64,000 nt of DNA from NCBI GenBank assembly GCA_023078555.1, contig CM041199.1, positions 1,858,601 through 1,922,600 on the forward strand, read 5' to 3'. Numbering within the stretch: the first letter of the stretch is position 1; each line of letters starts with the position of its first letter. The notes under the pieces are model-generated. The model saw only the letters and a list, made by a program, of their open reading frames with translations, had not been told where the DNA came from and made no database searches. This DNA comes from Ulva prolifera. Taxonomy: Eukaryota; Chlorophyta; Ulvophyceae; Ulvales; Ulvaceae. Both the position numbers and the translations under genes were made by a program. Positions 1 to 64,000 of the stretch are shown in pieces.

Positions 1-1470
1 TGTTTGCATGCTGTGCGATTTGCCGTTGAACACCTTCAGCATGACGTCCCCGCAGTCTCAAAGCTGTATTTCACCGGGCGAATGCTCAGTGGCTTGATCA
101 CAGGCCAAGGTCACATCGTGTACTCAGTGCAGCAGGACAAGGGGCGGTTGCAGACATGCGTGAACACCACACGTGCCCGAATATCCTGACTGATAATCAC
201 TTCTTTGGGGTACCATATCCTCAGTCTGTCAGTGTCCAGTCTAGTCTGGCATGGCATGACGGATGCAGGATAGCTACTGCATATGACGTGTCTCAATCAT
301 ATGCCATGTGGAGACTCTATGCAGCAACCGCTGATGACGAATTCCACACGCTTGCTGGTGATGTCACATTCTGTGCTGCACCAGAGCAGCCTTCAGCCGC
401 AGCTTGCGCTGCTGCAGCACTCATAGGCTTGCTCAAAACAATTTCCTCTGGTTCGGCCCGGGTTGAGGAGTCTACAGTGAAACAGGTAGACAGCTGCTCA
501 GTGAATCAGAATAGATGTGGACTCAGTAGAGGCACATTCTTTGCTTTGATGCTCCTGGTTCATGCTGTGGGGAGCCCGTTGCATGTGTTCAGACTCTGCA
601 CTCCACTGCTGCAAGTGACCTGAGTATTGGCTGTCCAGTTGGTGTTTGATTGATGAGAACACGCTGAACTGATCAGCGCCTCCCCACAGTTGCATGCCTC
701 GTGCTGACAGTTATGGCATGTGACAAGTTGTCACAACTCGCACACAACGATGTGTTCCGCCACAGACTGGATAGCTCTCTGAGCTGTGCCTGAACCTGCT
801 CCATCTTTATATAGGTGTGTATGTATGACGTACAGTGTATGTACAAACAATGTCATGCCTGTGTGCGTGGTTGCATAGCCGTACCCGTGGCGACATTGAC
901 ATCTCCAGACTATCAAATCAAACGAGGCCAAGCCACATACTGTTGCATATGCATCAATACAGGCGAACGTGCTCTGTTAACTTGTGCTTACGGTCATTGC
1001 GACGAGCTTGCCCATCGCATGTAGCGGCTCATGAGCAACGCTCAGGCTGCGCGAATGACAGTGCACTGCAGTGTAGAGTATGTTTGTGGCTTCAGGGCAC
1101 GCAGTGGCCGTCCCTTCAGATACCGCGCCGCTGCATCCACGTGAGGATGATATCAAGCATCTCGAGATGTGCCTCGCACAACTACCTGTTATCGATTGAT
1201 AGGCTACATGTTTTCACGCCCGCACCTGCCACACAGGTGTCGAGCGAGTGTTCATTCATCACAGCGTGCCCGACAACATCACTTGATCGTATATCTTTCA
1301 AAGCTGGCGTATTACCTTTCATGTTGTCAACTCTTCAGCTACGCTGGATTCTATCATCGGGTTCTGTTGAGCTCCGGCCCGGAGCACCGGTTCGGCGCAG
1401 AGCCTCCTGCGAAGGCCGCCGTTGCGAGATTGTCACAATTTTTCAGTCTTCATTTATATGTACCATTTCT

Positions 1471-1602
1471 GCACACCTCCAGTATCAGCGCGGGCATGCG
1501 CGGAAGATTCCACGTGATAGAGGTGTGTATGGATTGGATACTCCGTTCGCCCGGAGCACCCGCACGTCAGGAGTTCAACCCCCCATTGTAGTGCATTTTT
1601 TT
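1471..1602 (+). ncRNA. Conserved core, copy 1 (candidate structured RNA)
   Basis: This is the first of four nearly invariant blocks of about 130 bp. CACACCTC (1472-1479) can pair perfectly with GAGGTGTG (1520-1527), and CTCCG/CGGAG (1541-1556) forms a hairpin with a six-base loop. A B-box-like GAGTTCAACCCC lies near 1570, and the block ends in a run of seven T. The RNA identity is inference: the structure does not match a tRNA, 5S rRNA or snRNA that I know. Confidence 0.35.
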
Positions 1603-3558
1603 CCTCGACAAATTTTTAGTGATTCCAATTTACCGATATCGCCGTACTTTGGATTTGCGTGGCGGGTAGCACACTTTCTGCAATACTAGACTCGGCACCG
1701 CTCTCACAGTATGAGGCATATGCATCACAACATCCTGAGGCGCTTCAGGCATGCGGGCTGCACCTGTGTCGTTATTCGGCCAGCCAGGGCGCATTCTCCT
1801 CACTCCGCCTACTGCATATTTACAAACAAATCGCAGTCGCATGATCGAGAGACACTGCTGGAGACGATCAATTTACCTGGTCGCCTGTGATGTGGCCACT
1901 CTCGCTGCATGCGGAGACTCTGAGCAAGTGGCAACAATCGCTGACGACTGCTCCTGCAAACCGAGCTGGCTTTGCCGCCTGCTGTACTGAACCAGAGCAG
2001 CCTTCAGCTGCAGATCGCATTGCTGCGGCAGTTGTAGGCCTGCTGAGAGCGATCTATCTCAGTTTCTCAGCTCCTGAGGTAGCTGCCAATACATGTACCG
2101 CGAAATGTACGTCCAGTTGGTCAGGCACACACCATACAACCTCAGCAGCCTTGCGCACGACCTCCAGTGCTTTGTCTCGTTTGTTTCATGTTTGCAGATA
2201 CAGCTATGCGTCTGCAGTGCACTGCAGTGTCGATGTTGATCAGAAGGTGTTTGCCATAAGGCTGTGGTTCAATCACCAGCTGTGGTTCAAGCAGCTGCAT
2301 CGCGCTGCGCTGCGCCACCACAGCTCCTCATGCCTTCACGTGTTCGTAACTCTCTGCACATGGCGATGCAACGACATGCGTTGCCGCAGACTCCGGCTTG
2401 CAATGATTTGTAGGTATTGCTTAATTTTCCCATGGCCTGGTAGGTGTCTCTGCTGGCTACCTGTCCCAGACATTGCCATATAGAGTCTCTGATGCCTTGC
2501 ACCTTGGTACCTTGCCAGTTCGATCACTGCGTGTCTGGCCTTTGCCCTTGATGTCAAGCAGATACTGATAAGTTGGGTATTAAAAGCACAGAAGGAGCTG
2601 CTGTTTGCCTCCTCTTGTACATTCTGCTCGCCTCTTGCATGCAGTGCTCACACTCATGCGCAGCTGGCTCCTCCCATGAACTTCTTATCTCGTCCTTTTC
2701 CCTATTCATGGCAGAACCGCCAGACTATTGCAATCTTGGTCGGTGTCGCCTGCTCGAGGTTCAGGTAGTTGTCTGAAGAGGCCCTTGGGCTGTTGTCCAT
2801 GCCGATCACTCAAAGAGGATCGTCCGGTGAACAGCCCACTTGAGACTGTGCACAGCTTTGATCACGATGTGGCTGAGCACGATCAAGCTGACAGAATACG
2901 CTGGTCTCGGTTTGCAGGAGATTCGTGTGCTGCGTGTGCCTGTGCCCGTTCACTCTGCTGTAACAGAATACGTTCGTCTTGGCAGCTAGTCTCTGAGCTG
3001 TGTGGCTCTGCAGACCTGTTCCATCATCATGTAGATGCAACCGGATCAGTGTGATCTGTTCGTTTGTGTCCACAGCAGCTGCGAGGGGCTGGCCCATGGC
3101 AAGTAGCTGCACATGAGCAAGGCTCAGCATGCATGCATGAAAATGCGTGGAGCTCGTCCGTGGCGTAGGGCACGCGGTGAATGTGTCATCTCGTCGCGAC
3201 GCTTTAGCTACCGCGCCAATGCATCCACGTAAGGATGATATGAAGAGGCTGTGAAGGCGCCCTTGTCAGACAAGCTGATATTTGTTCACAATATACGGCT
3301 GCCACAGAGATGTCGAGCGAGTTTGTTCATCGCGGAGTGCCCGACAAGATTACCTGATTGTCGATTGTATTTTCTCACTGCCTCTCACATTGTAAACTCG
3401 TCTTCTAAGCTGGATTCTGTCATCGTTCGGGTTCTATTGAGCTCCGGCGAGGAGCACCCAGGGCAGGCACGTCTTCGACGCAAAGCCTCCGAATGAAGGC
3501 CGCCGTAGTGTGCTCGTCAGACACAGTTGTTCAATTTTCATGTATAAGTACCGTGTCC

Positions 3559-3689
3559 GCACACCTCCAGTATCAGCGCGGGCATGCGCGGAAGATTCCA
3601 CGTGATAGAGGTGTGTATGGATTGGATACTCCGTTCGCCCGGAGCACCCGCACGTCAGGAGTTCAACCCCCCATTGTAGTGCATTTTTT
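3559..3689 (+). ncRNA. Conserved core, copy 2 (candidate structured RNA)
   Basis: The block matches copy 1 essentially base for base up to the T-run (six T followed by G). A TATA-like TGTATAAGTA (3541-3550) lies about 10 bases upstream; copy 3 has the same box and copy 1 a variant (TTATATGTA). Both pairing arms are intact. Confidence 0.35.
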
Positions 3690-3818
3690 GCCTCAACACA
3701 TTTTACTTTCACCGATACATTCTGAAACTTGTCGCGGACTTGCGTGGCGAGCAGCACACTTTCTGCAATGCAGACTCGACACGGCTCTCACAATGCGGGA
3801 CATATGCATCACACATTT

Positions 3819-3866
3819 GTCAATGTCCAATAGGATACAGCTCAGTAAATTCAGATTTACTTAACA
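3819..3866 (+). mobile_element. SINE-like (TTTAC)n-tail element, fragment
   Basis: A short copy of a dispersed family: 'CAATGTCCAATAGGATAC', then GCTCAGTAAAT, then a GATTTAC end. The tail is reduced to a single TTTAC. The GTAAAT..ATTTAC part can fold back on itself. Confidence 0.6.
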
Positions 3867-4450
3867 CATGATATCGAGGCGCTTCAGCCACGCGGGCTGC
3901 ATCTGTGTCATCATTCGGCCAACAAGGTCGCGTCCGCCTGACTGCATCTTCTACTGTATGCATCCCTACAAACAAGTCGCAAGCACGCGCCTTGAGACAC
4001 GCTCATAGACAAACAATGTGCAAGTTCGTCTGCGTTGGGGCTCAATCTTGTCGCATGCGCACACTCTGTGCAAGAGGCGATGATCGCTGACGGTTAATCC
4101 TGCGAGCCAAGCTATCTGTGTCGCAACCAGCAGCCTTTCGCCGCAGTTTACACTGCATTAGCCCTCATAAGCTTGCTGGAACCGATCAATTCGGTTACTA
4201 TTCTCCGGAGGAAGGTGCCCACATACGTTTCCAGAAACCTGCTGTGAATGGACGAGGCAGACTACACACAAACTCAGCGGGCTCGCACACCACATCCATC
4301 GAATAGTCTCGTTTGTTTCGTGCTTGCAGAACCAGCTGTGTCTCTGCAGTGCACTGCTGCGATGAATCGTCTCAGAAGCGGTGCCAAGCAGTCCTTCAAT
4401 ATTCAAACAACTTCACGGGACTGCTCAGCGCCGCCCCCACAGGTCCACAT

Positions 4451-4480
4451 GCCTTGGCATGCCTTGGCATGCCTTGGCAT
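4451..4480. repeat. Three tandem copies of a 10-bp unit
   Basis: GCCTTGGCAT is repeated three times without change inside array copy 2. It is absent at the matching place in the other units, so it is a local expansion. Confidence 0.9.
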
Positions 4481-4633
4481 GCGCATGAAGTTTCGCATAT
4501 GGCGATGCAATCGATGCAATTTTGTGCGTTGCCTCAGCCCACTCCGGCTTGCAGCTGTCTGTAGTGTGTATTGATGTTTTTTCCGATGGCCTGGTAGGTG
4601 TGTCTGCCAACCTTCTGTCTCCAACATTGCCAG

Positions 4634-4728
4634 GTAAAGTAAAGTAAAACAAAATATATATGCATTTACTGCTCCGTATCCTGAAGAGGGCATTGACAAC
4701 TCCGCAGTAATGGGACCACGGGTCGAGT
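4634..4728 (-). mobile_element. SINE-like (TTTAC)n-tail element inserted in array copy 2
   Basis: Read on the minus strand, the element runs from a GAGTTGTCAATG-like part through AGCAGTAAATG to a TTTAC-repeat tail. The other array units join directly from their TTGCCA block to TCTCTGG or TCTCTGATG at this place, so they act as empty sites and show that about 95 bp was gained here. I see no clear target-site duplication. Confidence 0.6.
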
Positions 4729-5785
4729 CTGGTTTCTTGCATTCCGATTTCGTGCAATTTGATGTTTTTGATGGCAGTTGTCCTTCATGTCCAGAAATTG
4801 TTGGCAGTTCTGGAATCGTAAATCGAGATGGAGAGGTGCTGTGTGCCTCCTCTTGCGCCTCTTGCACATTCTGCTCGCCTCCTCTTACATGCATCGCTTA
4901 CCCTCTTGCTGCCTTATCCCGTGAACCTGTTACCATGTCCTGTGCAGTGTACATGGCACAGTCACAGGCCCCGCTCCTTAGGATTTTTGGGGAACTTACG
5001 ATCTGTGTCGCTTGCTCGACTCCGGCAAATATCTGATGATGCCCGTCGATGGAGCCGGTCTTTGAAAAAGAATCATGCAGTGACCATTCCACTCGAGACC
5101 GTACATGGGCCTGGCCAGGAAGCGGGTAAGTAAATTCAAGTTGACAGTACACACTTGTCTTGTCACTGATTGTGCTCACCAACTGCGCAAACAATTTAGC
5201 AAGTGATACCAAGAACCGGATGGCTCTTTGAGCTGTGGCTGTCCCTGCTCCATCTTGATGTACATGCATTCGGGCAGCAGGCAACCGCGCTCTGTTCATT
5301 TGCATTCAGAACAATAGGAAGGGACTCTCCCATAGCAAGTGCACGGGGGCGATGCTGAGCCTGCATGCGTAAGTGCGCGGAGAACGTCCGTGGCTTAGGG
5401 CACGCGATGGCGGTCTCATCTCGTCGCGACGCTTTACCTACCGCGCCAATGAATCCACTTAAGAATCATATGAAGAAGCTGTACAGGCGCTCATGCCAGA
5501 AAAGCTTAAATGATCATTCAACAGAACGGCTGCCAAAGAGATGTTGAGACAGCTCGTTGTCGCTGCGCTTCCGAGGATGTTAACCTGATTGTCGATCGTA
5601 TCATCTCACTGCCGCTCACGTTGTAGAAGCTTCGCCTACGCTGGTTGTCACCGTTCGGGTTTGTTTGAGCTCAGGCGAGGTGCGCCAAGGGCAGGTACCT
5701 GTTCGGCGCAGAGCCTCCGATGAAGGCCGCCGTAGCGTGGTTGTCAGGCACAATTGCACATTCATCATGTATAAGTACCGTGTCC

Positions 5786-5916
5786 GCACACCTCCAGTAT
5801 CAGCGCGGGCATGCGCGGAAGATTCCACGAGATAGAGGTGTGTATGGATTGGATACTCCGTTCGCCCGGAGCACCCGCACGTCAGGAGTTCAACCCCCCA
5901 TTGTAGTGCATTTTTT
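5786..5916 (+). ncRNA. Conserved core, copy 3 (candidate structured RNA)
   Basis: It differs from copy 2 by one visible change (CACGTG to CACGAG) between the pairing arms. The TATA-like box, both hairpins and the six-T end are kept. Confidence 0.35.
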
Positions 5917-6621
5917 GCATCAAGAACATTTTGACAGCTTGAATGTTCTAAGTTCGTCGTATTCTGGTCATTATCGCGGACTGCCGTGGCACTCTTAGTA
6001 GCACTCTTTCTGCAATGCTAGACTCAATGGGGGCTCAATGGTCTCTGGTCAAAAGAGGAGACCATATGCATATCCTACAACACACTGAGGCCTCATGAGG
6101 CGCTTCCGATTTCTGTTTCGTCATTCGGCCAATCAGGTCGGTCGCATTCTCATGACTCCCTCTACTGCATCAAGCACATGCGGGAGAGACAGGCTCGGAG
6201 AAGAACAGTCTGCGTTTGCGTCTTTTTGGGGGCTCAATTGTTTCTTACGCGGAGACTCTGCGCACTCGGGTGGGAATGATCGCTGACGCTTGATGCTGCA
6301 AGCCAAGCTGTTGCATTCTGTACTGAGCCAGAGCAGCATCTGGCCGCAGCTTGCACTGCGACAACACTGATAGGCTTGCTGAAGTTTCTAGCTTTTGACG
6401 TCTATTCTCTTGAGGTAGGCGCCTACAATGGTTCCAGAAACCTTCTGCCGATCGATGAGGCAGACTACATACACACTCAGAACACCACATTCACTGCAGC
6501 TCCTTTTTTGTCCATGCTTGCAGAAGTAAATAGCTGTGTCTCTGTAATGCACTGCTGCGATGAAATGTCGCGTGGGTTGTCAAGCTGTGGTCTGATTGAC
6601 AGCTGCCTGTGATCGTAACCT

Positions 6622-6955
6622 ATGCATGCTCGAGGCGAGCAGAATGTACCAGACGCACCAGAGGAGGCACGCAGCACCTCCATCTGTATCCAAGATTCTA
6701 GACTTGCCAGTAATTGCTTGGCATCAAGGACAACTGCCATGATTACAAACATCAAGTTGCAGCAACACATCAAAATGCAAAAAACCAGAGACTCTACATG
6801 GCAAGGTCTGAGACAAAAAGAGGGCAAACATACCTACCAGGCCACTGGACAAATGTGCATAACACACTACAAACAGCTGCAAGTTGGAGTGGGCTGAGGC
6901 AGCGCACATGCATGCATCGACTGCATCGCCATCACAGCTGCCATATTCTGTGAAC
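6622..6955. other. Inverted segment inside the tandem array
   Basis: About 330 bp of array copy 3 match array copy 2 (roughly 4490-4900) only as the reverse complement. Examples are GAGGCGAGCAGAATGT here against the complementary ACATTCTGCTCGCCTC at 4866-4881, and 'CTACCAGGCCA' here against 'TGGCCTGGTAG' there. Copy 1 (near 2380-2700) has the copy 2 orientation, so the inversion happened in this unit. Confidence 0.75.
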
Positions 6956-7744
6956 CCATTTTCATGTCCTGTTCATTGTACGTGGCACATCCCAGGCCTC
7001 ACTCTTGAGGATTGAATAATGGGGAATTCTGCAGTGCACATTCCACTCGAGACCGTACACAGGCCCGACCAGGATGTGGCTAAGTTAATTCAGTTGAAGC
7101 TGACCGAACGAAGCTTGTAACGAATTGTGCTCACCAACTGTGCTAGGCAAGTGGGTAACGATACCAAGAAGTGGATATCTCGCTGAGCCGTGGCTGTCCC
7201 TGCTCCATATTTATGGACATGCATTCTGGCAGCAGGCAACCGCGCTCTGTTCATTTGCATTCAGAACAATAGGAAGGGACTCGCCCATAGCAAGTGCACG
7301 GGGGCGATGCTGAGCCTGCATGCGTAAGTGCGCGGAGAACGTCCGTGGCTTAGGGCACGCGATGGCGGTCTCATCTCGTCGCGGCGCTTTAGCTACCGCG
7401 CCACTGAATCCACGTAAGAATCATATCAAGAAGCTGTACAGGCGCTCGTGTCAGACAAGCTTTAATGATCACTCAACAGAACGGCTGCCAAAGAGATGTT
7501 GAAACAGCTCGTTATCGCTGCGCTTCCGAGGATGTTGACCTGATTGTCGATCGTATCATCTCACTGCCGTTCACGTTGTAGAAGCTTCGATTACGCTGGC
7601 TTCTGTCATCGTTCGGGGTTTGTTTGCGCTCAGGCGAGGAGCACCAAGGGCAGGTACCTGATCGGCGCAGAGCCTCCGATGAAGGCCGCCGTAGCGTGGT
7701 TGTCAGGCACAATTGCACATTCATCATGTATTAGTACCGTCTCC

Positions 7745-7874
7745 GCACAGTTCCAGTATCAGCGCGGGCATGCGCGGAAGATTCCACGAGATAGAGGTGT
7801 GTATGGATTGGATACTCCGTTCGCCCGGAGCACCCGCACGTCGGGAGTTCAACCCCCCATGTAGTGCGATTTTT
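7745..7874 (+). ncRNA. Conserved core, copy 4 (slightly decayed)
   Basis: This is the most diverged copy. The left arm reads CACAGTTC, so the 8-bp stem is broken. The upstream box is TGTATTAGTA, two bases are lost before the end, and the T-run is reduced to five with a changed base in front. If the block is a gene, this copy may be inactive. Confidence 0.3.
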
Positions 7875-8166
7875 GCCTCAACAAAACTTCGACCCTTTCT
7901 TGCTCCTGACTTCGCCGCATTTTTTTTATTGTCGCCGATGCCGTGGCAAACAGCACACCTTCTGACATACTAGACTCCACACCGCTCGCACAACAGGATG
8001 CACATGCATCAGAGACTACAGCGAGGCGCTTCAGCTACGCGGGAGGCATCTCTTTCGTGATCCGCCCGACCAGGTCGCGTGCTCCTGTCTCCGTCTGCTG
8101 CCGCTAAACCAATTGCAGGCTCAGCCCGATCTGATGCGGTCGGAAAAAACCCAGTCATCTGACTAG

Positions 8167-8222
8167 CAAGTCTGTCTGTCTGTCTGCACTGTGCTCACAG
8201 TGCAGACAGGCAAACGGACTTG
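8167..8222. repeat. Long hairpin (inverted repeat)
   Basis: A 14-bp perfect inverted repeat (8180-8193 with 8196-8209, two-base spacer) is extended by partial pairing to outer arms CAAGTC/GACTTG. It lies just outside the end of the tandem array. It could be a MITE remnant or a stem formed in RNA; nothing nearby favours either. Confidence 0.8.
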
Positions 8223-9719
8223 TCATGAGACTGGAGAGTACGTGCTCATCTGCAAGGCCCGTGATTGCCAGAACTTGCCTGATGTCTGGTCAACTCGGAG
8301 CTGTCCAGGCAACGAAGGTCATGTGATATTCCATGTAGCGGAATCATGTCAAGCTGCTCGGTGCTTGCACACGAGGCCAGCAGGCTTCGCTGCTTGCTGT
8401 CGGTGAAACAGGAGGTGGCCACGTTGCATTGCACAGGCCTCGCCAATGCAGCAGGGATGTGTCAACTCCAACGAGCAGAGATGCTGTGCTGCCAGCTTTA
8501 ATACTAGCACTCTTGAACGGTGCCATCCACACAGGCTGGTTGTGGCGGTCGCAGCGCAGGGCCTGGTAGCTATCATTGCCGGCGCACTGGTGGCCATACG
8601 CAGTCCACTGCACGCGCTTTGAACAGCCCCGCTGTAATCGAATGCACAGTTCCTAGAACTGCGAGCCAGTTGCGTGTTGCGTCATCGTCTGGGGAAGCGC
8701 GGGGTGCGTGTCAGTGAAGCCAGACGCCACCACGCACATTGTCTATGGATACACAAATGCCAAAAGCTCGGGCCATTGTATGGCAGAGCACGAGCACAAA
8801 GAACGACACATTTCCACCAACAACAGTGGTACCAGGCGCAATCAATATCGACGGGATTGTTTATGGAGGTTCAACGAACTTTGGGATTCATACCTGCATG
8901 TGGCGGCCCCCTCGTACACAAGAAACCAGCTCGTGGCCAGGAGCAGCCAGACACCACCGGCCAGCCAGGTCCCTCAACTGTCGGAAACTTGTGGCACACT
9001 CCACCTGTTCTTGAAGTTCCGGGTCTGTCCAGGCCCTGATGTATCTTAGAAGTCCTGAAACTGCAGTGTGGTGTGGTGTGTCCATGTACCAGCCACCCCT
9101 GCTCCACAGTCTGGGCCCAGCTACCGAACAGACTGGTGCTCCGAGACTGCAGCTGGTGGGCATACGATGAGCGAGCCAATCAGCTACGAATCTCTGTCCA
9201 GTTGACGTGAATAGGCTGCGATGTCGAGGTCTGGCGGGTCAAGCCATCAATGGCAGTATCGCGTCCCTGCGGTTGTGTTGGCTTCACCCATGTCCAATGC
9301 ATGGTAGTGTTGATGTGCACACCCCTGGCGTCCCTGCGGCGGACACCAGGCTGGGGTTGGAATCAAGTGGCAGCCATCAGCCACAGCGTCGATGTTGCTG
9401 CCGGACAGTTTCTCAAACGCAAGATACAAGATCCCGCGTCACTGTATGGCAGAGCACCGACTCAAATGGACCAACACATAGCAACAACCCGCATCGACTC
9501 GAAGGGCCGCCGCCAACACAAACACGCCAGCCTGTTTCGAGGGTCTATTCGTATCTCGGAACGAATCACATCGAGGCTATGATCGACATGCGCTTCGACA
9601 CGCGGGGGCCTGCGGGCGGACTGTCCGACCCAGGAATCATTGAACAATGTCATTGTTCCTTTCTGGGACAGTTGGAACGGTGACAAAGTCACGAAGAGGG
9701 TGCGTGGTGGTGCAGGAGG
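8223..9719. other. No gene recognised
   Basis: Open frames of up to 158 codons exist on both strands but overlap each other and show no motif. The only repeated item is the 15-base block TGTATGGCAGAGCAC at 8777 and 9443, also found reversed at 19955-19969, which suggests an old dispersed repeat. Confidence 0.5.
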
Positions 9720-11915
9720 ATGCTGCACCCGGTGCTAGTGGTGCGGGACCTGCAGGAGGCGCAGGCCTTCTATGCGGACGTCCTCAGCATGCAGACGCTG
9801 CGGTACCGCTCCTTCCCCGACGGCTCCGCCAACGGCTTCTCCGGTGCGCACAAGCCCTCCCCCCCCCCCCCCTCCCCCCTCCGCCTGTGTCTTTGATTAC
9901 GACCACGCCGGCAGTGACTTGCCGCCGCATCTGTGCTTGCGTTTGTGCCCCGGGGCCTCTGTGCATGCACTATGCCAGTCACAAGAGCCATGGAGAGCAC
10001 AGTGATGGAGCGTGTGAAAGCACTGCCCAGACGAATCCTCTGGCCCCGTAGCAGTGCTCACGTCATACCCTCTTTGGTGGGGAGTGTTGTTCCATCATCG
10101 CCGTTCTGACCCCGATCGGGGTGGATCTGAATGCCATTCCGGCCCCATGTGGGGGTGGCGTTTGGGTCCTGGTAGCAGGAAGGTGTCGCTGCACGTTTGT
10201 GACGTTCAGGGCATATAGTGCCAATCAATCAGGAATTGTCGGATGTAATTCCACCCGACGACCCGGCGGTGCTGCGCAGGGTACCTCCCGGAGGAGAAGG
10301 GCATGGCGTTTGAGCTGGTGCAGAAGGCAGCGCCGCCCGCGGTCCGTGTCGGCAGCGGCTTCCGGCACTTCACCGTGGCCGTGCCGAGCATCGAGGCGGC
10401 GCTGCAGCGCGCGAGCGCCCGCGGCGCCGAACTTGTCGAGGGCTCCGGCTGGGAGGCCGGGGAGGTGTACATCCGGGTGCGGCCCCTGCCCCTCATCTGC
10501 TGGCTGTCTGCTTTCCGCTCTGCTTGCTGCTCTGCGCGCTGAGCTGCTTGCTGCTCTGCTTTCCGCTCTTCTTGCTGCTCTGCGCGCTGAGCTGCTTGCT
10601 GCTCTGCTTTCCGCTCTGCTTGCTGGCCCACTTCCTGATACGATTGGGTCACTCAGTTTGGGTGTGCGGGCGATTGTTCATGCTTTTGATTGCAATGCCG
10701 GGTAGCATGCTCCTGTCCTCTGCCATAGATACGCGGTCCAAAGTCTTTCAAATCTGTTGATAGTTGCGGATCTTCCTGCCCGTGCAGCAGAAGCGTAAGC
10801 GGTCACTACCCAACGCACATGGCTACGTCTTCATGCATACTGTAGCAGGTGTAGAGCGTCGTTCCAAGCCGCGCAGACGGCCAGAACGATGAATCGGCCG
10901 AAACGATGACACGGTGTCCCAGCCGGCGCTGCCCGGGACATCGGTGCGTTGACTGCATCGCCACCGTGCAGGACCCTAGTGGCTATCTGTGGGAGGTGAC
11001 GCCGCTGATGTCCCCGACCACGGAGCCCGTGCGCGAAATCAACCTCCTCGTCAGCAACCTCGCGGCGAGCACGCGCTTCTACTGTGACCTCCTCGGCATG
11101 AGCGTCGTGCAGGAGGAGAACTGCGACGACTACAACCGCGTGCGCCCTGCTCCGCCGTATCGAACACGCCTCTTGACGCCCCCTGTAGCCACACAGGCCC
11201 ATGTACCCGCCGTCAGCGACTGTGCGTGTGGGGATTGTGTTGACAGGCTCTGGGCTGAACTGGCGCAGGTGCCAGCCGGTGTGGCTTCGAGCGGGATTGC
11301 ATCACCACCAGCGGCCGCATGTACCCTGACCGGCATTGTGTGGCTGCCCCGCGGTGTGTGGGGGAGCGCCTGCCGGGGGAGCACCTGTGTGTGGCTGTAG
11401 TGCCGTCCATGTGATATGCCACGACATGCCGGCGGCGGTGTTTGCGTGTCTCAAGCAGGGGCCCCCTCGAGGAGCACGATCCGGGGAAGCGATTCATCCA
11501 CGCCCCTCCTCTTTCTTGAAAAGAGCGGTGAGAGTCGCTGCGGATGTTGCTGCAGGTTTACGTGTGCTGGGGCCGCCGGCCGGCAAACACCCTGCTCGCG
11601 CTGACTCAGCCGAAGCAGCAACCAGCCACCCCCATCGACCGCGGCTCCGAAGCGTACATCCAAGTCGCCGTATCGTCCAACGACATATATCGCACGACCG
11701 AGGATGTGCGGGCAGGTGGCGGGAAGGTGCTCCGCGAGCCGTCGCCGGTGCCGGGCATCGGCACGAAGGTCGCCAAGGTCGCCGACCCCGACGGCTGGGT
11801 GACCGCCCTCGTAGACACCGCCGACTTCAACGGGGAACTCTGCAAGGCCGGCTCCGGGAGTGAGGCCGTCTGCGGCTCCCCTGACACTCCTCCAGAGCCC
11901 TCACCATCCTCCTGA
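9720..11915 (+). CDS. Two-domain glyoxalase I (lactoylglutathione lyase), five exons
   Basis: Likely lactoylglutathione lyase, which isomerises the methylglyoxal-glutathione hemithioacetal to S-lactoylglutathione. Exons: 9720-9843, 10280-10476, 10972-11139, about 11459-11527, and about 11610-11915, giving roughly 287 residues, the size of plant tandem-domain enzymes. Domain 1 carries all four expected metal ligands: His3 (MLHPVLVV), Glu53 (MAFELV), His71 (FRHFTVAV) and Glu115 (YLWEV). Domain 2 starts at REINLLVSN and ends with AYIQVAVSSNDIYRT and DPDGW, as in plant proteins. It lacks the His ligands, so domain 1 is the probable active site. Exon 4 is the weak point: canonical sites keep phase 0, but the frame reading TIRGSDSSTPLLFLEKS looks more family-like and would need a GC donor after exon 3 and an exon 5 start at 11626. 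No targeting peptide is visible at this start. Confidence 0.85.
10510..10626. repeat. 48-bp tandem repeat, 2.4 copies, in an intron
   Basis: Units begin at 10510, 10558 and 10606 with GCTTTCCGCTCT and are nearly identical. They lie within intron 2 of the glyoxalase gene, just after its donor. Confidence 0.9.
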
Positions 11916-14109
11916 GCGTCCACAGGTCCACATCTCGACCGGCGTGTGCCCAGGATTGCTGGTGCCCCTGCTGGTGTCCAAGGCACTCAACGTGTCGGCT
12001 GTGGGTGCGGTGCGGTGTGGCTGAAGGTGGCTCAGCCACTGCGTTGGCGGCCGTGCGCAGCACACATGCTGCGCGTGCTGGCCTGGTGGGTGGACAGCGC
12101 ATGCATGCTCGTGTGGGCCGCAGCTCTGCATTGTACCCGGCTAACAGTGCTTGTACAGATGAATTCAGGGTGTGCGCTGCCTGTAGACACTCGGTGTCAG
12201 CACCACGGTGGGGGCTAGGGTACGAGACTTTTCTGTGTTGGGAGCGACCGTGTTGATGCTGTTATGTCCGTTTGCAGCGGTGGAAGGACACGCAGAGATG
12301 TATTGCGGGAATTTCGGAACAACCAAAGGTGGGGGCCAACATGGCCTTGCAGCCAAGGCAAGCCGGCATTAACGCCTGCCTTTGCGCGTGCCGGTAAACC
12401 ATGACTCTGGACTGCTTGGTGGTTGCAGCGCGGCCGCCATGCACTTCAGATTGTTGGTGTGTGACTGTGGCGGCGAAGGCTGGTGAGGGTGGAGAATCTC
12501 CCGTGTGCACCACAGGTCAATGTCCAATAGGATACCGCTCAGTAAATGTAGATTTACTTTACTTTACTTTACAGGAGTGTAAGGGGGGTCCGGTGCCAAA
12601 TTCTGCTGTGCCGGCTGCTCTGGGCACTGCATGGGAGGGGCGCCACCAGTCCTCGCCGCCAAGGCGCCTCCTATAGTTTCGTCGATGTTTTCCGTGTTTG
12701 TGTGCGTGTGTGTGTCTGTGTTTGCGTTGTGGCTCTCCGTTGCCTCTGGCTTCACAGCTGCCGCGGTGGCGGAGGCGGTGATTCGGCGCCGTGGTTCCAA
12801 CGCATTTTGGCGCGTGGTGTCACAGTCAGCGCATGTACTGCCAAGGCGGCCTCTAGTGCTGCATGGCCACGGGGGCGCATAGGACTGGGGTGCAGTCATG
12901 CATGTTGTGTGCACGGTGCCGATAAAGCTGCAGCAGCCGTACTCAGTTGCCGGAGCTGGCGTGTGGAGATCAATCCCGGGTCACCTGTAGCGGCGAGCTG
13001 ACGCAGCAGTTCTAGGTGGATGAACAGTGTGATTTGAGCAAGGGGGCAGTTGCGTCAATTGAGTCGGTGGTCCATGACGGGGCATGGCAGATTGTGTGTC
13101 AATGCAGCGCCAAATTGTAACAGCAGCTTCGTTACACACATTGCAAGGTGGGAACTTCTTGATATCTACGGGCAGACGTCCATCCAGTCATCGCAGGATC
13201 AGCTGCGCTGCAGTGTACATGCATCACCGCACCAAGCAGGCTACCACATACCACACAAGGTACCCTGACACAGCTAACGCAATGGTTCAGATGGTGAATT
13301 ACAGAAACACGCATGATCAGTGGGCTCAGACCATTGCACAGCGCAAACCTCACGTAGAACCCGGCACGCCCATCTCTGAGAATCAGCAACACCGACACCC
13401 ATTTGTGGCATCGCCGTGGCAAACACAATCGCCGTTGCCAGACACATCACCTGATCCTCAGGTCCGCTCCAGCCGGCCATCTCTAATTACACTAAAATGA
13501 TTTCGGTGTTCCGCTGTCTTATATGGAATGCTCAACAGCCCCATTCGGCGTGCTCACGGCTGGAGAGTGGACATGAGCCTTGTGCCCCGAGGCCACGTCG
13601 GTGGTTCTGAGGGCACTGGTAAGCAGGAACACCATAGTACAATTGCATAGCAGCTGCGATGATTCATCGCTGGGTTGATCTGGTACTACGGCGGGATTCA
13701 ACATTCGTTTTCATCTGTAGCAAACTTCAAACTTGAGCCTGGCCTCCATCACTTCATCTCAGCGCAGCGGACGAGCCGGAGGCCTCCTGTCTCGGGGGCC
13801 GCCAGCGAGCCTCTACCTCTGCTGCTCACATGCGCCCGCCTCAACGCCCGCCTCGCCGCCTCTGCCTACATAACACATGCGCCTGCGGGGAAGCAGGTCA
13901 CCATCCCACCGCTCCGAGCTGCTCCGGCCACTGGCCGAGGGCCGCAACCACATCTCGAATCACATTGTCGGACCCTGCATAATCCGGCATGTGCATCTCA
14001 GTCACACCCGGCGCAGTGATGCACCGCGACGTAGGCTGCACGCACCAAACTCAACACTCCTCATGGTAGCCGGTGCATGTCGGTACTGAAAAACATGCGT
14101 GAGGTCTCC
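11916..14109. other. No gene recognised; one SINE-like copy
   Basis: Overlapping frames on both strands have no recognisable motif. The stretch contains the (TTTAC)n-tail element at 12508-12572 and a short GT-rich tract near 12700. Confidence 0.5.
12508..12572 (+). mobile_element. SINE-like (TTTAC)n-tail element
   Basis: This is one of the clearest copies: GTCAATGTCCAATAGGATAC, GCTCAGTAAATG, then GATTTAC followed by three more TTTAC units. Left of the shared part the sequence differs from the other copies, so the 5' boundary is uncertain. Confidence 0.65.
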
Positions 14110-15425
14110 TCAATGACACAGGCGCTTGCCCATGGCAGCGACAGGCACGTCAGCCTGAGAGAGTCCAGACGCAGATACCCTACTGACACAGACAGGCGAG
14201 AAGAACAAGCTGCACACATTGAGCACTGCGGCCGCTTCGGCACCAGCAGCAGGGCAGCCAGTGTAGCTCAGAGTCGAAGAGGCCGCACCTTCCCGCGACA
14301 GGCCCAGCCCCTCCCGTACATACACTTCCCCGTCTCGATCTGCAGACCCAAACTCTCCAGCGCCGCGGTACCTCCCGGCCCGCACCACCCGCGACGCGAC
14401 CTCCACACCCCGGCGGCTGCTCCGCCCGGACGCCGAGGCGGCCCCCGCCGGCCGGCCGCCGGCGCGGGCCGCTACGCGGCGGTCTCGCCGCAGCTGCTGC
14501 TCGCGCCCCCCGGCCCGCGCGTCCGCGGCCGCGGCGTGCCGCGGCATCGCGGCCACGCCCTCGGCGTCGCGCCGCAGGGCCGCGCCCCCCGCGGCGGCGC
14601 CGGCGCCGAGCCCGGCCGCGAGCTCGAGCACGTCCTCGCGGTTCGCGGCCCCGAACCTGTGCATGCGCACCATCTGCGCGCCGGGGTGCGGCCGCCGGAG
14701 GCGCGGCGATGGGCTCGCGGCGGTGATCGCTTTGTTGAGCGTCTCCAGGACCTGCACCCACAGGCTTGTCTCAGCCCCCGCCATGTAGGCCATGCAGCTT
14801 TCGTAGAACCACAACGATTGGGCGAGGATCCACTCGGCTGCGGGCTGGTAAATGGCTCCAGATGTAGCCACATGTGGTGATGCCACTCCGCAAACACACC
14901 ATGACGATCGACCACCTATGCTGCCCAGCGAGCCTGTATGTGAAAAGCCTCTGTAGAAAAGCTGGTGTGTGACACATGGACAGGCGCAGACTGGCAGTTA
15001 GCACCGCAAGCACCGCAACCGCCTGAATGATCAACCAAGCCACCCCCCACGCCACCAGGCTTTGCTTTGCACACAAGTGATACACACACTCGATGTGACA
15101 CACCCCAGTGCTGCGCCAGTCCACCGAAGCAGGGCCAGGCGTGGCTTGGGTGTCACAGTTCCCGACACACAACAAGAGGGGCGGAGAGGTAGGGGCCAGG
15201 TGGGGCGGACCTCTGCTTGGGAGTTGTCTGCCGCGACGGCACGGGCACGCTGGCGGTCCTGCTCGCCACTCGGCAGGGCCGCGACGGCCGCGGCGAGCGC
15301 GTCGCGCAGCAGCGGCACCCGCAGCGGGGGGTGCGTCGGGGTGGTTCGGCACAGCGGGCACACGAGGCGACCCCGCCGCTGCGCCTGGAAGGCCTTGAGG
15401 ATGCAGCCGGCGCAGTACGAGTGAC
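14110..15425 (-). CDS. RING-finger protein (partial model), probable E3 ubiquitin ligase
   Basis: The exon at 15425-15211 begins inside a RING finger: GHSYCAGCI, then a linker, then LVCPLCR. These are the C-x-H-x2-C-x2-C region and final CPxC pair of a C3HC4 RING. It ends DNSQAE at a GT donor in phase 0. The next exon starts at 14844 in phase 0 with PAAEWILAQSLW and continues through ETSLWVQVLETLNKAI and an Ala/Arg-rich stretch. Its 3' end is uncertain, with a possible donor near 14372 or a stop at 14110. The exon with the first zinc-binding cysteines must lie above 15425 and I could not find it. Family knowledge suggests an E3 ligase; the C-terminal part resembles nothing I recognise. Long antisense frames over the GC-rich exon are shadows. 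Confidence 0.55.
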
Positions 15426-16404
15426 CTGCACGAGCACAACCCGTGGTCAGTGTAGGGCTCGGTCAACTGATGCGGAACGACTCGTCCGCTGGATCTTCAT
15501 TTGTACCAAGTGTGGCCGTTACGCAATTGCCGACTGCGGCCGTGGTCACAGAGACCAGCCCAGCTGACCGCGCACGACGGCATGGCTGATTTACAGGTCG
15601 CATGCATGTACATGCTGCGGTGCGCTGGGCGAGCGGCACAGGGCCAGTCGCTGCACCGCAGCCGCGGGCGCACTGCGCCGCACGCTCACGGTGCCGCATG
15701 CACGCTGCGTGCAGCCTGGCGTTGCAGCATGGCCATGTAGTAAACGTAAAGTCAATCTGGATGTGGGCTCACGGGAGGCGCCACAGGCGCACGTGCATGG
15801 AGCGGCCGAATCGACGTGCGGGTTGACAGTCCCAGGGCCAAGTCTAGTCAAGGCATGTACAGTCAAATGAATCATCACTTGCGGAGCCGTGGGGGGCGTG
15901 CGGTGGTGGGCCTGCCCCTGGCTCTTCCCCGAGGTGGCGTGGCACTGCAGCGCTGTCAGAACACCATGACTGATTCACCATGCCTTCGCATCGAATTTGT
16001 ATCTATGTACCAGATTGATCCCGCAGAGGACTGCCCATGGAGTGTAGAGGTGGCAGCAGGAGCACTGAATGTGTCTGAGTAGCCCGTCTCGCTCTGTAGG
16101 AGCACCGGCCACACACCCAAGGCCTGGCTGGGCCGGACATTCCCCCCACGGGTGGTTCGACTCACTATTGTGATATTGTGCGCAACTGAATGCCAGGTGT
16201 GTACAGCAAGTGGTTACGTCACAACAGCATCACATCCAATGTGGTGAACATGGACGGAGGAGATTCATAGGCGGAGCAGCATGACAGCCTGCTCTGTTAC
16301 GCTGCACTGAATGTGTGTCAGATTGCAGCTGGCAAAGTCACCACATGTACATAATTACACATTGAATTTGGTTACATAAAGACGTCCAAGTCAGCATGCT
16401 CACA
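15426..16404. other. No gene recognised
   Basis: This gap should contain the 5' exons of the RING gene, but no frame shows a CxxC start of a RING finger with a compatible phase. Nothing else was seen. Confidence 0.4.
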
Positions 16405-17378
16405 TCATGACACCTGCTGCAGGAGGTCATACAACTTTGCAATGATTTCAGGATTCGGCAAACTGACAGGAGGTGTCTGGGACGCACCGCATGGGACTAG
16501 TGACACAGGTCCACAAAGGATGTCCGTACAGATGGGGCACTCAAACTCACAGCCGGCCTGTTGGGGAGCGGTGTGTAGAGGATTCTTAGTTGCTTTACAG
16601 GGCTCTGAACACGTTTCTCCTTGGTGTGCGCTGGCCTGAGCTGCGCCGATCTGCAATCATTAAACGGTGACTAATGCGGGGCCAACAGCGGCAAAGTGCC
16701 CATCCTGGCAATGCACGAGACAACTGCGCTAGATCAGCGCGCAGTACCTGAAGAGAGGAATCATGGCGTCCACTGTCGTCACCATCAAGCCCATCTGAGG
16801 TTGTGAGGTCTATTGCGGTGCCAGCGCTGTGTTGGGCGTGCATAGGCGGATGTTGCGCAACAACGTACAGAAATGGATTCGGAACGGCCTGCCCATCCTT
16901 GCCGACCTCGGCAGCCCCGCCAAAGCTGATAACATCTCCTTGATTTATTTGCTGCCAGATATTTGAATGGATGCGGGATCCATTGACACTGCACGCTCGC
17001 GCACCGTCAGCGCGCTGCACTCGCACGCAAAGCGGTCTGCAGAACCATATGCGGCATACGATTACTTGAGAAAGAAACATCGGAGAGATATTCTGTGTGG
17101 CCAGTTGTTCTTATGTGGCATCGCAAAGATGCGCACTAGGTCCCGTTCATGCTGCCTCTGTCCTGGATGCTGAGCTTGCCTTCCCGAACAGCAAACTCCG
17201 CGTGCACTCTGGATACCATCGCAGGCATATCTTCACTGTCAAGTTGTAGATCACTGTTTCCATCTCGTCCAACAATTAACGAACGCGAGCTCGACAGGAT
17301 ACCGTTTAGGTCAGCGCTACCTGGAGCCTGACCTCTGGGGCCATCAGATTGCAAATTGATCAGGAACATCTCGTTCAC
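16405..17378 (-). CDS. FHA-domain protein with half a RING finger (RNF8/CHFR-like)
   Basis: Three exons, 17378-17137, 16988-16748 and 16650-16405, join in phase to give 242 residues; both introns are GT-AG. The FHA (phosphothreonine-binding) domain covers about residues 30-125: SLIVGRDGNSDLQL, SRVHAEFAVREGKL, then GSMNGT joined by the splice to YVNGSRI, and NQGDVISFGG. Rejoining of this signature NGTYVNG motif supports the first intron strongly. Exon 3 carries CPICTDILCGPVSLVPC (first half of a RING, Cys199, Cys202, Cys215) and then goes straight to PVSLPNPEIIAKLYDLL, which resembles sequence after a RING. The central H-x2-C and final CPxC are missing. FHA plus RING is the layout of RNF8 and CHFR, ubiquitin ligases of DNA damage and mitotic checkpoints. 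Ligase activity is doubtful here. The start is the first Met. Confidence 0.75.
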
Positions 17379-20300
17379 ACGAAGCTCACATTTTTCTGTT
17401 CAGAATATGGTTGCACCAAGAAGTAATGAACGCTCCAAGTGAAAATGCCAGTTGGTGTCGAGCAACAAGAAACAGCGTGGCCGCTCGCCCATGGACGCTT
17501 GGAAGTGCAGCTGTAATTACACGGTATGTACTCCGGTGGCGTGAACAATGCTCGTTTTTTCTCGGCTGAGCAGCTCGATCCGTGATGCGATAGTGACATG
17601 TCACCGGCCACTTCTCGTCACGCGCCATTCGTGCGCATAGCGATGTCCTTCGCTCAGAACTTCATGCAGCGATAACCTCATCACGACACCGAAACGAGGA
17701 GAGGTTTATAGCTTGTTTGAGTAACTCAGTCGTTCCTAATGGATGTGGCAATGCACGCATGCTAAACAAAGGCTCACAATGGCGGACTTCGCTTATCAAC
17801 CCGCAACATTGCAGTGATGGGAGCCCGAAGACAGCTTCGACGCGTGAATCTCCGTAATTGGTGAACTATGGCCTGCAAGAAATAATATTGTCGTCCCTGT
17901 TTCCTCGACGATGCTCAACGTCTGGGCGGGCGCCAACACCATGGCTTTGCTCGGGGACTCACATCGTGGGTCTCGTTCCCCTGTGGCTTCCATGAAACGG
18001 CGTGACAATTTGTACGTATGACGTTCGCACGGGGTTGTCCGTAACATACCGTGTGTCAGAGCCTGAAGTCGCCCCAAACACGTTGAGCATAGGAGCAGAC
18101 TTGAGTGCCAGTCATCGACAGTGTCCATCTGCGTGCCGGCAAACAATTGTTCAGCAATACTGTGACCATGTTGAGCGATCATTGCGCTCGGAACCTGCAA
18201 ACGAGGTCGTTTACCTCACTGTGCACACGGCATGACATGTCAGACCTGACGCCGGCTGAGTCATGGCCGTGATCTCCGGGTCAACATCTAATGCCTCCCG
18301 TCACCTTGTTTCATCCTGCTTGCACGCCTGACCAGTCCCACTGCCACACTCGATGCTGTGCTGGATGCTCATAGCGCCAGCCTTACATGTCAGCTGGTCA
18401 GGAGGCTGTGCATGTGCACTGCCATGACACTCGTAGAAACACCACTCTGCCTATGAACTTTGGTGGGAAGCAAGTCTCTTGCAATGTGCACTCCGATTCG
18501 AATCAGCATCACCACATCCATCCAGACGTCATTCCGGACACCAAGGTTGCCACTGCCACACAGGCTAATGCAAACTGGCCTGCCAAATGGAAAGCATGGG
18601 TGATCCACATGGGCGCTCCGTGACAGTGCAGCACTTGCAATCATGCTGCCATACCTTAACAACAGCACCTGCCTGTACTGTAGTGCAAGCCTGACCTCGT
18701 GTTCGTGTCAAGGTCGCTGGTGGTGAAGGCGAGATGGGTCAGGTAGATTCCAGGCTGCACTGGCACCAGGTGAGTCCTTATATTACCACACCAGCTACTA
18801 GTAGCTACACCATTTCTTGACAGCGAACAACTGAGCCCATTGCCTGAATTTTTGCAGGAAATTGTGTCGTGATGATGGCAACCGCCTCAGCTGCATGACC
18901 GTGGCTATGCCATTCAAGAGAGGAGATCACCATTACATGAGCTCAGGCTATCGCATGGACAAGCCCGAAAACCAATTGTAAGGCATCACAACCACAGGCG
19001 TTACGCAGAGTCCATCTGCAGTCAACACTCAGTCCAGGGACTCATACACCACGCACACTGCAGACACCATCTCAGTGCAGATCAGCGTAATCACTTACAT
19101 ATATTACATTAGTGAACCCACAAGTCGCGGTCTACAATCCTTGTATGCCGTTGCAGGGCAGGCCACGACACACTGTCTCAGCATGGCCAGATCAACAAAT
19201 TAGACTGTAGAGTGTGGCTAGATCAAAACAACGGCTAGTACAACATGACTAGATCTACAAGTTACACACCAGATGTGCCACAAAGGGGAAAACGGGTAGT
19301 GGCGACGATGCGATGGCGATGCTGCTGTGCTCACATGGTGTGGGGGCCACGGAAGCGTAGGTCCGGTGTGTGTCAGATGCAGCCGCAGTTCCGCTGGGCA
19401 CCTCTGCATCGGCATGGCTCCCGACCCCTCTCGCTCTCCATCGCAGCAGTGCACTGCAGCGCGGACGGTGTTCAATGTACCATTCGTGCATGCCCCCGCT
19501 GCCGGGCGGGCCTCGGCCGCAACAGTCGCCTAGCAGAGTTGCAATGCTCAGCGGGCCGAACTGTGCCACACAAGGCAGTGACAGCTATGAGCAGGTGGAT
19601 AAGATGAGTCTGGTGATCATGGCAGTTGCCGCTATGCTGGCGCAAGCAAATGTATTAGCTAACCTGTGCAAAGGAACGCAAACTTGCTGGTCATGTGGAT
19701 GGCCACAATGTCTCCTGCGCCCTGTTTGGGACCCTCTCTTGAAGCTCAATGGTTGACGAGTTAGGGGTATTATTTACAACACTTGGACGTGATAGGTTCA
19801 AGCCCTATCAAGAGCAGACCTTTCTTTCAAAATAAACGTTCTTGGACCCTCTGTAGACGAGAGCACAGCCTCACGAAGCACCTGGTGCGTGGCTGCAGGG
19901 TGACCAACCGCTCATTGGTTGTGCTGAGCGTGCTAGACGTGGCCATCAGCACCGGTGCTCTGCCATACACTGGCCCGGAGATCTGGTGTTTGACCACGTG
20001 TTTGACTAGCCCCACCATCGGCCCTAGCGAGGCCGTCATCCGTTGCCATTCTACGCAAGATTTGAATTAGGTCCGTGGAGTTCTGGACAAGCACTTACAA
20101 TTGCAAATATGTGCTTTTGAATACTTTGAAAAAAATGTAAGACAAGACGCATTGCCTCCACCACATGTGCGAGAACACCCAGAATGGCGTACTGGGACAA
20201 CCCTTAGCACCTGTTACAGGTGACCTGTACTAGTGCAGGGCCTGCTCAAATCCGGACCAAATTCCCTAGGTCACAATGCTCTGTATCCTGTCTCGGCGCT

Positions 20301-21429
20301 GTGCCATGCAAAACCGCCTGGGCTCTTGAAGGGTGTCGCCCTGAAACTACATGTTACTACCGAACCACATGCAGGCATTTCCGGCAGCAGCAGTCCTGTG
20401 CACCGCTGCGGGCCGCAGCAGAAGTGTTGGGGGGGCGGGCCCGATCACTTGTGACGATTCCGAATATTCAGGTCTAATTTCTGGGTGGCAGCCCTGGAAA
20501 TACTGCCCAGCGGCCCAACACTGCACAGCAGCCTCGCGACATCGCCGTGACACCGCCCCGACGCGCCATGCCTCAGCCCCGCATTCCGAAACTCATTAGC
20601 ATACCTGTGGCGACAAGTGCGCTGCGACTATTGCCTGTGTGCAGCTGCATGCGGCCTCCCCGATGGGCCCAGGCACACTCATGGCTACATGTGGCTGCAT
20701 GTGGCTAGATGTGCAAATGCATGTCGCGCCGTCTGCGCCAGCTGTTTGCCATGACCGCTGCAGGGGAGTGTTTAGCTGGGGCTACGAGCAGCGTGTGCCT
20801 GTTCATGGCACTCTCTCTAGATCTAGGCTGTCTACCGCGTTCACATCTCGGCTCCTTCTACAGGTTCTCCTCTGTATTTGTAGAGCTGTTCCTGCGCTCC
20901 TCCCCTTGTGGATCTACACAGTGGATCCCAAATTGCCATGGCTTTACTGGACACAGCTCGGGTATTCTTGCAGGGGTCACACGACGGCGCCGCCAGCCTT
21001 CAGGGGACATGTGGAAATGGCGTCACCTCGGGACCTCACGAGACATGTCCCGCCAGCAATGCTTGCTGTTTCTGCTGGCCGGTCTCGGACACGTGGCTAC
21101 GCGGGCTCGTCTGTTTGGGGTTGGGTGTTGAGTGGCCGTGGTGCTTTGGAGCTGGGCCGCGTTGGGTGACGGGCACAAGGCGTGTTGTTGGTGCTGAGAT
21201 CCTGCACAATTCCTGCGCCGCGGTCCGCCCTTCCGGCTTTATCCTTGAAACACACTTTGGATGCCGGGCCTCACACAGCCATGCGTATCTCAGCATGCTT
21301 GCGCCGGGCCAGGGTGAATCACCACGCACGGTAATCTCTAGCCCTCTGCTCCCCTGCCCCGCCCGGACCAATTCCTCATCCGCCCCGCCATCTCTCTCAG
21401 CGGGGCGGCTGGCGCCGCTGCAATCGCGG
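17379..21429. other. Gene-poor stretch
   Basis: About 4 kb without a supportable coding region. Frames are short and motif-free. It holds the tRNA-like sequence at 19735-19816 and one reversed copy (19955-19969) of the 15-base block seen at 8777 and 9443. Confidence 0.5.
19735..19816 (+). tRNA. tRNA-like sequence, degenerate anticodon arm
   Basis: The T arm is perfect: ATAGG TTCAAGC CCTAT (19792-19808). The D arm GCTC..GAGT (19744-19761) has a GG-containing loop, and the acceptor arms (19735-19741 with 19809-19815) pair at six of seven positions. Between D and T arms no 5-bp anticodon stem with a 7-base loop can be drawn. It is therefore a tRNA pseudogene or the head of a tRNA-derived SINE rather than a working tRNA. 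Confidence 0.35.
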
Positions 21430-24400
21430 TCACGAGATCGCCGAGACCGCGTCCGGCCGCCTCTGCCGTACCAGGGCCTCCTCGAGTGCATGCAGCCACA
21501 GCTCCCCCCTGCCGGCGCCCGCCGCAACAACGCCCCGCGCCCACGCCTCCGCCTCCTCCCGCTCTAGATCCGCGGCGCCGCCGACCCCGCCGACGGCGGC
21601 GCGTTTGGTGACCCCGCAGCCGCCCCCGTCTACGCCCGCAGCAGGTACGGCGGCAGCCGCCGACGCACGGCCACCACTCGTTGCCCCTCCGGCAGCCTGC
21701 CCTGCACAGCCACCCCCCCTCAACCTCCAGACGCAGCAGTGCGGAACGGTGCTACCTCAACATTGTGGAGCGAATCGATCGATTACGGCCGGGCGCCCTG
21801 CCTGACTCTGGAGGATCACCGGTCATGCTTCACGAGGCAAACAGTGTCACATGACTCATGTGCCATGAGGGTCTCAGACCCCGTGAGCGCAAGCGCCACG
21901 CCCGCAGCGGCCGTTCACGGAGGGTCCGCTGCTGCAGTGGGCCCCAGGCGGCACACCGTGAATGTGCCATATACTTCATGCATGCATGTGCCGCATGCAT
22001 GTCGTGTCAACGCTGCCGTGCAGGACGCAGCCCGCAGAGTGCCGCGCACGCACAGGGTGCAGCTGCGAGAGGTGAGCATGCGCCGCACCTGTGCCTGCCT
22101 GCACGGGGGACGCGCCCGCCAGCCACGCCATATCGGCCTCGTTCGCTCGAACCCACGTGTCCCACACCGCGGCCGGGCTGCGCTGCGCGTCGGCGGGGAG
22201 CGCTGGAGGCCGCGGAGAGGAGGCGCCGCCGCCGGGCGGCAGCTTGTCGTGCGAGGTCGAGTCGGCAGCCAGCGGGCTCTGCGCGCAGGGGGGCCCGCAG
22301 GCGGCCGACTCAGGGGCCTGTGCGGTCGCGGAGGACTCAGCGCTGTCTAGTGCGGCCGCGTATGCGCCGGCAGTCGTGCCCTGGGGGCTGTCGAGAAGGT
22401 GAGGGGGAGCTGAGGCCTCTGTGGACGGGGCGGGGGCGGCGGCGGAGTGGATGTGGAGGGGCTGCAGCGCGGCGGCGGCGGCGGCGTGGTCGGGGCGGCG
22501 GTAGTACCACTCGTCCGGGATGACGTCTGGGAGCGGCTCCAGCGCGCCTGCGCTCCAAGCGGGCGTTGTTGATACAATGCATATGCAGGGGGGAAGTACA
22601 TGTACACCAGGGGAGCGATGCGAGTGCACCGCCGCCACCGCTCCATGCGGCAGGGTTCGCCCAGCACACCTGAGGCATCTGCCGGCGCCGCCACGGCCCA
22701 CCCACAGCAACACAGCTGCTGCGCTGTATCCGCCTCAGCGCGCCGAAACAGCACAGGACGGCGGGCTACGCTGGGGAGAACCGCGTTCCAATGACAGCGC
22801 CTCGGACACTGGGAAGCACATGACCCGGGACGCAGCATTTTGGCCACCACCCTGATGCTCCTGGGTCGCCACCGCGGATTTGAACACATACCAAGCACGG
22901 TGCTGCAGGTGGCGGAGCCAGCCACAGGTGGAGATGCATGCCATGCACCGTGCCTGGATTCACCTGTGACGACCGGCGCAACGCCTGTGTTCGGGGCGGC
23001 CCAGACAGGTGAGACATCACTGGAAATCTAGACGGGCTGCAGAACCACGGACCCTGTTTGCGCTTCAGCCCGACAGGGTGGGCACGAGAAACACGCCCCT
23101 GACGACTCCACATGCAGGCCAGTTAGGTAGGGCGGTGTCATGTGCCATACTGCCTCGGCCACAAACATGTCCAGCTGCCTTGGAACCGACCTGATTCTGG
23201 GCCTTTGAGGGGGAAAATGGAGCATGACAGAGGGTGGCGCACCGGCGCTGCAAGTGCCCGCCCACTGCCGCAGCCGCTCGAGCTCCTCCTCCGACGCAAC
23301 CAGCGTCACCGCGACGGCCGCGGCGCCGAAGCGGCCGCAGCGGCCGAGGCGGTGCGCGTACGTCGCGCCGTCCGCCGGCAGGTCGAAGTTCACGACGGCG
23401 TTCACGTACTCGAGGTCGATGCCGCGGGAGAGGACGTCGGAGGTGACGGCGACGCGCGCCCCGAGCGCCCGCAGCGCCGCCATCGCGGCGAGCCGCGCCG
23501 GCTGCGGCAGGCGGGCCGAGACGTGTACGGTCGGCACGCCGAGCGCCGCGAGGTGCTCCGCGAGCGCCGGCGCGACCTCCGGGTCGTTGCAGAACACGAT
23601 CGCCTGCATGCATGCGCGGCCGCATCGGGGACGTGTGCCAGGCGGCTGATTGCCTGCACGCATGTGGGGCCTCGCAGGGGTCCCGGGCCGAGCGGCTGAT
23701 GACGTGGCCACCGGTGCGTGCTGGAGTCGTGCTAGGCCTCGCTCAGCGCTGTTACCGTTGTACGTATCTCTGCAGGCCGCAGGGTCTGCAACCACGCCAC
23801 TCCAGCAGCTCACTCCAGCAGACAGTCATGCTGTGGAGCTGCGGCAGCTACACGGAAGGGGCGGCGCGAACACCGGCATGCCCACATGCATCTCGTGCAT
23901 GCACGCATCATCGCACGCCGGGAATACCACGTCAGCAGCGCCGGCGCTCGCTCCGAGGAGCACCTGGTTGAAGAGGATCGTCCGCAGCAGCTGCAACAGC
24001 TTTGCAGCCTTGGCCTCGACCAGCGCCTCGACGGCGCGCCGCATCGCATCCCCTCCTGCAGCCACCGGCCCCCCCCAGGGGCCCGGAACGGCCTCCACGA
24101 TACCCTCCCCTCCGAGGCCTTTCGGGAGTGCGGGGAACGATTTCGCTGCGGCTGCGTCTGCAGCGGCGCGGAGCAGCGCGCCTGCTGTCTCCGGCTGGGG
24201 GGCCGGCGTGGGGGCTGCCGCGGCGCCGGCGCCGTGCGGCTGCACGAGGGTGTACACGTGGCGGACGGCCTGCGGCGCGGCGCGGTCCGTCTGCCGCACG
24301 TCGAAGCGGCGGGGCCGCTTCATCATCGGCAGTAGCTGCGCGAGGGCGAGGGAGTCAAACGTCGCCGACACGGCGAGCACCTGCACGCGCCGTGGCCGCC

Positions 24401-26577
24401 GTTGAGGCTCCGATGCAGCTACAACATGAAATATTAAGGAGCCGGTGCTATTGGAGGTCCAAGCTTCGCCACACACAGCGAGCACCCGTCGGCACCGCGG
24501 CTGTCGGCGGATCAGGTTCTACAGCGGCGCAGAGCGGCTGTGGTGCAGATGCTGGGGCCGCGGACTGACAGCGGAACCTGTGTGATGTGGGCCGGCGAAT
24601 GTGAGCACTGCGGACGGGCATCCGATGCTATGAAGAAAACAATCCACAGGCGCAGTCGCAGCCATCAATCGAGTTCACATGTATCTAGAATGAGTTCACA
24701 TGTGTCTAGCATACAGTAGGGCTCTGGTGGTTGGAGCAAATGATATGTTGGTGGGTCCACGAGAACCCAGGAGCGCAGAAGCGTTGAGGCTAGTGAAGTG
24801 AGTATGGATGCACTCAGCCACATCCTCATTGCAGGGTGCCTGCTACAGCTGTAAGGTCAGCGGCAGGAGGTCTCCGCTGCAGGCGCTTTTCAATTGACAT
24901 TTTCTTTTGCGTTTGTACCATTTCGCTTGTTTGCATCTTATTTGTTCCATACAGAAATATGAATACATTACTAAATTAAAAAATGCAACGTTATTTCGCC
25001 CGCTGTGGGGCGGCGGCCGCACCTGCTTGCGCCGGGGGAGCTGCGCGTAGATCTCCGCGGTGGCGTCGTACATGCTGCCCGTGAGCAGGCGGTCCGCCTC
25101 ATCGAGCACAAAGGCGGAGACCGCTGAGAGTGCGAGGCTGCTCGCGTGCAGCAGCGCGAGCAGCCGGCCGGGTGTGCCGACGACGATGTCCCTCCGCCTG
25201 TAGCCACACATGCATGCATTGGGGGGAGCCGGCTAATACACATCGATGGTGACATGCATGGCAGATTATGTGCCATAGCATGGTCCGAGCCCGTATGGAG
25301 TGATTAGACCAGTGCTTTGAGACTTTGCTAACGTCAAACAGCATGTATGGAGTGATCACATACAGCCAAATGCATAAGGGCATTGAGAGCCCTGAGATGC
25401 GAGGCAGTGTGCGCATGCATGTGGGTGAGTCTGTGTGTTGTTGGGCACCTGCGGAGCCTGCGGCGGTCTTCGTCGATGGGCATGCCGCCGATGAAGGCGT
25501 GGCATGCGATCTGCGGGCACCAGTGGCGCCCGATGGCCGTGGTGACGTCGTGGATCTGCACCGCGAGCTCGCGAGTGGGGGCGACGACCAGCGCCTGCAT
25601 GCCAGCAGCTGCTCGGTCCTTCCCTTCCGGTACCAGAATGCTGGCACCACACCTCGACAGTTGACCAGGCGGGTCTGTGATCTTCCAGCCCGTTCAGACG
25701 GGAGACGGGACAGCAGAGGCCGCCATGGAGCAGGGACGTCGGGAAATTGGTGCGATGTGGTGCAGAAGATCTCTGGTTTGTGCTGCGTGGCATGCGGGCG
25801 AGGATAGTAGCTGCAGGCTGTGCATCGATAGCTGGCTGCCTGGTTCAAGAGGATACGCGCACATGTACCTACCATGTGTGCGGTGCCCCAGAAATGTGTG
25901 CCAGTGAGCGAACAGACAGCGGATGTACGATTGGCATCGTCAGGAAGCTCTGTCTGGCGTGGAGTCCAGCTCTGCTGTCACGCTTTGCCACAGGCATTGT
26001 GGCCACAGGCAAATGGACCAGCTGGATGTTTTGGCAATGCATGACTTGCTGCAGCATGTCTCAAACATATAAGCCGAGAATCAAGGAGCTGCCTTCTGGC
26101 CGCGCGCAGACACAGAGCGTCTGACCTTGGCGATGTGACATTGATCTGAACACTCGAGGGCAACGGCATCGTGCCATGGACACCGGACTTTGACAGGAAC
26201 TGACGCAGTCGACGAGACTTGCGAATTTTGTTGACAGACTTCACGCACGCCAAATGCTGCGGCATCGGGGCACATGCGCTGCTCGCGGTGGAGCACAGGC
26301 ACGGAACACGAGAACGCACCACTGTTTGATCAGGTGTTGCGGCCTTGCGCGCTTGATTGAGGCAGCTGCAGCTTATCAGCACCGTCTTTCCTGTGCCTGA
26401 AGTTGCTTGAACGATCAGGTCCGCGCCAGACAAACAGAGAGGAAGCACGGCCTCCTGAACCGGTGATGGCCTGTCGTACCCAGCAGCGGACAGGGCAGCG
26501 CACAGGCTGTCTTCGATGTACAGCTCTTTGAAGCTTGTGACAGTCGTTGCTGTCACGTCAGAAGATCGAATCACCAT
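21430..26577 (-). CDS. DEAD-box RNA helicase, DDX20/Gemin3-like, at least seven exons
   Basis: ATP-dependent RNA helicase; in animals DDX20 (Gemin3) works in the SMN complex that assembles snRNPs. Exons: 26577-26383, 25594-25449, 25197-25023, 24380-23964, 23603-23243, 22547-22089, and 21563 or 21629 to 21430. Phases match throughout except the first junction, where about 20 residues between motifs I and Ia are missing and an exon was not found. Motifs in order: Q motif RPSPVQ, I ATSGTGKT, Ia APTRELAVQIH, then CHAFIGGMPIDEDRRRL, GTPGRL, II VLDEADRLL, III VSATFDS, LLRTILFNQ, SRGID, and HRLGRCGRFG. The link CHAFIGG..EDRRRL and the post-helicase PLPDVIPDEW resemble human DDX20 (CHVFIGG.., PLPDPIPSG), which favours this subfamily. 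The tail (WDTWVRANEADMAWL, EREEAEAWARGVV) is Ala-rich and unrecognised. The first exon is much less GC-rich than the rest. Confidence 0.88.
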
Positions 26578-27251
26578 GCCAAGTTGGCTGTCATCAGACG
26601 CTTGAAAATCTGAACTCCATGCGGGCCATATCGACTGCGCATGAAATCTGATGCCACGTGCAGTACATAACTAATGATTATCATGCTTTCATGCAAGCCT
26701 GTACGTTTTCAGATCTGCAAATCTACGGCTGATGCAATCGTTCAATTGCCGCGGTGGCTACCAGCGACCGAGCTAGGTTGCTGCTCAAGGCATCGCCCTC
26801 GTAGCTACCGAGGGTGGGCTGGAATGAAGTGGACTGACAACTAGATAGCCAAAACCCCCGCTTTAGCAGGAATCAAGGTTGCTGATGGAAGATGTACAAG
26901 ATGCGGATTGGAGAGCAAACGGTACATCGCGTGCGAAATGGTGATTAGCGGCTTCCACCATGGCAGGCGGCTTTGACTGACCGGCTGCCTTCCAAAACAT
27001 ACCGTTCCCTCCCGCGGCCCCCACCGCCACCTGGCGTATGTGTGTTTTTGATTGGCATCACAATTGATGTGATGAAGGTGAGAGTTACATATTTTGACGA
27101 CACATAGAAAAGGCAGATTTCAATCGGCTACAGCCGCACGTACGTGTGCTCAATCTCCAATGATACCGCTAAACGCTGCAAAAAAAATTGGTCAAGACAC
27201 CCAATACCTTGAACTGACCTTGAAAAAATTACCAACGAATGGAACATTCCC
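26578..27251. other. Spacer between two minus-strand genes
   Basis: The stretch separates the stop of the MOG1 homologue from the first exon of the helicase. It should hold the helicase promoter. No TATA box or repeat stands out. Confidence 0.4.
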
Positions 27252-28206
27252 TCAAGATTCCCCAAACAAGCCCCAGTCACTGACAGTGAACGACTGGATC
27301 ATGGATTCGAACAGTGCAGGCGCACGCAGGTGGTCGAACCTGGCGCCCGCGCCGGTGTCAGCAGCCGCTGCGCTGAGCTCACTCACATCCATTGCTGTCG
27401 ACAAGGTGATGACGACATCGCTGGAGACATGCGGCAGTCTCAGAACACAGATCATGACGTGCACAGTGTTGGCTGCATCGTCTCCTTGCCTGCCTTTCGA
27501 GGCTTTCATCTGGCCTTCAATGCAGAACGCAGTTGCAGGGTGTTGCTGAATTCCAGCCGGCGGGCCTGCATGACGCCAATACATCAGCATGCGCTAATCA
27601 CAAGCGGGAGATGCCATGGGCTACAGTACAGTGTGAAGGGAAAGTCAGTTTGGGTGCATCGCTTCTAGCGCATGGCCGATCGCAGCACACAGCAAATAGC
27701 ATTGGAGTCCAGAGCATCCAGGGACTAGGTCGGATGCGCACCTATTGCACTTGAAGCTGTCAACGATGGCTCTTGAGCTTCGTTGGACGAGCAGCAGTCT
27801 GCCCAGAAGAACTCGATGCACTGTTCATCTGGCACATCAGCTCTATCCTGCAGAGCATCGACCACTGTGTACACTCTTGCATCATGAGACTTGCTGGGGC
27901 ATAAAATTGTGCTGGCGTGGGTAGGTAGTCTGTGCCAGAGAGCGCATGCAGTGTCGATGTTGTTGCTAGAGCACATGCACGGAATCCACGGAAGCGCAAA
28001 CCTAGCATGCAAGATGATCAACTTAACAATGAGCAAGGTCACACCAGTATCTCCACAATCACTGATTGATCCACTGCTCCGTCTGAGTACACTTCCTGAT
28101 GGTCCGGGACTGGACGAAAGTCGCTCACGTCTTGCATCCTGGTTGGCATCGTCATTGAGGCCATGCCGCCGAACAAAGGCCGACGAGAAGCTTGATCAGC
28201 TGTCAT
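27252..28206 (-). CDS. MOG1/RANGRF homologue (Ran-binding nuclear transport factor)
   Basis: Small protein that binds the GTPase Ran and promotes release of its nucleotide during nuclear import. Three exons, 28206-28045, 27889-27742 and 27514-27252, join in phase into a 190-residue protein, close to yeast Mog1 (218) and human RANGRF (186). The start gives RRPLFGGMASMTMP, then DVSDFRPVPDHQEVYSD and QSVIVEIL, the family's N-terminal signature (LFGGA..PxxxxDVSxxRxVPDxQEV). The middle exon has DEQCIEFFWADC. The last exon carries MICVLRLPHVSSDVVITL, matching the family's ALxRLPxxxTDVVIxxN strand, and ends SFTVSDWGLFGES with a stop. Exon 1 starts at the Met just before the conserved block. The gene looks complete and intact. 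Confidence 0.92.
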
Positions 28207-29235
28207 ATGGAAGCCTTCCGGAACTGCCTTTGCTGAGGCGCACGGACGAGGCGAAGCCGAGGTCGCGAAACGCTTGGAATGTTTGACAACAGGCGTGCTC
28301 AGTGTACACCGTTCACCGAGCAAGCATGCGATCACAGCTTCAGCGAGTGGCGCCAGACCATCCCCCTGTGACTCTGAATTCTTGGACTCATGGTAGGGCG
28401 CAACGTTCTTTTGCACCGCATCACACAGCGAGTTGGTGCATGGCACAATGCTTTCACGACGTTCACGCGCTCGATTGACCACCACGCCACCCTTGCGAGC
28501 ATGCAATCTCGACGAAATTCAGTCCACGCGCATTGAATCAGCAGCAGGAATGCGAGGAAGTCTTCACCTAACGACAGTCAGCCGAGACGAGGACGCGTCA
28601 AATGCAAAAAATAACGCTTAAACGTATAATCGAGGTTTGAAGTTTCTAGGCAAAGGTGCACTGCACGCTGTCGAGGGAACAGTTTGTGAACAGCCCAGGT
28701 TGGGATGCCTAACGCCACTTAACCGCAGCGCATCTCGGCTACGAAAGCAATACGTTCCGGTGTAACGACACGTGAAGATTAACCAATGTTTCTGCTGGCG
28801 GCACAGGGGTGCGTAAGTAAACATACTGCACCATGAGCACCCAAATTGCTGACACGTGCCCAGCATGCTCAAGCCGCTGGACTCATCGGCCAGCCCCATG
28901 ATCTCTGCCCCAGTAGCATGAAGCTTACCATCAAACTGGGCGCTGTCAAGCCCACTTCTAACATCTCAATGCACTGGCGAGGCACAGCTTGACCGGCGAT
29001 GCAAGCTTCGCCCATGGCCACAGGCGCACACATGCCGACCATGTCCACGAAAACAGAGCCTATGTAGGATGCATCACCCTCGCGATCGAGCACATCAATC
29101 GCAGGGACTCGATGCCACTAGTCAACAGCCACGTAGCAGCGCCGCATTCCACCCAACCCACAAGCACGGGCTCCATCTGCACCGTCCCCCACAACAACAC
29201 CCCCGTCACCCCTGCGCCCGCTGCAGCGCCCCGAG
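28207..29235. other. Gap with one weak minus-strand frame
   Basis: The minus-strand frame at 29093-28869 (74 codons, beginning MLDREGDASYIGSVFVDM) has a plausible composition but no known motif, and I found no partner exon with matching phase. I do not call it a gene. Confidence 0.3.
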
Positions 29236-30047
29236 CTAGTAGTACGACGGCGAGCTCATGAAGTAGCCCTTGTCTTCAGCGTCGCTCTCTGGCTCCGGCG
29301 CCTGGGCGGGCAGCGGCACAGCGAGCTTGTTCTCATGCATGAGCTCCTCGAGAAAATGCTGCCTCATCAGCAGCAGGCTCGCCTTCTTCCTGCACACACA
29401 CCGGCCGGCCAGCTCAGCACCCACGCCCCATTGCAGGAACCAAACGGGTCCACCGCGAGGCAAGCGGCTACAGAGTCCACACACGAGACAGCTGCGCTCG
29501 AGCCTGCACCTATCACGCATGTTCATGGCTCCACTGTCAGGAACGCGGCTGCAAATTCTACACACCATCAGCTGCGCTCGAGCCTGCACACAGCACGCAT
29601 GTGCACAGCCGGGCGCACGCGTGGCGCGCTGTGGCGTGCCCCCTCCGTGCCCCCCAGCACGCACCGGAGCTCCCCGCTCAAGCATACATGCCGATAGTTG
29701 GCGCCCAGGGGGTTTCCCAGCACACCCAGCACGCGCAGCACGCACCGGAGCTCCTCGTTCTCGAGCTGCAGCATCTCGAGCTCCAGCACCTCGTGCTCCT
29801 CGAGGATGGTGCCGTCGTCGAGGCACACCGACGCGGGGCCGGCGGCGGCTTCGACGCTGCGGCGCATGGCCGACATGCTCTCCCGCGCGCGCGCCGCCGC
29901 CACGCCCGTGATCAGCGCCGAGATCTCCTTGTTCGCCGAGAAGTCGTCGTCGCCGGCGGCCTGCGGCCCGGCCTCGAGGCGCGCCGCGAGCACGTCCCGC
30001 AGCCGTCCGACCTCCGCACGCATGTCCGCCACCTGCGCGCCCTGCAT
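29236..30047 (-). CDS. Coiled-coil protein, unidentified, 3' exons
   Basis: Two exons are supported, about 30041-29746 and 29389-29236. The first has MRAEVGRLRDVLAARL, an acidic linker, NKEISALITGVAAARA, and EEHEVLELEMLQLENEELR ending in a GTGCGT donor. The second completes the codon (ELR then KKASLLLMRQHFLEEL) and ends YFMSSPSYY with a stop. The heptad-rich stretches predict a dimerising coiled coil, then a short acidic tail. The start is unclear: Met at 30047 works, but a TGCAG acceptor at 30042 would allow earlier exons. A candidate upstream piece, about 30450-30357 (MVVLKFFGSTAVNGG), abuts the GT microsatellite but does not match in phase. I do not recognise the family. Confidence 0.55.
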
Positions 30048-30474
30048 GGCGCTGCCACCGCGTCAGCACCGCTGCTGCCCGTGCACGCCGTGCGCAGCAG
30101 CGGAGGCCACCCCGCCCCTGCAGGCACGGTGACCAGGCGAGCGGCGCAGCAGCGCCGTGCCGCGGTGGCGTTGCGCATGACGCCGCGGCGCCGCTCGCAG
30201 TCGACCGCGCCGGCCAGGGCGGACGGAGACTCACATGTAGCGGCCTGCTTGCCAAGCATTGCATGTCGCTATGTTGCATGGCAGGTGAGCGAGTCTACAA
30301 CGACGGTGTCCGGGCGACTTTGGCGCGGCCGGCAGGCGGATGTTACGGCAGGTACGGGCCGCCCTCCTGCGGCACCCGCAGCGGCAGCTGCGCGCGGCCA
30401 GCGGGGCCGCCGTTCACGGCCGTGCTGCCAAAGAACTTCAGGACCACCATCACGCTGGCCACCATTACATCTCA

Positions 30475-31913
<1,439 letters not shown>

Positions 31914-32273
31914 TCAAATCAAAGCAACACACGTAATCATTGACATGCGTTCAAGCATAAGGTTTGTAATTGTGTGTTCGCCCACCATCAGAGCAAGCAG
32001 GAGGTGGGGCGGCACCGTTGGCATGGCTTGCCCGGGCTGAAAAGCGTTCTTGAGAGCGTTCTCCTTTTCCAAGATATCGCGCGCTATCGCTTCAAGCTCC
32101 ACCTTTTCGTAGTTTCCGCTCGAGGCGCGAATTCCTGTGCATCTGCGTTGTGGCGGGCGCTGGAAGCGTTTAGAGCTGCTGGGCCTATTCACGAACACAG
32201 AGGGCGACTTCGCGGCCGGCGCAGAATACGCATTCATCCGCAGCGACATAGTAAGGACAGGTGCAATGAACAA
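31914..32273 (-). CDS. Possible small protein with transit-peptide-like N terminus
   Basis: A single open frame; the likely start is a Met a few codons in (MNAYSAPAAKSPSVF). The first 45 residues are rich in Ser, Ala, Pro and Arg and poor in acidic residues, ending RASSGN, which resembles a plastid transit peptide. A charged helix follows (YEKVELEAIARDILEKEN), then a hydrophobic part (PHLLLALMVGEHTITNLML). I know no matching family. It may be one exon of a longer gene or a chance frame. Confidence 0.3.
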   Translation of the reverse strand: MFIAPVLTMSLRMNAYSAPAAKSPSVFVNRPSSSKRFQRPPQRRCTGIRASSGNYEKVELEAIARDILEKENALKNAFQPGQAMPTVPPHLLLALMVGEHTITNLMLERMSMITCVALI

Positions 32274-32980
32274 TGAAGTTCTCGAAGCGAGGGATCCTCA
32301 ACGCTGGCTCTTGCACATCACAGGCGACCTTGTAATCTGGCGGAGACGGTGGGGACGGGAGACCGTGGTCCTAAGGCACTCTACGTTACCAGCCTCTATT
32401 CACCAGCTATGCGAAATAACCTAAAAAATGGACACAAAATCGCTGCCTTTCCAGCGCTACGCAGGGGGTACGCGTTGCATTAACACTGAACGGTGGTGCG
32501 CTGGTCAGATCAGGCAAGTCTAAGCATGTACGCAGTACTTCAGCTATCAATCGAATTAAGCAGCACGTGCATCTAGGGCACTCAGCCCCCTTGCAAGCGT
32601 GATGACCGGAATAGTTTTCGGAACGGACCACAATTTTGAAGCAGGGTTGCGTCACGTGCATGGTCGCTAGTAGCCATGATGCTATATCGCGGCTGCACCT
32701 GTGCACTGCACTGGACTGCTAGCTCAGCTCGGAGAAGGTCCAAGGACCTGAGTTGACCATCAAGGCACGGATTCCTCGTGTTACCCCATGGCGCAAGCTG
32801 GCTGCCGGCTTGTGCTGGTTGTATACATGCTGCTCCATCCATCAAGCGCTGGTGCCTATCTCTAGAGAGATAGAGGTCTGCTTCAATGTGTGGTTTGGCA
32901 GGACGGCCGCTGGAGCAGCACTCAGTGTAAGAGAAGCTATGAATGTGTATGACTGCGCATAGAGACAGCCAAGAATACAT

Positions 32981-35900
32981 TTGACCGGCCTTGTGAATGG
33001 CACGGGAGAGCCTCACCTTCACATCACCGTCAGAGACTTGAACAGGTCAGCATCCAAGCAGGGTTTCTTGTATCCACAAAGCAGAGACCTGATGGAAGAA
33101 ACATTTGAGTCCGTGACCCAACTAGGGCAGGAACGCGGTGAAGTGCAAGCACCAACTCGGGATCAGGTCGTTGAAATAGTCCAGGGAGTGGACATCTCTG
33201 ACCATAAGAGGCCGTCCGTCTTCATACAGGCGTGCAAGGACATCTGCAAAATTGGATACGATCACGCTAGTGAGCTCGCAAGCGATTCCGTGCTAAGCTG
33301 TTTGATTCGAGCTCTTGAATACGAGACTTGCGACAGTGGAGGTACGGCACCAAAACGCATCAACGTCAGTCAAAGCAAGAGCCTGCGCTCTTCCTTTTGC
33401 GCATGAATCTGACCCCGAAAGTTTTCGTCCGGCTCTATCGTGTTGTCAAATCTTCAATCATCGCATGGCTTGAACGTTGCAGTGTCAAGACCGATTGCAT
33501 CGGAGGCATTGAAAGCTCTGGCCGTGTTGACATGTCATCCCGGAGTCAGAGAAGTTCTCCTGACAGTTCCGTCTCCATTTTCTGGTGTTATGGCTCTGCT
33601 GTGTCGCAAAGCTAATCCTGTGGACATACATGAGAGCGCAGTGACAATTCTGGGCAACTTGTCAGCCTGCCGAGCACATGCCGAAGCCATCACCCGTCTG
33701 AAAGGTCTCCCAGAAACAGCGGTTTCCTTCATGGCACCCACTGCTTCGCCGGTCTTGCAGAGCCGGTGCGCTGCAGACCACTACCTGCCAGCATGCTAAC
33801 CTGCATGCTAGCCTTGCCTATTTGTGCCAGCATCGTGGTAGCTGATGAGCGCCAGCTGCTACGGATGTCATGACATATGTCAGCTAAGGTGTGGCATCCA
33901 TACATGTCATAAACCAGGCTGCACAGACCCCAAGCAAAGGCGTGCGTCAACATCTGACTCCCACATGCTGCATGGCCATGCTGCAGGTGGTTTGCCGCCA
34001 ATGTACAGAAAACTCACAGGTAGCACGCCATTTGCAGCCAGTAGGCTGTGCCAGTCGCCTCTGATAGCCTGAACAGTGCATGTGGCTGAGTTGAGATGGT
34101 GCCACAGTGGATGCTTGGACCAGCCTCATGAGTCTGCATGACCAATGTTCTGGGCGAGGATGCCACAGGAGTGTCAGTCGGTAGTCGCGCTTTTATCATT
34201 CTCACTTCATGTGCATCCCGCATGTCCCACATCTTGCTTGTCAGAAAGCTAGGCTGGCATGGTCCTCACACGAGCGAAGACAGATGCTGTGCCACCACAC
34301 ACATGCACTGCCAAGCACTGTTCCTGCGCTAACAAGCTAGGCTAAGCTCCGTTGACCAGGCAAAAAAATTTATTGCGCAAAACGCGACTCTACAGGGGCA
34401 TGTTCTAAGATATCTGATGCATACATCATCCTCGGCCCAATCATGAGCATCTATGGGCTCTGTCACTATCTTCCGCCACTATCTATCTTCCGTCACTATC
34501 TGTGCAGTATCACAAACAACACATTGCCGCGGCATGCCGTTGCAGCTGTTCAGAGTGACCGCAGTATCTCCGATACGCATGGGTCTGCTCGAACGCGGTG
34601 TCGGTGCTGAACACATCCACATTGATAACGTTGAACCACGTCCATGACGCGCTCGGAGGGCAGCTGCACTAGCGCTCCACCCATCTTCAGTTATCTCGAG
34701 ATAGTGTTGTCTTCAGTTATCCTGTCTTCAGTTATCTCGAGATGGCGTTGCCGCGACGTTACGCCTCGTAGCTACGCGTAGGAGCTCCTCCGTGCGGCTT
34801 CCTATCGCGACATGTCGACAGCTGCGCTGTACCCAACCAGGTGCCAAGGACCACCCGCATACGCGTCGACATCGCCTGCGACACCCGAGCGATCCACGCC
34901 AGATCGGTCGCCGACCTTGAATGCATGTTTTCCACCCGATGTCGAGACGAAAGACGGAGTACCGGCCTCCCATGGCGGGCTGCAGCGCGTCAAGCACCTG
35001 CACACCAAATACCCAGGCATTGTCCCGAGCCATGCTGCAGCAGTACACGTGCAACAACCTGGGCCGTCTCCTGCGTGCACCAGTGCCGCATTCGGACTGA
35101 AATTCGGCAGGCGACCTGGCCTGTGCTAGCTGGGCTACAGACACCCAGAGCGCCAGCCTGCTGTGTCCAGCGTTGCAGGGCCGCTGCTATATATCTCTCT
35201 CGAGATATAGCTATCATTCGCCCGGAGTGACAAGACGCTTCTTGCACCGCACAGCTGTACGCTTCCAGTGAATTCTTCTGGCCCAGGTATTGAGCATCCA
35301 CATGCACACGAGCCACTTTCAAGCCGAGCGCGCCAGCAGGCACAATCGATTGGAGATTCCAATTTGGAATCCTCGCTCCCATATGCTGCAGTACGTCTGT
35401 TGAGAGTGCGCAAGGCCAGCTGTAGTGCCGTATGCTACTGTAATTCATGCCCACACACACGCATCAGTGCTCCAGCGACCAGCCCTCCAATGCTGCAGTG
35501 CTCTGGCGCTCGCCACGAACCTCTTCCTGTCTGCGCCGGGCTTCGGCCTCGCATTCGCAGACGCCGGCGGCGTCCGCGCCGCGGCCGCGCTCGCCGCCGC
35601 CCCGGCCCCCCGCGCCATCGCGCCCGCGCCGCAGGCCCGCGCCGCGGCGCTCCTCGCCGTGCTCGCGCGCCTTCCGGCGCTCGCGGCGGAGCTCGCGGCG
35701 GCCGCGGAGGACGCGCCGGCGCTCGCGACCGTCGCCAGCGACGCGCTCGCGGCGGCGGCCGCCCTAGGCGCTGGCCCAGGAGACGAGCCCGCTGATGCCG
35801 ACGCCGCGGAGGCGCTTGATGGGACCTCCTCTGGTGTGCATCGACCCCGCACCCGGCCGCTGCATGCTCCTCCCGGTGCATGCTGTCACTGCCATGCATG

Positions 35901-36599
35901 CATGCTCCTCCCGCTGCATGCTGTCACTGCCATGCATGCACTGCAACAGATCCTCTGCCAGGAAACTTTTTTGACTGAACGCAGTGTCCGCTCTCTTCAG
36001 AGTTCTCAGGTATGGGTCGACTGGGGCTGCAGCCCAACAAGAACTGGCTGCAGCGGTCTACAGCACAGGCTGCAAATCAACAACCGAGGCATGCGGCCAT
36101 CGCATGCACAGATGCTCTCATGCGCAACATGGCTGCATGCATGCCTGCGTGGCCCTCAGCTGCTCCAGCACCACCAACAGGTCGCACCAGCCACTTGGAT
36201 GTGGTGGTGACTGGACCAGTGCATTGGAGCCGCCCTGGCTCAGCACCCCCCTCCCCACTGCGCACGCCGCGCGCACCACACTGATCCACCACCTTGCATT
36301 CAGCCTTCCCTTACCCCCACTCCACACGTCCGCGCAGCCCCACGCATAGTAGTGGGACGCCCGCAGAGGATAGACGCCCTCTTTGGTTCTGTACGGCGGC
36401 GGCGGCGGCGAAGTCATGCGCCAGGGCTCTGTAGCGGCAGGTGCCAGTTCGATTTGTGCCTCTGAAACGTTTCAGGGTTGCAGGCGCGGGCGGCAGCGTG
36501 GCGGCAGAGGGCAGCGGCGTCGAGCTCGAGGCGACCGGCTCTCTCGCCGACGCCGCATCGGCGGAGCGCAGCGTGGGCGCTGTGCCCGGCGGTGCGTAG
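32981..36599 (+). CDS. Armadillo-repeat protein, four exons
   Basis: Exons from 33092 (or the earlier in-frame Met at 32981) to 33341, then 33483-33765, 35499-35833 and 36484-36599, agree in phase at every join and give 327 residues (364 from the earlier Met). The helical repeats look like ARM repeats: SEALKALAVLTCHPGVREVL, HESAVTILGNLSACRAHAEA, and, across the third junction, QSRALALATNLFLSAPGFGL with AFADAGGVRAAAAL. That last repeat is rebuilt exactly by the splice, which is good evidence for the 1.73-kb intron. The Ala-rich third exon ends in an acidic low-complexity tail (GVELEATGSLADAASAE) closed by TAG. ARM proteins are scaffolds; the partner is unknown. Exons 1 and 2 have ordinary GC while exon 3 is extremely GC-rich. 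Confidence 0.72.
35862..35939. repeat. 38-bp tandem duplication in an intron
   Basis: Two units beginning GCATGCTCCTCCC at 35862 and 35900 differ at one base. They lie at the start of the last intron of the armadillo gene and are full of TGCATG. Confidence 0.9.
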
Positions 36600-38735
36600 C
36601 GGCACCCCATAAACCACCGCGGCGGCAGCGAGGCGGCCCCAGGCCTCTCTGCGCCGCTGGACGGCGAGGCCGGCGATGGATGGCGACGGGGGGATGTGTG
36701 CTGGAGTGGATCAGTGGCGGGGCTGGAGGCATGATGGGCGCAGCCGAGTTGGAATGCTGCGATGCTACTCAGGGATGTGAGGAACACGACATGGGGTGAG
36801 CGGCTGACGTGAGTATTGTGTGGCCATTGGCTGATTGAGCGCCTGTGCTGCGCGAAACACTGCAGCTGACATCTGGAGGTGGACATCAGCAGCGTACGGG
36901 TTGCGGGCGCCGCCAGTTGCGAATCTTTCGGCTCCAGGACCTCCGTGTTGCGGCGGTGTGATGCGACGTCCGCAGCTTCACGTGGCGGGGTGTTCAAATG
37001 GAGGAGCGCCAGGAGTCGCAGTTCCTGAGCTGGAAACTCCACATGCACTGTGTGAACCCTGAGGGCCGGACTGGGCAGGCAGGCGCATCGGGATGCTGCT
37101 GGAACGCTAGCCACACGCAGTCCGTGTAACCACGCAGGAGCACACGCCATGGCCACTGCCAGAGCAGGCAGGTAGGCCGATGGTCCATTGAAAGGGGGAA
37201 TGGTCGGCGTTACGTCGTGGTTGACATGGACACGAGCTGAAGCGGCAGCAGCAGGACTCAGGCCATGGGTTCACGCCTGTTCCGGAAGACATGAAGAGTA
37301 CATGGGTTCCCCAAGCAGATACATGCATGCATGTACTAGTGCACACAATTCGCCAACACGGATGTGCGCTTGTGGAGCGTCACGGCGCCAGCTGGCTTTG
37401 TTGGATGCCCTGCTGCAGTTGCAGTCAGGGACCAGGCTGCTCGCTGGTTTTGCCGGTTGCAGTGTCTGCAGACGGAGTTTGTGAGGGCGATGTGCTGAAG
37501 GTGACACCACTGCAGAGTATACACCACCTTCATTCAGGCATGGCAGCAGGTTCGACAGTGAGGCTGGCGCCCGACTCCTCATGAGACACCCAAGCGCCCC
37601 TCCGCAGATCACACATGTTGTGTTAGCGAGGAATGTGAGGGCCTGAACCGATCCACCTAAAGAGTGCTGTCCTGGCGGTTAGCCATAATGTGATCAGGCA
37701 TGAACTGATCAGGAGTCCGGATGGGGGGCATTTAATAATCACAACATCAACGCTTAGTGTCATGGCGAAACTGGTGACTCCAGATTCCTGGCATACTCAA
37801 GCTGGGCTTCAGTCATCCCTGTGCATCACTTGTGTGTCGCGAGCAGTGTCTACATCCAGCGATCGAGCCACACGTGCGGCACCTTCCGGGCCCTCAACAG
37901 CCGAGACTGTCCACTCCAGGCACACTTGCACTGTGAGTATGCTGAGGCGACCGGGCGCGTGCGCATGATTGGCGCTTCACAGATCAGTATCATTCAGGCA
38001 GAAGTCCCACACCGACTCCATGTCGCCGGAGCACATGGTGCGCAGCAGCAATGAGCCACAGCACACAGCAGCAGCGACGCGCAGGCCCGGCGCACCACAC
38101 GCGCTCCCTGCCGAGACAGCCCCTTTAACATGCGCCCGAAAGCGGGCTGTGCGTTGCCCTAGACGAGTGCCACTCAATAGGTGGCAACAACGAACATCAT
38201 GCATTTCTCCATACAATCTTTACGCATTTCTTCATTAGACACTCCCGGCGACGCCGGCAAGAGTGACCCTTCAACCACACCACTCATCCTGGGGGATGCA
38301 GAGCGCTGTGCACCAACCCTCCAGCCACACAGAACAGCAGCACAGAAACAGCGCCCTGCGAGTCAGGCTCGAAGGGGATGCTGCAGGGTGCCCGCCCCAT
38401 TCACCTCCATGGGAGCTCCCGCGGGAACAAATCGCGTCGGCGACTGCGCTGCAGCCAACTCCCGGTTCTCCTCACGATGCCCACAGTGTCCACCAGCGCT
38501 GCCACTCGACACCGAGCGTGGCTGGTGTTGCGGCGTATGAACCCCTCCACCCCCCGCCACTCTGCGCACACACATGGCCCACGGCGGCGGCAGAGTCGCT
38601 CCCTCAGGCCTCCGTCTCCAGGAGATCCTGCGCACTGCGGCCCCGCAGGACCCACCCGTGGGGGCCGGCAATCTCAAGCCTCCACCTTAGACGAACTTAC
38701 AGGAGCGTCCCCCCCCCGCCCCCGAGCGAGCGGCC
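36600..38735. other. No gene recognised
   Basis: The stretch lies between the stop codons of two convergent genes (armadillo +, SMYD-like -). Long GC-rich minus frames over 36.3-36.7 kb are shadows of the armadillo gene's last exon and of neighbouring GC-rich sequence. No motif was seen. Confidence 0.45.
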
Positions 38736-41672
38736 TCAGCCGGCCGCGGCCTGCTCGCTGCGCATGAGCGCCTCGACCTCTGCAAGGAACTGCGCCTCCG
38801 AGCGCGCGCCGCCGCAGACGTTGCAGCGCAGCGTCGCGCCGTCGCCGTCGCCGCCGGGCACCATCGTGCCGCCGCAGTCGCCGGCCGGGCAGATGTACTT
38901 CATCAGGAAGAGCTCGCAGTACTGCGTCTCGAGGCGCAGAGCCTTGAGCTGCTCCGACGTCGCGCGGCCGGCCACCGAGTCCGGGGCCGCCGTCACCGCA
39001 GCTTGCCGCTCCTCATTCTGCACCGCAGCACCCCCTCCAGCACCAGCCGCGTATGTCTGTGTGACTGTATGCATGCACGATGACATAGCCTTCGCCATTG
39101 GGACGTTTGCGAATCTGGACTCACATGGCAGATCTGGGTATGGGCGGTGTAGAGCAGCATGCCACGTTGTATTATGACCGTGCAACAAGCCGATCACAGT
39201 TGTCCCAGGATCTCCTGCGATTGCGGAATGTGCCTGCAGCACTCTAGTGCGGATGGGTCGCGGAAGTGGTGTGCACATGATTGCACCCACATGCTCAGTG
39301 CACCCTGTCGGCATGGCGTGCCTACCCCAAGAGTCCAGAGACGGCAGCCACGATGCACAGCCGATGGAACACCGCACGGCCGCAAGTGCGGCGCGCGTCT
39401 GCAAGCAGGGAGCGGCGGCGGGGCGGCGCAGCGGCGGCGGCGCACCTGGCAGCGCATGCAGGTGCAGCAGAAGCCGTAGACGTCGCGGCAGCGGGCGCGG
39501 CGCTCCCGCAGCTCGAGGGCCATCGGGAAGTAGCTGATGCAGATCTGCTCGCCGGCGGGGATGCCGTGCAGCGGGCGCACGCGCATGTACGTGCTGCTCG
39601 TGCTGCCGTCGTCGGGGTCGTCGACGCGCGCCGCGTTCGGCAGGCAGTCGTGGTTGACGCAGGAGGAGTACTGGTACAGCGCGGAGCCGCGGATGCGGCG
39701 GCCGCCCTGCGCGGCAGGTGCCTGCTGAGTTTCACTGAATCGCAGTCAAGGTTCCCTGATGTCAGGATGGGTGAGGCGAAGTGAAGTAAACCATGGAGTG
39801 GCGTAGCCGCATCCTGTTGGGACAATCACAACTCCGATGATGGGGACCTCACATGCCAATAGATTGAACACACGCTACCCACGAGGGTGTCGTGTCACTC
39901 ATAGATTCAGGGCTCCCATGGATGTGGCTATGTGATCATGCGTACGTATACACAGGTGGCCGAAGTATGCATGGGCGTAGTGCGGAGTCGGTCAGAGACG
40001 GGTTTGGCAACGCGGACGGGGGCGTGAAGGGACGCCACACGTTTGCGGCTCGCACACAGCACGCGCCTCGGAGGTTGTGTGATGCAAGGGAGAGGTGACG
40101 TGGGCGGGGGGACAGTGGCAGGACATCTCCAGTAGTGGGGAAAGCACTGAAAACGAGGGATTGAAATGCCGGAGACGCCTGTCGGCCAGGAACCCATGTG
40201 TTACAAGGACAAATGTGACATATGTATTACAACGACAAATTTGGAGAGGCCAGTAGCACCGCCAGGGCAACACGTAACGCACACCACACCGCCAGGATCG
40301 TGTGTGTGGCTGCACTGGTAGGTGGTGTGTTTGTAAGGATCCAAGCAAGCATGGTCGTACATGGTGTGCACTGCAGCCGTTTTCGGGGATTTTTGTATGC
40401 GTTGACAATGGATATCCGTCAAAGCGGTGAAGGAACAACGTTGCAGAGCGGGCTGCGTGCCATACATGTGAATAGCGTTGGCCTGGAAGGCTGTGGGACC
40501 GGCAGATCCTACGAAAAGTGCTGTCTCTGCTAAGAGGAGCCAAACTTGCCGGGCCCACAGTATGGCAAGCAATGCTGCATGCTGATGCAAGTACACGGTC
40601 TGGACGGCATGTGGATGCCTACCATGGTCATGTGGGCAACGACCAGTAAATGTGAATGACAGCTACATGTGAACGAGATCAAGCTGAGCTGTGGAGGCCA
40701 CAGAGGCATCGAGACAGGGAGGATGTGCCTGATCATAGCCAAAACAGGTGTGGGCAGTTCAGCGTTGTGAATCGACTGGAGGTTGTGACCTGCACCAGCC
40801 GATTACCATGCCCGACGCAGCTGATAATTCTCATATATCGTCTGAGAAAAATCGTGGATGCAGTGACGTGACGTTTATGGTGGGGACTTGCTGCATGTGG
40901 AAGTCGGGTGCAAAACACACCTCTTCATCCGTCGGTGCCATGATGCCGAAGCTATTGCAGGCTTCTCTTCGCAGAAGGTAGGAAACGTCTTCAAGTGATA
41001 TGTCTGGGCTGCAGACCTGCTGGATCACTTTCCACACCGTTCCCAGGTCCGGCATCAATGACTGGGGGAGTGCTTGAAGAGCCAGTAGACGCTCCCACTT
41101 GCGAGCGGCTCCGTGATTATGCTGTGATGCATCTCGCAGTGCCAATGCGTGTAACAAGAACCGAACATGATTGCGATCATCTGGCGTCAGAGAGTCCCAA
41201 GGCACTTTGAATAGCCTCCTTCTCAACGCCAGGCTGGCACTGCCCTCGATGTGCTCCGCATGTACCTGACAGGAATGCGAACAAAAACAAGCTTGACGAG
41301 TCTCGCCGCAGCATAGATTTCCTGCGCGTGGCACCTCACGGATGTGCACTTGCCATCATGCACTCGGGACGTTCGAATTGAACGCCAAAGACAGAGCAGA
41401 TACATGCAATCGCATCGCAGATCTGAATATTCAAGCACAATGTCTACATATACATTGGCGTTGTGCCCTGATCAATACAGGCAAGGCTTTCGATACATAC
41501 CGGGTGCGGGAAGCGTTCTGAGGCATTGTGCGCAAAATTCAGAGACAGCTTCATGCTCGATCCACATCAAAATAGGAGCTTCTGATATTATCAGCTCGCC
41601 AGGCTTGAGGTCTCGACAAGCCTCAAGGCATCGCCCGAGACCTTCTCTCTGTACGACCGTGCACGCTTGCAT
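38736..41672 (-). CDS. SMYD-type SET/MYND lysine methyltransferase
   Basis: Protein-lysine methyltransferase of the SMYD kind, with a MYND zinc finger set into a SET domain. Exons 41672-41501, 41321-40921, 39721-39446 and 39017-38736 join in phase to 376 residues. The start gives GLGRCLEACRDLKPGELIIS, the opening SET strand. MYND cysteines follow: FCAQCLRTL (Cys47, Cys50), then GNLCCGETRQACFCSHSCQ across the splice. Next come LLRREACNSFGI, the substrate-channel motif CVNHDCLPNA (about 212-221) and GEQICISYF (about 248-256). The post-SET GFCCTCMRCQ supplies cysteines, and a C-terminal CPAGDCGGTM..RCNVCGG forms a zinc-like pair. All expected parts are present, so activity is plausible. The targets (histone or other protein) cannot be told. 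Intron 2 is 1.2 kb, and exons 3-4 are far richer in GC than exons 1-2. Confidence 0.88.
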
Positions 41673-41824
41673 CTCAGTCGAGTCGCTGTGGGCGATCTTA
41701 CCATGACATGGCCAGCTGTAGCAGATACAGCATGCACTTCTTCATCTTGGAGATACCTCTCGTCGGACCGAGAAGCGTCCAGACGCCATTCAATGGCATT
41801 CCCATTTGGGGCCCGCCAGCTAGA

Positions 41825-42826
41825 TTACGCCTGTGGCCATTCAAGCCATCGCCAGTCACGTCTGACAGCGATGTTCCACGATGAGCAGTCACTATCATAA
41901 ACATCGAAACGAATATTGATCATCAGCGCGATGATGTTCAGTGCGGAATCTGTGCTACGCTGCTGGCAGAGCACCACAAAGTAAGGCCCAGAGTTGGCAT
42001 CAGTGTCACCTGCAGTGAACAGCTCAGACGTACCAACTAGAACATAGCTGCCGCAACGAAAGGACGTGGGAGAGTCTGCACCATCCCCAATCACGCCATC
42101 TGTCCGTACGGCATCCCTGGCGACAATGTGTTCAAGCGCCTGCAGCCTGCGCATCGGCCAAACAACTGCGCAAGCGCATTTCTGCGATCATGGGGTCAAA
42201 CTCCCAGGGCAGAACCACGTGCACTGAAGCTCTCTGGCAGTGTTCTGACAACCTCGGTCGAACTTGCTCCGCTTCGGTACACATGGCCGGAAACGGTGCT
42301 CTTCCCTCATCTCCATGTCAGTGTTTCAAATTAACGCAAGCCCCAGCGTCCCGCACGCACGAGCTGTCTGTACCGCTGGAAATGTACTGATATGGATTTC
42401 AGAGCTTGTTTATCTTCTTCAGAATGGGGACGGTCAAAGTCTCTGCGGCCAGTACATGCCTGCAGTACTGCGCAGCCATTGCTTGTGACCTGCAAGCACA
42501 GAACCGGGTTCTCAGAGCCAGCGATGAAGCGATGTAAGCCATAGCCATATGTGGATGTTTCCATCGCCACTACGTCGAGGGTTTGTGGTCATGCTTCGTT
42601 CTGCACTGCATGCGTTCTGCAATGCTGCAAAGCAGAAGTATTGCAAGCTCTCAGCTACATCGGGACGGTCACAAGAAAGGCGGCGTTCCTGCAGCGGCGA
42701 TGCTCTTCTTGTGTTAGTGTGCAATGAGCAGCTATGCATAGTTTTCCTTTCTGCCTGGAACCTTTCGATTGGCTCAGTCACCCCTTCAATCCCGGTCCCG
42801 GCGTTCTCGACGATTAATAAGCACAT
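41825..42826 (-). CDS. Possible multi-exon gene, faint GAF-like segment
   Basis: Several minus-strand pieces have a coding look: MCLLIVENAGTGIEGV (42826 downward), a piece after a TTGCAG acceptor near 42492 reading VTSNGCAVLQACTGRRDFD and then PHSEEDKQALKSISVHF, and MRRLQALEHIVARDAV at 42154. The middle piece recalls the end of a GAF domain, where a Phe..EED..L pattern is common. Phases of the joins could not be settled. The SMYD-like gene starts 150 bp further along on the same strand. The function is unknown and the call may be wrong. Confidence 0.3.
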
Positions 42827-43706
42827 GGCTGAGTAAAGCCACGTTCATCTGACCTTACATACCGAGCTGCATGGTGGTGGTGCTACCTACCTGTGCTTTC
42901 CAGTGCTTCATCTGTCCTAGAGCTACTCTTGAGATTTCCTGTACTTGACAGAGCTACAAGCCGGCATCGTCTCCTCCAGTGAGGATTTAGCATTGGCACA
43001 GTGTGAGGTCGGCCGCAGATCGGCTGTACATGTGTTCGACCTCCAATGCTATGGCGTGATATAGGTCAATGTACTGTGTACCTCACTGCCACCACGGTCT
43101 CTGTGACGTCAATGTATACTCTACTCTACACATAGAAGCATGTGACACAGCTAGAGTCCAATACACGATAGATGCGTGGCACGCCGAGGTCGCCGCAGCT
43201 ACTTGCCACTGTAATTTTCATCCCTAAGTATTGCAATTGCACCATCAGAGTAGGCGCAGGGAAAGTGACAGTTGCCATGAGAGAACACTGGTTGGTGTGC
43301 GCCTGAATAGTCTGGTATGGATATCGATCAGATCAAAGGGCGGCGCATCGGACACAGTCCTTGGATCTGCTGTGTCGCTTTGGTGTTGGTATTCAATTTG
43401 ACTGATGCGTGTCTAGCCTGTGATATGCTGTGTGTTGCTCCACAGTGCCATCTGCTGTGCTGCGGTCACCCGGCTGGTTCACCCCCCTAGGGCTCTTCCG
43501 CTCAGCTACGGTCCAGGCAGCGCTGGAGATCAACAGCGTTACAAGGAACGAGCCCGGGCGGCAGTTCCGAAACTGAATAGCGCAGAATCAGCATGGGCTC
43601 GTCTGGCCTGCGCCACTGAAAGGCGCCAGAATTTTACACTTCGTTGCAGTCCAGTGATGAGGCTGCTATGCCTCTGGATCCTTGTACGTATACGTCGCAA
43701 CGTGCA

Positions 43707-43747
43707 AGGATCGAGTGGTATAGCGGTCATATCAAGGGATTGCCACA
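43707..43747. mobile_element. Palindromic MITE-like element, diverged copy
   Basis: The sequence matches the 59415-59457 element (GAGTGGTATAGCGG, ATATCA, GGATTGCCAC). The left arm has decayed, so the two ends no longer pair fully. Confidence 0.55.
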
Positions 43748-44100
43748 CACACTTCAGACTGGGCAGGCGAGATTTCCATGCGTCTGGATCTGGTTGTATC
43801 ACTGCGGCCGGCACTGGGGGTGATGCCGGTGGCGCTCCCGCGGGTGTTGTCGCCATCCAGGTGCACCGCATCGAATGCTTTGTCCCTTGTCTTTGGCCCA
43901 GGCCAGGCCTCTGCCGCTGGAAGGCAGAGGCCCCGATCCGGTGCCTGGCGCTTGGCCATGATTGCTTCAGTTGGCTATGCGTGTTTCAGCTGCCCCTGCG
44001 CCATTCTGGTTGCGTACGGGACTGCACAGAAGGAGTGTCGCCGCATGTTGGGGGCTGGAAGCCGTAACATGCCGAGCCCCGGCAGATACTGCCAGCATAC

Positions 44101-44186
44101 TGTAAAGTAAAGTAAAGTAAATCTGAATGTACTGAGCCGTGTCCTATTGGACATTGCCAACTCCGAGTTAACGGGTTTAACCACAT
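44101..44186 (-). mobile_element. SINE-like (TTTAC)n-tail element
   Basis: This is the longest copy. On the minus strand it runs GGTTAAACCCGTTAACTCGG, GGCAATGTCCAATAGGACAC, GGCTCAGTACATTCAG and then a GATTTAC end with three more TTTAC units. Its 5' part agrees with the array insertion at 4634-4728. Confidence 0.65.
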
Positions 44187-45168
44187 ATGCCGAACTGTTT
44201 GCGAGCTAGGGCCTTTCCTTGTAACGTGGAGCGCACCCTCCACTGAACACCCAGGGCGAGTCACCAGGACGTACTCCATTGTGAATAGATGAATGTTTTA
44301 CTGTATCGCACCGGTACTGATACCGGTGCTGATGTCGCTGCTGAACATGCATGGAAGCTCACCTGCAGCATCGCCTTGTGCTGGTGTAGCGTTGCTTGAC
44401 ATGCGTCCATGCGGATGTGTGCCTGACGTAGCTTGAGACGTTGTGCCACGTGTACACACAGTGTGGACGCCGCGGCTGGGTCGGTAGGCAGGCTTGCGTT
44501 GTGTCTGCTTGTGCCGGTCTACTCTTCCGGCATATGTGCTTGAGAGCTCTCAGGCCGTTTGTCTTGATGCGCGTACACCTGGGCTGCAAACTTTCAGCAC
44601 GCACTGCTCTGTTAAAACTAGTACCGTGATCCGCTGCATCGTGCGATCGTGACCACAGGGGACCCCGGGGGGGGAGGCGGCCGGCTCTTGGCCACGGAGG
44701 TACCGGTGCACTGATTCCAAGACGCCCCCCTGATGCGATGGTGCATGCGGTCAGAAAAATGCTATTGGGGCCATTTAAAAAAAACCTCAGTCTAAGTACT
44801 ATCAAAGGTGGGCAGGCGCTAAACAAGCTGCGCACCAGCAAGCACAGACTGCATGTGCATGTATGCATGCGAGTGCGACGCCCAGAACGACAAGCATGTG
44901 CAATGCACGAGGGCAGGTCTGGATGGCCTGGTGAAATAGAGCGTGCTTTGCTGAGTCTCACGTTACTCGCACGAGTCCATATGATGCAGTGAGAGGGAGT
45001 GCATGGCCTGTTTACTGCGCTGGTAACACTCACATCCGAGCTGCCTGTGGCTGCTGCGCTTGCCAGAGTTTACTTCCCACACATCCGAGTGGTGCTGCAG
45101 TAATTTCTGAACGCTGTCGCGGTGGCAGCGAGAGGCCGGCGTCCGCACCACTACCTGACAGGTACAGA

Positions 45169-46521
45169 GTCCCGTACCGGCGGGAGTTTGTTACAAGGAC
45201 AAAGGCAGCAAGTCGGGCAGCACCGCGAAAGGAGCAAGCAGACGAAGCAAACACCAAGACACCCACGAACAGCTCACCCATCACCGGCGTAGCAAGCGAC
45301 ACAGACCCGCAGACCGCCAAGCACACACCCACACACCAGCACACACACGCACAGACCCACACACCCACAAACCCAAACCCACACACGCGCACGCACAAAC
45401 CCCACGGCCGACACACAACATCACAACCACCAGCACCACAACGCCCGCCGCCGCACGACAGGGCCAAACCCAACACACTGCTGCCTGAGGCCGCCCATCA
45501 TGGCCGCCCGATTGCCGGGGGCCGCCCTGGCCCCAAGACCCACCCCCACCCCACCAAGCCACAGCATACCACGCCAGCCCGGCACACCGCCGCGCAGCCC
45601 CGCCGGCTCACGCCGCACCGCACCTAGGACACTGCATCGCCCAAGCCGTTCCGCAGTCCCCGCACATGCCAACGAAGGCATCCCGCACACCCATCGGACC
45701 CGGCCCAGCTGGAGTCAGAGGCCACAGGCCGGTGGCGTCAAGCGGACGGGGCGCCCAAGGGGCACCCCACCGCTCAGGCCGGATGGCCTGTAAGCGGCGA
45801 GAGGTCATCAGATGGGACTGTGAGTCCCGCCAAAACTGCCTTGCCCGCGTGACGTGCCATCAGCGGAGCTGCGGCGCGCACCTGGCGCGCCACTGCACGA
45901 CAGAGCGTCGTCGAGAGATCGCGCATTGCGTTCTCCAGGAAACGCCGCCGAGAGGCCGCGCCAGACCCTGCAGCCACATCAGCAAGCCTGTTGAGGAATG
46001 CAAAGGCGGCCGGGCCAACACGGCCGTACGTCTCACGCGTCAGCGGGACCAGCGTGAACGCGCCCGCGCCGGCCCGGCCGTACTTTTCGCGTTTGCGTCG
46101 GTCGGCGGCCTCTGCCGAGGCACCGTCGCGGAGCGCCGCGGCGCTGACGTTCGAGGAAGCCAGCGGGTGGGTGACGCACACGTCGCCGATGACCGGCGCG
46201 CCCGGGAAGAACGCGAGGATGTCGCCCCGCTGTGCGGGTCTGCGGGACCGGGGCACTGCCTGCGACGGGGCAGCTGGTGCTTGGACCGACTGCCGCGGTG
46301 CTTGCGGCACCGCCTGCGCGGTGTGGGGGGCGGCCGCACCAGCGGGGGCTTCGGCACCGGTCGCCGTCGTGGCAGCACAGGAGGACGCAAGGACAGCCGC
46401 GTACGTGAGGGAAGAGGGTGCCTGGGCGCCATGGGAGAGAGCGGGCGCGACCGGCGGGGGCGGGGGAGGTTGCGAGGTGGTCGGCCGTGGGGGACGGCGT
46501 CCCGTACCGGCGGGAGTTTGT
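45169..46521 (-). mobile_element. 5'-truncated LINE (non-LTR retrotransposon) with 23-bp target-site duplication
   Basis: Identical 23-base direct repeats starting GTCCCGTACCGG occupy 45169-45191 and 46499-46521 and bracket about 1.3 kb. On the minus strand the frame 46529-45774 carries GDVCVTHPLAS, KREKYGRAGAGAFTLVPLT, ETYGRVGPAAFAFLNRLA and RRFLENAMRDLSTTL. To my knowledge this is the usual C-terminal region after the reverse transcriptase in algal LINE polyproteins. A CGDC..CPRC pair follows in another frame near 45640. The rest towards 45192 is CA-rich 3' sequence ending CCTTTGTCCTTGTA on the minus strand. The reverse transcriptase core is absent, so this is a dead 5'-truncated copy. The perfect duplication suggests a fairly young insertion. 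Confidence 0.7.
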
Positions 46522-47580
46522 GGAGACACAGGCCTGTGGGTGGCCTGTGGTCTGTAGAAGTTGCAGCGTCAGACCAGCTGATTTGAGTGGTGGGGTTGAT
46601 TGTGGTCTCAGTAGGGCTGGCCAGCACGGGGCCCTCAGCGCTGCACTAAGGCAGGGACTCAGACACTAGCCAGGTGTGCTCACGCTTGCCGAAAAATTGT
46701 GATTTTTTTGTGGATGCAACACATTCCGGCTGTGTTTGGTTCGGGCTTGTTTGCTGTGCGTTTGGGCTGGTGTGGTGTGGGCTGGCCTGCTGGATTCAGG
46801 TTATGCAAAGGCCCCATTATTTTTCATGGCACCGCATGGTGTGGTACGATGATACATCATGCATTGGCCACCGCCCGGATTCCGGCCGCATGCCCCCAGG
46901 CCGTCAGCATGCAGGCATGACGGGCGTGTACGTGCATCTGACGCGTCATGCCGTGCGTTGACAGTTTCACAGGCCGTACATGTGCACCGCGGCCGAATTC
47001 GGTCATCTCGTCACCGTCTCGTCACGACGGCCTCGAGGCCGTGTACATGTGTTACAGAGACAGCGCCAGAGAGGCAGGTAGCACCGCAGGGCACACAGAA
47101 GATCTGTGAGTCGACTCACACGCGAGGCCATGTGCGATGCCGATGGTTCGAGCATCTCACGCGCGGTCACGGCCTCGCGAGGTCGCACCGCCTGCAGGTG
47201 ACGCGTCATGAGTCATGCCTCATCATGGGGCCCATGGGGCAGCCGGCAGCGGCTTCCCGGTCGGCAGTTTCGCGGCGGTGTTCGTCTCGGCGCACGGCAC
47301 CCTGTGCACAACGTCGGCCACTAGTTTCGACACCGGCTACTTGCTTGCAGCATGCTCGTTCATGCTGTCGTAGGCAACGCGTGGGCAACGTCGCCGAACC
47401 GCTGGACAGACGTCTGATCGCCGCCCGCCAACCCCATGCAACTTTCTGTTTACAGAAGAGTTTACACTCTGCCAAGAGCGTGTTGTAGTCACTATAGCTG
47501 GATACTGATGGCGTGACGCAGTGCGGAGCAGAGCGGGGGCCGTTCCATCGAGCTGGTACGGTCCATCTGTACCGTTCTGT

Positions 47581-47599
47581 CCCGTTCACTCTTTTGTAA
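47581..47599 (+). mobile_element. LINE 3'-tail fragment
   Basis: CCCGTTCACTCTTTTGTAA is the shared terminal motif of a dispersed retroelement tail. Upstream sequence is unlike the other copies, so only the tail is kept. Confidence 0.45.
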
Positions 47600-49531
47600 A
47601 TACCTATATACAGATCTGTACATCTGTCAAGCTGCGCAGCGAGCCTCCGAGAGGAGGAATGATTCGGAAGAGATTTCCGTGTTCAATACCAACTGCGCTT
47701 GTCTGCACCCGGTAACTTCTTGTGTACATTGTAGAGCAGGGACGGCGATGCGCGCGTGTTTGCGCCAGGAGAGTACTCTGGCACAACCCAGATCAACCCA
47801 CGCGGACGAGGTTTTGCGCTGTGTTTGCTTGAGCTCGGGCCCGTATACTGTTCTGTAACACCCACGTACGGGGCACATGTGTGCACGGAGGCGCACAAGA
47901 GCCACAGATATGTGTTACAGAAGGGTATACGGGGTTGCAGAAAGGTTTGGCATGCGTGTAAAGGTATGCATCCGATCGGGCCTGGTGTGCAGCACTGACT
48001 GCAGTACGGAGTTTCTTCAGGTGCTGGTGGGTCATGGGGCCGTGACCGCATGTAATTACCTGTATTACAATTACTAAAGTAGAGCATTTGGTGCAGTGCA
48101 CATTCAAAGATCATCAGTGTCAACATCCCGCCACAACAAGTTTGGGGCTGGCTACAACCTTGTGTACAGTCCACGGGCAGTCGCACCAGCCCAAGCCTGG
48201 GTCTCAGGTCCCGGGTCCTGTCTGGCCAGGACATGTGTTTTGCAGAGATGAGGACGGCATGGAGTCACATGCAGTCACAGCAGACACAAGAGTACGTCCT
48301 CTAGCAGACAACTACCATTGACTGCTAGTGCCTGCTAGTGACTGGACGCTCATGCATCACAACAACTTCTACTTCTCTTGGGAAACATGTTGCCTCAGAT
48401 ATGCTCAGATATGCTAATGTGATCCAGATCTCGCTTGGCTTGGCTAATCTTTTGTGGCCTACGCCTCACAAAGCAGCACTGCTGACCCCATACTTTACTG
48501 TCATATGCTCGTCCCTCACAGATCTCTTTGGGCAGTAGAGCTCAAGCCACCCAGGCTAACAGCCCGGCGTCTGGGGCCCTGCTTGCACGTGCCTCGGGTC
48601 CTTTGTGCCCGCCAGCCCTGTAGAGGCTGCTCGCAAGGGCCATTCTCTGCAGTGCAGATTGGTTGTGTTGATGACTGAATTTGGCGCCATGCACTGTCAA
48701 GCAGGCCTCCTAGACCTATTTCCAATTGGTCGTCCATACTACTTGTAGTACATCTGTGTTAGTATTACGCAACGGTATCATAGATATGATATCTAGGCTG
48801 TTCTCAGTCTTAATTCATAGCTACAAGTTGTAGGCTTGCTGTTCACCAAACTCCATGGCAATACTATGTCGTATGTGAGTAATTGATTAAGCAATGGACT
48901 TGGCGGGATCCGCTGCTGAACATCAGTTCAACTCAGTTACTAGTAACTGCCAGCTGACCAACCATGCATGACCCATCCCTGATCTGTGATAAGCTTGTGT
49001 CAGAAGCATAGCTTACAGTGCCAGCAGTCACCTTTTACGGGCAACGGCTCAGACAATCCAGGTTTACCCTGCGAGAAAATGAGCATGCATGCTGCATGAA
49101 AGGTCCGTGCGGGGCTAAACTTACATGAGGCACCATGTAAGGCTAGGCCTGCACGACAGATCGATCCCCGGCTGGCCATCAAAGCTCACACATGCAGTGA
49201 GCAGCAGTGTTCCCAGCAGTGTTGGGTCGCTTTGCAGCATTTCACGGCTGCCACCCAAAAAATATACCTGGATAGTCGGAATTGTTCTATGTGATCAGGC
49301 CTGATCACCCAATTGGGTCGGTTGCAACACTGGTTCCCAGTGGGCCTTGCCCTGTGCAGGCCCGCACGGTGGCCACCACCCAGGGAGGGGCCCACTGTGA
49401 TACTAATGCACGACGACGGGGAAACACGTTGAGCACGGCCGTGCCTGTGTGTGCAGGTGACGGCTCCCAGAGCCTGCAGAATTCCTCAAGGCTGGGGCAT
49501 GGAGGGCTGTGATGCTTCACTGCTCAGGCCT

Positions 49532-49558
49532 GGGGGGGGGGGGGGGGGGGGGGGGGGG
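49532..49558. repeat. Run of 27 G
   Basis: A pure homopolymer of 27 G, able to form a G-quadruplex and prone to sequencing error. Confidence 0.95.
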
Positions 49559-49610
49559 CATGTAGGGGTATGCATGGGGCACTTGCATGGCCACATGTGT
49601 ACACTGCGCA

Positions 49611-49657
49611 TGTTCACATCCATGTTCACATCCATGTTCACATCCATGTTCACATCC
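49611..49657. repeat. Four tandem copies of a 12-bp unit
   Basis: TGTTCACATCCA repeats four times, the last copy one base short. No gene overlaps it. Confidence 0.95.
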
Positions 49658-51867
49658 GCGGGACAATGCTATGTAACTATATGTAATTAATTAATTACAA
49701 GCGTTGCGGCGTCCCACACTAGACAATCTCACAGTCCCACACCAGTGCCAGTGCCAGTCCTCCTGATCATGACACATGGCGGAGGCGTGGGGGTGTTTGT
49801 GCCCTAGCTGCGGTGCCACCTGCCACTCTGGCTGTCTCCTCGCAGCACATGGCGGCCGGCCACCCAAAAGAAGCACCCCCGGCAACCCAAAAGAAGCACA
49901 TCTGCATAAACAAGAGCCTCATCCATGTGGGGGTATTGAAACCTGGGCATGAAATCAGGTAGTTTGAGGGACACCTCTGTGGGTGGGACAATGTGGAATA
50001 AAGTGGAATAAAGACAATGTTGATGCGGACCAGCCTAGGCTGACAGTGGCAGCGTGCAGTGGCCTTGCCAGCAGGGTGGGGGGTCTCCAATCTGTCTCCC
50101 TGCCATGCTTGTTAGAATGCATGCATGTCACACCGTGTTTGTGTTGTCACTGGTACAACTGCCACTGGTCATGATGCTGCTTCACTTTGATTGCATGCGG
50201 TGAACTCACTCAGCATGCATTCATTCATTGCTGCCACGGGGTGTGAATGCAAGCAAAGCAGGTGGGGACGTTGTGGACTGGCCTGGCCCCCCTGGGGGCA
50301 GGCTGTGAGGCTTGCATCAACAACATTGACAGTCGGCTCCAGAAGGGATGTGGGATTGAGAGTGATGGCCGCAGGAACTGTTACTTACGCCTGCTCTGGT
50401 GACTGGCCAAGATGCTGCAAAGGTGCCAAGATGCTGGGATCCCAGGCCAAGTCGCGACGGGGGGTGTGGAGATGCTCAGTTGAGACCTAGGACAAACAAG
50501 GCCTAGAAAAGCAGCTGTGGTCCGAATGATGATAGCTGGAGGCCATCATCCACAACTTCGATGACTGGGTGTAAGCAGCATCTTGCATCAGCTCAACAGT
50601 CCCACCTCTAGAGCATCTCTCCCTCAAGTATACATGCGTAATCACTAATGACTAAGTAACTACAAGGACAATCAAACAACGACGACTGCTTTGCACAGCT
50701 GTGTGCAGCTGCTGGTGTTTTCAGACACCGCGTCCCCCATGGTCTGATATTCAACATGGAATGTTCCAGCTCGATTGTGGACTGCCATGCATGCAGTCTC
50801 TGAGCCATAGAATGTACGAGCCCGTGTACATTGATCACAGATAGCAAGTGGTTAAATTGCAGACTTGCTGCGCTGGCTCGCAGTGGCTTTGGTGGGCCAG
50901 CTACAGTTGCTGGGCAACAGTTGCTTGAAGTGGCTACAGCCCTAGGGCCTCCCTGCTTTCACTGCCGTGGCTGTGCTGCACAATTGCCGTGACGGGGCAG
51001 GTGAGTCGGCAGACGAAGTCAAGCACATGATGCAGACAACTGCAGATTGCAGGCTGCATGTGGGATGTGCCATTGAGATCAGCAGCTGGCACGGCAGATC
51101 CAGCTGACCAATACGTGTGTGGTGTGTGAGGCACGATAACCTCTAGATTGACAAGGCCAACTACTTTTAGGATGACAACCGTAATCGGTCATAGCACAGA
51201 TCGCCCCGCACCACACAGTGCAGCACGACGCATGGCAATAACATTCACACACTATTGAACTCAACTTTGAAGCTCGGAAAGTAGACCACTGGTGTACAAA
51301 GTACACGGCACAAGACGCAGGCAGGGGGAGCCGGTGGCTCGTCTTGGGGCTCTTCAGGGTGGACAGAGTGTCTTGAGTGCCATCCCCTGCTGCCGCATGC
51401 ACAGCCCAGGGAGAAAATAATTTTTTGTTCCCTCTCCAACAAAACACTTGCCTGTCTGGGCAGGGCACATCAGGCTGTAGTTTAAAATTCACTTCCCCAA
51501 CCGGCGAGAAACTTGAGTTTCTTGCCGCGGCAGGTTGACGCAGACAATCAGGGAGGTAAAATGTGGGGGGCTGGTCTGAGATGCAGATGCAGGGCTGTTA
51601 CACTCCTGCTGCCACATGAGGCCTGCTTGCTCTACCATCATAGATCTATTGTCTTTGTTGCCCAAGACGGGCGTTGACGCACGATCGCAGCATGCGTGGG
51701 CATCAGGCGTGTACCGTACAAAGCAAGCAAGCACAGCAAGCAAGCAAGCGCCGGCTCTGCCCCACCTTCCAATGCATGCGCACATCCGCAGAGCGGTCAC
51801 AGGCATGTAAACATCATAACGTAGCAAACGCCCCGATGGCATGCCCACCTCCCAGCATCACACAGGG

Positions 51868-51868
<1 letters not shown>

Positions 51869-51928
<60 letters not shown>
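51869..51928. repeat. CA microsatellite, about 30 units
   Basis: A pure (CA)n tract of 60 bp in a stretch without genes. Confidence 0.97.
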
Positions 51929-51930
<2 letters not shown>

Positions 51931-53008
51931 CACATCGGCGCGCGTCCGCATGGCACACATGGGCACACGCAAATTCACACTGTCGCCAAGCGTGAGTGCC
52001 CGCTGAGGGGGATGGGCTTGCCACGCCGCAGGCGCACACTGGCGGCCGGCCGGCGCGCACTCATCTTTCCGATCCGCTCGCCGCAGCGTGCGTGCTTGCG
52101 TGCACCTCCTCTCGCCCCCTCCGCTGGGGCGGCCGCGACGGCGGACAACATACGTCATATTTCCATAAAACCACACATCATGGTCGACCCTCAGGCGGGT
52201 CTCAGCCGCGGCCGGCTCTACTGTTTCATTGTTATTCGAGAGCATTGATTCACCGCGGCCCCACCCCCCTCCCCCCCCCGCTTGGCGCCACACACGGGGG
52301 CCCTGCGGCCGATGCTCACTCCACCACCTCCGCCTCCACATAAGGCGGACTGGCAGCCGGAGCACCAGCTGCCGAACCTAGGCAGCCAACCTAGGCAGTG
52401 CCATGCATGAGTAGCATGCCCAGGTGCCACATCACCAAGCGGCTCCTCCACCCACCCCGAGCCCTTTCTAGCCGCATTGTTGCCGGTGCTGCCGGAGCGA
52501 TGGCCAGCGCACATCGAACAACTCGAAGCGGCAGCTGTGCCGGAGACATTGTTGGCATTATTGTAAATCGCGCCACCTGCGGCGCGGGCGCGGTAAGCTC
52601 CACCCAAAATCCCTTCGCTGGCGGCAGGCCCCGCCCCAGCAGCCGGGGACTCCACCATTTTCGCCCTTCCTTTTCGCCCATCCGTCACCCTCTTCAATCA
52701 CGGGAGAGCGGTCTGTTCTGCATCCCGCAGGCGCCCCCGATCTGTCCCGCTTGCATGCATTGCATGCACAGACTCTCTCCCTCTGGCCGCCTCGCCTCAG
52801 CTCGGCAGCGGGCCCGCCCGCACATCGCTGGGGCTACACCCCGCCCGCGCTCGCCACGTACACCCTCCCGACGACTCTCCCAGACGCACTGCCCTTCTCA
52901 CAGAGCCCCAGGCCTGCGGCAGACGGTCTGCGGTGCTTGCAGCGCGGCCCTCAACGAAGTGGCCAGAGGGGGTCCATTGGCTACAGTTGTAGCTAAAAGC
53001 ACCTGCGG

Positions 53009-56006
53009 TCACTTTGGCTCGCGGCCGTAGGTGAGAAAAGCGAGCAGGCTCTTCGCGATCTCGCCGTCGTCGCTGTGGAGGATGGAGGTGAGGGCGGCGG
53101 CGGCCTCAGGGGTCGACAGCGCGGGGCCCTGGCTGCCGCTCGTCGCGGCCGGGCCCGCGGCCGGGCCCGCGCTCAGCGTGGCCTGTGCTGCGCGTGCTGG
53201 GTCCATCTCCAAGCTCGGGGACACCTGCAGGCCAACAGCAGCGGTGTCGGCGTGCTGTGTGCTGTGTGCTGCGCTCTGGCAGCGTGCATGCACGGCCTAG
53301 TGCCGCTTCGTCGGCGGAGCCCGCGCTTGCAAACGCGTAGCCGGTGCCGGAACCTCGGCGTAGAAGGGTCATGCAGGCGCCTCGAGGTGGTGCTGTGATG
53401 GTGGGGGTGTGGAAGTCTGCTAGCAAAAGCCACGGGGTGTGACATATCGCAGCTTGTGTGCATGGGCTCTTGAAGGACAGCCTGTCTGGCACACGGGGTT
53501 TTGCCATGAGTCTAGCTTGTCAGGCCTGAGTGCTTCTCAGGCCACAGTCAAACCACTGTGTGGCAAAGGTTCACAGGTTCCTGTGGCTTCCATTGCCAGC
53601 CATGACAGCCAGCCATGATGTTCAATGCGAAACAACAGAAGAGACAGCCACATATCTGCATCATCATTATGACCTCCATCATTGATACCACTCCCCTGAC
53701 TGTGTGGACTGCAGCTGACACAGGATGCCTCCAATCAAGTATGAATATGCATGCAATGCTGCCAAGCTGAGGGCTGGTGACAGCTGATGACAGATCAGCA
53801 GCCACCATGCACATCACACAGGAGTACACCTGACTCCGTCAATGTCATGGGTGTTGACCCATCGCAATCTCTCCCAGTCCAGGGATACAGTGCACTGGCA
53901 TCCCCACTGGCATCTGTTTGGGCCATGAGTTGTGCCTGTCTGTGTGATGTGTTCTGGGCTCGTGCCTGTCTGCTCTTTGAACCTCTACAAGCCCCACCTA
54001 TTAGAGCCTAACGGCCGCATTACGGAGCCTTGTGGAGTGTGTCAAGCATAGGGCATTGCATGTTGCGTGTGTGAGCTGGCACCCCAGCAACTTGAAGCAG
54101 GCAGGCAGAGAAGCTGCTAATGAGCTGGCACCCCACCAAGCAGGCAGGTCATGGTCCACCGATTCATTGCAGAGTGAAGTAGAACGCAGGGAGAATCAAG
54201 CAGCAGTGTCACATGAGAACACTAGGCAGTTGCACGCGGCAGGCAATGGACAAGAACACTTGTGAATCACCTTGACAGCAGTGTTCTTTCACTCCCCCAC
54301 GGCCACGCACTCAGCAGTTGCATTCAGCAGTTGCAGCGCACTCTGCCTGGTTTGTCCAGGAGATACATGATCGCATGATATCATGCATCTCTGCGTGCCG
54401 TGCCGTCTCTGCCGTCTGCTGTCAATGGGCCCAGCCAAAGGCAGACTGTCTCAGCATTCGCAGCGCTGCGAGCTGGGGAATAATGTGCTAGGTAGCTAGA
54501 TAGTGAGTGCTGAGCAGGTGCTCTTGAGCTCAGCTGAAGCACATTCCAGAACTGTTCAACACGCCCACGCGCGGTATCTACATCTCGAGACACTAAAGCA
54601 AACAGCGGAAACAGGCTGTGCGGTTTTTTTTTTCGTGTGTGTGGCGCTGCTGCAGTGTGGCTGGATGTGTGGTGCCTGTTCCGAGCAAGCCTCTCATCGG
54701 ATGTTGACTGACCCATTCAATCTTTGCCGTTCTTGACTGACCCATTCAATCTCAGCAACGTGCTATGACGCTGGCTTTGCAATGCAGCATGCATCAGAGC
54801 GGGCTACTCGTTAACGGTTTCGGGTCCGGATCTGCAGACACCTCAAGCCAAACGCTGCAGCGGCGCTGGCACGAGGGCACAAGCTCCCCGTGCGATCCGC
54901 GAGCCTGGATCCTGTTAACAAGCCCCGAGATTATGATCGTCTTGGCGCTGTGCGACGGCGCGGCACAGCCCAGCACCGCGAGCGCTGCGCCGCACACGGC
55001 GCGCTGCAGCTGCATGAAACACCCGACCGCGACCAGTATACCCGCGCGGGTCCTGGGGTACCGGGAAGGACAGCCGGGATGCGCGCTACGTCATGCCGTC
55101 ATGCTCGGTTCGTACAGTACCAGGCGTACGTGGCATCGTGACACAGCGTCAGGGGTCTCTTTAGGCACGCTGGCCGGGATGCCGCAGCCATGAGCAGGCC
55201 CGAAGCGACCCTCGTCGCGTCGCTCGATGATCAAGGGCGTCAGCCGGCAGGCACACCGCGGAGGCGACCCTGTGGCCTTGCGGAGCCAGGGCTGTGCTGC
55301 TAAAGACGTCGTGTTCGACGGCACGACCCGGTGCTGCCGGGCTTTGTTTCTACAAACGAGTGAACGGGTGCTGCCGGAACAGGACTGAAGCATGCGCGCT
55401 GCTGTAGTTTTGTGTGCCTATGCACATCCACATGCGTTGCCCTGCTGGCGGTGATTCGGTTTCAGTGTTTGTTTTCTCCCGCTCACTCTTTTGTAATGCT
55501 GGCGGCGCCACCTGCCTCTGTGACCACGTGTGGCCGTGTGTGTGGCTGTGGATTCGGACGCGATTCTTTTGTCGTGTTTGTCTATGCCCGCGGGATCCCG
55601 TCTACTCTTCTGTATATAGTTCGACGGCTACGGGCCGTAGCCTACGGCGCCTCGAGAACTGCAAGATCACTACCACGCGCGCGCTCTGCCGCGGGCAGTG
55701 CACAACCATAGAACGCACGACTGTCTGTTTGACCCTAGGACGTCAAGACGGATCTCATGACGCGGAGATCATGCAAGATCACGAGGGATCATGGGATATG
55801 CTGAAAGGACGCGCGCAAAGCTTCGGCTTGGTATACGCATAAATGAAATATGTGGATGCATTACAAGGACAAGGTCCCAGTGGCATGTACTGTTACACAA
55901 GAGTGAACGGGAGGAGACAAACACCAACACCGAATCTCACAGAGGCATGTCGTTACAAAAGAGTGAGGACCAACTACCGCAAAAACATTTTCATCTGAAT
56001 CAGCAG

Positions 56007-56049
<43 letters not shown>

Positions 56050-56765
56050 GCCGCACATGGCCACACAAGGTCACAGAGGCAGGTAGCGCATCGCAGGTGG
56101 ATGTGCACACCAGGAGGCGGGGAGGCAGATAGGCGAGGCAGGTAGCACCGCAGGACACCGCACACACCCACGGACACTTTGTGCTTGTGACACACACCCA
56201 CAGGCATGCACCCAGACCCACGCATACGAGGGAAGGTGTGTGGAGGCTCGGGTGCGTGCGGACAGCGTTGACGGGGCGCTGTGTCTGCGCTCTGGGGGGG
56301 GGGGGGGGGGGGGGGGGGGGACGGGGGGGTGGCAGGCAACCGGTGTGCCACAGGATGTGCATTGTGACGGCACACAGGGACAGCACTTCAGCCGCCGGCA
56401 GCAAGATGCCTTTTTTACATAAGCATGTCACCGTCACGCTGCATGAATCCCGGGACATGGCCGCGGACAGGGACCGAATTCACGGGGATCCACCTCACAT
56501 GCAGCTGCACAGGAGGTTAGGGGCGCACCGCAGCTCCGCGAGGGGGTGCCGCGGAGGCAACGTCAGCGGCCTGTGCAAACTCGTTGAGTATGCTGCGGGA
56601 GGTTGCGAGGAGGTCTCGGTGTGCGTCCCCGGCAGACCCGGCGCGGGCCCCGCCCGCCCGCATCGGGGCCGCCTGCCGCTCCATTGCTTGCCGGACCGCC
56701 GCCACCGCCGTTGCAGCTGAGACGTCCCCCGCCTGGATGGTAGACATCGGCAGCTGCGCCATGAA
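53009..56765 (-). CDS. Unidentified protein, two C-terminal exons
   Basis: Exon 56765-56529 (FMAQLPMSTIQAGDVSAA, then AVRQAMERQAAP and RSILNEFAQAADVASA) ends in phase 0 at a GTGCGC donor. Exon 53224-53009 starts in phase 0 after a TGCAG acceptor (VSPSLEMDPARAAQ) and ends with EAAAALTSILHSDDGEIAKS, LLAFLTYGREPK and a stop. Both are Ala-rich and helical with strong GC at third codon positions. The 3.3-kb intron between them carries CA repeats, a G run and LINE tails. Upstream exons are needed, and those at 59.5-61.5 kb are on the same strand, so all may form one gene. I recognise no domain. Confidence 0.5.
54704..54752. repeat. 29-bp tandem duplication
   Basis: The 20-base block starting TTGACTGACCCATT occurs at 54704 and 54733 unchanged. 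It lies within the proposed large intron. Confidence 0.85.
55476..55496 (+). mobile_element. LINE 3'-tail fragment
   Basis: CCCGCTCACTCTTTTGTAA, nearly the same as at 47581, is preceded by GTTTCAGTGTTTGTTTTC. That leader also appears, reversed, beside the copy at 63725. Confidence 0.45.
55861..55972 (-). mobile_element. Cluster of three LINE 3'-tail fragments
   Basis: On the minus strand three ends lie in a row: ..TTGTCCTTGTAA (55861), ..CCCGTTCACTCTTGTGTAA (55893) and ..CTCTTTTGTAA (55953). This suggests repeated insertion of related elements into each other's ends. Confidence 0.45.
56008..56047. repeat. CA microsatellite, about 20 units
   Basis: A pure (CA)n tract next to the LINE-tail cluster, as in the LINE at 45.2 kb and at the window's right end. 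Confidence 0.97.
56294..56320. repeat. Run of 27 G
   Basis: A second 27-base G run, followed by AC and seven more G. It lies in the proposed large intron. Confidence 0.95.
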
Positions 56766-58055
56766 CTGCACAGCCAGGTGTTCCTTTTCGTTTGTTCTGT
56801 TTTTATGTGGAAGCTGATCTGTTGTGGAGCAACACCCACATGGAACCATGCATGGATTTCTGCAGTGACCAACGTGCGAGAAATCCTACGGGCGCAGAAG
56901 GGGGGGGGGTGCGTGTTGTGTTGCTGCAGTGTTGTTGTACATGTGAATGCTGATTCGGAAGAGACGCTTGTGTTGTGTTTGACCCCGTTGGCTCTTCTGT
57001 AACACAGAACATAAAGTAAAGAAAACCAGGTTAAAGTAAAAAAAAAGGTTATCCCACAAAGCTGGGGTGCGCAACAGCTGGGCTGCACACAGTACATTGT
57101 CACCATGGGGGCTCCCCATGTGGGCTCCACAATGCTGAGGCTTTTGACAGCAGTCAGGGCGGAGTTCCGCGGTACGGGCTCTGTAGGAAGATGGGCTCCG
57201 GGCTCCTGCAGTCGGGTTGCTGCAACACTCTCACACTTCATGCCATGCACCTGTGCAACAGACTTATCGGAACTGTGTGTCAGCAGCATGAGCAGGAAGA
57301 GGCCTTCATGACCCACAGGCACACATGATCGTGGAGTGTAGAGAGAGGCAGGGACGTGAAGCAGTCAGCCATAGGCCCTGAAACCACAGCACGGTGTGAG
57401 ATGATGTGACATGATCTGGCTTGTCAGGTGGGCTGACTTTTGGCATGCATGGCTGTGTTTCAAGGCATGCATGCCTGTGTAGGTGTGATGTAGAGCCGGG
57501 AGGGAGTGATGTGCACCAGCCGCCTGTCTCTGGGTATCTCTCGGAGATATGTGCTCTGAAAACATCAGTTTTGCAGCTGTGCTTCCTTGACCACTTACAC
57601 AACACAGCCACAGGCTGCCAAACAGCTGGTGCTGTGGAATCCCCCTGGTTGTTGCTCACCTTCGGTGCTACCTGCCTTGATTGCTTTGTCCGCGTAACAC
57701 AGCTGCAGCCTGTGGCAGCCTTCCCCAGTGGCCTGAAGCTGTCACGAAGCCTCAGGGCCACCGAAAGCGTGTGGTGGGGTTACTCTCATCCCACACTATG
57801 TGCTACCATGTGTGGGATGATGTCATGCACCACCATGTGGGCTCACAAATGCACATGCACATGCACACAGCCTCAGCTCACAACTGCACCCCCTGGTACC
57901 TCCCCTGCAGCTAGACATAGATGTGCTGGAGCTGCCTTACATTGATGATGTGACAGGTGCCTTCAGGTGTGACGGGCACACAACCTGTGGTTTATGCTCC
58001 ATGATGCCTTCGAACTGGCTTCTCTTTGAACTGGCTTCTCTAGCGAATGACTCAG

Positions 58056-58115
58056 TGTGTAAAGTGCAGTGAAGCCAATCTGGATTTGCTGAGCAGTGTT
58101 ATTTAAAGGACATTG
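58056..58115 (-). mobile_element. SINE-like element, old diverged copy
   Basis: GTAAAGTGCAGTGAAG, CAATCTGGATTTGCTGAGCA and AAAGGACATTGACG follow the family order but with many changes. Confidence 0.4.
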
Positions 58116-58831
58116 ACGCATCTGTGGGTACAGGCCTCAGCTCACAGGGGCTCATGCTCCCACCCTGCCACTGCTGCGAGGTGCAGGCCCATTGGGGAGG
58201 ACAATCATACTGGTGTGCTCCAGGGCCACTGCTAGGAACGGCCAATGCTAGGAATGTGACGTGGTTCTGGATTCCTGTGATCAGCAGGTCGCTCCGGCAG
58301 TCACCAATCACTCAGGCAAGCCACAAGACCACCAGCCATCATCACTAGCATGTCGGCAGCCAATACCCTGCCCAGTCACAAGGCCTGAGGCTCAGGCAAT
58401 CGCTCCCGACCGACCAACACAGCACCAACACAGCCTGCGCCATGCGGCTACCTCACTCTTCGTTGCCATCGCAACATGATTAGCTGCCTCAACGTTTGTC
58501 AGCGGATGCTCAGAGCAAGAGAGCAGCGCTACCCCGTGACACAAGCAAGGGAATAGTCAGCAAGGGAATGGTAGTGTCAGACAGCATACATCATGTGTAG
58601 GTGATGCTTGATCTACCCACACCACATTGTGAGGGCCATGCTAGGCTAAGAGCAGGCCGAGCTACAGAGCTGCTTGCTCTGTGGAGCTCAGTAGACCAGC
58701 ATAACCCCTCGATGAGTAACCCTTACCTCACGTCACAATGCCAGCAAATGGCAAGGCAGCACTCACCTGAGGGTTGGGTGAGGGCTGCTCGTGCAAGGAC
58801 TGCTGTCAAGGACTGCTGTCAGAACAACACT

Positions 58832-58860
58832 GGCTCAGTAAACTCAGAGTTACTTTACTG
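58832..58860 (+). mobile_element. SINE-like (TTTAC)n-tail fragment
   Basis: GCTCAGTAAACTCAGAG followed by TTACTTTACT. Only the 3' part of the element is present. Confidence 0.5.
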
Positions 58861-59414
58861 AAACTGTACAACACTGGTGGACACAGGTGCTGCACTGTTG
58901 GCCCTGGCCCAGTGCACTGACTGCCTTGGGGAGCAGCTGCTCCAATGGATACAGCAGAGCATCACACACCAACATCACATCTGCTGCAGGCCACCCGAGT
59001 GCACTGGCGGATACCATGTCAACTGATGAGGACGGGATGCCTGTGCTACTTAAGTTGCAGCATCGCTCGTGTCAGGCGGGTGTGTGTTACAAGGCTAAAG
59101 TGAGTGCTACAAGGAGATGTGTGCGGCACAACAGCCACCCGCACCTGCGGATCTGAGCCCCTCCGACGGTGCAATAGGCCTTCGAGATGCATGGATCTAG
59201 GATGTGGGTTTCAGAGCGGAAGCAAGTGCGCGACCAGGCGAAACTTGAACGGGCATCTGGTCAAAGTGAATACCCAATTGGTGAAATTGAGACTTGGGTG
59301 AAAATGGTCCATGCTCGGTCGGCTGTGTGCGACGGGCTGCATGTGGCGTGCGCGGGCTGCAACCACCGCCAGCGTAGATCACGAGAGTCAAAGGCCTGTG
59401 CGGGGTGGGGTGCT

Positions 59415-59457
59415 GTGGCAATCCAGTGGTATAGCGGCGATATCACTGGATTGCCAC
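59415..59457. mobile_element. Palindromic MITE-like element
   Basis: A perfect 14-bp inverted repeat, GTGGCAATCCAGTG and CACTGGATTGCCAC, flanks a 15-base centre (GTATAGCGGCGATAT). Related copies stand at 43707 and 63275. It has no coding capacity; a foldback DNA element is the simplest reading. Confidence 0.7.
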
Positions 59458-59525
59458 GGGTGCAGGTTCGGCGGAAGATGCGGGGCGGCGTGCGCGCGAC
59501 GATCGCGGTGCTCTTCTGCCTTATT

Positions 59526-61523
59526 TTAATTGATATTCAATGCCAGTGCAGTGACGCGGCAGCGCTGCAGGAGCAGCTCATCAAGACGCTCGTCGGCCTC
59601 CTGGAGAACGAATGCCTTGACGGCCCTCTCGTGCAGCGGAATCGCACCAAGCAAGGGCATGATCTCGGGCCCGAATTGTCGCACCATCGCTGACCTGGAC
59701 GGCCCCACATCCGCGGGCGTGCGTGACTGTCTCTTCTACTGGTGCACGCTGGTGGGGTGTGTGTGTACGCATGCATGCATGTGTGTGCGTATATCGGACA
59801 GAGGCCGGGCATGACGCCGGTTCTCGGGATATCCTCGCCAACCCACTCACTCATTCATAGCACCAGGCCGGGCACGAGCGCGCACCACGGCCTTGCCGGG
59901 CTGCATGCATGTGTGTATACACCTTCGCGTAGCCATGTTCCTTGAGCATGATAGTTGATTGACAGTGCGTGTTGTGCCGCACCTGCTGCTGCGGAGTGGT
60001 GCACACGGCCGGCTGACTCTGCTGAGCCACCCGGCCAGCCGCCCGGTACGCCTCGGTGGAGAGCGGGTCCATGGCCCCCGAGAGGCCGCCCCCACTGAGC
60101 GTGGCCCCGGCCGCGGCGGCGCCGCGCGGCAGCTGCTGGAACAGCGCAGCGGCTGCCGGTGGGGCCGCGGTGAAGTGGGGCGAGTCGCGGATTGCAGTCA
60201 GCATGGCTGCGGCGGCGAGCGCGTTGGGGTCGGAGGAGGCCGGGGGGGTGGGGGGCCTGGCGGAGGGCAGGCGGGGGGGCCCGGCCTGCACTGACATGCG
60301 GGAATCAGAAGCAGATGCAGCTCGAGTCAACCCGTTCCACAACAATAATGATATCGCCGCGGCTCCCATTGCCAAGGCAGGGTGGCAGACGAGAGCTGCA
60401 GCTAGGGGGTGGTCAAAGGCGGTGAAGCCCACCGCTGCAACCGACGCCCAGGTGCGGATTGCAGGGGTGCTCGAGTGGGTGGACAAGACGGGAGGGCTCG
60501 AAGCTAAGCAACGCTTGGTGTCGTTGGCGAAGGCGGAGACGAGAGGCAACGGGAAGGGCGTGCGTGCGTGTGGGTGTGGGTCGGCACGCACTGACTGGGC
60601 GTAGACACCTCCAGGCGCGAGCCTCTGTGTGACCATCGACACCAGGGACACGGTATCGCGCAGCCGGCTGACCTCATCCTTGAGCGCTGTGGTGGCACGA
60701 TACATCTGGGTGTAGGCTCGCAGCATGCGTTGGAAGATGGTGATGGCGTGTGGAATCGCGTCTGCTGGCGCGACGTTCGTGGGCGCTAGCGGCACGCCAG
60801 CCAGCTCGCTCAGCACCCGGTTGCTGATACACAGCAGCATCAATTGCTCTGGCGTTGGTAGTTCGTCCACCTGCACGTTCCGAGGATGCTTTGAGGAGGA
60901 CGGTGGATGGACTGAAGGTGCGCCTGGTGCAGGCGCACGTCGACGTTTACGCCGAAAGCGCGACACTACGGCGACGTGCGACAAGTAAGCATTGAATACA
61001 GCAGATTATGGAGCCCGATGTAGATTCTAGGTTGATGGGATGGATCATTTCCCGCGTATCACTGACGCTCGGTTGCGATCTTGAGCTTGCGTAGCTGCAC
61101 ACGTTGTCGCAAGCTCTGCACGCGCTCGCAGCAGACCTGAGGAGCATTAAAAAGGTCATTTGTCTGCAATACGTCCCACTTGACGAGCATGCCGGCTATG
61201 GCCAGGCGTCGGAGGCCTACCTGGTTGGCATCCTGCAGCGCTGCGGACGCTGCCATAGAGCCACGCTGCGTCGGATTCCAGGCGTCGGAGTCCCGTTGCC
61301 GTTTCTGCGGAGCATAGTAGCTCTGCTGTCCTCCGTCACTGGGACATCTCTGCTGAGCTTGTGCGCCCGTTTTTGGGCTGCCGAACGCTGCGCCTGAGGC
61401 GTCCCGCTTCGGCCGAGTCTCGGATTCGGTCTCGGAGCTCCGTGGAGATGCTCCTGATGGGCCCATTTCGTCATTCCGCTCGCGCTGGCTTGCCCGGCTG
61501 GCGTCCGGCTCGCTTGGCTCCAT
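59526..61523 (-). CDS. Unidentified multi-exon protein with coiled coil
   Basis: From Met 61523 the first exon is Ser/Arg/Gln-rich (MEPSEPDASRASQRERN) and reads through a possible 57-base intron to LRQRVQLRKLKIATE near 61090. Further exons: from 60870, VDELPTPEQLMLLC, NRVLSELAGVPLAP, FQRMLRAYTQMYRATTALKD and DEVSRLRDTVSLVSMVTQRL (coiled coil), ending near 60609; and 60285-59983 (phase 0 at both ends, Ala/Pro-rich, with LSGGGLSGAMDPLSTEAY). A last piece, from about 59690, reads AMVRQFGPEIMPLLGAIPL and HERAVKAFVLQEADERL and ends in a stop at 59526, or splices on to 56765. The joins 61.1 to 60.87 kb and 60.6 to 60.3 kb are not settled in phase. A predicted hydrophobic stretch near 60.4 kb may be intron. 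I recognise no family. Confidence 0.5.
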
Positions 61524-62762
61524 GCCTACCGGCAGCGCCGAATGCCATGCATCGCCACCGCTGCGGGGCCACTGCGATTCAGAAGTATACTCTACAATAG
61601 GTAATCAACCATCATGCTCGATGCTGCGGGCGCTACATGAGGGGCGCTGGTGCGGGCAGCTTATACGTGTTGCCTGCCGTTCATCGCTAGTGCATGGCGC
61701 ATGACGGTGAACGGTGCAACTGGGGCACCATGCGCACGCACAAACTCAGAACGCCGCAGCGATGCTTGCGCAAACAGAGGCTTCGAACCGGACCCCCGGT
61801 GCCGTGCGAAGGCTGAGTCATTGCCCACTCATGGCCCTGCATACATGGTCATCAGCGCCAGGAATGCGTGGGACGCTGGCAGGTGCGTCCCGTGGCTCGG
61901 CGCAGGTGTGTGTGGTCCTTCACCCGTGCGATGCGGCCGAGGGTCGGGTAATTCACAGTGCATCCTGGGGGCATGCATACGGTCGCCCGGTTTCAAAGTT
62001 CACCTCGCTCATGGTCGTTCGTTGCGAATGCGACACAAGACCCCGTGTCGCAATCAAACTCCACCGCACCGCACCGCCCCAGGGCCCAGCACGCCCGTCT
62101 CCACACGACACACTGCCTTTGAGCCCGCAGCACGCTGATGCATCCAAGCTTCACCACGAGGCTTCTCATTGCAGACGTGGCTGAACTGCTGACGTGATGG
62201 CTGTTTCGATCGATCGAGACAGGGCCTTTGATCTCTGTACTCCGAGTCGTCTATCGACGTCCACTGTAGATCTTATGTGGCACGTTTGGCCTGCATACGC
62301 CGTGTTGCAGCCCCGGCGTGACGGACAGTGTCGGTAGATGGATTGCGCTGACTGCTGCAGCAGGGCCGCCTCCACTCTGAGCTGCTCACAGCTCTCCGCT
62401 GCCTTTCTAGCTATAGCTGGAGGCTATATAGCTACATCTATATGGTCAGCACGCTCACGGTACGAACTAATGTACATGTCGGTGCAAACTTGTGTTGTGT
62501 TTGTTTGAGCCTGTTCACTGTCATGCAATCACCGTTAAAGCAAACTTGACGGCCGCTGATATCATGTGTGATAGCTTGTGTATTCAAGCGCAGCATGGCG
62601 ATGGTGCGCCGACTCTGCAGGTGAAAGCTGAGGCCCCGTGAGCGATGTGCTGCTGCGGACAAAATTCGTTGACGTTGACTCGGTCAAAGGTGCTCAGGAG
62701 CGCACGGGCCCGGGGCGATAAAGGGGTCATATGTAGTATATGATCAGGACTGAAATCGGCAG

Positions 62763-62790
62763 CAACATCTTTCGGATCCGAAAGATGTTG
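62763..62790. repeat. Perfect 28-bp palindrome, first of a pair
   Basis: It starts CAACATCTTTCGGA and reads the same on both strands with no spacer. Its last two bases are the first two of the next palindrome. Confidence 0.97.
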
Positions 62791-62816
62791 GACCAGAACT
62801 CCGGAGTTCTGGTCCA
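62789..62816. repeat. Perfect 28-bp palindrome, second of a pair
   Basis: It starts TGGACCAGAACTCC and has perfect two-fold symmetry, directly joined to the first palindrome. Confidence 0.97.
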
Positions 62817-62908
62817 GAAGATGGCACGAGTCAAACGTAGCACTGGGCTTCAGCTTGCAATAGCTGCCACACACTGCAGCAGCGTCACCAACATGAGTGT
62901 TACACAAC

Positions 62909-62940
62909 TGTCAGTAAATTCATATTTACTTTACTTTACT
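62909..62940 (+). mobile_element. SINE-like (TTTAC)n-tail fragment
   Basis: TGTCAGTAAATTCATATTTAC followed by two TTTAC units, the 3' end of the family. Confidence 0.55.
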
Positions 62941-63067
62941 GTTGTGTGCATTGCAGTGTCACAGAGAATGATCAATCAGATCGATATCGGATCTGCCCAA
63001 GCACGGCTAGCAAGCACATGGGCAGAATGATTGAATCTGCATAGTGCTAGAATTTATCGATAGATTC

Positions 63068-63121
63068 TGTGTGTGTTCGGTCGCTGGCCTGAGATCTCAG
63101 GCCAGCGACCGAACACACACA
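63068..63121. repeat. Perfect 54-bp palindrome without spacer
   Basis: The arms are 27 bp each and meet at AGATCT (63092-63097). No mismatch occurs between 63068 and 63121; pairing fails at the next base on each side. Confidence 0.98.
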
Positions 63122-63274
63122 TTGCAGCTCAGCTCAGGCTGCGTGGCTGTGAGTATGACCGTTGTTTTGGAAGATTCTTTTTCTTGATACCGGTGGTGTG
63201 ATTGTATGCCCCTTCACTCTCCTATAACACGTGTTATATGTACATTGCTGCAGGCATTGTTGAGTGCGGCTCCT

Positions 63275-63340
63275 GTGGCAATCCAGTAATATAGCCGCTT
63301 TACCACTGGATCCTCGCACGCCATACCACTAGATTGCCAC
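63275..63340. mobile_element. Palindromic MITE-like element, longer copy
   Basis: It begins GTGGCAATCCAGTA and ends AGATTGCCAC, the same ends as at 59415. The middle is longer (ATATAGCCGC, then a second TACCACTGGAT-like block), as if one arm was duplicated. Confidence 0.6.
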
Positions 63341-63443
63341 ACCCCTGCTGCGTACGAACGTTCGTACATGTACATTCACGAATCTGATCAGGTGGTCTTC
63401 GGGAGCTGCAGGTGCAACAATTGTTCAGGACAGTGAAGCTGCT

Positions 63444-63515
63444 AGAAGAGCGAATGCATTCACAGATCTGCATTCACAGATCTAGACTAAGAAGAGCGAA
63501 TGCATTCACAGATCT
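63444..63515. repeat. 46-bp tandem duplication
   Basis: The 26-base block starting AGAAGAGCGAATGC is present at 63444 and 63490. A further partial copy (GCATTCACAGATCT) lies between them. Confidence 0.85.
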
Positions 63516-63724
63516 AGACTAGAGACTCAAGCACATGCACATATGCAAGGCTATGGCGCTGCGTAAGGAGATGGTTTCCTGCTGGCTGTTAGCAAGCGCG
63601 GTTTGCTGCGGCTTTGACGTTCATGCGTTCATGCGATGATGGGCTGCGTGGTTGATGGCTGGCTGCTGCCTTGTGAATTCACAAGTTCGAAGCTGGATGC
63701 CTGCGTTGAAGACGCTTTTTTAGA

Positions 63725-63780
63725 TTACAAAAGAGTGAACGGGAGACAACAAACACTGAAACCGAGTCTCATCCGATCGC
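63725..63780 (-). mobile_element. LINE 3'-tail fragment
   Basis: On the minus strand it ends CCCGTTCACTCTTTTGTAA, preceded by GTTTCAGTGTTTGTTGTCT, the same order as at 55476. A long CA repeat follows at once. Confidence 0.5.
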
Positions 63781-63812
63781 GATCGCGAATCAACATCAAC
63801 ATACACACGAAT

Positions 63813-64000
<188 letters not shown>

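What the first reader, a model, noticed from the sequence alone, without database searches (positions are those of the whole stretch)
1471..7874. Near-invariant 130-bp block in each unit of an old tandem array: candidate novel non-coding RNA gene
The four units have diverged widely, yet one block (1471, 3559, 5786, 7745) is almost unchanged. It ends in five to seven T, has a B-box-like GAGTTCAACCCC about 25 bases before the T-run, and a TATA-like box TGTATAAGTA just before it in copies 2 and 3. It can form an 8-bp stem (CACACCTC with GAGGTGTG) and a CTCCG/CGGAG hairpin. Copy 4 has lost the stem, the box and part of the T-run together, as expected for one dead copy of a functional gene. The T-run plus G also resembles an Sm site (ATTTTTTG). 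Gene conversion limited to the block is the main alternative.
Basis: partly seen in the sequence, partly recalled or inferred. Interest (0 to 1): 0.78.

Follow-up and report, generated by a model that had tools for sequence, protein, structure and literature searches.

The report
Twelve-copy algal small-RNA gene family
The repeated block looks like a real small non-coding RNA gene of what is probably a green alga, present in twelve copies in two clusters and probably made by the enzyme that also makes U6 and 5S RNA; what the RNA does is not known.

Summary
The block is real and is one of 12 copies in the host genome: four in the window, eight about 1.5 Mb away on the same contig, opposite strand. 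The host is probably a green alga. Between arrays the RNA part differs at 12-17% of sites over all 32 pairs, against 29-49% just downstream. Conservation ends at a run of 4-7 T in 12 of 12. A TATA-like box lies about 30 bases before the predicted start, the spacing seen in the three U6 genes; a Pol III B-box match sits near the 3' end in 12 of 12, and the U6 genes carry one at +176/+177. I read it as a lineage-specific Pol III RNA family, transcript about 117-123 nt. No Rfam match. Gene conversion confined to about the block does operate within arrays, so within-array identity is not itself evidence of function; between-array conservation and the promoter are. There were no expression data and no relatives: transcription and function are inferred.

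The parts
1484..1602 (+). RNA gene copy W1 (predicted transcript)
   Evidence: Alignment of 12 copies; coordinates checked. 5' end inferred from TATA spacing and the start of conservation in the B array
3572..3689 (+). RNA gene copy W2
5799..5916 (+). RNA gene copy W3
7758..7874 (+). RNA gene copy W4 (3-4 differences from W1-W3, T5)
1453..1464 (+). TATA-like box of W1, variant TTTATATGTACC
3541..3552 (+). TATA-like box TGTATAAGTACC of W2
5768..5779 (+). TATA-like box TGTATAAGTACC of W3
7727..7738 (+). TATA-like box of W4, variant TGTATTAGTACC
1411..1428 (+). Upstream conserved element, W1, altered
   Evidence: 15 of 30 columns invariant over 12 copies in -80..-51
3495..3512 (+). Upstream conserved element, W2
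5722..5739 (+). Upstream conserved element, W3
7681..7698 (+). Upstream conserved element, W4
1573..1581 (+). Internal B-box match GTTCAACCC, W1
3661..3669 (+). Internal B-box match, W2
5888..5896 (+). Internal B-box match, W3
7847..7855 (+). Internal B-box match, W4
1596..1602 (+). T7 run (terminator), W1
3684..3689 (+). T6 run (terminator), W2
5911..5916 (+). T6 run (terminator), W3
7870..7874 (+). T5 run (terminator), W4

Best explanation
A lineage-specific small non-coding RNA gene family of what is probably a green alga. Each unit carries one gene. TBP/TFIIIB binds the TATA box near -30, TFIIIC binds the B-box near +90, and RNA polymerase III makes an RNA of about 117-123 nt that ends in oligo-U at the T-run. 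The 3' half can fold into one hairpin; the near-invariant 5' third is probably the protein- or RNA-binding part of a small ribonucleoprotein. Two arrays (4 and 8 copies) have diverged into two sequence types, each kept uniform by gene conversion confined to about the transcribed part. Shown: copy number, conservation pattern, promoter-like elements, T-run, excess uniformity within arrays. Inferred: conversion as its cause, polymerase, start site, oligo-U end, RNP role.
For: 12 copies and no more diverged ones found. Over all 32 W-B pairs the RNA differs at 12-17% of sites, the stretch just downstream at 29-49%; in the four pairs tested, 14-17 of 115-116 against 30-48 of 100-116, Fisher p 0.008 to 4e-6. 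T-run of 4-7 at the 3' edge in 12 of 12, with divergence directly after it (B array, positions 118-140: 18 of 23 columns variable). A TATA-like box at the same place in 12 of 12: TATAAR in 8, one-base variants in W1, W4, B2 and B5. In the B array, variable columns fall from 9 of 15 just upstream to 1 of 32 from position 2 on, one base from TATA+30. The three U6 genes found have TATA-like boxes 30 bases before U6 +1 and a B-box at +176/+177. GWTCRANNC lies at the same aligned place in 12 of 12, both W/B differences allowed by the consensus; background 0.027 per 100 nt. Upstream element GGCCGCCGTAGCGTG: its 9 exact genome matches all lie in this family (with one mismatch allowed, 32 places against 29 for the control, 11 of the 32 in the family). 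Not coding from the core's ATG: the frame ends after 11 codons in 6 of 8 B copies and shifts in the other two.
Against: No transcript data; no relatives to test. Folding energies are no better than shuffles (nine of 12 copies folded, z -1.7 to +1.8), and the W and B consensus folds differ. The favoured 3' hairpin has one compensatory pair, perhaps one event; 384 of 500 shuffles have as many such pairs, though only 8 of 500 pair as many cells. No convincing A-box (by eye). The uniform tract of W1-W3 begins at about -11, before the predicted start. W1 has an altered upstream element and TATA box. W4 aligns with B3, B4 and B7 well past the gene, so the units share more than the block. The 5S genes read show no TATA box near -30 (by eye), so the box is not general to Pol III genes here.
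Confidence: 0.68

Rival explanations
1. Gene conversion alone: the block is a recombination hotspot that is copied between units, with no function.
For: Within arrays the block is too uniform for its flanks: W1-W3 expected 15.8 differences, observed 1; W1-W2 expected 11.5, observed 0; observed is below expected in 6 of 6 W and 28 of 28 B pairs (pairs not independent). 14 columns are fixed differently in the two arrays.
Against: The arrays lie 1.5 Mb apart in opposite orientation and keep 14 fixed differences, so conversion between them seems rare; yet 93 of 117 RNA columns are invariant in all 12, against 17 of 100 downstream. The upstream element window (-80..-51) is as similar between arrays (0.84) as within W (0.79), B-B being 0.93. 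The edges fall near promoter and terminator landmarks.
Confidence: 0.12
2. A Pol II transcript: promoter and first exon or 5' part of a longer non-coding or coding gene, the T-run being incidental.
For: Lower conservation reaches back to about -500. W4 aligns with B3, B4 and B7 at about 68-70% out to some +600 to +850, and stretches there give tblastn matches between arrays, in several frames and on both strands, so a downstream exon is not excluded. The invariant TGTAGTGCA could be read as a splice donor (by eye).
Against: No frame kept from the core's ATG; over all 12 units W-B similarity falls to about 0.2-0.5 beyond +220; B-box and T-run in 12 of 12.
Confidence: 0.15
3. One reading: 8-bp 5' stem, CTCCG hairpin, Sm site, so an snRNA-like particle RNA.
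For: 8 bp perfect in W1-W3, 2 of 2000 shuffles as good (tested on W1); 6-bp helices of other sequence in B3/B8 (GCAUCC/GGAUGC) and B4 (CACAUC/GAUGUG); two pairs change on both sides.
Against: In 8 of 10 copies a foreign arm pairs better than the own one; 60.5% of cells pair; CTCCG hairpin not kept in B; Sm G absent in 5 of 12.
Confidence: 0.07
4. A known RNA (SRP RNA, telomerase RNA, vault, Y or RNase MRP RNA) too diverged for Rfam.
For: The Plant_SRP model found nothing in this genome (no control rang, so uninformative): its SRP RNA is unaccounted for.
Against: No Rfam match on the RNA even at relaxed E-values; the two chance-level ones lie beside it. About 120 nt is short for SRP, RNase P or telomerase RNA (recalled). 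No TROVE domain found.
Confidence: 0.07

Closest known systems
Yeast SNR6-type U6 genes (TATA plus extragenic B-box)
   Same: TATA near -30 and a B-box far from it; yeast arrangement seen in passages of PMC9136082. The host's own U6 genes show the same elements.
   Different: Here the B-box lies inside the RNA near its 3' end, not after the terminator; the RNA is not U6 (no U6 match at these loci).
Vault RNA and tRNA-Sec genes (external elements plus internal B-box)
   Same: Upstream elements combined with an internal B-box and a T-run (their layout recalled).
   Different: No Rfam vault match; no ARAGORN tRNA; terminal stem not kept in W.
5S rRNA arrays
   Same: Tandem genes of about 120 nt.
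   Different: Canonical 5S genes lie elsewhere in this genome, 47 matches scored (a lower bound); the block does not match the 5S model.

Membership tests
Pol III gene with TATA plus B-box | TATA-like box near -30 | tested here: met
   Same place in 12 of 12, TATAAR in 8, one-base variants in 4; same spacing as in 3 of 3 U6 genes. The start site itself is inferred.
Pol III gene with TATA plus B-box | B-box GWTCRANNC on the sense strand | tested here: met
   12 of 12
Pol III gene with TATA plus B-box | T-run terminator | tested here: met
   T4-T7 in 12 of 12
Pol III gene with TATA plus B-box | A-box at a suitable distance | tested here: inconclusive
   Looked for by eye only; no convincing match
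Pol III gene with TATA plus B-box | Pol III occupancy or inhibitor pattern | not testable with these tools
   No expression data
Sm-class snRNA | Conserved Sm site AUUUUUG followed by a 3' stem | tested here: not met
   G absent in W1, B2, B3, B5, B8; sequence diverges after the T-run
tRNA | Cloverleaf | tested here: not met
   ARAGORN 0 in the window and in L009-L013
5S rRNA | Match to RF00001 | tested here: not met
Y RNA | Rfam match and a Ro60/TROVE protein | tested here: not met
   No Rfam match; PF05731 0 matches, control rang in 1 of 14; a gene split into small exons may be missed
Vault RNA | Rfam match and major vault protein | tested here: inconclusive
   No Rfam match; PF01505 0 matches but no control rang
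SRP RNA | Rfam match | tested here: not met
   No match at the loci; the genome's own SRP RNA was not found, uninformative

The most novel reading that the evidence does not exclude
The homogenised tract is the transcript itself: the RNA, reverse-transcribed or used directly, is the template that keeps the gene copies alike. In the B array the uniform stretch begins within a base or two of the predicted start and ends at the terminator, while flanks diverge. The W tract, which begins about 13 bases earlier, fits less well, and selection could draw the same edges. If true, the family is a natural case of RNA-templated concerted evolution of a new Pol III RNA class.
Probability: 0.08. Interest if true: 0.8.

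Novelty: new member of a known kind. Interest (0 to 1): 0.45.

Why it matters
If transcribed, this is a small RNA family without a match in Rfam, with two diverged subtypes in one genome, which makes part of its constraint readable without relatives. The genome also suggests that a green alga uses the yeast-like U6 promoter plan (TATA plus distant B-box) rather than the USE plus TATA plan known from land plants (recalled). It is also a clear case where gene conversion, not selection alone, makes repeats look almost unchanged, a caution for scans of this kind.

Tried and rejected
Terminal stem ACAGCG/CGCUGU of the B type: strong in B, broken in W, no compensatory pair. tRNA-like reading of the 3' end: the 19-base pattern hits 7 prokaryote records, 3 of 7 inside ARAGORN tRNAs, so it is T-arm- or B-box-like, but no tRNA is found in the arrays. 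Coding: the core's ATG frame is not kept; (215 frames against the B array) gave matches in many frames on both strands and decides nothing. Complementarity of W1 and B4 to U6 and 5S: longest 6 nt. Alignment A1 had its four B loci on the wrong strand and was dropped. Model R1 was built but not used. Host species: size and GC suggested Ulva to me; nothing here tests that, and the 18S search did not complete. Literature: searches listed no paper on this RNA or on B-boxes of algal U6 genes. Three of these found no paper, and the lists of 45, 55 and 71 were capped (10 of 24, 12 of 415, 10 of 1,170), so this is weak; only the CC-licensed part of PMC is held.
Full report
What is there. The window is part of contig C4 (11.18 Mb) of an 88.9-Mb eukaryotic genome. 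The organism is probably a green alga: the genome has 38 exon-level matches to chlorophyll a/b-binding proteins, and one of them is closest in the PDB to chains named LHC or chlorophyll a-b binding proteins; organism names were not shown, so the group is my reading. Genome searches give 12 copies: four here (W1-W4, plus strand) and eight at C4:3373025-3393616, minus strand (B1-B8). A 25-base core with up to three mismatches gives 12 places, all exact, against 0 for the reversed control.

How conserved. In an alignment of all 12 units, 93 of 117 RNA columns are invariant, against 17 of 100 just downstream and 76 of 360 in the distal upstream part. Over all 32 W-B pairs the RNA differs at 12-17% of sites and the downstream stretch at 29-49%; for four of these pairs the Fisher test gives p 0.008 to 4e-6. 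Over the 12 units the high conservation stops at the T-run, although W4 alone still aligns with B3, B4 and B7 at 68-70% out to about +600 to +850. Upstream, the -80..-51 window has 15 of 30 columns invariant; several windows further up reach 10-11 of 30: -410 to -321, -260 and -140.

Gene conversion. If the RNA simply evolved more slowly, its within-array divergence should scale with that of the flanks. It does not: W1-W2 expected 11.5 differences and observed 0, W1-W3 15.8 and 1, W2-W3 16.1 and 1; observed is below expected in 6 of 6 W pairs and 28 of 28 B pairs. The pairs are not independent and the flanks may be near saturation, so the p-values are rough. Copies within each array are thus homogenised over about the RNA. 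That makes identity within the window poor evidence of function. The evidence for function is what homogenisation does not explain: conservation between arrays that keep 14 fixed differences, and the upstream window, as similar between arrays (0.84) as within W (0.79).

Promoter anatomy. A TATA-like box lies at the same place in 12 of 12 copies, TATAAR in 8 and one-base variants in W1, W4, B2 and B5. Thirty bases on from its first T is position 3. In the B array 9 of 15 columns just upstream and position 1 vary, then only 1 of the next 32. The three U6 genes found start 30 bases after a TATA-like box, and all three carry a B-box at +176 or +177 on the sense strand; the two on C1 look like duplicates of each other (by eye). 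In yeast the U6 gene has an upstream TATA box and a box B downstream of the terminator (passages of PMC9136082). The RNA family has GTTCAACCC (W) or GTTCGAGCC (B) at +90 to +95 in 12 of 12, the only sense-strand GWTCRANNC in the 1,170-base units of 11 of 12. The same 3' string in prokaryotes falls inside tRNA genes in 3 of 7 hits. I therefore infer Pol III with TFIIIB on the TATA box and TFIIIC on the B-box. No convincing A-box was seen by eye, and the 5S genes read show no TATA box near -30.

Structure. Folding energy is not lower than in shuffles (nine of 12 copies), and the consensus folds of W and B differ. The best-kept element is a 3' hairpin, GUGG/AUGG ... CCGC/CCAU enclosing GA(U)ACUCC...GGAGUUC: 98.1% of cells pair (8 of 500 shuffles do as well), with one compensatory pair, G-C to A-U, which B3 and B8 break. 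The B-type terminal stem has none. It is 8 bp in W1-W3 and better than shuffles there (2 of 2000), and 6-bp helices can be drawn in B3/B8 and in B4, but in 8 of 10 copies a foreign arm pairs better, and its 5' arm lies before the likely start. The CTCCG hairpin is not kept in B.

What it is not. No Rfam family reaches its threshold in the window or in the B-array stretch; relaxed searches give only two chance-level matches beside the RNA. No tRNA. Canonical 5S genes lie elsewhere. The core's ATG frame is not conserved. No TROVE domain was found. The negative results for the vault protein repeat and plant SRP RNA are uninformative, because no control rang. A 19-base core pattern has no match in viral contigs.

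Verdict. A new, probably lineage-specific Pol III small-RNA gene family with concerted evolution. The kind is known; the RNA has no match in Rfam. Its function is open; a small RNP role is the most likely guess. Everything about transcription is inferred from DNA.

Noticed in passing
L014, L015, L016 (U6 genes, minus strand): All three U6 genes found carry a TATA-like box 30 bases upstream and a B-box at +176/+177, the yeast SNR6 plan, in what is probably a green alga.
   Followed up: partly
L009-L012 (C4:3365001-3405000): At least four diverged copies of what looks like a multi-exon gene, with cysteine-rich and PAN-like stretches in translation (by eye), flank and interrupt the B array.
   Followed up: partly
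window about 3161-3250 and equivalents: A conserved stretch 410 to 321 bases upstream of each RNA copy (10-11 of 30 columns invariant per window; -260 and -140 also reach 10), nature unknown.
   Followed up: no
window 6600-6932: Part of a repeat unit is inverted relative to 2364-2666, 4499-4640 and 4728-4881.
   Followed up: no
window 8167-8222: An imperfect (86%) 56-base palindrome just after the array.
   Followed up: no
G000:C9:2003973-2019037 and C1:5343137-5347846: 5S rRNA genes in a tandem array with about 404-base spacing, and in another with about 1,149-base spacing.
   Followed up: no
window 23028-23813, minus: An open frame with a helicase C-terminal domain.
   Followed up: no
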